Source: Acidobacteriota bacterium
GTDB taxonomy: Bacteria; Acidobacteriota; Thermoanaerobaculia; Gp7-AA8
DNA length: 64,000 nucleotides
Direction: 5' to 3'
Assembly (NCBI GenBank): GCA_021325515.1
Contig: JAJPHC010000058.1
Coordinates: 1-64,000 of the forward strand
Shown here in pieces: positions 1 through 64,000 of this stretch. Under the pieces are notes generated by a model that had not been told where the DNA came from, did no database searches, and was given only the letters and a program-made list of their open reading frames with translations. Position 1 is the first letter of the stretch. The number at the start of each line of letters is the position of its first letter. The position numbers and the translations under genes are program-made.

Positions 1-659
1 AGAAACGTTCGATCGTGCGAGATGACGAGATAGCTTCCCTTGAATGACTCGAGGAACTCCTCGAGGAACTCGATCCCCTTGAGATCGAGATGATTCGTCG
101 GCTCGTCGAGCAGCAGCAGATCGACGCGCGTCAGCAGGACCCGGGCGAGCATCGCCCTGTTCTGCTGGCCTCCGCTGAACTCGGCGATCGCGCGCTCGAA
201 CTGCGACTTGTCGAAGCCGAGGCCCATCAGCACGCGCTCGACCTCGGCGTGCAGCGTGTAGCCATCCGCGTGCTCGTAGTCGTGCTGCAGTTGCGCGTAT
301 TTCTCCAGCAGCTTTTCGTGGTCCTTCGACGGGTCGGAGAGGTCGTGCTCGATCGCGCGCATCTTCCGTTCGATGGCGAGCACTTCCGTGAACGCCGTCT
401 CGACATAATCGAAGAGCGTCATCCCCGGCTCGGCATCGAGGTGCTGTCCGACATGACCGACGGTCAGGCCCGACGAGCGGAGGATCTGCCCATGATCGGG
501 CTCCTCCTGCTTGAGGAGGAGGCGGAAGAGCGTCGTCTTGCCGGCGCCGTTGCGGCCGACGAGCCCGACGTGCTCCCCCGGGTTGTGCTGCCACGTGACG
601 CCGCGCAGGATGTCGTGCGGTCCGTAGGATTTCTCGACGTTATCGAAGCGATACAACAT
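1..659 (-). CDS. ABC-F family ATPase, N-terminal part (cut by window edge)
   Basis: This gene runs off the left edge, so only about the first 219 residues are visible. ABC-F proteins are soluble ATPases with two ABC domains that act on the ribosome (translation factors or antibiotic-resistance proteins). The first ABC domain is seen here: a Walker A (GRNGAGKTT, near residues 33-41), a signature (FSGGQQNR) and a Walker B followed by the ABC-F hallmark DEPTNHLD. No membrane segment is visible. The start ATG is at 657-659. It faces away from pdxJ, with about 95 bp between the two starts. The exact subfamily (Uup, EttA, YheS, YdiF types) cannot be fixed without the C-terminal half. Confidence 0.9.
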   Translation of the reverse strand, partial: MLYRFDNVEKSYGPHDILRGVTWQHNPGEHVGLVGRNGAGKTTLFRLLLKQEEPDHGQILRSSGLTVGHVGQHLDAEPGMTLFDYVETAFTEVLAIERKMRAIEHDLSDPSKDHEKLLEKYAQLQHDYEHADGYTLHAEVERVLMGLGFDKSQFERAIAEFSGGQQNRAMLARVLLTRVDLLLLDEPTNHLDLKGIEFLEEFLESFKGSYLVISHDRTF

Positions 660-754
660 GCCGGAAGGTGAACGCAGGAACCCGCGGAAGATATTCGCAG
701 ACAACGGCACGCCGAAAGGCGACGGCGCAACCGCATCCTTGCTAACCTACACGC

Positions 755-1489
755 ATGCGTTTGGCCGTCAACATCGATCACATCGCCACGATCCGTGAAG
801 CGCGCAAGACGGACGAGCCCGATCCCATCGCCGCGGCGGCGATCGCGGAGCTCGCCGGCGCGCAAGGCATCACCGTCCATCTGCGCGGAGACCGGCGCCA
901 CATTCAGGATCGCGATGTCGAGATCCTCCGCCGCACCGTCTCCACGCATCTCAACGTCGAGATGGCGGCGACCACGGAGATGGTGCGCATCGCGCAGACC
1001 GTGAAACCGCACCGCGTCACTCTCGTGCCGGAGCGGAAGGACGAAGTGACGACGGAGGGCGGCCTCGATGTCGTGCTGCACTCCGGCACGATCGAGAAGA
1101 CGGTCCGCAGCCTCGTCGACGCAGGGATCGATGTCTCGATCTTCGTCGACCCCGATCTCGAGCAGATCCGGCAGTGCAGCAAACTGCGAGCGCCGAAGAT
1201 CGAGATCAACACGGGCAAATACACAGAGGCCTACGCAAGAGAGTGGGCGACGGGACAGTGGCAGGCGGAGGTCGAAAAGATCGTGACCGCGGCCCGCGCC
1301 GCGCGCAAGCTGGGTCTCGTCGTCCTCGCCGGTCACGGACTGAACTACCGGAACATCGACGCCATCGCGATGATCAACGACATCGAAGAATTGAACATCG
1401 GCCACTCGATCATTTCGCGCGCAGCGCTGGTAGGACTGGATGCCGCAGTGAGAGAGATGATCGCGCTGATGAGAAATCCTCGGAAGTAG
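755..1489 (+). CDS. pdxJ: Pyridoxine 5'-phosphate synthase
   Basis: PdxJ condenses 1-deoxy-D-xylulose 5-phosphate with 3-amino-2-oxopropyl phosphate to give pyridoxine 5'-phosphate, the last ring-forming step of the DXP-dependent vitamin B6 pathway. The 244-residue length is normal for the family. The N-terminus has the typical [12 protein letters not shown] stretch. The [12 protein letters not shown] and [14 protein letters not shown] blocks, and a C-terminal [13 protein letters not shown] phosphate-binding region, are all in place. It stands alone on plus. Its stop codon (1487-1489) is followed at once by the foldback repeat at 1490-1588, which separates it from the converging transglutaminase gene. 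Confidence 0.96.
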
Positions 1490-1588
1490 GATGGGACGAT
1501 GGGACCTATGGGACCTATAGGACCTATAGGTGGCTACCCATAGGTCCCATCTGTCCCATCTGTCCCATCTGTCCCATCTGTCCCATCA
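1490..1588. repeat. Foldback of tandem 9-mer repeats (ATGGGACCT type)
   Basis: Between the converging pdxJ and transglutaminase genes the DNA is a run of ATGGGACCT-like 9-mers (1490-1531), a 3-nt turn (CTA near 1534), then the complementary 9-mers AGGTCCCAT / TGTCCCATC (about 1537-1588). The two arms can pair into one long hairpin. The right arm ends inside the TGA stop of the minus-strand gene (1586-1588). A sister element lies at 4530-4625. It could serve as a bidirectional terminator or be a mobile or slippage-born repeat. There is no T-run typical of an intrinsic terminator. Confidence 0.85.
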
Positions 1589-3550
1589 CGCTCGCAGTTC
1601 CGCCAGCCTCTGCCTGATCTCTCTCCGCCGCCTCGCATCCGCTTTCGCGCCGAAGCGCTCTTCCTCGTAGAGCGCCACGAGGGGCGCGAGGGTGTTCGCT
1701 GCCTCGGGATGCATCGCGCGCAGTTGCGCGAGCGCTTCTTCCATCGTCATCGCCGGACCGACGTCGATCCCCAGCGTGCGGAGATGCGCCGCGAGGAGAT
1801 CGAACACCGGCCGGCGGCGGCTGTTCACCGAGATCAGCAGCGCGCCGGCAGCGGCGACGAGCAGCACGAGCCCGATGAACTGCGGCGACTTCATCGCCGC
1901 CGCCTGCTGCGAAAGCTTCACGCGGGCCTTCTGCATCGCCTCGCGCGCCGAGGCGATCGTGTTGGTCAACATGTTGATCTGGTCGGTGAGGCCGAACGTC
2001 AGCACGTAACGATCCCAGTAGTACGTGATCGACTCGCCGATCGCGTTCGCGTAGGAGCGGACGAAACCCGTCGGACTCATGCCGGGACGCAGTGCCACCG
2101 GCGTCGGATCGAACGTCGTCCAGCGGTTTCCGGTCCAGACCTCCACCCACGCATGCGCATCTTCGCGGCGGATGACGAAGTAGCCGGTCAGCGGATTGAA
2201 CTGCCCGCCGTAAAAGCCGCCGGCGATGCGCGCCGGCACATCGAGCGCGGTCAAGAGCGCGACCATCCCCGCCGCGAAGTACTCGCAATGCCCGCGATGA
2301 TCCTTGAGCAGGAATTGATCGACGGTCATCGCGTGGCCGATCTGCGCCGGATTCGCGACGTATTGGAATCGCGATGACAGATACGCCTCGATCTTCGACG
2401 CCTGCGCGACCGGATCGGTGGACTGCCCGACGATCTCCCGCGCCATCGCCGCGACGGCGGGAGTGACGGGATAGTTCATCGTTGCCGGCTCGACCGGATG
2501 CAGCGGCTCGATCTCGCGCGCCATCGCGACGTCGACCGTCAGCATGTCGGTCGAGCGGCGCAGCGGCGGCGTCGTCAGCGCTTCGCTCTGCGGCCCCTCG
2601 TACAGCGGCTGCACACCGGCCAGCGCATACGTCCCCACCGGCAGGTAAAGCCGCGTGTTGCTCATCAGATGCTGCTGCACACGCGCCGTGCGATGAAACC
2701 CGACGGGCTTCGCGATCTGATACGTCCCCTTGCGCGGGCGCAGCTCGCGGAATCCGCTCGCCGTCTGCCGCCACTCGTTGTGCCAGTAGCGATCGTAGAT
2801 CGCGCCGCGCAGACGGATCGGCGTGAAGAAGGGAATCGCGTCGGGGCTCATCCAGACACGCGCGACCACCGCCGGATCGGGCGTGATCGTCCGCTCGCGA
2901 TTGAAATCGATCGCATCGGAAAGGCCCGTCGTCGAATTCGCCAGCGCTCCCGCCATCCCCTGCACGAACGGATTGCGCACGCGCGGAATCACAGGGAACA
3001 GCATCGTCGCCACCACGGCCGTCCCGGCGAGATAGAACATCGCGGCCCGCGACGACGGCGGCTCCGCGTACTCATGCCCCAGTGCCGCCACCGTCTCGAT
3101 GTGGCTCACGTACATCAACTGGCGGAACATCAGGAAGCCGAAGGCGATCACGAAGAGGACGATGGTGATGTGCGTCGACGTCGCGATGCTGGCGACGAAG
3201 ATCAGCGCCGTCGTCAGCAGCCGCTGCGCGTAATTGCGCACGCGCGCCGATTCGATCGGCTGATATGTCGCGATGAAGAGCACGAGATGCGTCGATGCCG
3301 CGATCGCGCTGCGCGAGAGAAACGCCGCGTCGATGAGGTAGAACGCGACGTAGAGCACCGCGATCTGCCGCATGATCGACGAAGGGATCAGCTCCGGACT
3401 CTTCCCCATCGCCACGCGCAGGATGATGCCCGCCATCACCGCGTGGAAGATGATCAGCGGCATGATGCCGATCGCGTACGTCGCGTACAGCGGCACCGCC
3501 GCGAAGCTCGTCAGGAGGAGCGTCTCGATCTCACGCCGTCTTGGCGTCAT
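1586..3550 (-). CDS. Transglutaminase-like membrane protein (TgpA/DUF3488-DUF4129 type)
   Basis: A protein of about 654 residues with several hydrophobic segments in the first ~200 residues, an extracytoplasmic transglutaminase-like core, one more membrane segment and a DUF4129-like cytoplasmic tail. The core holds the cysteine in GHCEYFAAGM, the histidine in DAHAWVEVW and the aspartate in TTFDPTP, the Cys-His-Asp triad of the fold. The start at 3548-3550 is chosen because GGGAGG lies 4 nt upstream; it overlaps the end of the DUF58 gene by 20 bp. A MoxR-DUF58-transglutaminase trio is a widespread bacterial set thought to act on envelope proteins or peptides; the substrate is unknown. Confidence 0.9.
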   Translation of the reverse strand: MTPRRREIETLLLTSFAAVPLYATYAIGIMPLIIFHAVMAGIILRVAMGKSPELIPSSIMRQIAVLYVAFYLIDAAFLSRSAIAASTHLVLFIATYQPIESARVRNYAQRLLTTALIFVASIATSTHITIVLFVIAFGFLMFRQLMYVSHIETVAALGHEYAEPPSSRAAMFYLAGTAVVATMLFPVIPRVRNPFVQGMAGALANSTTGLSDAIDFNRERTITPDPAVVARVWMSPDAIPFFTPIRLRGAIYDRYWHNEWRQTASGFRELRPRKGTYQIAKPVGFHRTARVQQHLMSNTRLYLPVGTYALAGVQPLYEGPQSEALTTPPLRRSTDMLTVDVAMAREIEPLHPVEPATMNYPVTPAVAAMAREIVGQSTDPVAQASKIEAYLSSRFQYVANPAQIGHAMTVDQFLLKDHRGHCEYFAAGMVALLTALDVPARIAGGFYGGQFNPLTGYFVIRREDAHAWVEVWTGNRWTTFDPTPVALRPGMSPTGFVRSYANAIGESITYYWDRYVLTFGLTDQINMLTNTIASAREAMQKARVKLSQQAAAMKSPQFIGLVLLVAAAGALLISVNSRRRPVFDLLAAHLRTLGIDVGPAMTMEEALAQLRAMHPEAANTLAPLVALYEEERFGAKADARRRREIRQRLAELRA

Positions 3551-4520
3551 CGCGCCTCCCCGCGGCGAAGACCACCGCATGGCGATCGGCCGGAATCACG
3601 ATCGGCTCATACGCCGGCTCGATGAGCGCCAGCGCGCGCATCAGCTCGGTCACGTCATCGTCCTTCGAATGCAGCGTCACGCGCGGCAGCGCGAGCGACA
3701 CCTCCAGCCCGCGCTGCGACGCGCGATAGATGAACGTCGCGGCCGCGCTGACCAGTTCCTCGAACGCTTCGTCCGTCATCCCGTGCGGCTTGTAGGGATC
3801 GAACACCACGTGCACGTTGCGCGCTGCGTCGGCCTCGGTCTGCTTGATGATCCAGCGGCCGAGGCTCGCCGATTTTTTCCAGGCGACATGGCGGAGCGAA
3901 TCGCCGCGCGTGTATTCGCGGAACGAATGGATCTCGCTGCCGCCGCCGATGCGGTTGGCGGCGATGTCGCCGTAATCGTCGGGGCGGATGCGCAGCCGCG
4001 CATCCTCGCCGTCGAGCAGCCGCGGAAAGACGATCAGCTCGCCGTCGATGCGGATGCGCCGCTTCTTCAGAAAGAATCCGAACGGATAGCGCGTGTAGAA
4101 ATCGAGCCGGTTCAGCGCGACGCGCCCTCGCTTCGCGAACTCGAGCGTCACCGGAAACTCGATCGCGCTCCGCTTCATGATGACCGGCACGAGCGCAGGC
4201 TCGAGCTCATTGCCGCAGACGACGACGTCGCGCACGTTCCAGAGGCGGGATCCGTTGTGCAGCCGCAGCACCGCGTGATGCGGCCTTCCCGCCCAAGGCT
4301 GCCCGACCGCCGCGAGCTCCACCCGCAGATGCTTCAGCCCGCCTTTCGACGCGATGCCGGACAGCAGCAGACAGCCGAGAAGAAACGTGAGCCCGATGTA
4401 GAGAGCGTTGTTGCCCGTATTCAACGCAGCGAAACCAATGACCAGCGTGAGGATCACGTAACTGGTGCCCACGCGAGTGAGCCGGACGACGCCATTGAAG
4501 GCGAAAGGAGGTTGGGTCAT
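3531..4520 (-). CDS. DUF58 domain protein (von Willebrand-like, MoxR partner)
   Basis: A 329-residue protein with two hydrophobic segments near the N-terminus (about residues 19-60) and a cytoplasmic DUF58 domain. The diagnostic block REYTRGDSLRHVAWKKSA lies about two thirds along, followed by VVFDPY, which fits a degenerate MIDAS-type VWA fold. DUF58 proteins pair with MoxR ATPases and are thought to be their substrates or adaptors. The MoxR gene lies just upstream and the transglutaminase gene just downstream with a 20-bp overlap, so the three are probably one operon. The 5' side is filled by a foldback repeat. Confidence 0.92.
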   Translation of the reverse strand: MTQPPFAFNGVVRLTRVGTSYVILTLVIGFAALNTGNNALYIGLTFLLGCLLLSGIASKGGLKHLRVELAAVGQPWAGRPHHAVLRLHNGSRLWNVRDVVVCGNELEPALVPVIMKRSAIEFPVTLEFAKRGRVALNRLDFYTRYPFGFFLKKRRIRIDGELIVFPRLLDGEDARLRIRPDDYGDIAANRIGGGSEIHSFREYTRGDSLRHVAWKKSASLGRWIIKQTEADAARNVHVVFDPYKPHGMTDEAFEELVSAAATFIYRASQRGLEVSLALPRVTLHSKDDDVTELMRALALIEPAYEPIVIPADRHAVVFAAGRRDDAKTA

Positions 4521-4529
4521 GGTGGATAG

Positions 4530-4625
4530 GACGATGGGACCTATGGGACCTATGAGACCTATGGGTGGAACCGGGGGAACCGCCCATAGGTCCCATCGGT
4601 CCCATAGGTCCCATAAGTCCCATCA
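4530..4625. repeat. Second ATGGGACCT foldback between moxR and DUF58 genes
   Basis: The gap between the MoxR stop codon (4623-4625) and the DUF58 start (4518-4520) is almost entirely a foldback. GATGGGACCT-type 9-mers lie on the left (about 4530-4565), a short spacer with AACCGGGGGAACC follows, and complementary AGGTCCCAT 9-mers lie on the right (about 4583-4622). The arms differ in detail from the element at 1490-1588 but use the same unit and, like it, end in a TGA stop (TGATGGGAC read on minus). It lies inside a likely operon, so it may tune expression of the downstream genes. Confidence 0.85.
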
Positions 4626-5585
4626 CCTCGGCACTGGCAATTCGCTCAGGATCCTCTGAATGAACAACGCCTCCGGCGTGACGTCTCCTCTGCCGGAGCG
4701 CCGGTCGCGCATGATGATTCTGTGGGAGAGCACGGGCTGGGCCAGACGTTTGATGTCTTCCGGCACGACGAAGTCGCGGCCCTGCACCATCGCCAGCGCC
4801 TGACATGCTTTGAAGAACGTCAGCGCGCCGCGCGTCGAGACGCCGAGCGCGACTTCGACATGCGTGCGCGTCGTCTGCACGATCGTCATCAGATACTCGA
4901 GCAGCGACTCGTTCACATGGACCTTCGCCACCTGCGCCTGCAACTCGCGCACTTCGGCTTCTTCCAGCACCGGCTCGAGATGCTCGAGCACGTCCTGCGC
5001 GCCGCCGGAGCGCAGCAGCTTCTTCTCGTCGTTCAGATTCGGATATCCGATCGTCAGCTTCATCAGGAATCGATCGAGCTGCGATTCGGGCAGCGGATAA
5101 GTCCCGACATGCTCGATCGGATTCTGCGTCGCGATCACGAGGAAGGGATCGGGCAGCGGCAGCCTCCGCTTCTCCACGGTGATCGTCCCTTCGCTCATCG
5201 CCTCGAGCAGCGCCGACTGCGACTTCGGCGTCGCGCGATTGATCTCGTCCGCGAGCAGCACGTTCGTGAAGATCGGACCGGAGACGAACTCGAACTCCTG
5301 CTGGTCCTGATTGAAGATCGTGACGCCGACGATGTCCGCCGGCAGCAGATCACTCGTGCACTGAATGCGCTGGAACTGAAGCGAGAGCGAGCGGGCGATC
5401 GCATGGGCCAGCGTCGTCTTCCCCACGCCGGGCACATCCTCGAGCAGGATGTGGCCCTTCGCCAGCAGCGCCGCGACCGCGAACTGCACGACCTCCGACT
5501 TGCCGCGTATGACCTTCTCGACGTTCGCCTGGAGCGAAACGATGCGGTCGAGCGCGCGATTCAAAGGAACTGCCTCTCTGGCCAT
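4623..5585 (-). CDS. MoxR-family AAA+ ATPase
   Basis: A 320-residue ATPase of the MoxR branch of AAA+ proteins, which act as chaperones for VWA-domain partners. Walker A is LEDVPGVGKTTLA (near residues 48-60), Walker B is NVLLADEINRA, and sensor 1 lies in FLVIATQNPIE. The following TYPLPESQLDRFLMK block is typical of the family. It heads a set with the DUF58 and transglutaminase genes. The upstream gene (acyltransferase) ends 46 bp before it, so a promoter in that gap or read-through from the ETF-QO side are both possible. Confidence 0.94.
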   Translation of the reverse strand: MAREAVPLNRALDRIVSLQANVEKVIRGKSEVVQFAVAALLAKGHILLEDVPGVGKTTLAHAIARSLSLQFQRIQCTSDLLPADIVGVTIFNQDQQEFEFVSGPIFTNVLLADEINRATPKSQSALLEAMSEGTITVEKRRLPLPDPFLVIATQNPIEHVGTYPLPESQLDRFLMKLTIGYPNLNDEKKLLRSGGAQDVLEHLEPVLEEAEVRELQAQVAKVHVNESLLEYLMTIVQTTRTHVEVALGVSTRGALTFFKACQALAMVQGRDFVVPEDIKRLAQPVLSHRIIMRDRRSGRGDVTPEALFIQRILSELPVPR

Positions 5586-5631
5586 CGTTACCTTGGACGT
5601 TCAACTACCAGAAACGTGCCGAGTGTACCTC

Positions 5632-7500
5632 TCAAGAACCGCCGCGCAGGACGATTTCGTCCAGAAAGAGCGCACGTTCACGAACATACCAGGGCCGGAG
5701 ATGGTGCGCGTCCGAGTAGGCTGGACCGTTCGGAACGGAGAACGCCGGGCAGACCCCGCCGGGACAGAGCCAGGGCACCGGTTCGATGACCGTCGCGCCA
5801 CCTTGCAGCGCGGCCGCGCGCACGAGCCGGTCGGCCTCGAACGGTTCCCGCGCGAGATCGCGCACCGCAACCGGCGCCGCAGGCTCGAGATGGCCGTCCC
5901 TCAACGACAGCATGTTCGCCGGATCGAAGCGCCACGATCGGGGCGTCGAGAGAATCACATACACCTTCTTACCCCGCCGCGTGAGGCCGGCGATCCTCTG
6001 CGAGAAATCGAGCATCGAACGCTCGACTCCGGGTCTCAGGCATCCGACCCACGACGCGCTGAACACGACGGCCGTCACGTCACGCTTGCGCGCATGCGTG
6101 TAGGCGAAGTCCGCAAACGCATCGCATCGTCCGCGCGCCACATAGCGCAGCGGCGGACATCCCGGTTCCGTCACGAAGCGCAGCGTGGGCGTTGCCCCAC
6201 GATTCGCGAGCAGCTCGAGGCGCGGCCAGAACTGCTCCATGTGCGAATCGCCGGCGAACACGATCGTCCCCGGTAACGCTCCCGGCACATCCGACTGGTG
6301 CATATCTTCAAAGCGGCCAAAGCGCGCACTGAAGGAGTAGACATCCTTCGACGCCGCGATGACGCGCTCCACATCCGCTCCATGCAGCCGTGGAGGAAGC
6401 AGACGAAGTGCGGCAGCGGCGGCGGCAATCGCGATCGCGATCATCACGCCGCACAGGAGCCGCAGCCTCGCCGGCGTCACGGGCGCCGCCCGGATCGGCC
6501 GTTCCACGAAGCGGTACGTCAGCGCTGCGAGCACGAGCGCCCCCGCCGTGCACACAAGGCCGTATCGCAGCGGACTGTAGATGCCGTCTCTCCGAATGCG
6601 AACGAACGTCAGCAGCGGCCACTGCCAGAGGTAGAGCGGATAGCTGATCAGACCAAGCGCGATCGCGGGACGCGTCGAAAAGAGGTTGCGGCTCACCCAC
6701 GACTCCGGCCCGCCCGCGATCAGGAGAACGGCTCCAATCGTTGGCGGCAGAGCCCACACGCCGGGGAAGTAGAGCTCGTTCGCGAGCGCGGCGGACGCGA
6801 GGCACAACGCGAGACCCGACCATGCTGCGATCTCCGCCCGCCGCTTCGTCAGCCGCACCTCGTGCACGGCGAGCAGCGAGCCGAGTGCGAGCTCCCACGC
6901 GCGCGAGACAGGGAGATAGAACGTCATGTCCTGATGCTTCCAGACGAAGATGACGTTCAGCGCAAACGAGATCGCCGCAATGAGCGACAGGACGAGCGTC
7001 GTCACTCGCCTGCGCTGGTTTCGCAACGCGAACAGCAGCACCGGCCAGACGAGATAGAACTGCTCCTCGACGCCGAGCGACCACAGATGAATCAGAGGCC
7101 GCTGGACCGATACGAAATAGTTTCGGCGCTCGAACGCGAGCGCGATGTTCCCGAAGAACGCGGCGCTGGCGAAAGAGTCGCGGCCGAACTGCCTCCAGTT
7201 CTCCGGAAGAAGAACCGCCCATGCGGCAACGGTGCAGACGCCGAGCACGACTGCCAGCGCCGGAAAAATCCGGCGGATTCGCCGCGCGTAGAAGCGCGCG
7301 ATCGTGAATCGTCCCGCGGCGATGTCCGAGAGGATCAGCCGCGTGATCAGGAAGCCGGAGATGACGAAGAAGATGTCGACGCCGGTGAAGCCGCCGCGAA
7401 CCTCCTTCGGAAAACAGTGAAACGCGACGACGGCGAGGATCGCGAGCGCGCGCAGCCCATCGACGTCCGGCCGGTAGCCGGATTCAGGTTCTTCGATCAA
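5632..7500 (-). CDS. OafA/YrhL-type acyltransferase with C-terminal SGNH domain
   Basis: A 622-residue integral membrane acyltransferase. The N-terminal acyltransferase-3 domain opens with YRPDVDGLRALAILAVVAFHC and DIFFVISGFLITRLIL, then WSLGVEEQFYLVWP, and has about ten hydrophobic segments up to residue ~370. The rest is an extracytoplasmic SGNH-like domain starting around IVFAGDSHMEQFWP (the GDSH nucleophile block) and ending with a YSDAHHLRP catalytic block. Such proteins O-acetylate surface polysaccharides or peptidoglycan. The start codon is TTG and lies 3 bp beyond the ETF-QO stop; no ATG gives a full N-terminus. It is transcribed with ETF-QO, which is functionally unrelated. Confidence 0.92.
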   Translation of the reverse strand: MIEEPESGYRPDVDGLRALAILAVVAFHCFPKEVRGGFTGVDIFFVISGFLITRLILSDIAAGRFTIARFYARRIRRIFPALAVVLGVCTVAAWAVLLPENWRQFGRDSFASAAFFGNIALAFERRNYFVSVQRPLIHLWSLGVEEQFYLVWPVLLFALRNQRRRVTTLVLSLIAAISFALNVIFVWKHQDMTFYLPVSRAWELALGSLLAVHEVRLTKRRAEIAAWSGLALCLASAALANELYFPGVWALPPTIGAVLLIAGGPESWVSRNLFSTRPAIALGLISYPLYLWQWPLLTFVRIRRDGIYSPLRYGLVCTAGALVLAALTYRFVERPIRAAPVTPARLRLLCGVMIAIAIAAAAAALRLLPPRLHGADVERVIAASKDVYSFSARFGRFEDMHQSDVPGALPGTIVFAGDSHMEQFWPRLELLANRGATPTLRFVTEPGCPPLRYVARGRCDAFADFAYTHARKRDVTAVVFSASWVGCLRPGVERSMLDFSQRIAGLTRRGKKVYVILSTPRSWRFDPANMLSLRDGHLEPAAPVAVRDLAREPFEADRLVRAAALQGGATVIEPVPWLCPGGVCPAFSVPNGPAYSDAHHLRPWYVRERALFLDEIVLRGGS

Positions 7501-7513
7501 GTGCTAGCACTTG
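7498..7513. promoter_or_regulatory. Perfect 16-bp palindrome at the ETF-QO/acyltransferase junction
   Basis: CAAGTGCTAGCACTTG equals its own reverse complement. It covers the TAG stop of the ETF-QO gene and the TTG start of the acyltransferase gene. It could be an operator-like site, an RNA hairpin or chance; no second copy was seen. Confidence 0.3.
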
Positions 7514-9186
7514 TTGTAATTCGGCCCGCCTCCACCCTCCGGCGGCACCCACGTGATCACCTGATACGGGTCCATGATGTCGCACGTCTTGCAGTGGAAG
7601 CAGTTGGTGAAATTGAGGAACGGCACCTTGCCGCGCCCGTCCGGCGTCGGCTGCGGCTCATAGACATTCGCCGGGCAGAAGTGCAGGCACGGGTTCCCAT
7701 ACTCCTCCGTGCACTTCGTGATGCACACCTCGGTATCGCTGATGAGGAGATGCGCCGGCTGATTCTCTTCGTGCAGCACGCCGCCGTAGTAGACGTCGCT
7801 CACCTTGTCGAACGTGTACGTGTTGTCGAACTTGATCTTCTCCGGCGGATGCGGATGATCCGTTCCGAAGTAGCGCTGGATGCGCGTCATTCTCGTGTGA
7901 CCCGCATGACCCTCGAGCCTGTCAGCGACACCGAAGCCGCGGCCGCCGGTGATCATCCCGAGTCCCGCGTTCAGCATGCCGGCGAGCTGCCCCTGCTCGA
8001 ACGCCTGATGGAAGTTGCGCTGCTGATGCAGCTCCTCGCGCGCCCACGACGCTTCGAACAGCTTCTCGTACTCCTGCAGTTGCGCCGCGGAGAAATTCTC
8101 GGCCCGCAGCGCTTCGAATGCGGCCTGCGCGGCGAGCATGCCTGACTTGATGCCGAGGTGGATGCCTTTGAGCCGCGCGCCGTTGAGGAAGCTGGCGGAG
8201 TCGCCGGCGATCATGAAGCCTTCGCCGTACATGCGCGGCATCGAGTAGTAGCCGCCTTCCGGAATCGCCTTCGCCCCCGCGGCGATCATCTTGCCGCCCT
8301 GCAGGATTTCCCTGATCGAGGGCTGCAGCTTGTAGCGCTGGAACTCGTGATGCGGATCGAGCGTCGGATTGCGATAGTCGAGGCCGATGACGAGGCCGAT
8401 GTCGACGATGCGCTCGCGCATGCCGTAGATGAAACCGCCGCCGAACGTCTCCATGTCGAGCGGCCAGCCCATCGTGTGAATGACGGTGCCCGGTGCGAAG
8501 CGATCGTCCGGCAACTGCCACAGCTCTTTCACGCCGACCGCGTACGACTGCGGATTCTTTCCCTCATAGAGATTGAACATCGACGCGAGCTGCTTCGTCA
8601 GCGTGCCGCGCGGGCCCTCGGCCAGGATCGTGATCTTCGCCTTGATGTCGACGCCGGGCTCGAAGTTCGCCTTCGGCTGGCCGTTCTTGTCGATCCCCTT
8701 GTCGCCGGTGCGCACGCCGACGACGCGGCCGTCTTCGACGAGGACGCGCGTCGCCGCGAATTCGGGAAAGAGATCGATCCCCATGTCGCCGACGATCGCG
8801 CCGAGCCAGCGGACGAATTCGCCGAGGGAGACGACATAGTTGCCGTGGTTCTCGAGCGGAGGCGGCATGATCGGCGCTGCGATCTTGAAGTTTTCGAAGA
8901 GATACCAGAACGCGTCGCTGGTGACGGGCGATTCGACGGGGCAGCCGCGCTCGAGAAAGTCGGGCATCAGTTCCTTGATGCCGCGCGGATCCATGACCGC
9001 TCCGGAGAGGCCGTGCGAGCCGATCTCCTTTCCCTTTTCGAGAACGGCGATCGAGAGCCCCTCGACATTCGCGGCCTTCGCCAGCGTCGCGAGCTGATAC
9101 GCAGCCGCGAGCCCTGCCGGCCCCGCGCCGACGATGACGACATCGACGTCGAGAGTCTCGCGTTCAACACCCGGTAATTCGGCCAT
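7504..9186 (-). CDS. Electron transfer flavoprotein-ubiquinone oxidoreductase (ETF-QO)
   Basis: ETF-QO takes electrons from reduced ETF and passes them to quinone in the membrane, linking acyl-CoA and other dehydrogenases to respiration. The 560-residue protein begins with an FAD-binding GAGPAGLAAAYQLA motif. It ends with the 4Fe-4S domain: cysteines in CITKC and CLHFCPANVYE, then NCFHCKTCDIMDPYQVITWVPPEGGGGPNY, which is highly characteristic. Its partners etfA and etfB lie at the far right end of this window. It is first in a minus-strand run and its start (9184-9186) faces the WecA-like gene, so a divergent promoter should lie in 9187-9290. A purine-rich GGGGGGAG precedes the start. Confidence 0.96.
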   Translation of the reverse strand: MAELPGVERETLDVDVVIVGAGPAGLAAAYQLATLAKAANVEGLSIAVLEKGKEIGSHGLSGAVMDPRGIKELMPDFLERGCPVESPVTSDAFWYLFENFKIAAPIMPPPLENHGNYVVSLGEFVRWLGAIVGDMGIDLFPEFAATRVLVEDGRVVGVRTGDKGIDKNGQPKANFEPGVDIKAKITILAEGPRGTLTKQLASMFNLYEGKNPQSYAVGVKELWQLPDDRFAPGTVIHTMGWPLDMETFGGGFIYGMRERIVDIGLVIGLDYRNPTLDPHHEFQRYKLQPSIREILQGGKMIAAGAKAIPEGGYYSMPRMYGEGFMIAGDSASFLNGARLKGIHLGIKSGMLAAQAAFEALRAENFSAAQLQEYEKLFEASWAREELHQQRNFHQAFEQGQLAGMLNAGLGMITGGRGFGVADRLEGHAGHTRMTRIQRYFGTDHPHPPEKIKFDNTYTFDKVSDVYYGGVLHEENQPAHLLISDTEVCITKCTEEYGNPCLHFCPANVYEPQPTPDGRGKVPFLNFTNCFHCKTCDIMDPYQVITWVPPEGGGGPNYNKC

Positions 9187-9268
9187 GTGTGATTACTCCC
9201 CCCTGCTAATCACGTGATTGTATCGTCCCCCTCGCCCCGTCGTAAGACGGAACGAGAGCGGACAACGA

Positions 9269-10351
9269 GTGCGCTATCCTTTGCATCGGGTGGAAGAGCT
9301 GGTCGCGCTGTTGCTCCTGTTGGTGTCGAGTGCCGTGACGTCGTACCTGGCTACGATCGTGGTGAGGCACGTTGCTCATCGCATCGGCGCATTCGATCAT
9401 CCCGGCGATCGCCGGATGCATCAACGCGCGACGGCACGCATGGGCGGCCTGGCGATCATCTTCGGCTTCGGCTTTCCGCTCCTGCTGCTCGCCGCGAATT
9501 CACACGCGGCGAATCTCGCGTCGAAAAACATCTCCTACCTCTGCGCCGTCCTTGCCGCCGGCTCCCTCGTCGTCGGCCTCGGCGTCTACGACGATGTGGT
9601 CGGCGCCGACGCGCCGCGCAAATTTCTCGTGCAGTTCGCGGCCGCCGCGATCCTCGTCTCGTTCGGCTTCCGCTTCAACTCGATCTCGCTCGCCGGGCAG
9701 ACGTTCGAGCTCGGCATCATCGGCACGCTCGTTTCGGTGATCTGGATCGTCGGCGTCATCAACGCGATGAACTTCATCGACGGCATCGATTCGCTGGCGA
9801 CGGTGATCGCTCTGACGATCGCGATTTCCTTCGCGATCATCGGCTTCATCCGCCGCGATGCCTTCTCGCTGGTGATGATGACGGCGCTCGCCGGAAGCCT
9901 GATCGGCTTCTATCCCTGGAACAGACCGCCGGCGAAGATCTTCATGGGCGATACCGGCAGCCTCTTCATCGGCCTGCTGCTCGCCGCGATCTCGATCGCG
10001 CGGCCGAGCAAGTCGCCGGTCGCGCTCATCATCGGCGGACCGATGCTCGCGCTGGCCGTGCCGGTGCTCGACACGCTCATCGTGATGAAGCAGCGCTTCA
10101 CGGCCGACGGCACCTCGCTCGGCGGCCGCATCACGCGGATGTTCAACGCGGACCGGAAGCACATTCACCACATCCTCGTGGAGCGCTTCGGCAGCATCAA
10201 CAAGACGATCTTCTCGATCTGGCTGATCACGGTCGTGTTTGCCGTCGCCGCGATCCTGACCGTGACCGAGACGCTGCGCGTGTACGGCTACAGCGTCGGC
10301 GCCGTGGCGTTTCTCGCGATGATGTTCCTGCGCTACACGAGAGGAACGTAG
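9269..10351 (+). CDS. WecA/TagO-type undecaprenyl-phosphate sugar-1-phosphate transferase
   Basis: This integral membrane enzyme probably starts polysaccharide synthesis by moving a HexNAc-1-phosphate from its UDP form onto undecaprenyl phosphate. Family marks in order: MGGLAIIFGF, DDVVGADAPRKFLVQ, NAMNFIDGIDSLA (catalytic aspartates), KIFMGDTGSLFIG and a HIHHILVERFG loop typical of the WecA branch rather than MraY. There are about ten membrane segments. The start is uncertain: GTG at 9269, GTG at 9290 and TTG at 9218 are in frame and none has a clear ribosome site. It leads the plus-strand side of the locus. Its stop codon is fused to a hairpin repeat. Confidence 0.9.
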   Translation: MRYPLHRVEELVALLLLLVSSAVTSYLATIVVRHVAHRIGAFDHPGDRRMHQRATARMGGLAIIFGFGFPLLLLAANSHAANLASKNISYLCAVLAAGSLVVGLGVYDDVVGADAPRKFLVQFAAAAILVSFGFRFNSISLAGQTFELGIIGTLVSVIWIVGVINAMNFIDGIDSLATVIALTIAISFAIIGFIRRDAFSLVMMTALAGSLIGFYPWNRPPAKIFMGDTGSLFIGLLLAAISIARPSKSPVALIIGGPMLALAVPVLDTLIVMKQRFTADGTSLGGRITRMFNADRKHIHHILVERFGSINKTIFSIWLITVVFAVAAILTVTETLRVYGYSVGAVAFLAMMFLRYTRGT

Positions 10352-10439
10352 GACAACCTCTCAGGTTGTCCCCCCCGGTTGTCCTCATGTTGTCAGGGAC
10401 AAGCGGAGTGCTTGTGAGGGACAAGCGGAGAGCTTGTCC
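10351..10439. repeat. Three hairpins between the WecA-like gene and asnB
   Basis: Hairpin 1 at 10351-10371 has stem GGACAACCT/AGGTTGTCC and loop CTC; its first base is the last base of the TAG stop. Hairpin 2 at 10399-10415 has stem ACAAGC/GCTTGT. Hairpin 3 at 10419-10439 has stem GGACAAGC/GCTTGTCC and loop GGAGA, ending 14 bp before the asnB start. Different stems with preserved pairing suggest that the structure, not the sequence, is kept. Confidence 0.75.
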
Positions 10440-10453
10440 TACACTACTCGCGC

Positions 10454-12239
<1,786 letters not shown>

Positions 12240-12253
<14 letters not shown>

Positions 12254-12326
12254 AAATGACGGAACAGCGAATGCCGAGTGCCCAAAACATTTTCAGTTTT
12301 CAATGTTCAATTTTCAATTTCGCAAG
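12240..12326. repeat. AT-rich foldback at the end of asnB
   Basis: GAAAATTGAAAATG-like words on the left (12240-12262) face CATTTTCAGTTTTCAATGTTCAATTTTCAATTT-type complements on the right (about 12289-12320). The left arm holds the asnB stop codon and the right arm ends 7 bp before the next start. It has the same layout as the other tandem-repeat foldbacks here, but with an AT-rich unit. Confidence 0.7.
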
Positions 12327-13406
12327 ATGAAACTTCTCCTCCTCGCAACCGACATCTACGGCGGCTACGGCGGCATCGCGCTCTACAACCGCGATTTCGT
12401 CGCGGCGCTCGCGAGCCATCCCGATTGCGAGGAAGTCGTCGTCGTGCCGCGCATCATCCCCAACGAGCCGGAGCACATCCCCTCCAACGTGCGCTTCGTG
12501 TCGGAGGCAGCGAAGAGCAACCTCGCCTACCTCCGGGCGATCAACGCGCTGCGGAAAGAACGCTTCGATCTCGTCTTCTGCGGTCATGTGAATCTGCTGC
12601 CGGTTGCGCGCACGCTGAGCAGCGACGCGGTGCTGCTCGTTTACGGCATCGAGGCGTGGAAGCCGTCGCGCAACCGGATTCGCAGCCGCCTCGCCACGCA
12701 GATCCGCTCCGTGATCTCGATCAGCGAGATCACGATGCGCCGGTTTCTCGCCTGGACCTCTTGCGACTGCCGGCAGTTCATCCTGCCGAATGCGATTCAC
12801 CAGGATCTCTATCGCATCGCGCCGCGCGATCCGGCGCTCGTCGCGCGCTATGGACTCGAAGACAAGCGCGTGCTCCTGACGGTCGGCCGCGTGGTCGCCG
12901 CCGAGCGCTACAAAGGCTTCGACGAAGTCATCGAGATCCTCGGCGATCTTCCGGAGGATGTCGTCTACGTCATCGCCGGCGGAGGCAATGATCTCCCCCG
13001 CCTGAAGCGCCGCGCGCGTGAGCTCGGCGTCGAGCACCGCGTGGTCTTCACCGGTCTTTTCCCCGAAGCGGAGAAGCCGGCGCTTTACAATCTCGCCGAC
13101 GTGTATGTGATGCCGAGCCGAGGGGAGGGATTCGGGTTCGTGCTGCTGGAGGCGATGGCGTGCGGCGTGCCGGTGATCGCCAGCCGCCACGACGGCGGCC
13201 GCGAGGCCGTGCGCGACGGCGAGCTCGGAATCCTCGTCGATCCCAACAATCTCGCTGCGATCCGGATGGCGATCATCGAGCAACTCGCGCGCGCCGAAAA
13301 GAAGATCCCCGAAGGCCTCGCATACTTCTCCTTTGAAAACTTCAAAGCGCGCACCCACGCCATCGTCGACGAGTGCAGACGCCTCGTCCGCACCTCGAGA
13401 CCATGA
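12327..13406 (+). CDS. GT4 family glycosyltransferase
   Basis: A 359-residue GT-B fold retaining glycosyltransferase. The N-terminal glycine-rich YGGYGGIALYNRDF region is the acceptor-side loop. The C-terminal half has TVGRVVAAERYKGFDEVIE (donor domain entry) and the E-x7-E type block SRGEGFGFVLLEAMACGVPVIAS near residues 258-283, both diagnostic for GT4. No membrane segment. The ATG at 12327 is preferred over an upstream in-frame ATG (12303) that lies inside the foldback. Its stop overlaps the gmd start by 4 nt (ATGA), so the two are coupled. The sugar it transfers cannot be read from sequence. Confidence 0.9.
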   Translation: MKLLLLATDIYGGYGGIALYNRDFVAALASHPDCEEVVVVPRIIPNEPEHIPSNVRFVSEAAKSNLAYLRAINALRKERFDLVFCGHVNLLPVARTLSSDAVLLVYGIEAWKPSRNRIRSRLATQIRSVISISEITMRRFLAWTSCDCRQFILPNAIHQDLYRIAPRDPALVARYGLEDKRVLLTVGRVVAAERYKGFDEVIEILGDLPEDVVYVIAGGGNDLPRLKRRARELGVEHRVVFTGLFPEAEKPALYNLADVYVMPSRGEGFGFVLLEAMACGVPVIASRHDGGREAVRDGELGILVDPNNLAAIRMAIIEQLARAEKKIPEGLAYFSFENFKARTHAIVDECRRLVRTSRP

Positions 13407-14341
13407 AGAAAGCGATCATCCTCGGCGTCAGCGGTCAGGACGGCGCGTACCTCTCGCGCCTGCTTCTGGAGAAGGGCTACGAGGTCCACGGCACGTCGCG
13501 GGATGCGGAGACGCAGCCGTTCCACAAGCTAGAGTCGCTCGGCATCCGCAACCGCGTCACGATGCACTCGGTCTCGATGCGCGACTTCCGCGAGCTGCTG
13601 CAGGTGCTCAGCAACGTAAGGCCGGACGAGATCTACAACCTTGCGGGGCAGAGCTCCGTTGCGTTGTCGTTCTCGCAACCGATCGAAACGATGGACTCGA
13701 TCGCGACGGGCGAGCTGCTCGTGCTCGAGGCGATTCGCTTTCTGAAGCTGCCGGCGAGGCTCTACAACTCGGGCTCGAGCGAATGCTTCGGCGAGCAGCC
13801 GGATGGCGTGGCGAGCGATGAGCGAACGCCGTTCGTGCCGCGCAGTCCGTACGCCACGGCGAAGGCGACGGCGCAGTGGACCACGACGAACTATCGCGAG
13901 GCCTACGGTCTCTTCGCCTGCACCGGCATCCTGTTCAATCACGAGTCGCCGCTGCGGTCGGAGCGGTTCGTGACGAAGAAGGTCGTGGTGGCCGCGGCGG
14001 AGATTGCCGCCGGACGCCGGACGAAACTGCAGCTCGGCAATCTGGAGATCTCGCGCGACTGGGGCTACGCGCCGGAGTATGTCGAAGCGATGTGGCGGAT
14101 GCTGCAGCGCGACGAGCCCGAGGATTTCGTGATCGCGACGGGAGAGAGCCACACGCTGCAGGAGTTCGTCGCGGCGGTATTCGCGAGGCATGGGCTCGAT
14201 TGGCGCGATCACGTGGAGACGTCGCCGGCGCTGCTGCGCCCATCCGACCTCCGCTACAGCCGCGGCAACCCCGCGAAGGCAAAGCAACTCCTGGGCTGGG
14301 AAGCAACGACCCACTTCCCCGACCTCATCACCAAACTCTAA
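13403..14341 (+). CDS. gmd: GDP-mannose 4,6-dehydratase
   Basis: Gmd turns GDP-D-mannose into GDP-4-keto-6-deoxymannose, the precursor of perosamine, rhamnose and fucose nucleotides. The 312-residue protein is a short-chain dehydrogenase-like fold. It has GVSGQDGAYL at the start, NSGSSECFG in the middle and the catalytic YxxxK at about Y150/K154. The block FNHESPLRSERFVTKKV is highly specific for Gmd, and LLGW occurs near the end. It is somewhat shorter than the usual 340-370 residues. It is coupled by an ATGA overlap to the GT4 upstream. A perosamine-type aminotransferase and an acetyltransferase lie at 18.0-19.8 kb on the other strand, which suggests the product. Confidence 0.88.
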   Translation: MKKAIILGVSGQDGAYLSRLLLEKGYEVHGTSRDAETQPFHKLESLGIRNRVTMHSVSMRDFRELLQVLSNVRPDEIYNLAGQSSVALSFSQPIETMDSIATGELLVLEAIRFLKLPARLYNSGSSECFGEQPDGVASDERTPFVPRSPYATAKATAQWTTTNYREAYGLFACTGILFNHESPLRSERFVTKKVVVAAAEIAAGRRTKLQLGNLEISRDWGYAPEYVEAMWRMLQRDEPEDFVIATGESHTLQEFVAAVFARHGLDWRDHVETSPALLRPSDLRYSRGNPAKAKQLLGWEATTHFPDLITKL

Positions 14342-14352
14342 GCACCGACGAC

Positions 14353-14890
14353 AAGTGGAGTGCGGACGCCTCGTCCGCACTTTTGAATCGGCAGAGCACC
14401 GCTGCCTCGACGGCAGCGGCTCGCGGACGAGGGCGTCCGCGCCCCACCTCGGCTCTCCCAAGTAAGTTTTTGAATTTTGCAGAGAACCGCTGCCTCGCCA
14501 AGGCCTCCAAAGTGGGGTGCGGACGTCTCGTCCGCACTTTTGAACCTGCAAAGCACCGCTGCCTCCACGGCAGCGGCTCGCTGACGAGGACGTCCGCGCC
14601 CCACCTCGGCTCTCCCAAGTGGGTTTATTGAATCTGCAGAGCACCGCCGCCTCGACAAGGTCCCTCAAGTGGGGTGCGGACGTCTCGTCCGCACTTCTTG
14701 AATCTGCAAAGCACCGCCGCCTCGACAAGGCTCTCCCAAGTGGAGTGCGGACGCCTCGTCCGCACCTTTTGAATCTGCAGAGCACCGCTGCCTCGACAAG
14801 GCTCTCCCAAGTGGAGTGCGGACGCCTCGTCCGCACCTTTTGAATCTGCAAAGCACCGCCGCCTCGACAAGGTCCCCCAAGTGGAGTGCT
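14353..14890. repeat. Hairpin-bearing tandem array (two ~157-bp then three ~71-bp units)
   Basis: This gene-free stretch between gmd and the L-2-hydroxyglutarate oxidase gene is fully repetitive. Units begin with AAGTGGAGTGCGG at 14353, 14510, 14667, 14738, 14809 and (partial) 14879, so the steps are 157, 157, 71, 71 and 70 bp. Each unit carries a hairpin with stem GTGCGGACG/CGTCCGCAC and loop CCT or TCT (first at 14360-14380), then GAATCTGCAAAGCACCGC and CCTCGACAAGG words. The 157-bp form adds two more hairpins, such as 14400-14418 and 14423-14440. There are no unique spacers and no cas genes, so it is not CRISPR. Confidence 0.9.
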
Positions 14891-16048
14891 CTAAAGACGA
14901 CACCCTTTCGCCGCTTCGGCCGCCACATACTTCCCGATCTCGAGTGACGCGGTCGCCGCGGGCGAAGGGGCGTTGCAGACGTGAATCGCGTTGCCACGCC
15001 TCTCGATCACGAAATCATCGGCGAGCGCGCCTGACGGCAGGAGTGCCTGCGCGCGCACGCCGGCGCGAGAGCGATGAAGATCGCGTTCCTGTATGCCGGG
15101 CACGAGCCGCTGCACGCTTTGCGCGAAGAGGTGGCGGCTAACGCTGCGCAGCACCTCGCGGCCTCCCTCCTCCCAGTTGCGGGCGGCGAGGCGCCAGAAC
15201 CCGCCGTAGGTGAACGTCTCGAAGGAATCGCGCAGGTTGATATCGCGCCAGCGGTAGCCTTCGCGCGCGAGTGCGAGCACGGCGTTGGGGCCGGCGTGCA
15301 CGTGGCCTTCGACGCCGCGCGTGAGGTGGACGCCGAGGAAGGGGAAGTCGGGATTGGGGACGGGGTAGATGAGGGTGCGGACGAGTGAGGCGCTCGCGCC
15401 GGTGACGTCGTAGTACTCGCCGCGGAAGGGGACGATGCGGATGTTGCGCGAGCGGGCGAGGCGGTCGGAGAAGAGGCCGGCGCAGTTGATGATGGTGCGT
15501 GCGCGGAAGTCGCCGTTCGTCGTGATGAGGCGATCGTTCTCGATGGCGAGGACGCGGCAGGAGAGCTCGAGCTGGCCGCGAATCGAGCGGGCCATCGCTT
15601 CGCTGACGAGGCGATAGTCGACGACGCCGGTGGAGGGAACGTGGAGAGCGGCGACGGCGGAGACATGCGGCTCGATCTCTTTCGCTTCTGCGGCATCGAG
15701 CCAGCGAGTGGCGACACCGTTGCCGCGCGCGTTCTCTTCGAGCTTCCGCAGCCGCGCAACTTCAGCGTCGCCGGTCGCGACGATGAGCTTCCCGCAGATG
15801 TCGAAAGGGATCGCATGCGCGCGGCAGAACTCGACCATGGAGCGATTCCCATCGACTGCCATGCGAGCCTTCAGCGTGCCAGGCTTGTAGTAGATCCCGG
15901 AGTGAATGACGGCGGAGTTGCGCCCAGTCTGATGCGCCGCGAACTGCGGCTCTTTCTCGAAGAGGATGACGGAGGAGGATTCGGGAAGCGCGAGCGCGGT
16001 CGCAAGACCGACGATGCCGCCCCCGATGATGGCGTAGTCGAAGATCAT
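14891..16048 (-). CDS. lhgO: L-2-hydroxyglutarate oxidase/dehydrogenase
   Basis: LhgO oxidises L-2-hydroxyglutarate to 2-oxoglutarate with FAD and feeds electrons to the quinone pool, a metabolite-repair or lysine/glutarate-breakdown step. The 385-residue protein opens with the FAD dinucleotide motif YAIIGGGIVGLATALAL (G9, G11, G14). It then has the family-typical EKEPQFAAHQTGRNSAVIHSG and YYKPGTLKARMAVDG blocks, STGVVDYRLV in the middle and PNPDFPFLGVHLTRG in the substrate region. It is an odd neighbour in a sugar locus. Its start adjoins the stop of the upstream epimerase gene with no gap, so the genes are probably co-transcribed. Confidence 0.9.
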   Translation of the reverse strand: MIFDYAIIGGGIVGLATALALPESSSVILFEKEPQFAAHQTGRNSAVIHSGIYYKPGTLKARMAVDGNRSMVEFCRAHAIPFDICGKLIVATGDAEVARLRKLEENARGNGVATRWLDAAEAKEIEPHVSAVAALHVPSTGVVDYRLVSEAMARSIRGQLELSCRVLAIENDRLITTNGDFRARTIINCAGLFSDRLARSRNIRIVPFRGEYYDVTGASASLVRTLIYPVPNPDFPFLGVHLTRGVEGHVHAGPNAVLALAREGYRWRDINLRDSFETFTYGGFWRLAARNWEEGGREVLRSVSRHLFAQSVQRLVPGIQERDLHRSRAGVRAQALLPSGALADDFVIERRGNAIHVCNAPSPAATASLEIGKYVAAEAAKGCRL

Positions 16049-17005
16049 TTAAATCCCGACACGCACATCACGCGACGCGACGTTCTTTAGCCATTCGACC
16101 GTGTCGCGAACTCCTCGCCGTAGATCGCCGCGAGCCGTGAAGCCTGCGGCGGCAAAGCGGTCCGCACTGACCGTATACGAAAGCTGATTCATGATCCGGG
16201 CATCGACGAGTTGTACATCGAGCCCCGAGACGTGGGCACGGATCGCGTCGACGATCTCTCGAACCGTCGCATTCAACGTCAGCACGTTGTAGACACGATT
16301 GTCAAAGAGGTCGCGCTCGATGATGAATGCGATGGCCCGCACCGCGTCTTCCAGATCAAGGTAAGGACGACGCTGATCGAGCGCGGATCGCCAAACCGTG
16401 ATCGGGAGTCCCTGACAGGCCTGCCAGATGAACTTGTTCACCGCGGTGTGAAACCGCATCCCGGGCGAAACACCGAAGATCGTGCCGAACCGGCAGGTGA
16501 TGAAACGAAGATTCTCCGACCTTCCGAGTTCTTCCAGCGCGCGTTCCGCATGCAGCTTCGAAGTTGCGTATGGGCTTTGCGGCTGCAATTCGCTCTCGGC
16601 ACACTCCTCGTCCACCACCTCACTCTGTGTTCCATACACGCTCGTGGTGGAAAGGAAAAGGAATGGTACGCCGGCGACGGCGCATTGCCGCGCGACTCGC
16701 AGGGTTCCCTCGAAATTGACCTGTTCGACCTGCTCCGCTTTGTCGAAACTGGAGGCTGCATCGGTTATGGCGGCGAGGTGCACAAGCCCGTTTGCTCCTT
16801 CGAGAACAGGCGCAAGGTCGAACGACTGAATGTCTTCCTGGAGAAAGCGATACCTGGCGGCATCCGGCAGACGAAACAGGGACGTGTATCGCTGGGTTGA
16901 GAGATCGTCGACCATGACGATTTCGCAACCCGGAAACGCGACCGGAAGCTCACGGATCAGCCGCGAACCGATGTGTCCCAACGCACCTGTGACGACGATC
17001 TTCAT
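16049..17005 (-). CDS. NAD-dependent epimerase/dehydratase
   Basis: A 318-residue extended short-chain dehydrogenase/reductase. The nucleotide-binding motif is VVTGALGHIGSRLI (G7, G10, G13). The catalytic tyrosine and lysine are Y146 and K150 in SPYATSK, and serine/threonine in FLSTTSVYG lies before it. The fold fits UDP-hexose 4-epimerases or dTDP/UDP-sugar dehydratases; the exact sugar is not readable. The ATG at 17003-17005 shares one base with the stop of the upstream epimerase (TGATG), so the pair is coupled. A longer in-frame extension upstream lies inside that gene and is not used. Confidence 0.88.
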   Translation of the reverse strand: MKIVVTGALGHIGSRLIRELPVAFPGCEIVMVDDLSTQRYTSLFRLPDAARYRFLQEDIQSFDLAPVLEGANGLVHLAAITDAASSFDKAEQVEQVNFEGTLRVARQCAVAGVPFLFLSTTSVYGTQSEVVDEECAESELQPQSPYATSKLHAERALEELGRSENLRFITCRFGTIFGVSPGMRFHTAVNKFIWQACQGLPITVWRSALDQRRPYLDLEDAVRAIAFIIERDLFDNRVYNVLTLNATVREIVDAIRAHVSGLDVQLVDARIMNQLSYTVSADRFAAAGFTARGDLRRGVRDTVEWLKNVASRDVRVGI

Positions 17006-17991
17006 CAGTCGAGATATTCGCGCAGATTCGGGCGGAAATAGTCGCGAGTGATCTCGAGACCTTTCCGGAGATCCACCTTCGCGCTCCATCCGAGGCGCGT
17101 CCTGATCTTCTCGTTGGAGATCACGGCATCGCCAATCTCAATCGCTTCCCGATCCTTCGGCCACTCAATGAACTGCAGCTTTCCGCCGATGACATCGACA
17201 ATTGCCGTGGCGATTTCGGTGACGCTGCATTGCCTGTCGCCTACCGCGAAGAAGGTCTGCCCACTCGCCTCGTCCGCCATCGCTGCACAGATAAGCGCCT
17301 CAACGACGTCGTCGACGAATGTAATCGTCCTGAGCTGCTTTCCCTCTCCGAAAACGGTGATCGTCTTGTTCTGCAGTCCGAGCCCGACGAAGTAGTTCAT
17401 GAATCCAAAGTCAGGGCTTTTGATATTCGAGCGTGGACCGAATACGTTTGCCAGCCGCACGGATGTGGTTTTTAACTTGTACGCACTTCCGTAGACCAGC
17501 ACATATTTTTCGGACGCCGACTTATTCGCAGAGTAGATGTCGACTGGAAACTCCGGATGCTGTTCCGTCACCGGATTGAAGACCATCCTGCCGATTTGAG
17601 TACTGGTTCCTACATGAACGACCTTGCAGTCACGATTGAAACGCCTCACCGCTTCGAGAACGTTGATTACACCCTTGCAGTTCACGTCGATATCGACGAG
17701 CGGATCCTTCATCGATTGCGGATGCGAGGTATAGGCCGCGCAGTTGAAAACAACATCCTTGCCCCGGATCACCGCGCTGACACCGTCAAATGCTCGGATG
17801 TCATTGAGCACGACTTCGACATCCTTCTCGATGTCGCGAATGTTGTGCATGTTCCCTCCCGATCGCGGATCGAGAACATCGTAAATGGTCACGACCGCCC
17901 CGAGTTGAAGGCACTGATGCGCGAGATTGCTCCCGATGAAGCCCAACCCGCCGGTGATCAGAACATGTTTACCGCGAAGCTCACTTTGCAT
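17005..17991 (-). CDS. NAD-dependent epimerase/dehydratase (second)
   Basis: A 328-residue short-chain dehydrogenase/reductase with LITGGLGFIGSNLA at residues 11-24 (the GxxGxxG dinucleotide motif) and the catalytic pair Y153/K157 in DIYSANKSASEKY. The HVGTSTQIG stretch supplies the active-site Ser/Thr. It resembles UDP-glucose 4-epimerase-like and GDP-6-deoxy-hexose enzymes of O-antigen loci. The start is an ATG (17989-17991); a GTG at 18000 is also in frame. It follows the DegT aminotransferase gene by about 10 bp and overlaps the next epimerase by one base. The substrate is not known. Confidence 0.88.
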   Translation of the reverse strand: MQSELRGKHVLITGGLGFIGSNLAHQCLQLGAVVTIYDVLDPRSGGNMHNIRDIEKDVEVVLNDIRAFDGVSAVIRGKDVVFNCAAYTSHPQSMKDPLVDIDVNCKGVINVLEAVRRFNRDCKVVHVGTSTQIGRMVFNPVTEQHPEFPVDIYSANKSASEKYVLVYGSAYKLKTTSVRLANVFGPRSNIKSPDFGFMNYFVGLGLQNKTITVFGEGKQLRTITFVDDVVEALICAAMADEASGQTFFAVGDRQCSVTEIATAIVDVIGGKLQFIEWPKDREAIEIGDAVISNEKIRTRLGWSAKVDLRKGLEITRDYFRPNLREYLD

Positions 17992-18001
17992 CGCATGCAC
18001 T

Positions 18002-19144
18002 CTATCGAACGCCGGCCGCAGCAGACTTCACACTGAGAATGGTCTTGATTCCATCGCAGATCGCATCCGTCTGCTCACGGGTCAGATTCATCGCACACGG
18101 CAGATTGATCCCGCGATCCGAGATGTCATAGGCATTCGGGTTCATTCTCCGTCCCTCCTCTTCTCGTCCCGGATATGCGGGTAACGACGAAAGCGGATAG
18201 AAAAATGGGCGCGACGGAAGACCGAGCGCCTGCAACTTTTCCATCGCCGATGCCTTTGTCATCTCGTGACTCTTCCCGAAAACGACCGCCGTGATCCAGA
18301 CGCTATTGAAACCATTTTCGGGCTCCGCATTGAGCTGAAGATCCTCAACGCCAGCGAGACCCTCTCTGTACCACTCATAGATCTCACGCTTCCGCGCGAT
18401 CAATTCATCAAGCCGCTTGAACTGCGCGTAACCAAGAGCCGCCTGCAGATTGAACGGCATGTACTTGTAGGTCACTTCCTCGTTGAAATACATCTTGCCG
18501 CCCGGCCTGCGGCCATGGTCGCGGAGAATCGTGCATCGCTCGAAGAGATGGTCATCGTCGAGAATGAGCATCCCTCCTTCGCCCGTCGTCAACGTCTTCG
18601 TCCGGTGAAAACTGAAGGTGGATCCGATACCGAAGGTACCCGCCTTGCGCCCTTTGTACGTAGAACCGAGCGACTCGGCAGCGTCCTCGATGAGTGGAAT
18701 GCCATGCCGCTCCGAGATCGCTACGAGCTCGTCCATGTACGGCATGTTGCCGAACAGATCGACGACGATGATCGCTTTCGTCTTCGATGTGATTCGCCTC
18801 TCGACCGACTCCGGGTCGAGACACCAGTGCTTCGGATCGATGTCGCAAAAGACCGGGGTCGCGCGTTGATAGTTGATTGGTGCAGCGGAAGCAATCCACG
18901 TGCATTCCGGCACGATGACCTCATCTCCCTCACCAACTCCGAGAGCAGTCAGGAGCAGATGGATGGCCGTCGTGCAGTTCGGAGTCATCAGCGCATATTT
19001 GCGGCCATGCCAGGCGGCGAACTCCTTCTGAAAGGTCTCGACGTAGTAGTAAGGCTTCTCGTACCACCCCGTACGCATCGCGTCGAGAACCGTCTCGATC
19101 TCTTTTTCCGTGATCCACGGTCCAGCCATGTAGATGGGATCCAT
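18002..19144 (-). CDS. DegT/DnrJ/EryC1 aminotransferase, GDP-perosamine synthase-like
   Basis: A 380-residue PLP-dependent sugar aminotransferase. The PLP lysine is K183 in FSFHRTKTLTTGEGGM, a context close to the TTGEGGM block of GDP-perosamine synthases. EDAAESLGSTYKGRKAGTFG precedes it. The later YKYMPFNLQAALGYAQFKRLDELIARKREIYEWY matches the perosamine-type core in layout. With gmd in the same locus, a role in making GDP-perosamine from GDP-4-keto-6-deoxymannose is likely but inferred. The ATG at 19144 follows TTGAGGAGCGCG, a good ribosome site, and is preferred over a TTG at 19156. The adjacent upstream gene is the matching acetyltransferase. Confidence 0.88.
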   Translation of the reverse strand: MDPIYMAGPWITEKEIETVLDAMRTGWYEKPYYYVETFQKEFAAWHGRKYALMTPNCTTAIHLLLTALGVGEGDEVIVPECTWIASAAPINYQRATPVFCDIDPKHWCLDPESVERRITSKTKAIIVVDLFGNMPYMDELVAISERHGIPLIEDAAESLGSTYKGRKAGTFGIGSTFSFHRTKTLTTGEGGMLILDDDHLFERCTILRDHGRRPGGKMYFNEEVTYKYMPFNLQAALGYAQFKRLDELIARKREIYEWYREGLAGVEDLQLNAEPENGFNSVWITAVVFGKSHEMTKASAMEKLQALGLPSRPFFYPLSSLPAYPGREEEGRRMNPNAYDISDRGINLPCAMNLTREQTDAICDGIKTILSVKSAAAGVR

Positions 19145-19152
19145 CGCGCTCC

Positions 19153-19791
19153 TCAAGTCGATCGTATTGCCTTCGCGGGCACACCAACAACCACCGTTGA
19201 CGGAGGGACATCACGAGTCACCACTGCTCCCGCGCCGACGATCGCGTCCGCTCCGATCCGCAGCCGCGGAAGCACGGTCGCACCAGCCGCGATCCACGCT
19301 CCCCTGCCGACGTGTACCAGTCCCGTCAGCGTGGCGCCTGGGCCGATCTCGGCACCATCCTCGAGCACACACTCGTGATCGACGCTCGCTTTCGTATTCA
19401 CGATACATTGTCTTCCCAGCACAGCATGAACCTCGACGATCGCACCGGCGTGAATTTGTGCCCCATCCCCGATCTGCGCGCTCCTCGCAATGATCGCCGA
19501 GCGATGGATTGCGCTGATGGGGGCGAGCCCCTGAGACTCGAGCCGCTCGGCGATCCGAAGGCGCACGTTCCCATGCGGGTTACCGATCGTCACGCAGAAT
19601 CCGGCAGCTACGCCTCGCTGTGCCTGATACCAGGAATCAAATTCACTCCCGTGGTAGAGCGGCACGTCCCGGAATGGGGGGGTGAGGTTCTTCGTATCAT
19701 CGAAGACCGCGATGAGCTCATCACCCTGCTCCTCGATGACCGGCCGCATCACCTTCGCCTGACCTGTGCCGCCCCAAAAAATCAACTTCAT
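19153..19791 (-). CDS. NeuD/PglD/PerB-type sugar N-acetyltransferase
   Basis: A 212-residue acetyltransferase with an N-terminal Rossmann-like PglD_N domain (KLIFWGGTGQAKVMRPVIEE) and a C-terminal left-handed beta-helix of hexapeptide repeats (IGDGAQIHAGAIVE through IGADAIVGAGAVV). The catalytic histidine is H139 in NTKASVDHECVL, as in PglD. Enzymes of this type acetylate the 4-amino group of nucleotide-bound amino sugars. PerB does so on GDP-perosamine. Its position directly before the perosamine-synthase-like gene supports that reading. It overlaps the upstream aminotransferase gene by 4 nt (ATGA). Confidence 0.9.
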   Translation of the reverse strand: MKLIFWGGTGQAKVMRPVIEEQGDELIAVFDDTKNLTPPFRDVPLYHGSEFDSWYQAQRGVAAGFCVTIGNPHGNVRLRIAERLESQGLAPISAIHRSAIIARSAQIGDGAQIHAGAIVEVHAVLGRQCIVNTKASVDHECVLEDGAEIGPGATLTGLVHVGRGAWIAAGATVLPRLRIGADAIVGAGAVVTRDVPPSTVVVGVPAKAIRST

Positions 19792-20858
19792 GACGAAAAC
19801 GACAGGACCGTGTCGATGACGATCTGCTGGTCGCTCTCCGTCAGTTCCGGATACATCGGCAACGAAAGAACCGTCGCTGCTGCGTTTTCGGTGACCGGCA
19901 GCGAACCGTTCGTGGCAAATGCGGGCTGTTGATGCACGGCGACGGGGTAATGAACCAGTGCGCCGACGTCGTGCGCCTTCAGATGCGCCTGCAGTGCGTC
20001 GCGCCGTTCCGAGGTAATCACGTAGAGGTGGTAGACATGTTCCACTCCGCTACGCACGTCCGGAGTCCTGACTACTCCTGCCAGGGCCTGGTCGTAACGC
20101 GCGGCGATCGCGCGACGGCGCGCGTTGTCGGCATCGAGATAGCGCAACTTCACGCGAAGGATCGCTGCCTGCAGCTCGTCCAGACGGCTGTTCCATCCGT
20201 CGGTGCTGCTGACGTAGCGCTGCGCCCATCCGTACTCACGAAAGAGGCGTAGCCTGCGTGCCAGCTCGTCGTCATTCGTGACGACAGCGCCGCCGTCTCC
20301 GATCGCGCCGAGGTTCTTCGTCGGATAAAAACTGAATGCACCGGCGATCCCGCGTGAACCTGCGCGCCGCCCGCGATCGCGGGCACCATGTGCCTGAGCA
20401 CAATCCTCGAGGACCGGAAACCCGAAGCTCATGATCGGCTCGAGATCCGCCGGCTGCCCGTAGATATGGACCGGCACGATCGCTTTCGTTCTTGGTGTAA
20501 TCGCCTGTTGGATGAGACTTGGATCGATCGTCCAGGTTCGCGGCTCGATATCGACGAAAACCGGCGTCGCGCCACACAGCCGGATCGCGGACGCCGTCGC
20601 CACAGCCGTGTGTGCGGTGGTAATCACTTCATCACCGGCTCCGACACCCAGCGCCGCAAGCGCAACGTGCAGCGCCTCGGTACCCGATCCCACGCCGACT
20701 GCGTGCTTCACTTCGCAATAGGTGGCGAACTCACGCTCGAAGGCCTCTACCTCGGGCCCAAGAATGTAACGGCCATTGGCCAGAACATTCGCAATCGCTG
20801 CGTCGATCTCTTCGCGATGCGCGTTGTATTGCTCGCGCGGATTCGAGCAGAGAATCAC
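19788..20858 (-). CDS. DegT/DnrJ/EryC1 aminotransferase (FdtB/QdtB-like)
   Basis: A 356-residue PLP sugar aminotransferase, distinct from its neighbour at 18.0-19.1 kb. The PLP lysine is K181 in FSFYPTKNLGAIGDGGAV, a context typical of 3-amino sugar makers (FdtB, QdtB, DesV types). GVGSGTEALHVALAALG (residues 55-71) and EDCAQAHGA are also standard. The start is a GTG (20856-20858) that overlaps the methyltransferase stop by 4 nt (GTGA), so translation is coupled. An in-frame TTG-type extension upstream is rejected because it lies inside the methyltransferase gene. The sugar nucleotide is not known. Confidence 0.88.
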   Translation of the reverse strand: MILCSNPREQYNAHREEIDAAIANVLANGRYILGPEVEAFEREFATYCEVKHAVGVGSGTEALHVALAALGVGAGDEVITTAHTAVATASAIRLCGATPVFVDIEPRTWTIDPSLIQQAITPRTKAIVPVHIYGQPADLEPIMSFGFPVLEDCAQAHGARDRGRRAGSRGIAGAFSFYPTKNLGAIGDGGAVVTNDDELARRLRLFREYGWAQRYVSSTDGWNSRLDELQAAILRVKLRYLDADNARRRAIAARYDQALAGVVRTPDVRSGVEHVYHLYVITSERRDALQAHLKAHDVGALVHYPVAVHQQPAFATNGSLPVTENAAATVLSLPMYPELTESDQQIVIDTVLSFSS

Positions 20859-22075
20859 GAAACGACCTCGACGCGGGGCACATAGACGATCCACCGTCCG
20901 CCGGCTTCGCGGAACGCGGTTTCCTTGCTCATGATCTCGTCGCGGTGATTCCAGCCGAAGAGAAGCGCGTAGTCGGGATAATTCCTCGCAAACTCATCAT
21001 GCGATCGCACGGGGATGTGCACCCCCGGACTGAATTTCCCCTGCTTGATCGGCGTCGTGTCGCTGATGAACTCCACGAGTTGCGGCGTGATGCCGCAATA
21101 GTTGGTCACGGTCGTGCTCTTCGATGTGGCAGCGTAACCGGCAACGCGCCGCCCCTCATCACGGCACGATTGCAGAAGCGTGCGCAGATCGTCGCGCGAG
21201 CGTTCCACATTCGCCCGCAAACGGTCATAGCACTCCGGCGTCTCGAGTCCGAGCTGCGCTTCGCGACGCGCGACCTCATGCACCGAGTCGCCAGCCGGAT
21301 AGGCGCCCTGATGCGCGACGACATACCTCATCGAGCCGCCATGGACGTGTTGCGGAATCGCTTCGATGATCTCCATCCCATGCATCGCAAACAGATTGCG
21401 CAGCGAGCTGACGGAGAAGTAGAACGCGTGCTCGTCGTAGATCTGATCGTAGGAAGTCTTCTCGACGATATCGCCGAGAAACGGATCTTCGAAGATCAGA
21501 ACACCTGCCGGTTTCAGCAACAGCCGGATCCCTTCGATCACCGAGTGCATGTAAGGGATGTGGCACATCACATTCGCGCCGAGGAATGCGTCGGCCTGTC
21601 CGTTTTCGTCGCGGATGCGGCGCGCAAGATCCTCATCGAAGAATTCCGTGATGGTCCGGACGCCACGCTCACGCGCCACCTCCGCAACATTCGACGACGG
21701 TTCGATGCCGAGATGACGGATGCCACGCTCTGCGAAGTGACGAAGCATGATCCCGTCATTGCTTCCGATCTCGCAGATGAACGGATCATCCGATGCGAGA
21801 TAGCGATCGCGAACGAAGGATGCGAAGCCGGCGAAATGCCGCTGCATCCATGCGGATGTCGACGAGAAAAATGCGTAGTTCTCGTGAAACATCCGGCTGC
21901 GATCGACGAGCTCGGTCAACTGCACCATCGAACACTTCGGACAGTGCGCGACCCGTAGGTTGAAAAAGTATTCGTCTTTGAATTGTTCAGGAGACAGGAA
22001 CCCGTTCGCGATGGGCATCGGCCCGAAATCCAAAAACGGCTCGATGGGCGTTTCGCAGATGAGACATGAAGGCAT
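20855..22075 (-). CDS. Sugar C-methyltransferase (TylC3/NovU family)
   Basis: A 406-residue SAM-dependent enzyme with three parts: an N-terminal zinc-binding module with four cysteines (CLICE near residue 4 and CPKC near residue 50), a central Rossmann methyltransferase domain (FICEIGSNDGIMLRHFAERG) and a C-terminal Methyltransf_14-like domain (RVAGYAATSKSTTVTNYCGI). This layout is that of NDP-4-keto-deoxysugar C-3 methyltransferases, so a branched-chain sugar is expected in the polymer. The C-terminus ends in a GTGA overlap with the aminotransferase gene. The ATG at 22075 is chosen because the family zinc module starts there. Confidence 0.9.
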   Translation of the reverse strand: MPSCLICETPIEPFLDFGPMPIANGFLSPEQFKDEYFFNLRVAHCPKCSMVQLTELVDRSRMFHENYAFFSSTSAWMQRHFAGFASFVRDRYLASDDPFICEIGSNDGIMLRHFAERGIRHLGIEPSSNVAEVARERGVRTITEFFDEDLARRIRDENGQADAFLGANVMCHIPYMHSVIEGIRLLLKPAGVLIFEDPFLGDIVEKTSYDQIYDEHAFYFSVSSLRNLFAMHGMEIIEAIPQHVHGGSMRYVVAHQGAYPAGDSVHEVARREAQLGLETPECYDRLRANVERSRDDLRTLLQSCRDEGRRVAGYAATSKSTTVTNYCGITPQLVEFISDTTPIKQGKFSPGVHIPVRSHDEFARNYPDYALLFGWNHRDEIMSKETAFREAGGRWIVYVPRVEVVS

Positions 22076-22104
22076 CCTCACGATTCTAACCGCGCTTGCG
22101 GCGT

Positions 22105-22300
22105 TCACGTGTGATCCGGTGCATCGATGCCGAGGTTCCGGCAGATCTTACGCACCAACTCGTCCTTGATCTCGCTGTGCCGCGGCACGGATGAACGTTT
22201 CCCAAGCGACTGGTTGATGTACCACGAATGACGTCCGCCTTCCCGCATGAGGACACAGCCATGTTGATTCAACCAGCCGCTCGAATGTCCTCCGCTTCAT
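22105..22300 (-). pseudogene. hicA: HicA-type toxin gene with a one-base frameshift
   Basis: HicA toxins are small double-stranded-RNA-binding-fold mRNA interferases. Reading from the ATG at 22300 gives MKRRTFERLV. After one extra base the reading would continue as NQHGCVLMREGG, with RHSWYINQ, KRSSVPRH, EIKDELVRKICRNLGI and a stop at 22105. The span is 196 nt, one more than 65 codons. The likely extra base is the G after GTT in GGTTGAATCAACATGG (read on minus), about 33 nt from the start. The start overlaps the hicB stop by 4 nt (ATGA). A shortened product from an internal TTG is conceivable but would lack the first helix. A sequencing or assembly error is the main alternative. Confidence 0.8.
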
Positions 22301-22506
22301 ACTGCGATGCGGATCTCCTCGAATCCCGCTTCGGCCGTGGCGCGGGCTTCCGCACGATTCGCCTCAAGCGCTTCGTGCAATGTGACTCGAAGAGTCTCGA
22401 TGAGGTCGTCTCTTGTCCGCTCCTGGCAATTCACGCCGGGAAGCTCCTCGATCCAGCCGATCCACCATTCGTCCACTTGCTTGATAATCGCCGTGTATTC
22501 AGCCAT
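22297..22506 (-). CDS. hicB: HicB-type antitoxin
   Basis: A 69-residue protein with the partial RNase H-like fold of HicB antitoxins: YTAIIKQVDEWWIGWIEELPGVNCQERTRDDL followed by a helix (LRVTLHEALEANRAEA). It has no extra DNA-binding domain visible, so any autoregulation would need another mode. It is encoded before the toxin with an ATGA overlap. The toxin reading frame is broken, so the antitoxin may be a relic or may still neutralise HicA proteins made elsewhere. The gene sits between the C-methyltransferase and a GT2 gene, a plausible insertion point within the sugar locus. Confidence 0.85.
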   Translation of the reverse strand: MAEYTAIIKQVDEWWIGWIEELPGVNCQERTRDDLIETLRVTLHEALEANRAEARATAEAGFEEIRIAV

Positions 22507-22550
22507 GACTCCACGATGTTACAAGGGTGACCCTCGTTCGAGCCGAACCA

Positions 22551-23483
22551 TCAGGATGACCGGGGCTTGAAACCAAGGGACCGCTTCACGCGCGAGAGAA
22601 CCTTCCAGATCGGAGTCCGTCCCGGAATCAACTCCCGGCGCGGGAAGTCGTCGCGCAGGATCACGGCCGGAAAGAGAGCGGCTGCACGATAGAGCTCGAT
22701 CGTGCGCCGGAGCCACTGCACGTCCGAGAGGTAGTGTGCGTGAGTGAGATGGATACCGAGTTCGGCCTTGCGTCGCAACTCGGCTGAGGGCGATTCGCGC
22801 GCGATCCACGATCGAACGGCCGTTTCCCAATGATGCGAGATGCGTGCACCGATTCGATCGCGCTGCTCGTCGTGATAGCGATAGCGGCCGAGAAGAACGT
22901 CGAGCTTGCGCGTGGAAAAGTGCGTGGCGATGCGAAGGTAGTGATCTGCATCGGGAGCATACGGAATGTCGGGGTTCCATCCTCCTACGCGATCGAGGGC
23001 TGCTTTCGTGAAAAACGCGGAGGGCTGCGGGATGAAGGAAAACTTCGCGAGGTAATCAGCGAGGGCGAATGGCGGGAGGCTCGTGCGCCCGATCAGCCGC
23101 GATTCCGCATCGATGTATTCGACATCGCCGTAGACCAGGCCGAGAGAAGGATCCGACGCGAATGCTGCTACGACGGCTCGAATGGCCCCCGGCAGGTACG
23201 TATCGTCAGAGCTTTGGATTGCCTGAATGGCTCCGCTGGCGAGATTCAGACCTTTGTTGACCGCATCGACGACGCCACGATCCGGCTCCGACCACCAGCG
23301 AAGCTCCGGGCGTTCGCCATAGCTGCGGAGCACTTCGACCGTTTCATCGTTCGACGCACCGTCGAGCACGAGCACTTCGATGGGGCGATAATCCTGCGCG
23401 AGCACCGAATCGATCGTCTCGCGAATGAAGCGTCCCTGGTTGTAGCTGGGGATGACGACGGAGACGAGCGGCTGCGTCATCAT
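22551..23483 (-). CDS. GT2 family glycosyltransferase
   Basis: A 310-residue inverting GT-A fold enzyme. The N-terminal block is SVVIPSYNQGRFIRETIDSVLAQ. It is followed by EVLVLDGASNDETVEVL, then the metal-binding region IQSSDDTYLPGA (where DxD is usual). LVYGDVEYID and RVGGWNPDIPYAPDADHYLRIA (acceptor-side ED-like motif) occur later. The C-terminal ~70 residues are basic with no membrane segment. It shares a base or two with the preceding gene (TGATG at 23481-23485), so the two are coupled. Either of two adjacent ATGs can be the start. The transferred sugar is unknown. Confidence 0.9.
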   Translation of the reverse strand: MMTQPLVSVVIPSYNQGRFIRETIDSVLAQDYRPIEVLVLDGASNDETVEVLRSYGERPELRWWSEPDRGVVDAVNKGLNLASGAIQAIQSSDDTYLPGAIRAVVAAFASDPSLGLVYGDVEYIDAESRLIGRTSLPPFALADYLAKFSFIPQPSAFFTKAALDRVGGWNPDIPYAPDADHYLRIATHFSTRKLDVLLGRYRYHDEQRDRIGARISHHWETAVRSWIARESPSAELRRKAELGIHLTHAHYLSDVQWLRRTIELYRAAALFPAVILRDDFPRRELIPGRTPIWKVLSRVKRSLGFKPRSS

Positions 23484-24613
23484 CAGCCGATCAGCCGCAC
23501 GGCCTCGAGCCACGCCCGCATGTGCGCCGCGGTATCGCGCAAAAAGGCGTCGCCCCCCTGATCCCAGATGAAGCCTTTGTAGTGGCTGCTGCGCGCCTCG
23601 AGCTCATCGGCCAGGTGCGCATACAACTCAGGGTACGAGCTGCCCTGCAGTTTCGCCTCGGTGAGCCACGGCAGAAGGTCGTCGAGGAGCACGACGCCGG
23701 CGAGCTCGTGATAGAGATCCTTGAAAAGGTTGTGCGGCGTGCGGCGGTGATCGGCTACGGGTGAACCGATCCGGATCGTTTCGCCGCGCGCCTTCACGCA
23801 GGCCTGGCAGAGATAGCCGCTGAGAATGTCGCCATAGCGATCGATGGAAAGTCCGCCAACGTCGAACCCCATGCGCACGTAGTAGTACGCGGCGATCGCC
23901 TCGCGGGAGATGGCGGTATTCTGCGTGTTGATGGGCGACCACGTGTTGCGCCCGAGGAAGTGAGATGTTGATTCGGCGCCGGAAACGCGAGGCGCGATCG
24001 CGATCCGGGTGAGCGCATCGACATCGGGGTCCGTGAGCCACAGGCCTGCATTCATCGCCACCCGCGCCGTGCGGTGCGCGGCCGCGAATGTTCGTGACTT
24101 CTGGCGCGCAAAATACGGGAACCCGCGCGGATAAATTTCGGCTTGCACGGACGTTGAGAGAAGACTGCCAATATTGAACCAGCGGTCGCTGCTCTCGGAT
24201 TCGTTTGCGTCGACTTCATCTCCGACAACCGAATGCTCTCGTACGAAGTCGGAGTTGGCGAGGCAGAAATTGTCGTCATCAATCGAAATCATCACATCGA
24301 CGCCGCGATCCAGAGCCATCAGGAAGCCGACGTTGCGACGGTTGTCGGTGTTGTACGGAATGCGGTCCCTCATCGAGGGAAACTTCGAAAGGAATCCTTC
24401 CTGCTCCTCAAGAGTGGGGCAGGCGATACGAAATCCGCGACGCTTCGCGTCGTCGCAAGCCGTCAGCACACTCTCAGGGGTCTTGCGGTCGATAATGACG
24501 ATGAGCCCGACATGGTCACGGTGGCCATGCCGGTCGAGATTATCGAGATATCCTTCGAGGAACCTGGGCTCGAAGATAGTAGTAACAACGATTTCAACGG
24601 TCTTCTCGTTCAC
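23483..24613 (-). CDS. Reversibly-glycosylated-polypeptide-like protein (GT75-like)
   Basis: A 376-residue soluble protein that resembles plant RGP/UDP-arabinopyranose mutase proteins. Marks: VEIVVTTIFEPRFLEGYL at the start, the metal-binding DDD at residues 112-114 (MISIDDDNF), RGFPYFARQ around residues 163-171 where RGPs have RGYPFSLRE with their glycosylated arginine, and NAGLWLTDPDVDA at 189-200 where RGPs have GLWLNIPDYDA. If the likeness is functional it would interconvert UDP-arabinopyranose and UDP-arabinofuranose, or act as a related glycosyltransferase. The GTG start (24611-24613) follows GGTGAG. It diverges from the GT4 gene at 24670. Confidence 0.65.
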   Translation of the reverse strand: MNEKTVEIVVTTIFEPRFLEGYLDNLDRHGHRDHVGLIVIIDRKTPESVLTACDDAKRRGFRIACPTLEEQEGFLSKFPSMRDRIPYNTDNRRNVGFLMALDRGVDVMISIDDDNFCLANSDFVREHSVVGDEVDANESESSDRWFNIGSLLSTSVQAEIYPRGFPYFARQKSRTFAAAHRTARVAMNAGLWLTDPDVDALTRIAIAPRVSGAESTSHFLGRNTWSPINTQNTAISREAIAAYYYVRMGFDVGGLSIDRYGDILSGYLCQACVKARGETIRIGSPVADHRRTPHNLFKDLYHELAGVVLLDDLLPWLTEAKLQGSSYPELYAHLADELEARSSHYKGFIWDQGGDAFLRDTAAHMRAWLEAVRLIG

Positions 24614-24669
24614 ATTCTCACCAGATGGAATTGTAGTTGAGGAAACGAAGCGAATCGGGGGCAACGAGC

Positions 24670-25758
24670 TTGACGAAGGTTCTGGCAGTTCTTGAGGCAG
24701 GCGATCGGTGGCCAAGCGGGGTCGTCCGGGGAACGATCTATCGCGACTTCTTCAAGCGCGACGGAATCGAAGTCGAATTCGTTGCACGGCAGCCTCTCGC
24801 CGCAATGGATTTCGTTGCAAGCCCACCACGCATCCTTCGCCCAATCGTGTGGAGGCAGAGAATACGACGCCGGATCCTGTCGCGCGCGGAAGTTCACAGT
24901 GAAGCCAGCATCCTGAAGAAGGCCGCTTCGGCAGATGTCGTCTATCTCTCGAAAGTTCTTTCACTGTCTCTCTATGAACGCCTCAAGGAATCGACTACTG
25001 CCCGCATAGTGCTCGATTTCGGAGATTCAGTCTGGCTCTATAACGACGGAGCGAATGAGCACTCCTTTCAGCAAGTACTCCGCATCGTCGATGCTGTAAC
25101 AACGGATAACGCCCGAACAGCCGAATACGTGCGACAGTTCAATTCCGATTGCACCGTGATACCGGATTCTCCTCAACTCGAGGAATTCGATCGCCGACGT
25201 TCGTCAAGAACGCGCTCAATGCGTAGAGACGTTGTGCTGGGATGGTTGGGCACGCCAAGTACTCTGTTCAATCTGTACGAAATCTGGGAGGCACTGGAGA
25301 TCATCGGGCAGCGGCACCCAGACGCGACCATAAGACTCGTCGGAGCAGGGCATGACCCAAACTTGAGGCCTGCATTCGAGAGGATCCGATACTCAATCGT
25401 CGAGAGCTATGATCAGAATCGTATGATCGACGAGGTTCTGGATATGGACATCGGACTATTCCCGTTGCAAAACGTGGAGAGAAGCCGGGTTCGCGGAGTC
25501 CTGAAAGCGGCTATCTACATGTGTGGTGAGGCGGCCGTCGTCGCATCGCCGGTCGGCCAGGTGGTGGATGTAATCCGAAATGGAGAGAACGGTTTGCTGG
25601 CCGGATCCCGCGACGAATGGGTCCGCCAACTTGAGCGCGTGATCCTCGATCGCGAACTACGGTTGCGCCTGACCGCTGAGGGCCTGACATACGTCCGCCA
25701 GCATTTTCGAACAGAGGAAAGTTGGCTCCTTCTAAAGTCAGTCCTTCTCGGCCGGTAA
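24670..25758 (+). CDS. GT4-like glycosyltransferase
   Basis: A 362-residue GT-B fold protein. The N-terminal half (LAVLEAGDRWPSGVVRGTIYRDFF, VVYLSKVLSLSLYERLK, RIVLDFGDSVWLYN) is the acceptor domain. The C-terminal half has VLGWLGTPSTLFNLYEIWEALE, IRLVGAGHDPNLRP and the donor-side stretch GVLKAAIYMCGEAAVVASPVGQVVDVIRNGENGLLAG, which fits GT4. The start is uncertain: a TTG at 24670 is chosen; another TTG at 24637 would overlap the divergent start region. It is the first of three plus-strand GT4 genes (24.7-28.4 kb). Base composition is less GC-rich from here on. Confidence 0.82.
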   Translation: MTKVLAVLEAGDRWPSGVVRGTIYRDFFKRDGIEVEFVARQPLAAMDFVASPPRILRPIVWRQRIRRRILSRAEVHSEASILKKAASADVVYLSKVLSLSLYERLKESTTARIVLDFGDSVWLYNDGANEHSFQQVLRIVDAVTTDNARTAEYVRQFNSDCTVIPDSPQLEEFDRRRSSRTRSMRRDVVLGWLGTPSTLFNLYEIWEALEIIGQRHPDATIRLVGAGHDPNLRPAFERIRYSIVESYDQNRMIDEVLDMDIGLFPLQNVERSRVRGVLKAAIYMCGEAAVVASPVGQVVDVIRNGENGLLAGSRDEWVRQLERVILDRELRLRLTAEGLTYVRQHFRTEESWLLLKSVLLGR

Positions 25759-25761
25759 GAA

Positions 25762-27054
25762 ATGCCCGGAACGGTTCTCTTTACGACCTTTACCTGCTAC
25801 ACGATCGGCGGGTTGCACTCGCGGCAGGCACGGCTCGCTCCGTTACTTGCGAGCCGCGGATGGAAAGCCGTCTTTGGTCTGGCATGGGGGCACCGTTTTA
25901 ACAATCCTGAAGCTTTTCGTAAAGCCTATCCTGATCTCGAAACGGTATTGATGGACGGCCGCACAGGCACTAGAAGCGGCAGACTTCTTGCGATCCGCAA
26001 GGCAATCGATCAATCGCGCGCCGACATAGTCGTTCCAAGCGACATGATCGATGCCTTCGACGTGGTCGCCACCACAAAAGCGACAAGACGTGGTGCGCCG
26101 CGCCTCGTATGCGGCCTTACAGGTTTCCATCCAGATTATATGGCCATGATCAAGTGGTATGCGCCTACGATCGATTACGCGTTCGGTGTCAGCACATTGA
26201 CCGCAAGAGCTCTTATCGACCTGTGTGATATTCCGCCAGAGCGCGTCGCGGCTATCCCGACGGGCGTGGCGCCAGCTATTGTCAAGTGGAAAGATCGCAA
26301 GAGTGGACCCATTCGTCTCGCGTACATCGGCCGTCTTGTTGCAGACAAGAGGCCGCTGGATATCCCGCTTCTCTCGAAACAGCTACATGACCGCGGGGTC
26401 CCTCATGTCATCCACGTGTATGGCGAAGGCGAACTCAAATCGGAGTTGGCTGCGTCGGCATCCGACGCCGTTCATCTCCATGGCCCAATTAGCCCCGAAC
26501 GTCTCTACACACACGTTTATCCAAACCTCGACGCGGCCTTGATTTTTTCGCCAGCAGAAGGAAATCCGAATGCCTTGATGGAAGCGATGGCAAACGGCGT
26601 CGTGCCTGTCTGCAGCGACTACGCGGGACGATTCGAGCAAGGCATCATTAGAAATGGCGAAACCGGGCTTGTATTTCCAGTTGGCGATCTGAGTACTGCC
26701 GCGCGACACATCCAAAGCCTGGCGTCCGACAAGAACTTGCGCACTCGGCTCGCGAGCACCGCTCGACACGAGATCGCCGCCAAACACTCACTAAGCGCGA
26801 TGGGCGACGCCTTCGTTGACATGCTCAACCATACGCTCACAGCTGAACCGCGAGTCGCCTCGATCAACTTGGATCGCGGGAGACCACGGAGTAGGCTCGA
26901 GTCTTTATTCGGTGCCCGGATCGCCGAGACAATTCGCCGCTCCGTCCGATATCGCTACCCTCATCATGATCTCGAAGAATGGCCCAGTACCGAGGTTTTT
27001 CGAGGTCAAAGAGAGATCGCCATGAAAAACCGGCTGCTGCAATGGCTGCAGTAA
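25762..27054 (+). CDS. GT4 family glycosyltransferase (paralog 1)
   Basis: A 430-residue GT-B enzyme. It opens with TVLFTTFTCYTIGGLHSRQARLAPLLASRGWKAVF, then has RLAYIGRLVADKRPLDIPLL (start of the donor domain) and the GT4 donor-site block FSPAEGNPNALMEAMANGVVPVCS near residues 260-283. A C-terminal extension of about 70 residues ends with YPHHDLEEWPSTE. The next gene shares the N-terminal HRFN-PE-F layout, the DGRTGT-GR-LAI motif and the EEWP tail, so the two look like a tandem duplication. It begins 3 bp after the preceding stop. Confidence 0.88.
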   Translation: MPGTVLFTTFTCYTIGGLHSRQARLAPLLASRGWKAVFGLAWGHRFNNPEAFRKAYPDLETVLMDGRTGTRSGRLLAIRKAIDQSRADIVVPSDMIDAFDVVATTKATRRGAPRLVCGLTGFHPDYMAMIKWYAPTIDYAFGVSTLTARALIDLCDIPPERVAAIPTGVAPAIVKWKDRKSGPIRLAYIGRLVADKRPLDIPLLSKQLHDRGVPHVIHVYGEGELKSELAASASDAVHLHGPISPERLYTHVYPNLDAALIFSPAEGNPNALMEAMANGVVPVCSDYAGRFEQGIIRNGETGLVFPVGDLSTAARHIQSLASDKNLRTRLASTARHEIAAKHSLSAMGDAFVDMLNHTLTAEPRVASINLDRGRPRSRLESLFGARIAETIRRSVRYRYPHHDLEEWPSTEVFRGQREIAMKNRLLQWLQ

Positions 27055-27056
27055 CA

Positions 27057-28433
27057 ATGAAAATCCTTTTCGTCACCTATTCGCACAACATTCTAGGTGG
27101 GATCGAAGTGTGGCTGGATACACTCGCAACACATTTGACCGCGAAAGGCTGGCAGGCCACGATCGCGCTTGCGCGCGGTAGCCGGTTCAACGATCCGGAA
27201 CGATTCCGACGGCAATGGCCCGGGCATCGATATGTCGAGATCGACGGCCGGACCGGCACAAACGAAGGAAGAATGCTTGCGGTCACGCGAGTTATTGAGC
27301 GGCTGGAGCCCAACGTAGTCGTCGCGGTGTCCCTTGCCCACGCTCTCGCCGCCACCGGTCGCTTGAAATTGAATCGCTTCCCGGTCAAATTGGTCATGCC
27401 AATTCACGCAACGAGTTGGCAAGCTTTCGAAGAGGCGCTTTCGTTCTCGTCCGTGCTAGACCGCTGTATCGGCGTAAATCCTCTTCATGCTGAGTGGCTT
27501 GCCAGGAGTGGCTTTCCTAAGAGTCAACTCGGCACCGTAATCAACGGAGCAAGAACCTTCCAAGTAGCCAGAAGACAGGAGCGGGCCGCCAGTGAGCCGA
27601 TTCGCTTGTTATTCGTCGGGCGAATTCACGACGAGAGCAAACGGGTATTCGACCTGCCGGCTATCGCCACAGAATTGCGTGCCCGAGGCATTCCCTTTCG
27701 TCTGACTGTCGCAGGCGATGGCCCCGATGCAGACCAACTACGGCAGCGCCTCAACGCAGAATTCCTGGGATGGGTCGAGCAGGCTGAATTGCAGCTCGAT
27801 GTCCTCCCTCGGCATGACATCATCCTGATCACATCGCCGCTTCTAGGCGAAGCCGGACCGCCGCTCGTCGCCCTAGAAGCGCTAGCTGCCGGCACAGTAC
27901 CCGTCATTAGCGACTTCATCGGAGTTCGCGCTCCGGGATCAATTCGCGACCGCGAAACGGCCCTGCTCTTCGAGTGCGGCAATACGACACAAGCAGCGCG
28001 ACGCATCGAAGAACTTTATAGCGACCCTGCGCTCTGGCAGAGATTGTCTGATGCCGGCCGCGAAACGGCGAGAGAGTTCTCACTCGATCATTCGCTTGAG
28101 TGCTGGAATGAGCAACTGACAGAAGTCGCAGAGCAACCGCCGCTCATGCCGATGGAAGGCACGTTCCCCCTGGCAAAAGTCGAGCCTTCCGGTCGACTTG
28201 ACAGAGGAGGACTGCCACCCACCGTGACCGACTTCCTTCGAAGGACGCTTCGGCGTTATCCGTCGTTCCCAAACGGCTGGGAGGAATGGCCTGGGACAAT
28301 CGCCCCTCCAACACAACCGACAACGGAGCAACTTGCTCAGTTGAAGCTTCTCGATCATCAGATTGCGGAGTCACGGCAAAACAGTAGCGTGCTCGCGCGA
28401 TCCATTCTGAGGCCGGAAGGAAACTCTGATTGA
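27057..28433 (+). CDS. GT4 family glycosyltransferase (paralog 2)
   Basis: A 458-residue GT-B enzyme related to the gene before it: GGIEVWLDTLATHLTAKGWQATIALARGSRFNDPERF and DGRTGTNEGRMLAV align with the paralog. The donor domain starts at IRLLFVGRIHDESKRVFDLP, and TSPLLGEAGPPLVALEALAAGTVPVISD takes the place of the GT4 E-x7-E block. The C-terminal tail contains RRYPSFPNGWEEWPGT. The ATG (27057) is 2 bp after the previous stop; an upstream in-frame extension lies inside that gene. Its last 76 bp overlap the convergent methyltransferase gene, which is unusual. Confidence 0.88.
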   Translation: MKILFVTYSHNILGGIEVWLDTLATHLTAKGWQATIALARGSRFNDPERFRRQWPGHRYVEIDGRTGTNEGRMLAVTRVIERLEPNVVVAVSLAHALAATGRLKLNRFPVKLVMPIHATSWQAFEEALSFSSVLDRCIGVNPLHAEWLARSGFPKSQLGTVINGARTFQVARRQERAASEPIRLLFVGRIHDESKRVFDLPAIATELRARGIPFRLTVAGDGPDADQLRQRLNAEFLGWVEQAELQLDVLPRHDIILITSPLLGEAGPPLVALEALAAGTVPVISDFIGVRAPGSIRDRETALLFECGNTTQAARRIEELYSDPALWQRLSDAGRETAREFSLDHSLECWNEQLTEVAEQPPLMPMEGTFPLAKVEPSGRLDRGGLPPTVTDFLRRTLRRYPSFPNGWEEWPGTIAPPTQPTTEQLAQLKLLDHQIAESRQNSSVLARSILRPEGNSD

Positions 28434-29113
28434 TCGTAATGTCGTCCCACGAGACGTCTTAGCACCAGGGAATAGCCCAGAGATCGCGCGAGTTCGATCA
28501 CCTCTTGAACTGAAATGAACCAATAAGGAATCACCGATCCTTGCACATTCAACTGTCCGGAAACAAACGAAGGACAGTCGACGCCGGAAAACTTCTCAAG
28601 TAGAACGAACCTAGAATCCAACTTCAAAAGGGATGACAACGCCGCACGATAGTCGGCTACGTATTGCAGCGCACTTTTCACGAAAACGATGTCAGGCCGG
28701 TCGTGATCCCGTTTGATTTCACAATCAAATCGCCGTTCGTGTTCAGGTACAAGCGCGCGAGCGGCCGCTACAATCCCGGGGACTTCGATTACGACATACT
28801 GGAGCGGCACCTCAGGGACGACCGTTGTCAAATAAACGTGGGAAGCGCCAAATCCTCCGCCAAAGTCGAGTATTCGTACTGGCGGGACCGTTGAGCGGAA
28901 ATACCGCACGAGAAGCACGATCGCTTCGTGCTCGACAACGACGTCTTCGTTCCAATCTCCACGCGTCACCTCCGCGAGCCCTTGCAGGAGAGTATCCCTC
29001 CATACCTCACCCGAGAACTCCGGACCTGAACGCGGGACGTCCGCAAATGACCGATAGATTCCCGACCAGATGCGGCTTCTTGCTGAACGTCTATGCAGAA
29101 ATTCTCTGAACAT
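28358..29113 (-). CDS. Methyltransferase-like protein, TIGR04325 type
   Basis: A 251-residue protein. It opens with a W-x-G-x-Y-x-S-F segment (IWSGIYRSFADVP), an acidic/helical stretch, and then a SAM-binding-like motif VRILDFGGGFGASHVYL near residues 90-106. FVKSALQYVADY occupies the motif IV region. This order is that of the TIGR04325 putative methyltransferases often found in polysaccharide loci. The target (a sugar hydroxyl or carboxyl) is unknown. The ATG at 29113 overlaps the preceding gene by 23 bp. The 3' end runs 76 bp into the opposite-strand GT4 gene. Confidence 0.78.
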   Translation of the reverse strand: MFREFLHRRSARSRIWSGIYRSFADVPRSGPEFSGEVWRDTLLQGLAEVTRGDWNEDVVVEHEAIVLLVRYFRSTVPPVRILDFGGGFGASHVYLTTVVPEVPLQYVVIEVPGIVAAARALVPEHERRFDCEIKRDHDRPDIVFVKSALQYVADYRAALSSLLKLDSRFVLLEKFSGVDCPSFVSGQLNVQGSVIPYWFISVQEVIELARSLGYSLVLRRLVGRHYDQSEFPSGLRMDRASTLLFCRDSAI

Positions 29114-30095
29114 CGGCTTTCCGCGCTCGCACCGAGATTCTGCATCCCAGCCTGGACCACGCAAGAATTCTCGAAATCCATGAGCCAGCGTGCGTCTTCG
29201 CTAGCCGTCCAACAACCCGATCGGTGATGTTCCGGCATTCCATCAGTCGCCACCACGACTCCCGAGCGTAGTCCTGAATGGCATCATGGCGCGCCTCCGC
29301 ACACCACTGAAAATCTGACGTAAGCCCGCGAAGATCCCGGTTATCAAAATAGACCATGTGTCGCGGAAAGTCGTAGCCAGCCCACCACTTTCCCCACAGT
29401 CTTCCGTCGAGACTATCCCGTGTAATCGTGCTGAACAAAAACTCACCGCCGGGCTTCAGGATACGCGTGACTTCTTTGACAATCTCAAACGGATTATAGA
29501 GGTGCTCCAGTACAAAGCTGGCGATCACGACGTCGTAGGTTGAGTCTGGGATTGAGACAATCATGGACTCGACAGAACCCGTTCGAACGTCGAATCCGCT
29601 GCGTCTTGCGAGCGAGGCTGCAGAGTCGACCAATTCAATCCCGTGCAAATCAGACCATCCCAAGGCACGTAGCCCACGGAGCCTGCTGCCCGTCGCCGCT
29701 CCGATTTCGAGTACTGCGCCATCTGGCCTGAACGCTGGAATCAAATCAACAGTTACCTTCCATCGTTGCCACCACTTCGGCATTCGCCGGACCGGAACCG
29801 GAAATTGGGTGTATCCGAGTTCGTTCGAAAGAACTTGGCCGACACGCCCATCGATCGGAGGAGCGATCTCGTCCATGTCGGACGAATGCGGAATATAGCT
29901 CGATGGGTATGCTAGCGAGAGGGTCTCCGGCGTTGGACGCGGATTTTGAAATGTCAATGCACAGACCAGGCACCTCGACGCCGTGAAAACACCTGGCACT
30001 CCATATAAATAGTCTCGCGCTTGAAATTGGGGTTCACTTTCGTTTGATCCACAGCGTGGACAGGAGACCGTTTCCAACGCGATTTCGTTGCTCAT
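29091..30095 (-). CDS. SAM-dependent methyltransferase with N-terminal zinc ribbon
   Basis: A 334-residue protein. Residues ~10-55 form a zinc-ribbon-like module with CPRCGS and CLVC pairs. The central class I methyltransferase core starts at AVLEIGAATGSRLRGLRALG (near residue 128). The motif region VVIASFVLEHLYNPFEIVKEVTRILKPGGEFLFST is typical of Methyltransf_11/12/23 proteins. A hydrophobic/basic C-terminus follows (RVVGRLAKTHAGSWISRILAWSR). It overlaps the Wzt stop by 4 nt (ATGA), so it belongs to the wzm-wzt operon. In ABC-exported O-antigens a methyltransferase can cap the chain and set its length; such a role is a guess. Confidence 0.86.
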   Translation of the reverse strand: MSNEIALETVSCPRCGSNESEPQFQARDYLYGVPGVFTASRCLVCALTFQNPRPTPETLSLAYPSSYIPHSSDMDEIAPPIDGRVGQVLSNELGYTQFPVPVRRMPKWWQRWKVTVDLIPAFRPDGAVLEIGAATGSRLRGLRALGWSDLHGIELVDSAASLARRSGFDVRTGSVESMIVSIPDSTYDVVIASFVLEHLYNPFEIVKEVTRILKPGGEFLFSTITRDSLDGRLWGKWWAGYDFPRHMVYFDNRDLRGLTSDFQWCAEARHDAIQDYARESWWRLMECRNITDRVVGRLAKTHAGSWISRILAWSRLGCRISVRARKADVQRISA

Positions 30096-31342
30096 GATGG
30101 AACTGTCACGATCCAATCCAGATGCGGCGCCAGTCGTGCAGGCGTTTCGTATCCCGGGTAGGAACTGTTTACAATGCCCGTCTGCTCCACATCAAAGGTC
30201 AACCGAACACCCTCACCTACACACGAACGCACATTTGCGACTCCGGCGAGCACGCGTAACTGGTATGGTCTCGGGGCCAAGAAATTCGCAGGGATCGTCG
30301 CCGTCGCCTCGTGTAATCCAGCCGAAAGCACCAGCATTTCCCCCGTATCACCGTTATGGATCGACTCGATAATTACGGTGTCTTCGAGATCCAGTAGTTG
30401 AAAGTAGACGTGCAGGCCCATCGTTGGGCTGAGCACTTCGAAGTCAATCCTTATCTGCAGAGGTTCACCATTGCTGATTGTCGCCACATCATTCCCCATC
30501 TGCAGCAAACGCACTGACAAAAGCCTGAAACTCGGGTCAGGTTTCAAACCGGCGATCTGTCGCGCGAGATCATCTCGTCCGGCAGGGCTCGTCACCCGTT
30601 GAAGATATCTCGTCACAACTGCGGCACTCGTGCCTTCGTCAACAACCCTACCTCCGCTTAACACGACGGCCCTTTCACACAAAGCTCGCACGGCCGGCAT
30701 GTTGTGACTCACGAAGAGCACCGTGCGTCCGTGAGCGGCAACTTCTCCCATCTTCCGAAGGCATTTCGCCTGAAATGCTGCGTCGCCGACAGCAAGAACT
30801 TCGTCGACGATCAGGATCTCGGGCTCGAGGTGCGCCGCGACAGCGAATGCCAGACGCATGTACATTCCGCTCGAGTAGTACTTCACGGGAGTGTCGATGA
30901 ACCGGTCGACTTCAGCGAAGGCGACGATCGCATCGAAGCGCTGCCGGATTTCAGCACGTGTCATTCCCAGAATGGCACCGTTGAGCTGAATGTTCTCGCG
31001 GCCACTCAACTCGCCGTGAAATCCGGTTCCTACCTCAAGCAGACTGGAGACCCGTCCGCTGACTACGACCCGTCCTTTTGTCGGCTCAGTAATTCTGCTC
31101 AGAATTTTCAGTAGCGTCGATTTGCCGGCACCATTCTGACCAATGATTCCTACTGCCTCGCCGTGACGCACCTGAAAGGAAACATCGTTGAGTGCCCAGA
31201 GGTCGCGCTCGCCGTCTTCCGAGGCGCGCCGCCGCAACCGGACGAGATCGGTGACCGTTTCACGTAATGATCTGGAATCGATCTTCGCACCAATTCGATA
31301 CAGCTTCGAAACGCTCTCAACATGGACGGCGATATCAGTCAT
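30092..31342 (-). CDS. wzt: Polysaccharide ABC exporter ATPase with C-terminal carbohydrate-binding domain (Wzt)
   Basis: Wzt powers export of finished O-antigen or similar glycans across the inner membrane. The ABC domain has Walker A IIGQNGAGKST (residues 66-76), the signature KYYSSGMYMRLAFAVAAHL, Walker B EILIVDEVLAVGD and VLFVSHNMPAVRALC as H-loop. The last ~160 residues form a beta-rich domain (FRLLSVRLLQ to FDVEQTGIVNSSYPG) as in Wzt proteins that bind the modified chain end. The ATG at 31340-31342 follows the Wzm stop by 2 nt; a TTG at 31348 would overlap it. A coupled methyltransferase gene follows. Confidence 0.93.
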   Translation of the reverse strand: MTDIAVHVESVSKLYRIGAKIDSRSLRETVTDLVRLRRRASEDGERDLWALNDVSFQVRHGEAVGIIGQNGAGKSTLLKILSRITEPTKGRVVVSGRVSSLLEVGTGFHGELSGRENIQLNGAILGMTRAEIRQRFDAIVAFAEVDRFIDTPVKYYSSGMYMRLAFAVAAHLEPEILIVDEVLAVGDAAFQAKCLRKMGEVAAHGRTVLFVSHNMPAVRALCERAVVLSGGRVVDEGTSAAVVTRYLQRVTSPAGRDDLARQIAGLKPDPSFRLLSVRLLQMGNDVATISNGEPLQIRIDFEVLSPTMGLHVYFQLLDLEDTVIIESIHNGDTGEMLVLSAGLHEATATIPANFLAPRPYQLRVLAGVANVRSCVGEGVRLTFDVEQTGIVNSSYPGYETPARLAPHLDWIVTVPS

Positions 31343-31344
31343 TG

Positions 31345-32178
31345 TCAAATCACATCGGCAAACATTCGCTCGAGCCGGCGGAAGTAGATGCTTCCGGACA
31401 CGATCGCAACGATAGCAAGACCAGCGGCCGCCGCCACCTCGGTGACATCGACTGCGCGGCCGCTCAAACCACCGCGAAAGGTCTCAACCAGAGAAGCCAT
31501 CGGATTTAACTTCACCCATGGAAGCCACTTTGCCGGAACCATGCTCAATGGGTACACGATCGGGGTGGCAAACATCCAGATTTGAATGACGAAAGGAATC
31601 ACGTGCCGCAGGTCGCGAAAACGGACGACCAGCGCGCTCAGCCAGATTGAGAGTCCCAGTGCCGTGAGGAACACCAGTAGCGTGCTCAAAGGAATCGCGA
31701 TGACAGCGTTTACCGAGGGACGGAAGTGACTATTCAGGCTCAGCGGGACAAACATGAGAAGTGCGAAGGCGAAGTCGATCAGACTCGTGGAGACCGCGGC
31801 AATCGGCACCAACAGCCGGGGAAAATACACTTTTGTAATGAGGTTCGAACTTGCAATCATACTGTTGCTGCCACTCGTAATTGCGTTCGAAAAGAGTGTC
31901 CAGGGTAGGAGGCCCGCATATGCAAACAAGGGATATGGCATCCCATCGGATGGCAGCTTGGCTATGCGGCCGAAAAAAAAGGCAAAGATCAGCATCGCGA
32001 AGAGTGGCTGAATGACGGCCCATGTAACTCCAAGCAACGTCTGTTTGTAGCGGACTTTCACGTCCCGCCAAACGAGAAAATACAGCAACTCGCGGTAGTT
32101 CCACAGCTCACGCAAATCCACTGAACGCCACATCGACGAAGGTTCGATAACCAATAACGGCTGCTGATCTCTTCTCAC
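31345..32178 (-). CDS. wzm: Polysaccharide ABC exporter permease (Wzm)
   Basis: A 277-residue membrane protein of the ABC-2 type with six hydrophobic segments. The N-terminal LRELWNYRELLYFLVWRDVKVRYKQTLLGVTWAVIQPLF is the family's amphipathic helix and first segment, and VRFRDLRHVIPFVIQIWMFATPIVYPLSMVP is equally typical. It pairs with the Wzt gene directly downstream (stop and start 2 nt apart). The start is a GTG (32176-32178). It is the first gene of a minus-strand operon that diverges from the acetyltransferase gene at 32273, so a promoter should lie within 32179-32272. Confidence 0.94.
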   Translation of the reverse strand: MRRDQQPLLVIEPSSMWRSVDLRELWNYRELLYFLVWRDVKVRYKQTLLGVTWAVIQPLFAMLIFAFFFGRIAKLPSDGMPYPLFAYAGLLPWTLFSNAITSGSNSMIASSNLITKVYFPRLLVPIAAVSTSLIDFAFALLMFVPLSLNSHFRPSVNAVIAIPLSTLLVFLTALGLSIWLSALVVRFRDLRHVIPFVIQIWMFATPIVYPLSMVPAKWLPWVKLNPMASLVETFRGGLSGRAVDVTEVAAAAGLAIVAIVSGSIYFRRLERMFADVI

Positions 32179-32272
32179 CGTTCTTAGAATACCTGCTCCC
32201 CAGCTCCAGTGTCTCCAGTTTGTTCGCCCTCGAGGCTGGCACCAACCCCCATCACGGTCGCCATTCCCTTAC

Positions 32273-33064
32273 ATGAGGGTTCCCCACAACAACGAAGGGA
32301 TAACCAGCGCCAGGTACGCTAAGATCGGCGACGTGAACTCCATCGGAAAATACGCCGTACTCTCCGATCGAACAGTTCTGGGCGCTGGCGTCACGATCGG
32401 GAACCACGTTACAACGCACGGCCAGGTCGAAATCGGAGATGGAACGATCATCCATGATGGTGCGGTACTCGGTCGCGCCCCAATGTCCGCCGGCAATACG
32501 ACAAGACCGCTGCCGCCGGATCTTCCACCCCTTCGTTTGGGCAGTGGCGTCATCGTCGGTGCGAATGCCGTGCTGTATACAGGGAGCACCTTTGGGGACG
32601 AAGTGCTCATCGGTGACCTCGCGTCGGTAAGGGAGGGCTGCGCGGTCGATCAGAATTCCGTCATCGGACGTGGCGCCCTGATCATGTACGAGACTTCAAT
32701 CGGCGCCCGGACTCGAATCATCGATGGTGCCGTCATCACCGGTTTGTCCAGAATCGAAGAGGATGTCTTCATCGGCCCGGCCGCTGTGAGCATCAACGAC
32801 AACGAAATCTACCTGAAGCGCTTTGGCCTCCTGGATCGTGTCTGGTCGGGCGTGACGATCCGGCGTTTCGCGGTCATCGGTGCAGGGGCGAACATTGGTG
32901 CCGGGATTGAGATCGGGCGAGGTGCGCTAGTCGCGCCTTCCGCAATGGTGACCCGCAATGTTGAGGCTTGGACTGTCGTGGGAGGCGTCCCCGCGCGTTA
33001 CATGCGTCACGTGAGCGATGACGCGAAAAACAAGATACTTAACGCCTTCGGACTTGTCGAATGA
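32273..33064 (+). CDS. Left-handed beta-helix acyltransferase
   Basis: A 263-residue hexapeptide-repeat transferase, probably an N- or O-acetyltransferase acting on a nucleotide sugar. Many turns of the helix are visible: IGDVNSIGKYAVLSDRTVLGAGVTIGNHV, IGDGTIIHDGAVLG, IVGANAVLYTG, then a long set ending IGAGANIGAGIEIGRGALVAPSAMVTRNV and VGGVPARYMRHV near the end. It is longer than typical WbpD or FdtC proteins (about 190-200 residues). With the FdtB-like aminotransferase at 19.8 kb it could acetylate a 3-amino sugar, but nothing here proves that. It is coupled (ATGA) to the next gene. Confidence 0.82.
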   Translation: MRVPHNNEGITSARYAKIGDVNSIGKYAVLSDRTVLGAGVTIGNHVTTHGQVEIGDGTIIHDGAVLGRAPMSAGNTTRPLPPDLPPLRLGSGVIVGANAVLYTGSTFGDEVLIGDLASVREGCAVDQNSVIGRGALIMYETSIGARTRIIDGAVITGLSRIEEDVFIGPAAVSINDNEIYLKRFGLLDRVWSGVTIRRFAVIGAGANIGAGIEIGRGALVAPSAMVTRNVEAWTVVGGVPARYMRHVSDDAKNKILNAFGLVE

Positions 33065-34014
33065 GCCGGGTTTCAATCGTCGTTCCGGTCTTTCACAACG
33101 AAACGAGTGTCGAACCTCTGCTCTCCGAACTGCAACTCCTTGCAGCCAACAACCCGACTGACGAATTCGAATTCATCTTCGTCGATGACGGATCCCGAGA
33201 TCGTTCGCTATCGAAGCTCGAGTCACTCGCGGCCACGGAGACCCGGATGCGGGTCGTGAAGCTCTCGAGAAACTTCGGTTCGAACGCAGCGATCACCGCC
33301 GGGTTGAGCCTTGCAAAAGGGGACGTTGTCGGCGCGATCGCCGCAGACCTGCAAGACCCCCCGTCTGTGTTCAATGAGATGCTCGTACGATGGCGAGCGG
33401 GCAACAGAGCGGTGATTGCTGCACGCGCAGATCGGTCCGACCCTCCACTGACAATCTTCTTTGCCTCGCTTTTCTATCGACTTTTTCGGCGATTCGCCCT
33501 CCCCGCCATGCCGGCGAATGGGTTCGACCTGTTCCTCATCGATCGCAAAATTGCGGACATCATCACGTCCATCCAGGAAAACAACGTCTATCTGATGGGA
33601 CTGATCCTCTGGCTTGGATTCGAGCCAGCCGTGGTGTCCTACGACAGGCGTGCACGCGAGGCCCGCTTCGGTCGCTCGATGTGGACCATCACCAGAAAGC
33701 TCAAGTACTTCGTCGATGCGTTCGTTGCATTCTCACACTTTCCCGTTCGAGCCGCCTCTCTCCTGGGGTTGGCGATTAGTACGTTGGGGGCGTCATACGC
33801 ATTGTTTCTCGTCATCCTGCACTTCACGTTCCGCCAGGAAGTTGCGGGATGGACGTCGCTGATGGTGGTTCTTCTGATCGTTTCTGGCGCGCAGCTCATA
33901 ACCCTCGGAATCATTGGCGAGTATCTCGTGCGGACGCTCGACGAAACCAGAAAACGGCCTCGTTTCATCATCGATCGAGTTATTGGCGGAGCTTCTCGTA
34001 TTGACGGTGCGTGA
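33061..34014 (+). CDS. GT2 polyprenyl-phosphate glycosyltransferase (DPM1/ArnC-like)
   Basis: A 317-residue enzyme with a GT-A domain (VSIVVPVFHNETSVEPLLSEL; FIFVDDGSRDRS; AIAADLQDPPSVFNEM as the DxD-like D-Q-D block) and two C-terminal membrane segments (about residues 225-245 and 260-280). This is the layout of GtrB/ArnC-type enzymes that load a sugar onto undecaprenyl phosphate for use outside the membrane. The adjacent gene (34007) encodes a large membrane protein that could be the GT-C partner using that lipid-linked sugar. It overlaps its upstream neighbour by 4 nt and its downstream one by 8 nt. Confidence 0.9.
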   Translation: MSRVSIVVPVFHNETSVEPLLSELQLLAANNPTDEFEFIFVDDGSRDRSLSKLESLAATETRMRVVKLSRNFGSNAAITAGLSLAKGDVVGAIAADLQDPPSVFNEMLVRWRAGNRAVIAARADRSDPPLTIFFASLFYRLFRRFALPAMPANGFDLFLIDRKIADIITSIQENNVYLMGLILWLGFEPAVVSYDRRAREARFGRSMWTITRKLKYFVDAFVAFSHFPVRAASLLGLAISTLGASYALFLVILHFTFRQEVAGWTSLMVVLLIVSGAQLITLGIIGEYLVRTLDETRKRPRFIIDRVIGGASRIDGA

Positions 34015-35908
34015 CACGACGATCATCGCGATCGCGCGGGCCGGAAGCTTTCTGGCTGTGACGCTGACATCGTGGTACACGTGTCAGGCTCTTCACATCC
34101 CGTTCCTGGCCGGCATTACGGCGGTCATCTTGATTCTGGGGCACATCTGGCGAAATCGCGGACTCGTTGTGAGTACCGAGGAGTTGCCGGCATTCCCCCT
34201 CCTTCTTACGATTGCAGTTCTTTCCTCACCTACAATCGCCATCCTCCCCGCACTCCTCGGTACATCGCCTCACTGGTTAGCGAATTCGGACGACGCATAC
34301 ACTCTCCTAATCGCTCGTGGCTTGAGACACGGTTTTCCGCCTGTCGATCTATCCTGGAACGGCGCGACGATCCATTATCATCTCGGTGGCGCCCTTCTTA
34401 CGGACTTGATATCCAGGGCAACAGCCCTGCCGGTGCACGCCATTTACTACGGTGTGTTGCCGCTAATTCTGAAAATCATCGCCGTGGCATCAATTCTCGT
34501 GATCGCCCGCGACCTTGCTCCAGACGTTCCGTCAAAAACGCGAGCATGGATTCCCCTGGCCGTTTGTGGTGTGGTCGAAATCGACTGGTTTGCGATCGCC
34601 TGGCATGTGCATGATTTCCTGGTCAGAGGGCTAGTCGCCTTTACTTCTGAGGGGATGCCGGTCCTACACTTGCGAGAGGGACTCTTCTCCCGGCATGCGT
34701 TCGATGCTGCACCGCTCGCCGCCCTGTTTGTCGTCGTGCTTGCCGGAACCTGGCAAAGAACCACTCTTCTGGAGAAGGCCTCTCTGCTGTTCTGCGTCTA
34801 TCTAGCGAAACAACAGGTCTTTCTTGCGGCAGGAGCGGCATACGCAATCGTGTCGCTCCTGGAACTCGCTCGGAGACGATGGCAACCGTTCGCCGCGGGC
34901 AGCATCGCCCTCCTCTCCGCTGTCCTGGCTCTCCGAAACGGTTCCACCTATGGCTCGATGGCTCACATGTCAATTGGATGCGGAGCTCTTTGCCGAGACT
35001 TGATGGAACGGCATGGACTCGCTGCAAGGTTGCCCGCCGCGCTTCATCTGCCAATGGAAATTTGTCTCATGCTGGCGAGTCTGCACTTGTTCCTGGCGGC
35101 TCTAATCCGGCGGCGGAGGTCCTGCACACTACCCCCCGCTCTTCTGTTGCTCTGCTTCGTTATTATGGGCCCCACCATCGCTTTCGTCCTGAAATACAGA
35201 GCTTCGCCCTTGTTGAAACAGAGGTTCCTGACAGTCTACGCGCCAATATCCGCGAAGCTGTTCATGCCCTTAGCAGTCTACCTGGACCGGATTCTCGAGA
35301 TAGCCGTCCAGGCAGCAGCTACGACACTCCCCCTTACCCTTGCGATCGTCGCACTTCCACTGGGGGCTTCATGGATGAGCAGTACTCCGAACCGAGGTTG
35401 GAGATACGTGTTGATCGTCTGGTTTTACGTCACTCTCGTTGTGTCAGCTTGGAGTACCAGCGTCATGGTGATCCGCGGCACTGGCAGAGCTAAGGAAATC
35501 GGTGCGGACACAATGTCCGTTCTAAGTGCGATCCCGGCAAACGCACAAAGCGTCCTAACGAACGACCTTCAGTACGACGATCACGCCGAACAGCATCTGC
35601 CCCTGTTAAATATCTGGGCTCCTCTTTCTTCCGGAAGGCAGTTCTATGCGAGCGCCTTCATGTTCAACTTTCAGTACCCCGATTCGGGCGAACGCCTTCG
35701 TATCGTGAGAGCATTCGTCGGCGAGGACTCGGATAGTCAAAGACTCTCCCTCGCGCGCACGGCCGGCATCGATACACTTTTCTGGCGCGAACAGCCGGGA
35801 GTACGGCCGCCGTCAACGGGTTGGAAGCGCCTTGAAACACGCGGAATGTACTCAGTGTACGCGCTGACGGGATCTCCTCCCGGCCAATCTGGATCACGAC
35901 GACCTTAA
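34007..35908 (+). CDS. Large membrane protein, GT-C-like
   Basis: A protein of about 634 residues with some 10-12 hydrophobic segments and a soluble C-terminal region of about 100 residues (SVLTNDLQYDDHAEQHLP, ASAFMFNFQYPDSGERLRI, GIDTLFWREQ). The first extracytoplasmic loop has SPHWLANSDDAY, an acidic pair at the place where GT-C glycosyltransferases keep their catalytic Asp/Glu. The C-terminal pattern also suits GT-C enzymes. I do not recognise a named family. Context (GtrB-like gene just upstream, 8-bp overlap) suggests a glycosyltransferase using an undecaprenyl-phosphate sugar. The start is GTG 34007, or TTG 34001. Confidence 0.7.
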   Translation: MRDTTIIAIARAGSFLAVTLTSWYTCQALHIPFLAGITAVILILGHIWRNRGLVVSTEELPAFPLLLTIAVLSSPTIAILPALLGTSPHWLANSDDAYTLLIARGLRHGFPPVDLSWNGATIHYHLGGALLTDLISRATALPVHAIYYGVLPLILKIIAVASILVIARDLAPDVPSKTRAWIPLAVCGVVEIDWFAIAWHVHDFLVRGLVAFTSEGMPVLHLREGLFSRHAFDAAPLAALFVVVLAGTWQRTTLLEKASLLFCVYLAKQQVFLAAGAAYAIVSLLELARRRWQPFAAGSIALLSAVLALRNGSTYGSMAHMSIGCGALCRDLMERHGLAARLPAALHLPMEICLMLASLHLFLAALIRRRRSCTLPPALLLLCFVIMGPTIAFVLKYRASPLLKQRFLTVYAPISAKLFMPLAVYLDRILEIAVQAAATTLPLTLAIVALPLGASWMSSTPNRGWRYVLIVWFYVTLVVSAWSTSVMVIRGTGRAKEIGADTMSVLSAIPANAQSVLTNDLQYDDHAEQHLPLLNIWAPLSSGRQFYASAFMFNFQYPDSGERLRIVRAFVGEDSDSQRLSLARTAGIDTLFWREQPGVRPPSTGWKRLETRGMYSVYALTGSPPGQSGSRRP

Positions 35909-35963
35909 CCACCCGCATGACCTTACATCGGATGACTATCCCGATGGTGCTACTCTTCTTGTC

Positions 35964-36983
35964 ATGTCCTCTTTCCGCCACAAGCTAGGTGCGATCGTCT
36001 ACGACTGGCCTCGATTTCTCGTTGCAATCCGACGCGATGGTGGATGGCCCAAGTTCCGCAACCGATACGAAAGGATCACAATCGACCCAAGAAGCGGAGG
36101 GGTTCGTTGTGAATGGAGGTTTACCAGCGACCTTCACCTTCCGAAAGTCTTTCCCCGCGCAGGCAACCAGCTCATGCACGCAGCACTCGGCCAATGGCCC
36201 ATCGAATTGCGCGAAACTCCTCGCACCTCGGGAGAACCATTGGCGACCTTTGTCATTGGCCACCGTGGTGAATCGCGATTACCTCTGTTATTAACCACGT
36301 TGCGCAGCATTGCCGCACAGGATATTGCTGTCGAGTGCATCGTGGTCGAGCAGTCCGCACAGCAAGTGGCCGCGGGGCACCTTCCAAAGTGGGTACGCTA
36401 CCTTTACACTCCGATTTCCTCGGATGAATTGCCCTACAATCGCTCATCGACGCTGAATGCAGGCGCAAAAGCTGCGCGGACCCAACTACTTATCCTTCAC
36501 GACAATGATTTTCTCGTACCAGTCTCTTATGCATCGGAGCTAGTGACAAGGCACAAAGAGGGGTGGGAGTTCATAGATCTGAAGCGATTCATGTTCTATC
36601 TCACACAAGAGGCCAGCGCAAGAGCGATTCAGAGCATGCGCATCGAATTGCCACTGGATGTCGAATACATCACTCAAAACCTCTGCGCGGGTGGTAGCGT
36701 CGCCGCGGATCGTGACGCCTATTTCGCAATCGGCGGTTTTGATGAGTCTTTCGTAGGCTGGGGCGGCGAAGACAACGATTTCTGGGAGCGCGCATCAACG
36801 CGGCGAGTATTCTCATTCGCGTATCTCCCTCTCCTGCATTTGTGGCACTCACCGCAACGGGAGAAGCTGGACGCTGAAGCGGCAGCTGGACGTGTCAGAT
36901 TTAGAGAGCTCGAGAAGACCTCTCCGCTCGAGCGAATCAAGGCCCTCAAGCAAGGGACAACGGAGCAAAAGGATTCGCCCTAG
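35964..36983 (+). CDS. GT2-like glycosyltransferase with Glyco_transf_7C motif
   Basis: A 339-residue protein. Residues ~90-170 hold a GT-A core (ATFVIGHRGESRLPLLLTTLRSI; CIVVEQS; ILHDNDFLVPVSYA). The C-terminal part has FDESFVGWGGEDNDFWERA (residues ~255-273), the signature block of galactosyltransferase/chondroitin-synthase-type GT7/GT27 C-terminal domains. An N-terminal segment of about 85 residues has no clear match. A 55-bp gap separates it from the GT-C-like gene. It ends 4 bp inside the convergent methyltransferase gene. It is probably a hexosyl or N-acetylhexosaminyl transferase. Confidence 0.82.
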   Translation: MSSFRHKLGAIVYDWPRFLVAIRRDGGWPKFRNRYERITIDPRSGGVRCEWRFTSDLHLPKVFPRAGNQLMHAALGQWPIELRETPRTSGEPLATFVIGHRGESRLPLLLTTLRSIAAQDIAVECIVVEQSAQQVAAGHLPKWVRYLYTPISSDELPYNRSSTLNAGAKAARTQLLILHDNDFLVPVSYASELVTRHKEGWEFIDLKRFMFYLTQEASARAIQSMRIELPLDVEYITQNLCAGGSVAADRDAYFAIGGFDESFVGWGGEDNDFWERASTRRVFSFAYLPLLHLWHSPQREKLDAEAAAGRVRFRELEKTSPLERIKALKQGTTEQKDSP

Positions 36984-37756
36984 AACCTGGCGAAGTGATC
37001 GAACCTTCGAGTGTCTGCCCCTCTCTTCCGCAGAACAACGGCGGAGGCTGACTCGAAGCTGCGAAACAACGCCACATCGCGTGCTGACGGATCGGCGTCG
37101 GTACGAGCAAACCGACGAATCCAGCGCTTGATACTCCTTCTGGCGCGCAGGGCGGCTCCCGGGAGGGAGGCCGAACCGATGGCACGGACGAGCTCATAGT
37201 CGCGGTTGGCCAGAATGAATCTCACGCAGGCCTGGACCGCAGGATATCCGACGTCATCGAAGACGACGACGCCACCGTTTTCCAGAAGCTGATCCACGAA
37301 GAAAAAGTCGACCAATGTGTGGTCGAAGGTATGCCAGCCGTCAATGAAGCCGATATCGAACCGCTCGCCCCTCATCACGAATTCGGGAAGCGCGAGCTGA
37401 GATGGGGCTTCGACGACTGTGAGTACGGAATCGTAGCCGGCGCGTTGCAGGAGATGAATTCCGGCACGCTTGAAACTGGCCGTCTGATGCGAGTCGATGG
37501 ATACGAGGCGCGCCGACGAACCGCGCCGGATCGCCACTTGCTGAAGAGCATCGGCAAGACAGAGTGATGAAATCCCGTACGCCATCCCGATCTCGATACC
37601 CCGAGTTGCTTGATTCTCTCGCACGACTTGATAGAGCAACTCGCACTCCATTCGGGGGATGAACGAATCGGCAACGATTTGGGTGCCGTCTGGCAATAGA
37701 GTACGTCGCGTCGAAAGTATTTCGTCGATCAGCGGATGAACGACTGCAGTCGTCAT
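36980..37756 (-). CDS. Class I SAM methyltransferase (Methyltransf_24 type)
   Basis: A 258-residue protein with the methyltransferase core at RGIEIGMAYGISSLCLADALQQ (motif I near residue 55), LVSIDSHQTASF (motif II acidic residue), FDIGFIDGWHTFDHTLVDFF and NGGVVVFDDVGYP. The IDGxHxxxxxxxD layout marks the Methyltransf_24 / O-methyltransferase group found in many antibiotic and sugar pathways. The start ATG (37754-37756) is chosen over a longer frame because it leaves a 41-bp divergent gap to the next methyltransferase. Its target is unknown. It is transcribed alone, and its 3' end overlaps the convergent GT gene by 4 bp. Confidence 0.84.
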   Translation of the reverse strand: MTTAVVHPLIDEILSTRRTLLPDGTQIVADSFIPRMECELLYQVVRENQATRGIEIGMAYGISSLCLADALQQVAIRRGSSARLVSIDSHQTASFKRAGIHLLQRAGYDSVLTVVEAPSQLALPEFVMRGERFDIGFIDGWHTFDHTLVDFFFVDQLLENGGVVVFDDVGYPAVQACVRFILANRDYELVRAIGSASLPGAALRARRSIKRWIRRFARTDADPSARDVALFRSFESASAVVLRKRGADTRRFDHFARF

Positions 37757-37797
37757 TCGCAAAGAATATCGCACCCGCGTTGCTACACTATGCGCGA

Positions 37798-38724
37798 ATG
37801 CGACAACGAAATTGCCCGCTTTGTGGTTGTCGTGAGGCGGAGACACTGTTCCTCCTCGAAGCGGCAGAGTTTTGTTCGACGAACTGGACCTACCGGCAGG
37901 ACTTTCGCGATCTCCTATCTCTCCCGGAGCGCGCTGAGTTTCCGATCGTTCAATGCAGAGACTGCTCGTTCGTTTACGCCTTGTTTCTTCCGGACGACGA
38001 CTTTTTGCGCTGCGTCTACGAACAGGTCATTCGCCAGGAAGACTGCGTCGCAGGCTCCGAGAACAGGGACAGTTATTCGAATCGGCTCCGTTATCTAGCC
38101 ACGCTTCTCGCATTGGCCCCTGAAGAGCCGCGTGCGCTCGATTTTGGAAGTGGCGCCGGCGTCTCGAGCCGCATACTTGCGGCTTGCGATGCGCAGGTCA
38201 CTGCTTATGAGCCCAGTGCCGGTCGCTGCGAGTATGCAAAGACGAGAAACATCCAGGTAGTGACCTCCATCGCCGAGGTTCGCTCCCATGCTCCGTACTC
38301 AATCGTGATTCTTGATAACGTTCTCGAGCATGTGCCGGAGCCGCGTTCTACGATGAGGCTCATCCGCGAGGTTCTCGCAGACGGCGCGTTCGTCTACGTG
38401 AGCGTCCCTTCGTACGAGCCGCGATCACTCGCGCGGCAACTGAACGCTCATCTTCGTGGCGAGGCTCTCGACATGACGATCAATCCGTGGGAACACCTGA
38501 ACTACTTTTCGCTCACGCACCTCGATCTCCTTATGGGAGAGGCGGGACTCTCACGACTGCGTGCGGCCGATTTGCCGGAACAGCCGCCGATAGGTCTCAG
38601 GCCGGAAAAAAGCTTTCTCGGCCGTTCGAAAAACAGTGCCGCGTCGATCGTCAGGCTCGCCCGCTACATATGCAAGAGCGAAGCGTTGGCGTCGACGGAA
38701 AGGGCATTCTACCGTGCGGGCTAG
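37798..38724 (+). CDS. SAM-dependent methyltransferase with N-terminal zinc ribbon
   Basis: A 308-residue protein. The N-terminal zinc module has CPLCGC and, later, CRDCSF. The methyltransferase core starts at RALDFGSGAGVSSRILAACD (near residue 107) and continues VTAYEPSAGRCEYAK, SIVILDNVLEHVPEPRSTMRLI. The tail is basic. It resembles the methyltransferase at 29.1-30.1 kb in layout but not closely in sequence. Its start faces the Methyltransf_24 gene across 41 bp. It heads a plus-strand chain of overlapping genes: its stop overlaps the next GTG start by 11 bp. The substrate is probably a sugar or a chain end, not determined. Confidence 0.85.
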   Translation: MRQRNCPLCGCREAETLFLLEAAEFCSTNWTYRQDFRDLLSLPERAEFPIVQCRDCSFVYALFLPDDDFLRCVYEQVIRQEDCVAGSENRDSYSNRLRYLATLLALAPEEPRALDFGSGAGVSSRILAACDAQVTAYEPSAGRCEYAKTRNIQVVTSIAEVRSHAPYSIVILDNVLEHVPEPRSTMRLIREVLADGAFVYVSVPSYEPRSLARQLNAHLRGEALDMTINPWEHLNYFSLTHLDLLMGEAGLSRLRAADLPEQPPIGLRPEKSFLGRSKNSAASIVRLARYICKSEALASTERAFYRAG

Positions 38725-39676
38725 CATCGTCTCCGGCCTGGTATCCACTATCGTACCCGTGTACAACCGGGCCGCCATGCTCGTCGAAGCAGTCGAAAGC
38801 GTGGTCTCTCAGACCTACAGGCCTATCGAGATCATTATCGTCGATGACGGGTCGACCGACGAGGACACTCTCCGCACGATTGTTAGCCTGGCGGGAAAAT
38901 ACCCTGAAGTCCGGGCGATTCGGAGAGAAAACGGCGGGCCTGGAGCGGCGAGAGAGAGCGGGCGCATCGCCGCGCAGGGTGAGTTCATCCAATATCTGGA
39001 TAGCGACGATATCCTCCTGCCGGATAAATTCACTCTTCAAGTGCGCGCCTTGCGGAATACGCCGGACGCCGGGGTCGCCTATGGAATCGTTCGTTACCGC
39101 GATAGCGATGGACGCGAGATCGCATGCACATGGAAGCAAGCGAATCAGAACCAACGATACCTTTTCCCGTCGATACTAATCTCTCGCTGGTGGGAGACGG
39201 CTTCGCCCCTTTTCCGGCGGGGCGTTAGCGATTTGGCTGGTCCCTGGACTTTCCTTCGCATAGAAGAAGATTGGGAGTACGACGCACGGGTTGCGGCGCT
39301 CGGCGTGCAACTTGTATTCGTCCCGGAGGTGATTGCGGAGCACCGCGATCATCGAAGCGACCGGCTCTCGCGTGGCGCGCCCCTCGATTCCCAGAGACTG
39401 CACGACCGTGCCGTTGCACACCAGTTGATCGCTTCACACGCGGCTGCGGCCCACATCCCGGCTACTTTGCCGGAAATGAAGTTCTTTGCTCGCGATCTTT
39501 TCCGTCTCGGCCGGCTATGCAGCGCCGCCGGTCTGCGTTCGGATGCGCGGGAACTCCTCGGAATTGCGCGCAACATCGCTCCACGATGGGACCTCATCGC
39601 CTTCCAATTGCTGGCCACCACAATCGGTTGGCGAAACGCCGGACGGTTGTCGCTGCTTCGCGAGCGTACGCCATGA
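38714..39676 (+). CDS. GT2 family glycosyltransferase
   Basis: A 320-residue GT-A enzyme. STIVPVYNRAAMLVEAVESVVSQTYRPIEIIIVDDGSTDED is the classic N-terminal block, EFIQYLDSDDILLPDKF holds the metal-binding D-S-D-D, and LRIEEDWEYDARVAALG carries the acidic catalytic-base region. A helical C-terminal region of about 90 residues follows. The GTG start at 38714 lies inside the previous gene (11-bp overlap), and the stop overlaps the next ATG by 4 nt. It therefore belongs to a translationally coupled chain of six genes from 37798 to 43446. The transferred sugar is not readable. Confidence 0.9.
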   Translation: MRASIVSGLVSTIVPVYNRAAMLVEAVESVVSQTYRPIEIIIVDDGSTDEDTLRTIVSLAGKYPEVRAIRRENGGPGAARESGRIAAQGEFIQYLDSDDILLPDKFTLQVRALRNTPDAGVAYGIVRYRDSDGREIACTWKQANQNQRYLFPSILISRWWETASPLFRRGVSDLAGPWTFLRIEEDWEYDARVAALGVQLVFVPEVIAEHRDHRSDRLSRGAPLDSQRLHDRAVAHQLIASHAAAAHIPATLPEMKFFARDLFRLGRLCSAAGLRSDARELLGIARNIAPRWDLIAFQLLATTIGWRNAGRLSLLRERTP

Positions 39677-40590
39677 AAGAACCCATCGTTTCTGTCGTAA
39701 TGAGCGTGTTCAACGGTGATTCATTGCTTCGGGACACGCTCGACTCGATTCTCGCGCAGGAAGGAATCGAGTTCGAGTTGGTCGTCGTCGATGACGGCTC
39801 GACCGACAAGACCGCCGCTATCCTCGAAGAAGCGGCACGAAATGATCAGCGCGTTCGAGTTCTTCGCCAGCAGAACCAGGGTCTCACACGTGCACTAATC
39901 GCCGGCTGCCGGGCTGCTCGTGGTGTGGTGATTGCTCGACACGACTGCGGAGACCGATCGTCATCGCTGCGGCTCAAGAGACAATTCGAACTCATTTCCA
40001 GCGCGGGAGATATCGTCCTCGTATCCTGCAAAACTCTGTATGTCGGTCCGGAAAGAGAGCCGCTCTATACCCTGACCGCGGATGGAGAAGCTGTACGGCA
40101 AAGTCTTCTTCACGACGGCGCCGGCTCTATTCAGGGCCTCTCGCATCACGGATCAGCAATGTTCAGGCGGAACGCCTACCTCGACGCAGGAGAATACCGT
40201 TCTGAGTTCAGATTCGCACAGGACATCGATCTTTGGATAAGACTCGCGAAACTCGGCAGAGTTCAATTCGTATCAGAGGTGCTTTACGAAGCTCGGTTTG
40301 CTCCCGACGGCATCAGCGGCGTTAGTCGACGTTCACAAATCGCTTTGATGCGTATCGCGGTCGCATTGCGGGACGCGGCACCTGATGAGGCGCCCGCCCT
40401 GCTTGAAAGCGCCAGCGCGGTCGGAAAGATCCGAAGACCAAACTACAAGGCGCGAGCCAACGGCCTGTACTTTTTGGCGAATGCTCTGCGAAAATCCGGA
40501 CACCGGAACTGGCGCAAGTACGCTTGGAACGCCGTTCGCCTGTACCCTTTACACGTCCGAGCGTGGGTCCGGCTTCTGACGAACCGATGA
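39673..40590 (+). CDS. GT2 family glycosyltransferase
   Basis: A 305-residue GT-A enzyme with VSVVMSVFNGDSLLRDTLDSILAQEGIEFELVVVDDGSTD, then VVIARHDCGDRSS where the DxD-like HDCGD takes the metal site (DCGD is common in this branch). FRFAQDIDLWIRLAKLG is the C-terminal acidic block. It overlaps the gene before it (ATGA at 39673-39676) and the next (ATGA at 40587-40590). An upstream in-frame extension of over 130 codons is rejected since it lies wholly inside the previous gene. Function: addition of one sugar to the repeat unit, identity unknown. Confidence 0.9.
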   Translation: MKEPIVSVVMSVFNGDSLLRDTLDSILAQEGIEFELVVVDDGSTDKTAAILEEAARNDQRVRVLRQQNQGLTRALIAGCRAARGVVIARHDCGDRSSSLRLKRQFELISSAGDIVLVSCKTLYVGPEREPLYTLTADGEAVRQSLLHDGAGSIQGLSHHGSAMFRRNAYLDAGEYRSEFRFAQDIDLWIRLAKLGRVQFVSEVLYEARFAPDGISGVSRRSQIALMRIAVALRDAAPDEAPALLESASAVGKIRRPNYKARANGLYFLANALRKSGHRNWRKYAWNAVRLYPLHVRAWVRLLTNR

Positions 40591-41375
40591 AACGACCTGT
40601 CCATGACCCGAACTGGTCGCCGGAAGTGCAAGAAATCTGGCGCAATGACATGCGCGAAATGTGGGATCGAAATATCGAGCGACACTCCTACAATGCCTAT
40701 CAAAACCAGTTGGAGTTCTATCGCCGATTAGTACAACGGTTCAGACCTCGCTCCATCCTTGATGTCGGCTGTGCTCAGGCTACACTGGCCTTACTTCTTG
40801 CCGAAGACGGTCTAGATGTCACGGCGATTGACATCCGAACATCATTCCTCGACTACGCAGCGAGCCGTTACGAAAAGGGCACGATTCGGTTCCGTGCTGC
40901 GAATATCCTCGATGCCGAGGATCTCGGGTGCTTCGATCTTATCTTTGCCAATCAGATCATCGAACACCTTGTTTATCCCGTATCGTTCCTCCGCGCGCTC
41001 GGTAAGCACATGAACCCGGGAGGCCTCCTGGTCGTCACCACGCCGAACCATGATTACTTTCGCTCCAAGCTTCCGAGCTATACGGAGTTAGGAGATCCAA
41101 GACAACATGAGCATCGGCAGTTCACGGCCGGAGGTGGCGATCATTTTTTTGCCTACACGGCTGAGGAACTTCGCGCGGCGGGGGTTGAGGCCGGCTTCAA
41201 TATCGTGGACATCTCATTTTTCGAGAGCCCATGGATCTCAGGTCACGCCCTCGTCCGCCTCATCCATCCGGTCTTTCCCGTCCGCCTGCTTCGCCTCCTG
41301 GACCGATTGGCGCTCCTACTGGCACCACGCAAAGTAGCCCACCAGCTCTGCATCATATTGGGGAGGCCGATGTGA
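40587..41375 (+). CDS. Class I SAM methyltransferase
   Basis: A 262-residue protein. Motif I is SILDVGCAQATLALLLAEDG (near residue 55), motif II acid in VTAIDIRTSFLDYAA, motif IV FDLIFANQIIEHLVYPVSFL, and GGLLVVTTPNHDYFRSKLPSY follows; this is the Methyltransf_23/UbiG-like group. The N-terminus lacks the zinc module of its relatives in this locus. It is coupled by ATGA to the GT2 upstream and by GTGA to the GT4 downstream. It may O-methylate a residue of the glycan; unproven. Confidence 0.88.
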   Translation: MKRPVHDPNWSPEVQEIWRNDMREMWDRNIERHSYNAYQNQLEFYRRLVQRFRPRSILDVGCAQATLALLLAEDGLDVTAIDIRTSFLDYAASRYEKGTIRFRAANILDAEDLGCFDLIFANQIIEHLVYPVSFLRALGKHMNPGGLLVVTTPNHDYFRSKLPSYTELGDPRQHEHRQFTAGGGDHFFAYTAEELRAAGVEAGFNIVDISFFESPWISGHALVRLIHPVFPVRLLRLLDRLALLLAPRKVAHQLCIILGRPM

Positions 41376-42553
41376 CGCACCGCCTGGCTATCGTAGCGTC
41401 GCATGTCATTCAATATCAGGACCCGTTCTTTCGGCGGCTGGCAAAGGAGGCCGACATCGATCTGACGGTTGTGTACTGCTCGGATGCCGGCGCCTCCTCC
41501 TACCATGATGCAGACATGAACACCACGCTTCGTTGGGACATCGACCTCCTGCAAGGGTATCGTCACGTCACCTTACGCAATTTTGGATTTGGAAGCGGTT
41601 ATACACGGCTGATCAACCCTGGAATCGTTCCGTCGATTGCACTCAATGACTATGACGCCGTCATTTTCATGACCGGCTGGGGATCCATAAGCGCCCTTCT
41701 GGGTATTGTCGCATGTCGTATGTCGCAGAAACCATTTTTCCTTTATGGAGACAGTAGTTTCCCTCCAGCTGAAACGACACTGCAAGCCAAAATCCGGGCG
41801 TTCTTCATTCGAACGATTTTCAGGCTCGCTGCCGGATTCATGTACAGCGGTGTATTGAATGCCGAATATTACCGGCATTACGGCGGCAGTCCGGATTCGT
41901 TCTTCCTTCTGCCTTGGGCGATTGACAACGATCGGTTCGAAGAAGCCAGCCGCCTTAGCGAAAATCAACGCCGGTCAATGCGTCGCGAGTATGGCATCGG
42001 CAATGAATCGACAGTGTTTGTATTTTCCGCAAAGCTGGTCGAGCGAAAGGATCCAATGACATTGCTCCGCGCATTCGAGAGAATGAACTACAGACGAGAC
42101 GCAGCAGTACTATTTCTCGGTGATGGCGAGCTCCGAGCACGGATGCAGGACTTCGTCCGCAGTCGAGGACTTTCGGAAAGGGTTCACTTCGCCGGTTTCG
42201 TGAATCAGACCGATCTTCCCGCGCATTACGGTATCAGCGACGTATTCATTCTCCCCTCGCTCTACGAGCCACGCGGCGCTGTAGTGAACGAAGCGATGGC
42301 ATGCGGTCTGCCCGTCATCGTCACCGACCGGTGTGGGTCGATTGGCGACATCGTTCAGCCGGGAGAAAATGCGTTGATCTTCGGCGCAGGCGACGACGCT
42401 GCGTTGGCTAGTCATATGGACTTGCTCACCATCAACGGCAGTCTGCGTAGACGGATGGCACAGCGCTCTCGTGAAATCATCCGCTCCTGGAGCTACTCGA
42501 CGGGAGTCGAGGGTGTCAAAGCCATGCTGGAACGAGTGTGCCAGCAGCAATGA
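41372..42553 (+). CDS. GT4 family glycosyltransferase
   Basis: A 393-residue GT-B enzyme. The N-terminal domain includes RLAIVASHVIQYQDPFFRRLAKE, which is common in this sub-branch. The donor domain has TVFVFSAKLVERKDPMTLLRAFERM, VLFLGDGELRARMQDFV and the E-x7-E block LPSLYEPRGAVVNEAMACGLPVIVTD. The GTG start (41372) overlaps the previous stop (GTGA) and has GGGGAGG 5 nt upstream, a strong ribosome site. It is coupled by ATGA to the next gene. Confidence 0.92.
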   Translation: MTHRLAIVASHVIQYQDPFFRRLAKEADIDLTVVYCSDAGASSYHDADMNTTLRWDIDLLQGYRHVTLRNFGFGSGYTRLINPGIVPSIALNDYDAVIFMTGWGSISALLGIVACRMSQKPFFLYGDSSFPPAETTLQAKIRAFFIRTIFRLAAGFMYSGVLNAEYYRHYGGSPDSFFLLPWAIDNDRFEEASRLSENQRRSMRREYGIGNESTVFVFSAKLVERKDPMTLLRAFERMNYRRDAAVLFLGDGELRARMQDFVRSRGLSERVHFAGFVNQTDLPAHYGISDVFILPSLYEPRGAVVNEAMACGLPVIVTDRCGSIGDIVQPGENALIFGAGDDAALASHMDLLTINGSLRRRMAQRSREIIRSWSYSTGVEGVKAMLERVCQQQ

Positions 42554-43446
42554 ACGACGCGGTCACAATTGCGATACCGACCTTCAATCGAGGGCACATT
42601 CTCGTCGATACGCTCGACCTTCTGCTCAATCTGCGACACCGCGCCGATGAGATTCTCGTGGTGGATCAAACGCCCTCATACAGTGCGGATATCGAGAACA
42701 GGCTCGCCTCGCACGCGCAGAACGGAGACATTCGGTGGATTCGTCTTTCAAGGCCATCCGTGCCCCACGCGATGAATGAGGCGCTACGCCTGGCAGTAAA
42801 CCCAATCGTTCTGTTTGTTGACGATGATGTTCAGCCGGCGTCCGACCTCGCCGAAAATCATAAGCGCGCCTATTCGGACGAGATATGGGCCGTCGTTGGG
42901 CAGGTACTTCAGCCCGGCGAAGAGGTTCAGCATTTCGACGCTGAGGCGCTGCACCGCGGCTTGATCCGCGACCTCGAGTTCCGCTTCAACCATGATTCAA
43001 CTGAAGAGGTCGAGAACGTGATCGCCTGCAATCTTTCCGTGAGGCGGGACAAGGCGCTGAAAATCGGCGGGTTCGACGAAAACTTCTTAGGGGCGGCGTA
43101 TCGTTTCGAAACAGACTTCGCACGGCGAGTCGTCGAGGCCGGAGGACGGATTCGTTTTGAACCCCGCGCCCGACTAGCGCATCTCCACATTCCGACCGGT
43201 GGGATCCGCTCGCACGGCGATTATCGCAAATCGGCGAATGCCGCACATTCGGCCGGGGACTACTACTTCGCACTCTGCCATATACGCCCGTTCTGGCCGT
43301 ACGCTCTTCAGCGGTTTCGGCGCAACGTCCTTACACGTTGGCTGCTTACGCATCCGTGGTACTTGTTTCACCGCCTGATCGCAGAGATTCGGGGTTACAC
43401 TCTAGCAAGGACCATGTATCGCCGAGGCCGACGCCTGCTGGAGTAA
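42550..43446 (+). CDS. GT2 family glycosyltransferase
   Basis: A 298-residue GT-A enzyme: TIAIPTFNRGHILVDTLDLLLNL, ILVVDQTPSY, NPIVLFVDDDVQPASDL (DDD metal site), and KALKIGGFDENFLGAAYRFETDFARRVVEAGG as the acceptor/base region. The C-terminal 70 residues (RPFWPYALQRFRRNVLTRWLLTHPWYLFHRL) are aromatic and basic and may touch the membrane. It is the last member of the coupled chain (ATGA overlap with the GT4 before it). A 33-bp gap separates it from the membrane gene that follows. Confidence 0.9.
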   Translation: MNDAVTIAIPTFNRGHILVDTLDLLLNLRHRADEILVVDQTPSYSADIENRLASHAQNGDIRWIRLSRPSVPHAMNEALRLAVNPIVLFVDDDVQPASDLAENHKRAYSDEIWAVVGQVLQPGEEVQHFDAEALHRGLIRDLEFRFNHDSTEEVENVIACNLSVRRDKALKIGGFDENFLGAAYRFETDFARRVVEAGGRIRFEPRARLAHLHIPTGGIRSHGDYRKSANAAHSAGDYYFALCHIRPFWPYALQRFRRNVLTRWLLTHPWYLFHRLIAEIRGYTLARTMYRRGRRLLE

Positions 43447-43479
43447 AGCAGTGCCAGCTGAACGTTACACCGACAATCC

Positions 43480-44862
43480 GTGATTCTTATAGGTTTTTCC
43501 GCTTTTGTCGCGTTCGCATGCATCATCGCCCTCACCGATTGGCGGCGGGCTTGGCTGCTGGCCTGTATCGTGGGAGTGCTGCAGGATCCTGCGCGCAAGC
43601 TCGTTCCCGGCCAACCCGTCTATATTACGTTTGCAATCATCGCAGTCTACGCGATGATCCTCTTTGGCACGCAGCAGCGAATCCAACTGGCGCTTCGCGA
43701 CTTCGCGCGCCGGTTTCCAAAGCTCTGGCGGTCGTTCGGTATCGTCTTTCTGTTTCTTCTCATAGCAGCCGTCAATGGCGTCATCACGTTCGGTTTCCGG
43801 TTCTGGAAGGCACCCCTCTTGAGCTTGTTCGTCTACCTGGCTCCTCTGCCTGCCATCCTTCTCGGATACATGTACGTCGACAGCGAAGAAAGGCTCAGAA
43901 AATTTTTTGCGTTTTACGCAGCTCTGACCTCCCCACTGCTGGTCGGTGTCCTCCTCGAATACTATCGAGTTAACACTCCAGCTCTGGGAATGGTGCGGCA
44001 GGTTGGTGATTACATCCGGTATCTACCAGGAATTCAGGTCCGGATGCTCTCCGGTTTTTATCGAGCGCCAGACATTATGGCCTGGCATGCTGGAACGCTT
44101 GCCTCGATCGGAATTGCCATGATTGTTCGCGCCGAACTGAGCAGGCGCGCATGGCCATGGATGCTTGTTGCCGGCTGGGGCTTTTACAACTGCATGCTGT
44201 CCGGGCGTCGCAAAGCTATCTACTACGTAGTGGTCTTTGCAATAACCTTCGTCTGGAGGTACTTCAGGAGGCTCAAAGGGACGGATTTCGCCGCGCTCGT
44301 TATGGCGGGGATTGCGCTTGCCTTCGTCGTCCACCGGGTTCGTGGCGACGAAAACTCACGCGTGTACGCTATGGCAGCAGGAACGTCGTCGGAGGAAGTC
44401 GGCGGCCGTCTCGAAGGAGGGATGATCGAGACCGTCCGTCAGTTTGGCGTGATGGGTGCGGGCTTGGGAGTCGCAACGCAAGGCGTGCAGCACGTCATCG
44501 AACAGGACACCGGGATGGGATGGCAGGAAGGTGGTCTGGGCAAGTTGACGGTCGAATTGGGCGTGCCTGGCTTGCTCGCGTCGGCGCTGTTGGGTATCTA
44601 CTTGCTGCACATTGGCCTAAAGATCACGAGCTTTCCCGATCGACCGTGGAGTTCACAGATTATGCGAGTTACGCTTTTCGCGCTACTCATCGCGAATATC
44701 GCGAATTTCCTGGCGTCCGCACAAACCTACTCAGATCCAGTCATCACCATCATCACCTGCTTCATTGCCGGAAGTCTCTTCGCGACCACCACTCTCGACG
44801 AGAGAATCACCGTCATCGAACTGCCGGAAGCAGTCGGTAACGTCGCGACCGCGCCGGCTTGA
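43480..44862 (+). CDS. O-antigen polymerase/ligase-like membrane protein
   Basis: A 460-residue protein with about 10-12 hydrophobic segments. The extracytoplasmic loop between residues ~285 and 360 has GRLEGGMIETVRQFGVMGAGLGVATQGVQHV and GWQEGGLGKLTVELGVPGLLASALLG, the kind of pattern seen in Wzy/EpsE-type polymerases and WaaL-like ligases (a GxG-rich loop then E-G-G-L-x-E-x-G). SGRRKAIYYVVV lies earlier. A polymerase role fits a locus of many GT genes, but export here looks ABC-type, which usually needs no Wzy. The start is a GTG (43480). Confidence 0.72.
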   Translation: MILIGFSAFVAFACIIALTDWRRAWLLACIVGVLQDPARKLVPGQPVYITFAIIAVYAMILFGTQQRIQLALRDFARRFPKLWRSFGIVFLFLLIAAVNGVITFGFRFWKAPLLSLFVYLAPLPAILLGYMYVDSEERLRKFFAFYAALTSPLLVGVLLEYYRVNTPALGMVRQVGDYIRYLPGIQVRMLSGFYRAPDIMAWHAGTLASIGIAMIVRAELSRRAWPWMLVAGWGFYNCMLSGRRKAIYYVVVFAITFVWRYFRRLKGTDFAALVMAGIALAFVVHRVRGDENSRVYAMAAGTSSEEVGGRLEGGMIETVRQFGVMGAGLGVATQGVQHVIEQDTGMGWQEGGLGKLTVELGVPGLLASALLGIYLLHIGLKITSFPDRPWSSQIMRVTLFALLIANIANFLASAQTYSDPVITIITCFIAGSLFATTTLDERITVIELPEAVGNVATAPA

Positions 44863-44878
44863 GCTACTCTAATCGTTT

Positions 44879-46003
44879 GTGAAGATCCTTCATGTCGTAC
44901 CTACGTATCTGCCCGCCAGGCGATACGGAGGTCCTATCGTTTCCGTACATGGTCTCTGCTCCGCGCTCGCCGATCGAGGCCACGAGGTCACGGTTTTCAC
45001 TACGAACGTGGATGGCGACTCTATTTCCGATGTCCCACTTGATCGCGAGGTACGCCTGGACGGAGTTCGAATCCGTTATTTCGAAGTAGTGTTCCGGAGG
45101 CTGTATGTCTCGCCCGGCATGGCCGAGGCGCTCCAACGGGTCGATCACTTCGATATCGTTCACAATCACTCGGTGTTTCTCTGGCCAACGGCAGCAGCCG
45201 CTCGTCGCGCCCGCGCTGCAAACGTGCCATACGTGATCTCGCCTCGAGGGATGCTTGTGCAGGAGTTGATACAACGGAGAAATGCGATTCTCAAGCGAGC
45301 ATGGATTCGCCTCATCGAGCGCCAAAACTTCAATCATGCCGACGCAGTCCACTTCACTTCTCAGCAGGAATTGAGCGACGCCACGACGCTCGGCGTGCCC
45401 GTGCGAAAACCCGTGGTAATCCCAAACGGCATCGCCCTATCGCCAAAGCCAAGCATTCAACGCGACGAGCGGACCATCGTCTACCTTGGGCGAATCAGCT
45501 GGAAAAAAAACCTCGATGGTCTCATCAGGGCAATGCTTTCGGTTCCCGACGCACGGCTCATCATTGCAGGCAACGATGAGGAAGGACTGACGCAGAACCT
45601 CTCAACTCTCACTGAAACCCTTGGATTGACCGGACGCGTGACATTCGTCGGGCCTCGATATGGCGAAGCGAAGTGGGAACTTCTGGCTCGCGCTACGGCG
45701 CTGGTGCTGCCGTCGATGTCCGAGAATTTCGGCAATGTCATTCTCGAAGCGATGCTCATGGAAACACCTACCGTTGTCTCTCCTGCGGTTGGCATCGGTG
45801 AAACTCTGGAACCAGCAGAAGTAACACTTCGAACAAATGACTTTGCCGCGGCTATAAACCGTCTCCTCTCCGACCGTCCATTTGCAACTGACCTTGCCCG
45901 CAGAGCGAGGGCCTTCCTTGAAACTCACTATGCCTGGCCGATCATTGCCGAACAAATGGAGTCCGCTTACCAATGCTCGATCGCATCACACCGGTCATCC
46001 TGA
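44879..46003 (+). CDS. GT4 family glycosyltransferase
   Basis: A 374-residue GT-B enzyme. KILHVVPTYLPARRYGGPIVSVHGLCSALADRGHEVTVFTTN is the typical N-terminal acceptor-side loop. The donor domain runs from TIVYLGRISWKKNLDGLIRAM and ARLIIAGNDEEG to the E-x7-E block LPSMSENFGNVILEAMLMETPTVVSP. The start is a GTG at 44879, 16 bp after the polymerase-like gene. Its 3' end overlaps the next GT gene by 31 bp. The donor and acceptor are unknown. Confidence 0.91.
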   Translation: MKILHVVPTYLPARRYGGPIVSVHGLCSALADRGHEVTVFTTNVDGDSISDVPLDREVRLDGVRIRYFEVVFRRLYVSPGMAEALQRVDHFDIVHNHSVFLWPTAAAARRARAANVPYVISPRGMLVQELIQRRNAILKRAWIRLIERQNFNHADAVHFTSQQELSDATTLGVPVRKPVVIPNGIALSPKPSIQRDERTIVYLGRISWKKNLDGLIRAMLSVPDARLIIAGNDEEGLTQNLSTLTETLGLTGRVTFVGPRYGEAKWELLARATALVLPSMSENFGNVILEAMLMETPTVVSPAVGIGETLEPAEVTLRTNDFAAAINRLLSDRPFATDLARRARAFLETHYAWPIIAEQMESAYQCSIASHRSS

Positions 46004-46788
46004 CACGCGATGAAGAACCGAACATTGCGCGCACTCTGGGCCAGCTTCGGTGGGCCAAAGAGATCATTATCCTCGACAGTCTGAGTGCCGATGCGACGAG
46101 AACGATCTGCCTTTCCTATCCAAATGTACGGTTCATTGAGCGCCCCTTTGATAATCATGCCGCACAATGGGCGTTCGCCGTCACCCAAGCCAGGACAGAG
46201 TGGGTTCTCACCCTCGACGCCGACTACTTCATCCCTGATACTGCGATTGCCGAGATAGCGACTCTGAAACCGAGCGCCGACGTAGGGGGTTATGAATCAC
46301 AATTCCGGTACGCCGTCCGTGGCAAGTTGTTACGCGGAACTCTCTATCCACCGCGCGTCATCCTGATGCGCCGCGAAGGCGTGAGCTTCTACATGGACGG
46401 ACACACTCAACGGGTCAAGATCCATGGCATCATCGTTGGCCTACAGGAGCGAATCATTCATGATGACCGAAAAAGCTTTCAAAGTTTCTTAGAGCGTCAA
46501 AGCTCCTACATGCGCCGCGAGGCCGAAAAGCTTCGCTCGGCCGATCCTAGTTCGCTAAACACCGCCGGACGAATCCGGAGACTGCGAGTCATCGCCCCGA
46601 TTTTGATCGTTCCATATACCCTGTTCTTTCGAGGTTTGATCCTCGACGGCTCAGCAGGACTCATATACACGTTCGAAAGGTTGGTCGCCGAACTGGTGCT
46701 CTCGAAGCAACTCATCTTCGGGCCACCGGATGGCCCACAACCCGGCGGGAAGAACCGCCCAAGATCTGAAAGACCTTCTCGAAGATAG
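45973..46788 (+). CDS. GT2 glycosyltransferase (WaaE/KdtX-like)
   Basis: A 271-residue GT-A enzyme: TPVILTRDEEPNIARTLGQLRWAKEIIILDSLSADAT at the start (a TRDEExNIxR block typical of LPS-core-type GT2 enzymes), then TEWVLTLDADYFIPD as the DAD metal site. A hydrophobic stretch follows near residues 205-230 (IAPILIVPYTLFFRGLILDG). The tail is proline- and basic-rich (PDGPQPGGKNRPRSERPSRR). It starts inside the previous gene (31-bp overlap). Confidence 0.89.
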   Translation: MLDRITPVILTRDEEPNIARTLGQLRWAKEIIILDSLSADATRTICLSYPNVRFIERPFDNHAAQWAFAVTQARTEWVLTLDADYFIPDTAIAEIATLKPSADVGGYESQFRYAVRGKLLRGTLYPPRVILMRREGVSFYMDGHTQRVKIHGIIVGLQERIIHDDRKSFQSFLERQSSYMRREAEKLRSADPSSLNTAGRIRRLRVIAPILIVPYTLFFRGLILDGSAGLIYTFERLVAELVLSKQLIFGPPDGPQPGGKNRPRSERPSRR

Positions 46789-46826
46789 GAGGAAGAAGGG
46801 GGCAGGCACACTTGTTTGACCACTCC

Positions 46827-47930
46827 ATGGATCCAGTCGTACGCAAGCACATGCCGGAGCTTGATACGCTTAGAGGAGTGGCTATTCTCCTCGCGTTCAC
46901 GTACCACGGAATGTACTGGACCGTGCCTCAGGATAAACTGACGAGCAGTGCGCGATTCGTGAGTAGCGCCTTCCGCGGCGGCTGGAGTGGAGTACAACTA
47001 TTTTTCGTTCTGTCCGGATTTCTGATCACTGGAATACTCTTCGATTCCATTGGCCAGACCCGATATTTCCGCACATTTTACTGGCGGCGAGCACTTCGAA
47101 TCCTTCCCGCGTTTACGTTGACAATCGCACTACTGGTGATCTTGGGACTCGTAAGTTGGAAGTTCACGCTTCTTAGCGTGGTATTCCTCGCGAATGTCTC
47201 TCCCCTGATGGGCGTCCCTATGCAGTATCCGGTTCTGTGGTCCCTAGCGGTCGAGGAGCATTTCTACGCGCTCTGGCCTGCGATCGTCTACCGAATCTCG
47301 GCCCGAACAGTCGCGATCATTTCAGCAACTCTGATCATCGTTCAGCCGCTGTTTCGTGGACTGGCCTTTTCGGGAGGCTACTCAGAAGGACTATCATTCT
47401 ACACATGGTTTAACCTCGATGGGCTTGCCCTGGGAGCCTTGCTGGCATTCTTGGGTCGCACCGCATCTCGGAAAACGTTTCGTTCCGTGGGAATCGTCGC
47501 GTCGACGCTCGGCGTCTCGGCGACTATTACACTGACGCTCAACCATCTCTGGTCCAGGACCACACTCTGGGGAGCTGCGTTTCAATCGACCGTTATCTAT
47601 TTGATGTTCGGCGGCCTTCTCGTGTCGTTCCTTGTAGTTGGAAGCTCATCACGACGCGAAATTGTAAATGTGCGCATTCTGCAATGGTTTGGATACATAA
47701 GCTACGGCCTCTATCTGATCCACCTGCTGTGTTTCGACCTGTATGACCGTCTGAATCATTGGGGTACACCTCACGACGTCGCCAGTATTTCAGTTCGATT
47801 CGCCGTGGCTGGAGGAATCTCCATCGCCGCTGCTGCATTGTCGCGAACACTGTTCGAGAATCGTTTTCTTGCATTGAAGGACCGGACAGGACTAGGCACG
47901 CCACAACTCGTCCACGGCCAGAGCGTCTGA
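46827..47930 (+). CDS. Acyltransferase-3 family membrane protein
   Basis: A 367-residue integral membrane O-acyltransferase. The N-terminal HMPELDTLRGVAILLAFTYHGMYW includes the conserved His. It is followed by SGVQLFFVLSGFLITGILFDS, FYWRRALRILPAF and WSLAVEEHFYALWPAIVY, all core motifs. There are about ten membrane segments and no SGNH domain. It probably acetylates the glycan. The ATG at 46827 is chosen; a TTG at 46812 is also in frame and sits nearer to a purine-rich AGGAGGAAGAAGGGGG stretch, so a slightly longer protein is possible. Confidence 0.9.
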   Translation: MDPVVRKHMPELDTLRGVAILLAFTYHGMYWTVPQDKLTSSARFVSSAFRGGWSGVQLFFVLSGFLITGILFDSIGQTRYFRTFYWRRALRILPAFTLTIALLVILGLVSWKFTLLSVVFLANVSPLMGVPMQYPVLWSLAVEEHFYALWPAIVYRISARTVAIISATLIIVQPLFRGLAFSGGYSEGLSFYTWFNLDGLALGALLAFLGRTASRKTFRSVGIVASTLGVSATITLTLNHLWSRTTLWGAAFQSTVIYLMFGGLLVSFLVVGSSSRREIVNVRILQWFGYISYGLYLIHLLCFDLYDRLNHWGTPHDVASISVRFAVAGGISIAAAALSRTLFENRFLALKDRTGLGTPQLVHGQSV

Positions 47931-47961
47931 ACTCAGTCGATCAAGTCTTGCCCAGAGATCC

Positions 47962-47985
47962 CGCCGAGTGCGAACACTCCCGGCG
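47962..47985. terminator. Possible bidirectional terminator hairpin between convergent acyltransferases
   Basis: CGCCGAGTG (47962-47970), a CGAA turn and CACTCCCGGCG (47975-47985) can form a stem with a small bulge between two convergent genes. There is no T-run on either side, so the function is only suggested by position. Confidence 0.35.
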
Positions 47986-48000
47986 CGACGTCAAGTCTGG

Positions 48001-49100
48001 TCAAGGCGCCACCACCTGGCTGCGGCTAACCGCCGGCAGCGATAGGCGCGATTTGAGCCTGAGGAAGGGCCTCTCCAAAAACTTGTAGGAGGCCGCGGCA
48101 ACAACAACATTCACTAGAAACAACACAAGCACCCTCGGAACAAGTGGAACCATCCTCAGAAACTCGCTGCCCAATCGAAGAACCAACAAATGGAACACGT
48201 ATAAACCGTAGGTGATCCGCCCGAGATAGGCGAATATCGAGGAGGTTCGCTGACAAGTCGTCTCCAACCCAAGGAATGACAACAGGATGAAAGTCGATCC
48301 GACAGCGACTGCCGGGTACAACAGCAGAGAGCCAGGCCCGTCGAAACCACAATAGCGAACCACAATGAGAATTGACGCTATACCAGAGACTAAGAGACCT
48401 ATCCGCAAAGGTCGGGTGAACGCTGGCAGCCGCCCGTTCAAGCCGATAGCCGTCATCGCGCCCAGAACGATCGGATCGAGCCGCGCGATCGTGTTACACC
48501 AGATCGCCGGATGAACAACATGATTTGCAACGAGATAGAATCGCGCACAAATCGACACCGTCAACAACACAATACAGAGCCATTTGAGTCGTGCCTGGCG
48601 TACTGTGATCAGGAGAAGAGGCCATGCCAAATAGAATTGCTCCTCAATGGAAACACTCCAAAGCGGTGCGGCCGGTGAACTGGGATATCCGTGATCAGCA
48701 ACTGCCCAATTCCCGACGAATAGTGCAAATGGTAAGAGGTACAAGGGCGGAAGTCCGTAGCGTGGAATAACGAACGTTACCAGAGCTAGAAAGGAATAAT
48801 AGAGCGGCCAGATACGGAGGATTCGCCGCAAGTAGAACGCTGACACACGCAAAGTTCCGAGCGTTTGCAACTCTCTCAATAACAACTCTGTAATGAGGTA
48901 TGAGCTCAGGACAAAAAATACGTCGACCCCTGTGCCTCCGGCACGCGCCACGAGTCCGAACAAAAAGAGAACAACCAGTGAGAGTGCCGAAAGTGGAGTT
49001 CTTCGGGAATCGCATGGTGAAGAAACACAGCCACAAACGCGCCGAACCTCAGCCAGTCGAGCTCCGGTCGATAAAAGGCGGCGGCGGTCTTTGCAGGCAT
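48001..49100 (-). pseudogene. Acyltransferase-3 gene split by a frameshift
   Basis: Two reading frames together make one acyltransferase-3 protein of about 366 residues. The first frame (from ATG 49098-49100) gives FYRPELDWLRFGAFVAVFLHH and HSHWLF; the second gives LFGLVARAGGTGVDVFFVLSSYLITELLL, LWSVSIEEQFYLAWP and the rest to 48001. The join is at a run of five A (48962-48966; TTTTT on the coding strand). One more T would restore a single frame. So either a one-base loss has broken the gene, the run slips (phase variation), or the assembly is wrong. It faces the intact acyltransferase at 46.8 kb. Confidence 0.82.
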
Positions 49101-49139
49101 TTCGTGGTGATCCCAGAAAGCGATCAGCTTAGGGCCGCC

Positions 49140-50882
49140 TCACACCCTCTCCACCATCAAGTCCCCCATCACGAGCAAATCCATCTTTGTCCTCAGAAAA
49201 CAATCCAGCGCCTCGTGCGGCGTGTTCACTACCGGCTCGTTTTCATTGAACGATGTGTTCAGCACGATCGGGATTCCTGTCATGTCGCGCACCGCTTCGA
49301 TCAAGTGGTAATAGCGCGGGTTCTGCGACTCCGTCACTGACTGCAAACGCCCTGACCCGTTCACGTGCGTTACTGCCGGGATTTGCGCGCGCTTCTCTTC
49401 GCGGATCTGGTACACCTGCAGCATGAACGGCACGTCGTAGTCCGTCTCGAACCACTCCCCTACCGCCTCGCGCAGGATCGACGGCGCGAACGGGCGGAAT
49501 GACTCTCTCCGCTTGATCTTGTGGTTCAGGATGTCCTTCATGTCCGCCCGCCGCGGATCGCATACGATCGAGCGATTGCCAAGCGCGCGCGGCCCCCACT
49601 CCATCCTTCCCTGAAACCAGCCCACCACATTCCCCTTCGTGATGTGCTCCGCCGTCCTCCTGCAGAGCTCGCGCTCGTCGCGCACCCGCTCGATCCGGCA
49701 CTTCGCCTCGTCCAGATCCGCGCGCCGCAGCGACACGGCGTGATCGATCTCGCCGTCGCCGTACTGCGGACCCCAATACGCGTGATCCATCACGAACGCG
49801 CGCGGCTTCTGCAGCTCCTGATTCCACACCCAGTACGCCGCGCCGATCGCGCCTCCGGCATCGCCCGCCGCCGCCTGGATGTACACATCGCGGAACGGCG
49901 AGCGATCGAAGATCAAGCCGTTCGCCACGCTGTTGTAGCCACAACCGCCCGCGACGCATAGCCGCGTCTTCCCCGTCTTCTTCTGCAGCGCATTCACCAG
50001 CGAGAAGAACGCCTCCTCGAACATCGCCTGCATCGACGCCGCGAGATCCTTGTGCCGCTGGTCGATCGGATCCTCCGCTGCCCGCGCCGGTCCCAGCAGC
50101 TCCGCCAGCGCCTCGGAATACACCGGGCCGATCACCGGCGATCCGCCCTTCCACACCATGTCCAGCCCGACAGTGTGATGCGTGAAGTAATCGAGGTTCA
50201 GCGTGAAGCCGCCATCCGTGACGCGCACGATCTCCCGCATCTTGTCCAGCATCGACGGCTTGCCGTACGGCGCCAGCCCCATCACCTTGTACTCGTCCCC
50301 GTAATGAGGAAACCCGAGGTATTGGGTGATCGCGGTGTAGAAGATGCCGAGCGAGTGCGGGAAGCCGATCTCGCCCAGTACGTCGATCGAATTGCCGTCG
50401 CCGCTGGCCCACATCGAGCTGACGAAGTCGCCGAAGCCATCGACGGAGAGGATCGCGGCATCCTCGAACGGCGCGACGAAGAAGGCCGACGCCACATGCG
50501 CGCGGTGATGCTCGACGTGGTGCAGCCTGGGCTCGAGCGATGTCAGCTTGAACGCCTCCTGCAGCTCTTCCTCGAGGCCCTTGATCTTCGCGCGATTCTC
50601 GAGCCGGCGCTTGATCGCGCCGAGCGAGGGACGCTTCGCGAGGATGAACTTCATCCGCTGCACCAGGCGCGCGCGCGGATCGCGGTTCACCGCAATGTGA
50701 TCGACCTGATTGAGCGTAACACCCGCCTCGCGCAGGCAGTACTCGATCGCGATCGTCGGGAATCCCGCCCAGTGCTTGATGCGCCGGAAGCGCTCTTCTT
50801 CCGCCGCGGCGATCAGCCTGCCGTCGATGAGAATGCACGCGGAAGCATCCGCGTGATGCGCATTGATGCCTAGAATGATCAT
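49140..50882 (-). CDS. Carbamoyltransferase (NodU/CmcH/TobZ type)
   Basis: A 580-residue enzyme that moves a carbamoyl group from carbamoyl phosphate, through an adenylated intermediate, to a hydroxyl, here probably on a sugar. The N-terminal YrdC-unrelated Kae1-like domain has ILGINAHHADASACILIDG, AAEEERFRRIKHWAGFP, the iron-binding HHVEHHRAHVASAF and AILSVDGFGD. The C-terminal domain begins near VGWFQGRMEWGPRALGNRSI and contains RESFRPFAPSIL and VLNTSFNENEPVVNTPHEA. All family blocks are present. Its ATG lies only 2 nt from the divergent start of the next gene. Confidence 0.95.
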   Translation of the reverse strand: MIILGINAHHADASACILIDGRLIAAAEEERFRRIKHWAGFPTIAIEYCLREAGVTLNQVDHIAVNRDPRARLVQRMKFILAKRPSLGAIKRRLENRAKIKGLEEELQEAFKLTSLEPRLHHVEHHRAHVASAFFVAPFEDAAILSVDGFGDFVSSMWASGDGNSIDVLGEIGFPHSLGIFYTAITQYLGFPHYGDEYKVMGLAPYGKPSMLDKMREIVRVTDGGFTLNLDYFTHHTVGLDMVWKGGSPVIGPVYSEALAELLGPARAAEDPIDQRHKDLAASMQAMFEEAFFSLVNALQKKTGKTRLCVAGGCGYNSVANGLIFDRSPFRDVYIQAAAGDAGGAIGAAYWVWNQELQKPRAFVMDHAYWGPQYGDGEIDHAVSLRRADLDEAKCRIERVRDERELCRRTAEHITKGNVVGWFQGRMEWGPRALGNRSIVCDPRRADMKDILNHKIKRRESFRPFAPSILREAVGEWFETDYDVPFMLQVYQIREEKRAQIPAVTHVNGSGRLQSVTESQNPRYYHLIEAVRDMTGIPIVLNTSFNENEPVVNTPHEALDCFLRTKMDLLVMGDLMVERV

Positions 50883-50884
50883 GC

Positions 50885-52039
50885 GTGCGCGTCGTCTTCG
50901 TGAATCGATACTTTCATCCGGACCATTCTGCAACAAGTCAGATGGTCTCCGAGCTCGCCTTTCATCTCGCGGAACGCGGATGGGACGTCGGCGTGATCAC
51001 GAGCCAGCAACTGTATGACGTGCCCGACGCGCGGCTGCCCCGGCGCGAAACCGTGCGCGGCGTGCAGATCACCCGCGCCGGCTCGACGAGCTTCGGCCGC
51101 CACTCGCTCATCGGACGCGCGTTCGATTACCTCTCCTTCGCATTCAACGCCTGGGCGAAGATGTTCATGAAGCGCGGCACGCTCTTCGTCGCGATGACCG
51201 ATCCTCCGCTCACCTCCGTCCTCGCCGCGCTCTCCTGCGCGCCGTACATCAACTGGGTTCAGGATCTCTTTCCCGACGTCGCCCACGCCCTCGGCGTCCA
51301 CGCGCCGCGCTTCCTGCATCGCGCGCGCGACTGGTCTCTGCGCCGCGCGCGCCTGAATGTCGTGATCGGCGAGGAGATGGCGCCGCGCGTACCGCATGCC
51401 GTGGTGCGGCAGAACTGGGCCGTGGGGGTCAGGCAGCAGGCAGCCGACAGCAGGCAGCAGGACGGCAGCTTCGTCGTTGGGTATTCGGGAAATCTCGGGC
51501 GGGCGCACGACGCCGCGACGATGATCGGCGCGATGCGGCTGCTGCGCGATGACTCTTCGATCATGTTCAGGATCACCGGCGGCGGCGCGCGCCTCGACGA
51601 AGTTCGGCGCGAGAATCTTCCCAATGTCCGCTTCGAGCCTTATGCATCCATCGAGCGCCTGTCCGAAAGTCTCGCGTCGGTCGATGTGCATCTCGTCTCG
51701 CTCAATCCTCGGCTCGAAGGACTCATCGTGCCGAGCAAGTTCTACGGCGTGCTCGCCGCCGGGCGTCCTGTGATCTACATCGGGTCGCGCGACGGAGAGC
51801 TTGCACGGCTCGTGCTCGCGAACGAGATTGGATACGTCGTCGAGCCCGGCGAAGCAGTCACGCTGGCGAATGCGATCCGCGAGCTGGCTTCATCGCCGGA
51901 GAAGGGCCGCGCGATGGGCGAGCGCGCGCGGACGTTGTACCGCGAGCGGTTCGCGGCGGAGATCGCGATGGACCATTGGGAGAAGATTCTTCGGGAGGCA
52001 ACACGAGGTGCGGACGAGGCGTCCGCACTCCACTCATGA
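50885..52039 (+). CDS. GT4 glycosyltransferase (WbuB/colanic-acid-type)
   Basis: A 384-residue GT-B enzyme. RVVFVNRYFHPDHSATSQMVSELAFHLAERGWDVGVITS, AMTDPPLTSVLAALSC, VQDLFPDVAHALG and FVVGYSGNLGRAHDAATMI are typical of the WbuB-like branch, and LIVPSKFYGVLAAGRPVIYIG is the donor-site block. Two oddities: a glutamine-rich insert (about residues 180-192) coded by a short GGCAGCAGGCAGC-type repeat at 51428-51463, and the final residues (GADEASALHS), which are coded by a dispersed hairpin repeat at 52008-52028. The start is a GTG, 2 nt from the divergent carbamoyltransferase start. Its stop overlaps the next ATG (ATGA). Confidence 0.9.
   Translation: MRVVFVNRYFHPDHSATSQMVSELAFHLAERGWDVGVITSQQLYDVPDARLPRRETVRGVQITRAGSTSFGRHSLIGRAFDYLSFAFNAWAKMFMKRGTLFVAMTDPPLTSVLAALSCAPYINWVQDLFPDVAHALGVHAPRFLHRARDWSLRRARLNVVIGEEMAPRVPHAVVRQNWAVGVRQQAADSRQQDGSFVVGYSGNLGRAHDAATMIGAMRLLRDDSSIMFRITGGGARLDEVRRENLPNVRFEPYASIERLSESLASVDVHLVSLNPRLEGLIVPSKFYGVLAAGRPVIYIGSRDGELARLVLANEIGYVVEPGEAVTLANAIRELASSPEKGRAMGERARTLYRERFAAEIAMDHWEKILREATRGADEASALHS
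52008..52028. repeat. Hairpin repeat inside the 3' end of a glycosyltransferase gene
   Basis: Stem GTGCGGACG/CGTCCGCAC with loop AGG, the reverse-complement orientation of the hairpins in the 14353-14890 array. It ends 8 bp before the start codon of the following gene and encodes part of the C-terminal tail of the GT4 protein. Confidence 0.8.
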
Positions 52040-53073
52040 GAGTTGCTGGACTGATTGCCGCCGCGGGTCTCGCGATTTTTCTCGCGGTGCCGGAGCTTCG
52101 CCGCGCGCCGGAGTCCGCATCGCCGGGCGCGGCGCTGGTGAGAACTCCGACCGATCGCGCAGCGTTGGCGAAGATCCTCGCCACCGAGCTCGACTCGACG
52201 CGCACGACGCGTTTCGATACCTGGCGCGCCGCGCACGTGCTGATGGCGCGGCTCGAACCGAACCGGCCGTTTGCACAGATGACGTTCGTGCAGAGCGGCC
52301 TCGCCCACTGGAAGGAGCTCAGCGACGCCGACCGGCGCGAGGTGCTGGCGAGCGTCGAGCCGATGCTGCGCGACGAGGCGTTCTTCGCGCGCGCCGCGGA
52401 AACGGTGGCGCGCATCACCGGCGATCTCTCGATCATCCGCCGCGCGAATCCCGGCAACGACGCGGCGCTGGCCAATCTCGAAGCAACGGCACTGGCCAGC
52501 GGACGTTTCGATGAGTACCGCGCGTTTCGCGAGCAGATCCGGCGCCGCCAGCTCGCGCAACTCGAGCGGATCCGCGATACCGCCGATGCCACGCAGCTCA
52601 TCGCGCTCGTTCCGCTGCAACCGGCGACGGCTGACGCACCGCTATTGGCCGCGATTCTCGATGCGCTGCGGTCGAAGCCGATTCAACGCGATCGCATCGA
52701 CACGAGGCGGCTCGACGCGCTCAATCGATTCGCGACGAACCACGGGCTGCATCCGCTGGAAGTCGCGAAGGTGCAGCCGCCGGTTGAGCAGTGGAGCGGC
52801 CTGTGCGGCGGCGACATCTGCGAGCGGGCATATCGCGATGTGTTCAGCAACGGTGGTGTGTACACGCTGCGCCTCGAGGCGGTGCAGAGCGATCAAACTC
52901 CGCCTTATGCCGAGGTGCTGATCGACGATGCGCTGGTTTCCGAGGGGCCGGTGGCGCCCGCACTCGAGGTGAAGGCCTCGCTCACGCAGGGGTATCACCG
53001 CGTCGATGTGCACCTCGTCAATCCGAAAACGCATACCACGCTGCGCCGCCTGATCCGCGTCGCCGCGGGATAG
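52036..53073 (+). CDS. Exported protein of unknown function
   Basis: A 345-residue protein with one N-terminal hydrophobic segment (residues 4-18, AGLIAAAGLAIFLAVP), so either a signal anchor or a signal peptide. The next ~200 residues are alpha-helical with repeat-like helices (DTWRAAHVLMARLEPNRPF, WKELSDADRREVLASVEPML). The last ~100 residues, after two cysteines (GLCGGDICERAY), look beta-rich (VYTLRLEAVQSDQTPPYAEVLIDD). I do not recognise a family. It is coupled by ATGA to the GT4 gene and lies opposite the O-antigen ligase, so a link to polymer assembly is possible. Confidence 0.75.
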   Translation: MRVAGLIAAAGLAIFLAVPELRRAPESASPGAALVRTPTDRAALAKILATELDSTRTTRFDTWRAAHVLMARLEPNRPFAQMTFVQSGLAHWKELSDADRREVLASVEPMLRDEAFFARAAETVARITGDLSIIRRANPGNDAALANLEATALASGRFDEYRAFREQIRRRQLAQLERIRDTADATQLIALVPLQPATADAPLLAAILDALRSKPIQRDRIDTRRLDALNRFATNHGLHPLEVAKVQPPVEQWSGLCGGDICERAYRDVFSNGGVYTLRLEAVQSDQTPPYAEVLIDDALVSEGPVAPALEVKASLTQGYHRVDVHLVNPKTHTTLRRLIRVAAG

Positions 53074-53560
53074 GAGCGCGGACGTCTCGTCCGCAGTCGT
53101 CGGGCGCCTCGCCCGGCGACCCTTTCACGATTCATCGCCGCCGGGCGGGACGCCCGCGCTCCGCGGCGCAGGCCGACCCAGCGTCAAAGTGGGGAGCGGA
53201 CGTCTCGTCCGCATTTTCACGATTACCAACGCGGCGCAGGCCTACCCAGCGTCAGAGTGGGGAGCGGACGTCTCGTCCGCAGTCGTCGACCTTTTCACGA
53301 CTTATCGCCGCCGGGCGGGACGCCCGCCGGCTGCGGGCGGGACGCCCGCGCTCCGCGGCGCAGGCCGACCCAGCGTCAAAGTGGAGCGCGGACGTCTCGT
53401 CCGCATTTTCACGATTCCAACGCGGCGCAGGCCTACCCAGCGTCAGAGTGGGGAGCGGACGTCTCGTCCGCAGTCGTCGACCTTTTCACGATTCATCGCC
53501 GCCGGGCGGGACGCCCGCCGGCTGCGGGCGGGACGCCCGCGCTCCGCGGCGCAGGCCGAC
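53074..53560. repeat. Array of GCGGACG hairpins, overlapping the ligase 3' end
   Basis: Five copies of a hairpin with stem GCGGACG/CGTCCGC and loop TCT begin at 53078, 53196, 53264, 53388 and 53455, with steps of 118, 68, 124 and 67 bp. Between them lie GGCGCAGGCC-ACCCAGCGTC words and CGGGCG-GGA-CGCCCG hairpins. One variant near 53100 has CGGGCG-CCT-CGCCCG. The right part (53486-53560) is read through by the minus-strand ligase gene. There is no gene in 53074-53485. Confidence 0.9.
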
Positions 53561-54970
53561 GGATGCGCCGGCGATCACTGCCAGCGTTGCGGCGTTGGCG
53601 GGGATGAAGAAGTTGAAGTCGATCATCGCGTGCACCATCGCGATCGTGATGCTCATCAGCGCCGCCGCCTGAAATGCGCGATGGCGAAAGCTCCCCTCGG
53701 CTTCGCGTCCGAACGTGCTGCTCACGAGCGCGACGTAGCCGGCAATCAACGCGATGCACGCTACGGCGAACCCGATCACGCCGGTCGTCGCCGCAATCTC
53801 GAGGTAATCGTTGTGCGCATGGTCGTACAGCTTCTCGAGATCGTCGCGCTGGCCGAGGCCGGAGGCATTCGCGAAGGTCCCGGCACCGCTGCCGAAAACC
53901 GGGAACCGGCGCCAGACTCCGAGAGCGGTTTCGTAGCCGGCGGTGCGGCCGACGAGCGTGAGCGTCTCCTGATCGCCCGGCGTGAAGCGGGCGATCGTCC
54001 GCTCGCGGCCGAGGTAGATCACGAGCCCGATGAGCACGACGACGAAGAGGAGCGTGCCGCCGAACGCGAACTTCATCCGCTGGCGGCGGGAGCGGCGCAG
54101 CGTGTGCGAGCGCGCCATCGCGATGAGCGTGACGATCGCGATGCCTCCGAAGAGAGCGAGGAGCGCGCCGCGCGACGACGCGACGAGTATCGCGGCGACG
54201 GAGCCGATCGTCACCACGGCGCCGACGCCGAACGAGAGGATGTGCTTCTCGATCAGCAGTGCGGCGCGGCGCCCGAATGGCGCCCCCGGCGCGGCGTCGT
54301 GCCACGCGCACGCCATCAGAAAGATCGCCATCGGAATGATGATCGCGAGGTAGTGCGCGAAGTGATTCGGGTTCACGAACGTACCGGTCACGCGATTGAA
54401 GATCAGCTTGTTCTTCCAGCCCCAGATCTCGTAGCGGCGGAGCGCGGCCTCGTTGATGCCGTAGAAGATCTCGAAGACGGCGGCGGCGAGCAGCGCGCCG
54501 GCGAGCGCGAGGCGGCGCGCGTGGGTGTGGATCAGAATGGCTGCCGACTGGAACGCGGCAAAAAGTGCGAGGAGCCGAAACAATTCTCTCGCCGTCGTCC
54601 AGGGGGCGATCGAGATCGGATGCGCGGTTGCCGTCCTTGTGCCGAGGTTGGCCGCGATCGCGGTGGCTTGCTGCCAGAGCGTGCTCGATTCGCTGTCGAT
54701 GCGTTGCAGGATGGGAGCCGGGAGCGGGATCAGTTGGATTGCGATGAGGAGGAGCAGAAGCGCTGCTCCGATGGACCATCGCCGGTGCGCGCGTGATCTC
54801 TGCGAGTCGCGCGGCGGCGCCTCACCGTGGGAAACGAGGGCCGCGAGGGCGAGGATCGCGAGCGGCACCGCGACGAGAGGCAGACGGGCCTTGTCGATGA
54901 CGGAGGCAAAGGGGAGCGGGAGCCAGACGACCCACGCAAGAAAGACTGCGAGCAGCAGGCGGTCTAGCAT
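53486..54970 (-). CDS. O-antigen ligase family membrane protein (Wzy_C)
   Basis: A 494-residue protein with about 12 hydrophobic segments. The GTFVNPNHFAHYLAIIIPMAIFL region and the later extracytoplasmic block AGYETALGVWRRFPVFGSGAGTF then YDHAHNDYLEIAATTGVIGF are the signature of O-antigen ligase/polymerase (Wzy_C) proteins. Such enzymes join the finished polysaccharide to lipid A-core or polymerise repeat units. The last ~20 residues (ARASRPQPAGVPPGG) are coded by the repeat array and look like an acquired tail. The start faces the beta-barrel gene at 55040 across about 70 bp, so a divergent promoter is expected there. Confidence 0.88.
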   Translation of the reverse strand: MLDRLLLAVFLAWVVWLPLPFASVIDKARLPLVAVPLAILALAALVSHGEAPPRDSQRSRAHRRWSIGAALLLLLIAIQLIPLPAPILQRIDSESSTLWQQATAIAANLGTRTATAHPISIAPWTTARELFRLLALFAAFQSAAILIHTHARRLALAGALLAAAVFEIFYGINEAALRRYEIWGWKNKLIFNRVTGTFVNPNHFAHYLAIIIPMAIFLMACAWHDAAPGAPFGRRAALLIEKHILSFGVGAVVTIGSVAAILVASSRGALLALFGGIAIVTLIAMARSHTLRRSRRQRMKFAFGGTLLFVVVLIGLVIYLGRERTIARFTPGDQETLTLVGRTAGYETALGVWRRFPVFGSGAGTFANASGLGQRDDLEKLYDHAHNDYLEIAATTGVIGFAVACIALIAGYVALVSSTFGREAEGSFRHRAFQAAALMSITIAMVHAMIDFNFFIPANAATLAVIAGASVGLRRGARASRPQPAGVPPGGDES

Positions 54971-55039
54971 CGTGATGCGCTAATTGTAACGGCGTGTTAG
55001 ACTTCGGCGAAGTTTACGCTGGCAATTGGGAGGCGACGC

Positions 55040-56284
55040 GTGCGAGGTGGGTGTATGCGTATTCGTGGGGCGGCCCTCGGGATCCTCATCCTTGCGTCGG
55101 CGTTTCTTTCCGCGCAGGAACTGCGCGACCGCAATCGCGACATCGATGAGTCGCGCCAAATCGCGAATGACCTCGGCCGCGCCAGCATCCACAAGGGACC
55201 GATCTACCTCCTCTCGAGCTTCGAGTTCTCCGACATCGGCTACGGGCAGACGTTCTTCGTCCCGACCGCAGATCAGACCGGCGGTTTCTCCTTCAGCGTG
55301 CGTGCACCCCACAAGTTGTACTTCGTCCCGCAGCGGAAGGTCGTCTTCTCCGCGGAGGTGACGCCGGCGTACAACGTGCTGAGCCACGCGACCGGAAAGA
55401 ATCAGTTCGGCTATTTCCTGCGGACCGATGCGCGGCTGCTGCTGAATCACATGTACATCGACGGATACGTTTCGCGGACGAACGATGTCCGAACGAACGT
55501 CGCAGACATCTATCGGCTCGTCACGCTGCGCGAGACGAACTACGGGATCACATCGACTTTGAAGTACTCGAGCCGCACGAGCCTGCACGGCAGCGCCGAG
55601 TATCAGCAGTCGTCGTACCCGAAGGACAAGCTGCAGCCGCTCAACGTGCCGGTCGAGAACCTCGCATTCGACGCACACAACTACCGCGTCTCGGCGCATC
55701 ACAAGACGTTCCCGCTGACCGCGCTGCTGGTCGCCGCGGAACGGAGCACGTACAACTTCGCGGTGGCAAAGAGCTCGGACTCCGTTCGCACATACGCCGG
55801 TGCAGGCTTCGCATTCGATGACGGCCGCACGCAGTTGTCGGCAGAGGCGGGACCGGGGCGCCTCGAGTTTCGCGATCCGGCGAAGCACGACTATCGCGGC
55901 TGGCTGGCGAAGTTCACAACGAGCCGCCGCTTCTCCACGACATGGGCAGTCAACGTCAGCGGCGGACGCGATCTCGTTTTCTCCATCGCACCGAACAATC
56001 CGTACTTCCGCCGCGACAGCATCGGCGGGCAGCTCAACTGGAACACCACGCGCAAGCTGACGCTGCATCTCCTTGGCAATTACGGACGCGATTCGTACGA
56101 CACCCCGGTCAGCGGCGTGCTGCGGCGCGACACGCTGGAGTACATCGCTCTCGGCTGGATCTACACCGTCCGCCACATCTCGGGTGGATTCGACGTCGGC
56201 TACTTCCAACGCAAGTCGAACTCGTCCATAGCCGACCAGGACAGCGGAATACGAGGCACGCTCAGGCTGTCTATCAGGCCATAA
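55040..56284 (+). CDS. Outer-membrane beta-barrel protein of the export locus
   Basis: A 414-residue protein with an N-terminal signal peptide (RIRGAALGILILASAFLSAQE) and a body of alternating polar and hydrophobic strands with aromatic ends, finishing in GTLRLSIRP, as in outer-membrane barrels. Strand-like pieces include LYFVPQRKVVFSAEVTPAYNV and FDVGYFQRKSN. I cannot name the family with certainty; similar barrels precede Wza/Wzc genes in EPS loci. The GTG at 55040 has GGGAGG 6 nt upstream; an ATG at 55055 would remove five residues. The 186-bp gap after it holds two weak inverted repeats and no gene. Confidence 0.8.
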   Translation: MRGGCMRIRGAALGILILASAFLSAQELRDRNRDIDESRQIANDLGRASIHKGPIYLLSSFEFSDIGYGQTFFVPTADQTGGFSFSVRAPHKLYFVPQRKVVFSAEVTPAYNVLSHATGKNQFGYFLRTDARLLLNHMYIDGYVSRTNDVRTNVADIYRLVTLRETNYGITSTLKYSSRTSLHGSAEYQQSSYPKDKLQPLNVPVENLAFDAHNYRVSAHHKTFPLTALLVAAERSTYNFAVAKSSDSVRTYAGAGFAFDDGRTQLSAEAGPGRLEFRDPAKHDYRGWLAKFTTSRRFSTTWAVNVSGGRDLVFSIAPNNPYFRRDSIGGQLNWNTTRKLTLHLLGNYGRDSYDTPVSGVLRRDTLEYIALGWIYTVRHISGGFDVGYFQRKSNSSIADQDSGIRGTLRLSIRP

Positions 56285-56470
56285 TCGTTCCTAAAAATAA
56301 CAACTCGGGCAATTCGCATCTGCCTTTTGCGCGTTACTGATGTGAGCAGAGACGGGAAGTTGACGGATGCTTCGTAAACTTCTCATCAGTCCAAACGGTC
56401 CAGTAGTTGGGAAGTTGCGATGCTGCCGCTCGCTCCCACGCCGGGAACAGCGGCAATCGCGGTTTGAGAA
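56285..56470. other. Leader region before the Wza-like gene
   Basis: No gene fits here. GAAGTT and AACTTC (about 56351-56383) form one weak inverted repeat. TGCCGCT (56424-56430) and AGCGGCA (56449-56455) form another, 16 bp before the start codon. It may carry a promoter and a structured leader for the wza-wzc operon, but no known riboswitch is recognised. Confidence 0.4.
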
Positions 56471-57313
56471 ATGGGGAACATGAAACCGTTTTCGATCTTC
56501 GCAGCAGTGATCTTTCTCTTCGCCGCGGCAATCGCGCAGGCGCAGACCAGCGCTCCGTCGTCCGACACGCCTCTCGGCACGCGCGACGTGATCGACATCA
56601 AGGTCCTGCAGGACGCCAACCTCAACACGAAGACCACCGTCAGCGATGACGGCCGCATCACGATGCCGCTCCTCGGCAAGGTCGACGTCAGCGGACTCAC
56701 TCCGGTCCAGGCCGAAGCGCACATCAAGGCGCTGCTCGAGTCGAAGTACATGACGCGCGCGGACGTCGTGATCGAAGTCGTCGAGTACGGCAACAAGCCG
56801 ATCTCGGTCATCGGCGCCGTCGTCCGTCCCGGCACGATCGGCACCTCGGGCAACATCACGCTGCTGCAGGCGATCACGCAGGCCGGCGGCCTCGCGAACG
56901 GCTACGGAAAGTCGCTCTACGTTCTTCGCACCGCGGCGAACGGGCTCACCGAGCGAATCGATATCGATATCGAAGACCTGATGGTCAACGGCAATCCGGA
57001 CCTGAATCTCCCGCTCGCGCCGAACGATGTCATCAACGTTCCTGTCGATACGCCGCTGACGATCTACGTCCTTGGCGAGGTCATGCATCCGGGCACCGTG
57101 CAGTTCCGCCGTTCGCAGACTCCGACGCTCCTGCAGGCCATCGCGGGCGCCGGCGGCCAGACCGATCGCGCGGGCAAAAACGCGACGATCAAGCGCATGG
57201 TCGATGGAAAGGAACAGACGATTCACGTCAACTTCAGGCGCATACTGACTGGAGGTAAGGACGTGATCTTGCAGGACAACGACACGATCTATGTGACCGA
57301 GAGCTTCTTCTGA
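56471..57313 (+). CDS. wza: Polysaccharide export protein (Wza-like, SLBB domains)
   Basis: A 280-residue periplasmic/outer-membrane export protein. After a signal peptide (KPFSIFAAVIFLFAAAIAQAQ) comes the Poly_export domain (LGTRDVIDIKVLQDANLNTKTTVSDDGRITMPLLGKV), then two SLBB repeats (ISVIGAVVRPGTIGTSGNITLLQAITQAGGL and IYVLGEVMHPGTVQFRRSQTPTLLQAIAGAGGQT). A final DVILQDNDTIYVTESFF closes it. There is no lipobox cysteine, unlike E. coli Wza, and it is shorter. It pairs with the Wzc-type kinase just downstream. ATGs at 56471 and 56480 are both possible starts. Confidence 0.92.
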   Translation: MGNMKPFSIFAAVIFLFAAAIAQAQTSAPSSDTPLGTRDVIDIKVLQDANLNTKTTVSDDGRITMPLLGKVDVSGLTPVQAEAHIKALLESKYMTRADVVIEVVEYGNKPISVIGAVVRPGTIGTSGNITLLQAITQAGGLANGYGKSLYVLRTAANGLTERIDIDIEDLMVNGNPDLNLPLAPNDVINVPVDTPLTIYVLGEVMHPGTVQFRRSQTPTLLQAIAGAGGQTDRAGKNATIKRMVDGKEQTIHVNFRRILTGGKDVILQDNDTIYVTESFF

Positions 57314-57318
57314 GTGTA

Positions 57319-57387
57319 GGACAGGCGCCTCGCCTGTCCGGTCCCTAATGGTCGAATCACAGAAGGACAGGCCGGGGCGCCTGTCCT
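57319..57387. repeat. Two GGACAGG hairpins between wza and wzc
   Basis: Hairpin 1 at 57319-57339 has stem GGACAGGCG/CGCCTGTCC with loop CCT. Hairpin 2 at 57364-57387 has stem AGGACAGGC/GCCTGTCCT with loop CGGGGC. They fill the 89-bp gap inside this operon. The 9+3+9 form and CCT loop match the hairpins at 10351 and 14360, although the stem sequences differ. Confidence 0.8.
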
Positions 57388-57402
57388 AACACCAGCGAAC
57401 CC

Positions 57403-59604
57403 ATGGACCTGAATAGCGTTTCCGAGGAAGTCCACCTTTCCCATTATTGGAACGTCATCTACAAGCGATGGAAGGTGGCGCTCTCGATCCTCGTGGTCGT
57501 GATGCTCGGGACGTTCCTCGCCAGCTACTTCTCGCGGCCGCTGTACAAGTCGCAGATCCGCATTCAGATCGAGCGCGAGAATCCGAATCAGATCACGATC
57601 GAAGACTTCTTCGGCATCGCGGCTTCGGATCAGGAGTTTCTGCAGACGCAGTACGAACTGCTCAAGAGCCGCGGCCTCGGCCAGCGCGTGATCGATGACC
57701 AGAAGCTGCTCACCGATCCCGAGTTCTATCCCGGCGGAATCCAGGGAAAAACCGCAAAGGAAATCGAGGAGATTCGCGACAAGCTGGCTTCCGGCCTGAT
57801 GGCCGGAGTCACGGTCGAGCCGGTCAAGAACACCTCGCTGGTCGACATCTCCTACATCGCGACATCGCCCAAGCTCGCCGCGAAGATCGCCGAGGGTGTC
57901 GGCGATTCGTACATGCGGCTCACGATCGACAACAAAGCCGATACGGTGCGCCAGGCGCAGGACGTACTCTCGCGCCAGATCGCCGCCGTGAAGAGCGACC
58001 TCGATACGCTGCGCGCACAGTTGCAGAGGTATGGGGAACAGAAGGACATCGTTTCGCCGAACGATCCGAACAGCATCGTCGCGCAGCGAATGCTGAAGCT
58101 GAATCAGGATGCGACGAGCGCTCAGCTAGAGCGGCGGCAACGCCAGAGCGACTACGATGCGCTGCTGCGCTCGAGTCCGGACGCGGTCGCCGGCGACGAG
58201 CCTCTCGTCCGCGACCTCGCGGCGCAGGAAGCGAACCTCCAGCGCGACTACAACCAGAAGCTTTCGACCTTCAAGGCCGAGCATCCGCAGATGGTGCAGC
58301 TCAAGCAGCAGATCGACAAGACGCGCCAGGCGCGCCAGGCCGCCCTGCTCGAAGCGTTCAACAAGAAGAAAGAGGCTGCGCACAACGCGATTCTTCAGGC
58401 GCAGGGACGTGAGTCCGAGGCATCTGCCGCATTCGACGCCGTAAAACGCGAGATGCAGTCGCAGAATCTCTCGGTCGCGAAGTACATCGATCTCCGCGCG
58501 GAGATCGACAGCAAGGAACAGCTCCTCCAGCAATTGACGAAGAAGCAGAGCGACACGGAAGTCGGCGCGATCCTTCGCGGCTCGACGACGTCGAACGTCC
58601 ACTGGGTCGATCACGCGCAGGTGCCGACCGGCCGCTTCAACGTCACGATGAAGAAGAATCTGCAGAGCGCCTTCCCGCTCGGCGTGCTCCTCGGCCTCGC
58701 GGCGATCTTCTTCCTCGAGTACATGGACCGCTCGATCAAGACCCCCGAAGAGCTCGAGCGCGTCACGCGCTTCGCGTCCCTCGGCGTCATCCCGTCGGCG
58801 ACGTCCGTACGCAGCGGCTACGGCTATCGTTACTACGGCTCGCGCACGAAACTGCGCGCCGTGGAGAACGAGCCCGAGGCGCCGGCACGAGGCATCGACC
58901 TCTTGCCGCACGAAGACAATCGCTCGCCGATCTCCGAGGCGTATCGCGCGTTCCGCACGTCGCTGCTCCTCGCCTCGGCGAACTCGCCGAAGGTCATCGT
59001 CATCACCTCGACGTTCGCGCGCGAAGGAAAGACGACCACGTCGATCAATCTCGCGACCGTGCTGGCGCAGATGGGCAAGCCGGTGCTGCTGATCGACGCC
59101 GATCTGCGGCGCCCGCGCCTCCAGAAAGTGTTCAAGGGCAAGATGAACGTCGGCCTCGTGAATTACCTGGCGACGAACATCCCGCTCGAAGAAGTGATCC
59201 AGGAATCCGAGGTGCCGCACCTGTCGGTGATTCTGTCGGGGCCGACGCCTCCGAATCCTTCCGAGCTGCTCGCATCGGACCGGATGAAGCATCTCATCCA
59301 CGAAGTGCGGCAGAAGTTCGCATTCGTGATCTTCGACTCGCCTCCGGTGATGGCCGTGACGGACTCGATCGTGCTCGCCGCGAGTGCGGACGGCGTCGTG
59401 CTCTGCGTGTATGGCGGCTCGACACCGCGTGAGATCGTGCAGCGCGCCGCGGATCGCCTGCGCCAGAGCAACATCCCCGTACTCGGCGCGATCCTCAACA
59501 ACCTCGATCTGCAGCAATACGGCTATTCGTTCAAGAAGAGCTACTACGACTACTACGACGCCGAGACGGGCGAGAAAAAAGAACCCGCGCGGAAGAGTGG
59601 GTGA
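57403..59604 (+). CDS. wzc: Polysaccharide co-polymerase with tyrosine autokinase domain (Wzc-like)
   Basis: A 733-residue inner-membrane protein that controls chain length and export by cycles of tyrosine phosphorylation. It has an N-terminal Wzz domain (HLSHYWNVIYKRWKVALSILVVVMLGTFLASYF as first membrane helix), a long periplasmic coiled-coil region (about residues 170-380), a second helix near residues 420-440 (AFPLGVLLGLAAIFFLEYM) and the BY-kinase domain. Walker A is TSTFAREGKTTTSINLA (near residue 537), A' is PVLLIDADLRRPRL, B is VIFDSPPVMAVTD. The C-terminal tyrosine cluster (YSFKKSYYDYYDAE) is the autophosphorylation tail. Its phosphatase partner is encoded next. Confidence 0.94.
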   Translation: MDLNSVSEEVHLSHYWNVIYKRWKVALSILVVVMLGTFLASYFSRPLYKSQIRIQIERENPNQITIEDFFGIAASDQEFLQTQYELLKSRGLGQRVIDDQKLLTDPEFYPGGIQGKTAKEIEEIRDKLASGLMAGVTVEPVKNTSLVDISYIATSPKLAAKIAEGVGDSYMRLTIDNKADTVRQAQDVLSRQIAAVKSDLDTLRAQLQRYGEQKDIVSPNDPNSIVAQRMLKLNQDATSAQLERRQRQSDYDALLRSSPDAVAGDEPLVRDLAAQEANLQRDYNQKLSTFKAEHPQMVQLKQQIDKTRQARQAALLEAFNKKKEAAHNAILQAQGRESEASAAFDAVKREMQSQNLSVAKYIDLRAEIDSKEQLLQQLTKKQSDTEVGAILRGSTTSNVHWVDHAQVPTGRFNVTMKKNLQSAFPLGVLLGLAAIFFLEYMDRSIKTPEELERVTRFASLGVIPSATSVRSGYGYRYYGSRTKLRAVENEPEAPARGIDLLPHEDNRSPISEAYRAFRTSLLLASANSPKVIVITSTFAREGKTTTSINLATVLAQMGKPVLLIDADLRRPRLQKVFKGKMNVGLVNYLATNIPLEEVIQESEVPHLSVILSGPTPPNPSELLASDRMKHLIHEVRQKFAFVIFDSPPVMAVTDSIVLAASADGVVLCVYGGSTPREIVQRAADRLRQSNIPVLGAILNNLDLQQYGYSFKKSYYDYYDAETGEKKEPARKSG

Positions 59605-59811
59605 TGGAGAGGGATGAGATGAGTGACGAGTGAAGAGTGAAGAGTACCGAGTGCTGAGTACCAGTTATGAGTACCGAGTGCTGAGTACCGAGTGCTGAGT
59701 AGAAGCAAAGACGGCAGCCACTCAGCTCTCAGCACTCAGCACTCAGCACTCTTCACTCGTCACTCTTCACTCGTCACTCTTCACTCGTCACTCATCACTC
59801 ATCACTCGTCC
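59605..59811. repeat. Large foldback of AGTGCTGAGT / GAGTGA tandem repeats
   Basis: From just after the wzc stop to just before the next start the DNA is a foldback: GAGTGACGAGTGAAGAGTGAAG and GAGTACCGAGTGCTGAGTACC words on the left (about 59605-59700), a turn of about 20 bp (GAAGCAAAGACGGCAGCCAC), then the complementary CTCAGCACTCAGCACTC and TTCACTCGTCACTC words on the right (about 59722-59808). Short repeats on each arm pair with the other arm in several registers. Confidence 0.88.
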
Positions 59812-59813
59812 CA

Positions 59814-60617
59814 ATGATCGACATCCATCACCACTGTCTGCCTGCGGTCGACGATGGGCCTCGCGAGATGGCGGAGGCCGTCGAGATGTGCCGGATGTCG
59901 CGCGATGCGGGGATCGAGACGATCGTCGCGACGCCGCATGTGCTTCGCGGGCGCTGGCAGAACACATCGCGGCACAAGCTGGAGACGATTCTCGATTCGT
60001 TGCGCGAGAAGATTGGCGATGCGCCGCGGCTCGTCCTCGGCTCAGAATATTTTTTCGCGCACGACATGGCCGAAGTGCTGCGGACGAATGGCGGGATCGT
60101 GCCGCTTGGCGGATCGCGCTATGTGCTGGTCGAGTTCGCTGCGCAGGCGATTCCGCCGCTGATCGAGCAGCCGTTCTACCAGGTGCAGCTCGACGGATGG
60201 ACGCCGATCATCGCGCATCCGGAGCGGAACGATGTCTTTCGCGCGAAACCGGAGCTGCTGGCGCGGCTCATTCAACTCGGCGCGAAGACGCAGATCACGT
60301 GCGACAGCGTGACCGGGCACTTCGGTCCCGAGGCGGAGCGCGCGGCTCTGGAGTGGATTACGGGCGGTCTCGTGCATATCATGTCAACGGACGCGCACAA
60401 CACCGGCCGGCGGCCACCGCGCGTCGCTGCAGCGATTCAAAGAGTCCGGGAGCTCGCGGGAGCCGATGTTGCTGAACATCTCACGCGAACGAATCCGGCG
60501 GCGGTGATCGAAGGGCGAGGGCTGGAATGGGAGCCCGAACCGCAAGTAGTGAGAGGTGGCGGATTTTTGAAACGGGTGTGGGAGTTATTTGGTCATCGTG
60601 AAAATCGTTCGCACTAG
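59814..60617 (+). CDS. CpsB/CapC/YwqE-type tyrosine phosphatase (PHP family)
   Basis: A 267-residue metal-dependent phosphatase that removes phosphate from the Wzc-type kinase and so resets the export cycle. Metal-binding blocks of the PHP fold are clear: MIDIHHHCLPAVDDGPR at the start, TIVATPHVLRG near residue 40, GSEYFF, IIAHPERNDVF near 140 and MSTDAHNTGRRPP near 196. The length is close to that of B. subtilis YwqE. It lies directly after the kinase gene, separated by a large foldback. Its 3' end overlaps the next gene's start by 20 bp. Confidence 0.93.
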   Translation: MIDIHHHCLPAVDDGPREMAEAVEMCRMSRDAGIETIVATPHVLRGRWQNTSRHKLETILDSLREKIGDAPRLVLGSEYFFAHDMAEVLRTNGGIVPLGGSRYVLVEFAAQAIPPLIEQPFYQVQLDGWTPIIAHPERNDVFRAKPELLARLIQLGAKTQITCDSVTGHFGPEAERAALEWITGGLVHIMSTDAHNTGRRPPRVAAAIQRVRELAGADVAEHLTRTNPAAVIEGRGLEWEPEPQVVRGGGFLKRVWELFGHRENRSH

Positions 60618-61734
60618 CGTCATCGCTGTAGCTTTGGTCGCGTTCGCCAGCGTTGCGCAGGCGAGTGATCCGTTCTATGTGACGCTGCTCACGCGCGGCA
60701 TCTCGGACGCGCAGCGCGGAGACAATTTCCGCGCGGCGAAAGAATTGCGCATCGCCGCGTTCGGTCTCGTCGATGATGCCTCGCAATATCTGCGCGCGCA
60801 GGTCTACCTCGCGCACGCCTACGAGAAGATGAGCCAGCGCGCGGAAGCGACTGCGGCTGTCGAAAAAGCATCGCTCGCCGAACGGATCTCCGGTGCGTAC
60901 ACGACCACGGCAATCGATCCCGATACGCGCTCCGCGTTCGAGTCGCTCGCCGCAAAGCTGCTGCGTCCGGAACAGCTCGCGATGGTGCCCGCCTTCAAGG
61001 GACGCGCGAAAAGTGCGGCTCCTGCTCCGGTCGTTGCTGCACCGCCTCGACAAACGGTCGCTCCGCAGGAAACACCGAAGCCTGCACCTGTGGTTACGAA
61101 GGCGCCGGAGCCGGTGAAGCCTGCTCCAATGCCAGCGACAACCACACCTCGGCAGACGGAAGCCCCGAAGCCGGCACCTGTCGTGACGAAGGCGCCGGAG
61201 CCTGTGAAGCCCCCCGCTCCGCAGGAAACGCCGAAGCCTGCGCCCGTCGTGACGAAGGCGCCGGAGCCTGCGCAGACTGCGCCATCGCGTCCGATCGCGA
61301 CACCGTCCACGCAAACACAGCAGACGAGCCCGCTCGTCTCCGCGGCGCGCCATCAACCCTCGCTCTCCGGTGCGGGCGTCGAAGCAGCGGCACAGATCAG
61401 CGACGCGCAGCGCATGCTCAACGAGGGGAAGATCCTCGCGGCGCGGCAGATCTACCTGCGCCTTGCGCAGACGGAAGGGCTGCCGCGCAACACTTCGCTC
61501 GATGTGGCGAAGGGCCTCAACCAGACATCCGCGTGGCGCGAGTCATCCGCGACCTATCAGAAGCTGATGCCGTTTCGCTCCGGCGAAGAGCTGCACCAGT
61601 TCTACGAGGCCGTCAATCGCTACGAGCTCGGCGACGTGAACGCGGCGCGCGATCTCATGACGCGCGCGCTGCCGGCTCTGCCCGTCACGCGCGAGACCTC
61701 GCTCTACAAGGCAAAAATCCTCGGAACGCAGTAG
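60598..61734 (+). CDS. Exported TPR-like protein with proline-rich repeats
   Basis: A 378-residue protein with a signal peptide (VRTSVIAVALVAFASVAQASD), an N-terminal helical domain of TPR type (residues ~30-120, AKELRIAAFGLVDDASQYLRAQVYLAHAYEKM), a low-complexity linker of about 120 residues and a C-terminal TPR-like domain (DAQRMLNEGKILAARQIYLRLAQTEG). The linker repeats KPAPVVTKAPEPVKP three times with PQETP between, and the DNA repeats almost exactly. It could span the periplasm. The GTG at 60598 is chosen; a TTG at 60589 is in frame. It is coupled with the phosphatase gene, so a part in export is plausible. Confidence 0.75.
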   Translation: MKIVRTSVIAVALVAFASVAQASDPFYVTLLTRGISDAQRGDNFRAAKELRIAAFGLVDDASQYLRAQVYLAHAYEKMSQRAEATAAVEKASLAERISGAYTTTAIDPDTRSAFESLAAKLLRPEQLAMVPAFKGRAKSAAPAPVVAAPPRQTVAPQETPKPAPVVTKAPEPVKPAPMPATTTPRQTEAPKPAPVVTKAPEPVKPPAPQETPKPAPVVTKAPEPAQTAPSRPIATPSTQTQQTSPLVSAARHQPSLSGAGVEAAAQISDAQRMLNEGKILAARQIYLRLAQTEGLPRNTSLDVAKGLNQTSAWRESSATYQKLMPFRSGEELHQFYEAVNRYELGDVNAARDLMTRALPALPVTRETSLYKAKILGTQ

Positions 61735-61759
61735 AATGTAGTTTGACAAGGGGTCCCTC

Positions 61760-62245
61760 ATGAAGCTTCGCCTCATCCTCGCTACGTCACTCCTCGCTGC
61801 CGGCACGTTTGTCTATGCACAGCCGGGACGCATCGATCACTCACCAATTACCTGCCTCCGCGGCGGCGAGATGCCTGTGCTGCAGGTCGAGGTCGAAGAC
61901 AAGGGGACGCTCCGCGCTTACTTCCGCCGAACGAACACCACCGACTGGTGCTCCGTCGAAGGGACGAACCTCGGCAAGCTCTCCACGGTGACGCTGCCGA
62001 AGTTCGACAGCAACGATGAGATCGAGTACTTCTTCGTCGTGCTGGATGGAAAGCGCATCGTGGCCAAGAGCCCGCAGATCTATCGCGTGAAAGCGACGAA
62101 CAACTGCGAAACGCCGTGGGCGAGACACACGCTGATGCTGATCATGGACTGCACGGAAAACGCGCCGGGCCCGATCGCATCGACGCTCGGAGCAGGCGCG
62201 GCGATCACGACGAACGTGCCCTCGCCGTCGAACCCCAACCAATAG
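61760..62245 (+). CDS. Small exported protein of unknown function
   Basis: A 161-residue protein with a signal peptide ending near TFVYAQPG and a mature beta-rich body (LQVEVEDKGTLRAYFRRTN, EIEYFFVVLDGKRIVAKSPQIYRV). It has four cysteines (ITCLRGG, DWCSVEG, NNCETPW, MDCTENA), which could form two disulphides, and a polar proline/asparagine tail. No family is recognised. It starts 25 bp after the TPR-like gene and is the last plus-strand gene before the convergent etf genes. Confidence 0.7.
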   Translation: MKLRLILATSLLAAGTFVYAQPGRIDHSPITCLRGGEMPVLQVEVEDKGTLRAYFRRTNTTDWCSVEGTNLGKLSTVTLPKFDSNDEIEYFFVVLDGKRIVAKSPQIYRVKATNNCETPWARHTLMLIMDCTENAPGPIASTLGAGAAITTNVPSPSNPNQ

Positions 62246-62280
62246 GAACGATCGCGCCGCCAGGCGTGCTCAGGAAATCA

Positions 62281-62307
62281 TCCAGTGGCGGCTTCACCGC
62301 CACTGGA
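62281..62307. terminator. Strong hairpin between convergent genes
   Basis: TCCAGTGGCGG and CCGCCACTGGA form a perfect 11-bp stem with loop CTTCA in the 79-bp gap between the exported protein gene and etfA, which converge. No T-run follows on either side. It may end transcription from both directions or belong to the dispersed hairpin set. Confidence 0.5.
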
Positions 62308-62324
62308 CAATCGCCCGCCTTCAG

Positions 62325-63281
62325 TTAGTGGTGCGCTTTCGCTTTCTTCACTTCTTCGGTCAGCGCCGGAAGCACCGTGAATAGATCGCCGACCACGCCC
62401 AGATCCGCCACGCGGAAGATCGGCGCCTCGGGATCCTTGTTGATCGCGATGATGTGCTTCGACGACGACATGCCGGCGAGATGCTGGATCGCACCGCTGA
62501 TGCCTGCTGCGATGTAGAGATTCGGGCTCACGACGCGGCCCGTCTGCCCGACCTGATGCTGATGATCGATCCAGCCGGCGTCAACCGTCGCACGTGACGC
62601 GCCCACGGCGCCGCCGATCGCGTGCGCCAGATCCTTGATCAACGAGAAGTTCTGCGCTTCCTTCAGACCGCGGCCGCCGGAGACGATGATGTCCGCTTCC
62701 GCGATCGTCAGCTCGCCTGCTTCGGGAGCCTTCGTCTCGAGCAGCTTCGCCTTCGAATCCATCGACGCGTTCACATCGGCGACTTCCGCCGCAGCTCCGC
62801 CGGCTTCCTCCGCGGGAAACGCATTCGGACGCGTCGTCGCGATTGCGGGAGTGCCGGTGACATCGACCGTCGCGAATGCCTTCCCCGAGTACACCGGGCG
62901 GCGCGCGCGCAGCTTGCCATCGTTCCACGAGAGCTGATCGACATCCGACGCAACGCCGGCATCGAGGCGCGCGGCAACGCGCGGCGCGAGATCGCGGCCG
63001 TTCGACGTGCCGCCGAAGAGCAGCACTACCGGCTTCACTTCATCGCACGCCTGCTTGATCGCGCTCGTCCACGCCTCGGTCGAATACTGCGTGACGCCGG
63101 CGGCGAAGAGCTTCTTCGCGCCATAGCGGCCCGCCTCTTCGGCAACCGACTTGTCATTGGCAATCGCGACGAGATCGCCGCCTGCGCTCTCCGCAAGCTT
63201 GCGTCCGATCGACAGCGCTTCGCGCGATGCCTTCTTGATCTTTCCGTCTTTGACTTCGCAGAAAACCAGTACGCCAGCCAT
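62325..63281 (-). CDS. etfA: Electron transfer flavoprotein alpha subunit
   Basis: EtfA holds the FAD of ETF, which takes electrons from acyl-CoA and other dehydrogenases and passes them to ETF-QO. The 318-residue protein has an N-terminal domain ([49 protein letters not shown]) and the highly conserved C-terminal FAD domain: [58 protein letters not shown] and [24 protein letters not shown]. Its start shares one base with the etfB stop (TAATG), so the two are coupled. It is convergent with the exported protein gene across a hairpin. Confidence 0.97.
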
Positions 63282-64000
63282 TAGAGTGCCTTCGCTTCCT
63301 CGCGGATGAACTTGATGATCTCCTGCGCCGCGGCTGCAGGATCCGATGCGTCGATCTTGCGTCCGCCGGCCTTTTCAGGCGGCAGTTGCAGCGACACGAA
63401 GACGACGCGCTGATTGAGAATGTTCGATTCGTCGAGGCCGAGGTCGGCGACCGACTTCGTGTCGATCGCGATCTTCTTCGCGGCCATGATGCCCTTCAGC
63501 GACGCGTAGCGCGGCTCGTTGAGCCCCTTCTGCGCCGTGATCACCGCCGGCAGCGGCGCCTCGATCACTTCCTCGGCACCTTCGATCTCGCGGCTCGCAG
63601 TGAGCTTGCCGTCCGCGACCTCGAGGTGCGTGACGACATTCACCTGCGGATAACCGAGGAGCTCGGCCGTCATCGGGCCGACGAGACCGTTGTCGGTGCC
63701 GACGCCCTGCTTGCCGAAGAAAACGATGTCGTGCGGCACGCTCCGGATCGCCGCCGCGAGCACCTTCGCGATGCCGAGGGCATCGGCGTCGGCCGACTCG
63801 CCCTTGATGTGCAGCGCCTTCGTTGCACCGCGCGCAAGACACTCGCGGAGTGCCTGCGCCGCGCGCTCAGGACCGTAGGTGACGACGGTGACGTCGCCGC
63901 CATTTTTTTCCTTCAGCCGGATCGCCTCTTCGAGTGCGAACTCGTCGTACGGAGAGACGATGAACTTCAGACCAGCTTCATCGATGTGGCGGCCATCGCC
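63281..64000 (-). CDS. etfB: Electron transfer flavoprotein beta subunit (start outside window)
   Basis: About 239 C-terminal residues of EtfB are seen; the start lies past the right edge. The visible part begins near FIVSPYDEFALEEAIRLKE, has VTVVTYGPERAAQALRECLARGATKALHI and FFGKQGVGTDNGLVGPMTAELLGYPQVNVVTHLEV (AMP-binding and recognition regions), and EIEGAEEVIEAPLPAVITAQKGLNEPRYASLKGIMAAKK, a strongly conserved block. It ends at a TAA that overlaps the etfA start. The frame is open across the whole visible span. Confidence 0.95.
   Translation of the reverse strand, partial: GDGRHIDEAGLKFIVSPYDEFALEEAIRLKEKNGGDVTVVTYGPERAAQALRECLARGATKALHIKGESADADALGIAKVLAAAIRSVPHDIVFFGKQGVGTDNGLVGPMTAELLGYPQVNVVTHLEVADGKLTASREIEGAEEVIEAPLPAVITAQKGLNEPRYASLKGIMAAKKIAIDTKSVADLGLDESNILNQRVVFVSLQLPPEKAGGRKIDASDPAAAAQEIIKFIREEAKAL

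Follow-up and report, generated by a model that had tools for sequence, protein, structure and literature searches.

A GT75 protein of the MtdL type, probably a GDP-L-fucopyranose mutase, in a surface-polysaccharide locus of an Acidobacteriota bacterium

Introduction

By 2023, only two bacterial members of the GT75 family had been characterized, MtdL from Marinactinospora thermotolerans (A201A pathway; PDB entries 7xpr, 7xps, 7xpt, 7xpu, and 7yua) and Hyg20 from Streptomyces hygroscopicus (hygromycin A pathway; GDP-L-fucofuranose forming), and both belong to antibiotic pathways (PMC9937993). Both enzymes act on GDP-L-fucose and GDP-L-galactose, converting the sugar in either direction between pyranose and furanose; they work without FAD and use Mn2+ or Mg2+ (PMC9937993). 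The FAD-dependent UDP-galactopyranose mutase Glf carries out the same type of reaction, from pyranose to furanose, but is an unrelated flavoenzyme.

In MtdL, Arg257 binds phosphate and sugar, Asp260 is the proposed general base, and His287 coordinates Mn; an arginine-sugar adduct is the proposed intermediate of GT75 mutases (PMC9937993). Base choice has been tied to Thr13, Asn42, and Ser86, and GDP binding was lost upon the S86D substitution. Activity was lost upon D87S, Asp87 being required in MtdL and replaced by Ser in active plant reversibly glycosylated proteins (RGPs) (PMC9937993). Here, we describe a GT75 gene found in a 64,000-nucleotide stretch of DNA from an Acidobacteriota soil bacterium (termed the window).

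Results

A first-pass annotation had pointed to the gene at 23483-24613 as a relative of plant RGPs. The coordinates were right; the strand, which had not been stated, is minus: an open reading frame encoding 376 aa runs from a GTG codon at 24613 to a TGA stop at 23485-23483, with no internal stops. The GTG start is supported by the L012/L018 homologue (63% identical), which begins at the same site in the alignment. With the protein as the query, this was the sole such gene in the genome.

RGP was the only Pfam match of the protein (PF03214; E = 7.2e-11, 42.3 bits for a cutoff of 23.8, residues 2 to 327), so that the proposed homology to the RGP/GT75 family holds; an NCBIfam profile search gave no match. 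The only strong matches in the PDB were the MtdL entries (phmmer E = 1.6e-87, residues 6 to 375, ∼42% identity over the full length), and the probable orthologue of Hyg20, encoded in locus L043, is 41% identical. An AlphaFold model that drew on 28 natural relatives has a mean pLDDT of 94.7 and contains the GT-A-like N-terminal region, the GT75 core, and the C-terminal helices, and this predicted fold matches MtdL with a TM score of 0.94 to 0.95 and an rmsd of 1.5 Å, versus TM scores of ∼0.4 for other GT-A enzymes. Judged by sequence and predicted fold, the protein is a member of the RGP/GT75 family, with a match to RGP and MtdL far above chance, and its close kin among characterized enzymes are MtdL and Hyg20, not the plant UDP-arabinopyranose mutases.

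Scanning a single genome for each species, we obtained 52 bacterial and archaeal GT75 loci, which span Thermoanaerobaculia (63%), other Acidobacteriota, Pseudomonadota, Actinomycetota, cyanobacteria, candidate phyla, and one archaeon. In a tree of nonplant sequences, the proteins of the window and of L018 group with those of L019, L020, and L021 (97/83) and then with that of L022 (96/89); the window protein is nested among MtdL-type sequences, near the actinobacterial MtdL/Hyg20 group. The gene is rare and patchy in the phylum, since only 7/396 sampled genomes have an RGP match over the cutoff; 2 of the 6 genomes sampled from the window's own family carry a GT75 gene.

MtdL-type GT75 genes were also seen on phage-like contigs (L070 to L092, IMG/VR viral contigs). 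One group (L075 to L086) has contigs of mostly 50 to 56 kb and a second has contigs of mostly 63 to 66 kb, of which L089 and L092 carry a gene that resembles GDP-mannose 3,5-epimerase; on L072 (∼125 kb), a Gmd-like gene adjoins GT75. Phage-type genes lie near some of the viral GT75 genes (RecT-like in L070, RNA ligase in L083, and DNA methyltransferase in L088), which suggests that phages may make GDP-furanoses. A GT75-like protein, 29% identical and annotated as hypothetical, is encoded at positions 77083 to 77829 of Synechococcus phage S-T4 (NC_048049.1), and proteins of this type are also found in phages Sf-CH5 and Sf-CH8. Haloarchaeal relatives (H1 to H7 and H12, from Halobaculum and Salarchaeum plasmids; ∼25% identical) carry the annotation "alpha-1 4-glucan-protein synthase," a dated term that probably misleads.

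We then considered the neighborhood of the gene in the window. A GT2 glycosyltransferase gene (22551-23483, minus strand; Pfam Glycos_transf_2, 1.4e-23) has its ATG at 23483, overlapping the GT75 stop codon by one base (TGATG at 23485-23481). Its homologue in L022 (61% identical) starts ∼10 bases after GT75, that in L018 lies within 2 kb of GT75, and homologues of at least 39% identity occur only in L018, L019, L021, L022, and L027, which are the window's close relatives. This translationally coupled GT2 is our best candidate for a fucofuranosyltransferase. A GT4-like glycosyltransferase gene (24637-25758, plus strand; Pfam Glyco_trans_1_4, 4.1e-07) is divergent from GT75, another GT4 gene (12303-13406, plus strand) is syntenic with one located beside Gmd in L018, and an ABC-2 polysaccharide exporter is encoded at 30092-32178 on the minus strand (Wzm-like, 31345-32178; Wzt-like, 30092-31348). 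The window and L018 have in common ETF-QO (81% identity), GT4 (59%), Gmd (71%), GT75 (63%), GT2 (58%), and the Wzt-like ATPase (44%), the last encoded beside GT75 in L018. The earlier reading of a surface-glycan locus that points to a furanose residue is supported.

Between these genes lies a minus-strand operon (16049-22108) encoding two SDRs, two aminotransferases of the DegT type, an acetyltransferase of the NeuD type, and a sugar 3-C-methyltransferase that closely resembles TcaB9 (best PDB match, 4.6e-134). It is similar to the branched-aminosugar pathways of antibiotics, is located here inside a surface-glycan locus, and serves another, probably dTDP-linked, sugar. The aminosugar operon ends with an unexpected neighbor, a gene for L-2-hydroxyglutarate oxidase (14891-16048, minus strand; 503 bits, over the cutoff).

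Genes for the supply of GDP-L-fucose are present in this genome. Contig C30 carries Gmd (571 bits, over the cutoff) and Fcl (314 bits) ∼100 bases apart, and the Fcl, which is located there and not on the window contig, has GDP-fucose synthases as its best PDB structures and keeps the catalytic residues C109, Y136, K140, and H179, with Thr in place of S107. A second GDP-mannose 4,6-dehydratase (Gmd) copy is found in the window (13373-14341, plus strand), 9 kb from GT75; its counterpart in L018 is only 2.9 kb from GT75. It scores 327 bits with TIGR01472, below the cutoff of 415, but it keeps the catalytic S/E/Y/K residues and matches PDB structures of Gmd at 7e-93 versus 2e-30 for the reductase Rmd. 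An assignment as Rmd was rejected on the scores (∼250 to 314 bits for Gmd structures versus 109 for Rmd).

To place these genes in the context of the family, we looked for Gmd, Fcl, GDP-mannose 3,5-epimerase (GME), Rml, Ugd, Glf, and ManC within 10 kb of GT75, counting probe matches with an identity of ≥40% and a coverage of ≥60%. Gmd or Fcl was found in 18 and GME in 10 of the 52 genome loci, several of which end early at contig ends, and these counts overstate the number of independent events because many streptomycete loci are near copies. Each of the two pairings nonetheless recurs in several separate branches, and they coincide in one locus only, that of MtdL itself (L045). RmlA/B was near GT75 in 2/52 loci, and Ugd, Glf, and ManC were in none. 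The gene adjoining MtdL is a clear GME (PDB 2c59, 7.7e-103), which fits the L-galactofuranose product of MtdL, as this product needs GME. Within the window's clade, L018 has Gmd, L019 has Fcl, and L020 has both. A strong Fcl was present in 5/5 MtdL-type carriers of the phylum sample versus 140/396 genomes overall, a co-occurrence that is suggestive only and statistically weak since the three carriers outside the window's family belong to one genus.

As MtdL accepts both L-fucose and L-galactose in vitro (PMC9937993) and sequence alone cannot separate them, the choice between the two sugars rests on the precursor enzymes in the genome. The GDP-L-fucose pathway is complete by gene content, with Gmd present twice and Fcl once, and no convincing GME was found in the assembly (99.8% complete, so that a gene could be missed); GDP-L-fucofuranose is therefore the best-supported product. 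We propose, with a probability of roughly three in four, that the GT75 protein is a metal-dependent, FAD-free mutase that converts GDP-L-fucopyranose into GDP-L-fucofuranose for a surface polysaccharide.

It is unlikely that the same enzyme acts on another GDP-sugar, either GDP-L-galactose, the substrate of MtdL in A201A synthesis, or a GDP-6-deoxyhexose derived from the local Gmd product (e.g., GDP-6-deoxytalose or a 4-amino sugar). Such a substrate would agree with the division of the family context between Gmd/Fcl and GME, with the presence of aminotransferases and SDRs near the window's own Gmd, and with the acceptance of both L-Gal and L-Fuc by MtdL and Hyg20 (PMC9937993). However, the best matches to the Marinactinospora GME in this genome are 32 to 33% identical, versus 45 to 63% for true GMEs near GT75, and we rejected a supply of GDP-L-galactose on this basis; as to the local Gmd product, the SDR/DegT/3-C-methyltransferase operon looks like dTDP-aminosugar pathways. 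It is quite improbable that the clade formed by L018 to L022 and the window gene has shifted to a GDP-6-deoxyhexose that is not a known GT75 substrate, supplied by its own divergent Gmd, which would place an undescribed furanose in the polysaccharide.

We then mapped the residues tested in PMC9937993 onto the protein and ∼80 relatives by sequence alignment. Asp109-111, Arg159, Asp195, Gln229, Arg257, Asp260, His287, Arg289, and His292 of MtdL are all kept, and Ser228 is replaced by Thr, as in many relatives. In the protein's own numbering, the MtdL active site aligns with the DDD metal/nucleotide motif at residues 112 to 114 (24272-24280), R163 (24125-24127), R259 and D262 (23828-23839), the Mn-coordinating H289 (23747-23749), R291, and H294, all encoded on the minus strand. 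The motifs DDD, RGFPYFARQ (163 to 171), and GLWLTDPDVDA (190 to 200) do occur in the order reported in the first pass, which had also placed a glycosylated arginine near residue 170. That arginine has a counterpart, but it is R163, equivalent to the catalytic Arg159 of MtdL and to the glycosylated Arg158 of OsUAM1; R170 is conserved as well. At the base and sugar positions (MtdL numbering), the protein has T13, D40, K42, T86, and D87. T86 is found in many relatives too, and K42 is no departure, because Lys is the most frequent state at this position, including in the S. hygroscopicus protein of L043; we thus rejected N42K as a mark of new nucleotide specificity.

These positions bear on the first-pass proposal that the protein makes UDP-L-arabinofuranose from UDP-arabinopyranose, as plant RGPs do. 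The two share the Pfam family, the DDD motif, the catalytic arginine, and the core fold, but at the plant UDP-type positions Pro13, Asp86, and Ser87 the protein has T, T, and D, which is a GDP-type base site (Thr13, Asp at 86 absent, and Asp87), and the losses caused by S86D and D87S in MtdL (PMC9937993) count against this proposal. Rice UAM2 (PDB 8cid; 16% identity) gave a TM score of only 0.66, versus 0.95 for MtdL, and the bacterial proteins that are more plant-like, those of L010 and L011, which have Pro13, stand apart on long branches. With the full-length match to MtdL and a gene context of GDP-L-fucose and GDP-L-galactose enzymes, we rejected the UDP-arabinose reading, which appears very improbable. 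Less credible still is a stand-alone autoglycosylating protein or glycosyltransferase devoid of mutase activity (a glycan primer or regulator), since, although GT75 enzymes glycosylate their own arginine and some plant members lack mutase activity, the inactive AtRGP5 has lost the equivalents of His287 and Arg257 (PMC9937993), both kept here, and the "new autoglycosylating transferase" of the first pass is not needed when the arginine adduct is the proposed intermediate of a known family (PMC9937993).

Discussion

The protein studied here resembles MtdL in sequence, predicted fold, and all catalytic residues, and differs from it by N42K, S86T, and S228T. The setting differs too: the host is a Gram-negative Acidobacteriota, and the gene lies in a surface-polysaccharide locus that has Gmd but no GME. 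Like the window protein, that of L043, the probable Hyg20 locus, has Lys at position 42, and Fcl is ∼2 kb away; in contrast, it has Ser at MtdL positions 86 and 228 and belongs to an antibiotic context.

By homology with MtdL, for which the steps have been proposed but not proven (PMC9937993), a mechanism can be drawn for the conversion of GDP-L-fucose. Gmd, from the window copy and/or the C30 copy, and the C30 Fcl would supply GDP-L-Fuc, the diphosphate of which would be bound by Mn2+ held by Asp114 and His289. R163 would attack the anomeric carbon C1 and displace GDP, with D262 as the general base; the arginine-linked pyranose ring would open, and O4 would close on C1, leading to the release of GDP-L-Fucf. 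The furanose would then be added to the surface polysaccharide, plausibly by the cotranslated GT2. In the open-access literature, we found nothing clearly relevant on L-fucofuranose in bacterial polysaccharides, which says little given that scope.

The GT75 family was already known in bacteria, and what is new is the setting of an MtdL-type enzyme in a surface-polysaccharide locus. Gene context may serve as a rule for predicting the substrate, Fcl or Gmd nearby suggesting L-Fucf and GME nearby suggesting L-Galf. The surface-polysaccharide setting, together with relatives in Acidobacteriota, cyanobacteria, proteobacteria, and archaea and on phage contigs, indicates that the supply of GDP-L-furanoses is wider than the two antibiotic cases.
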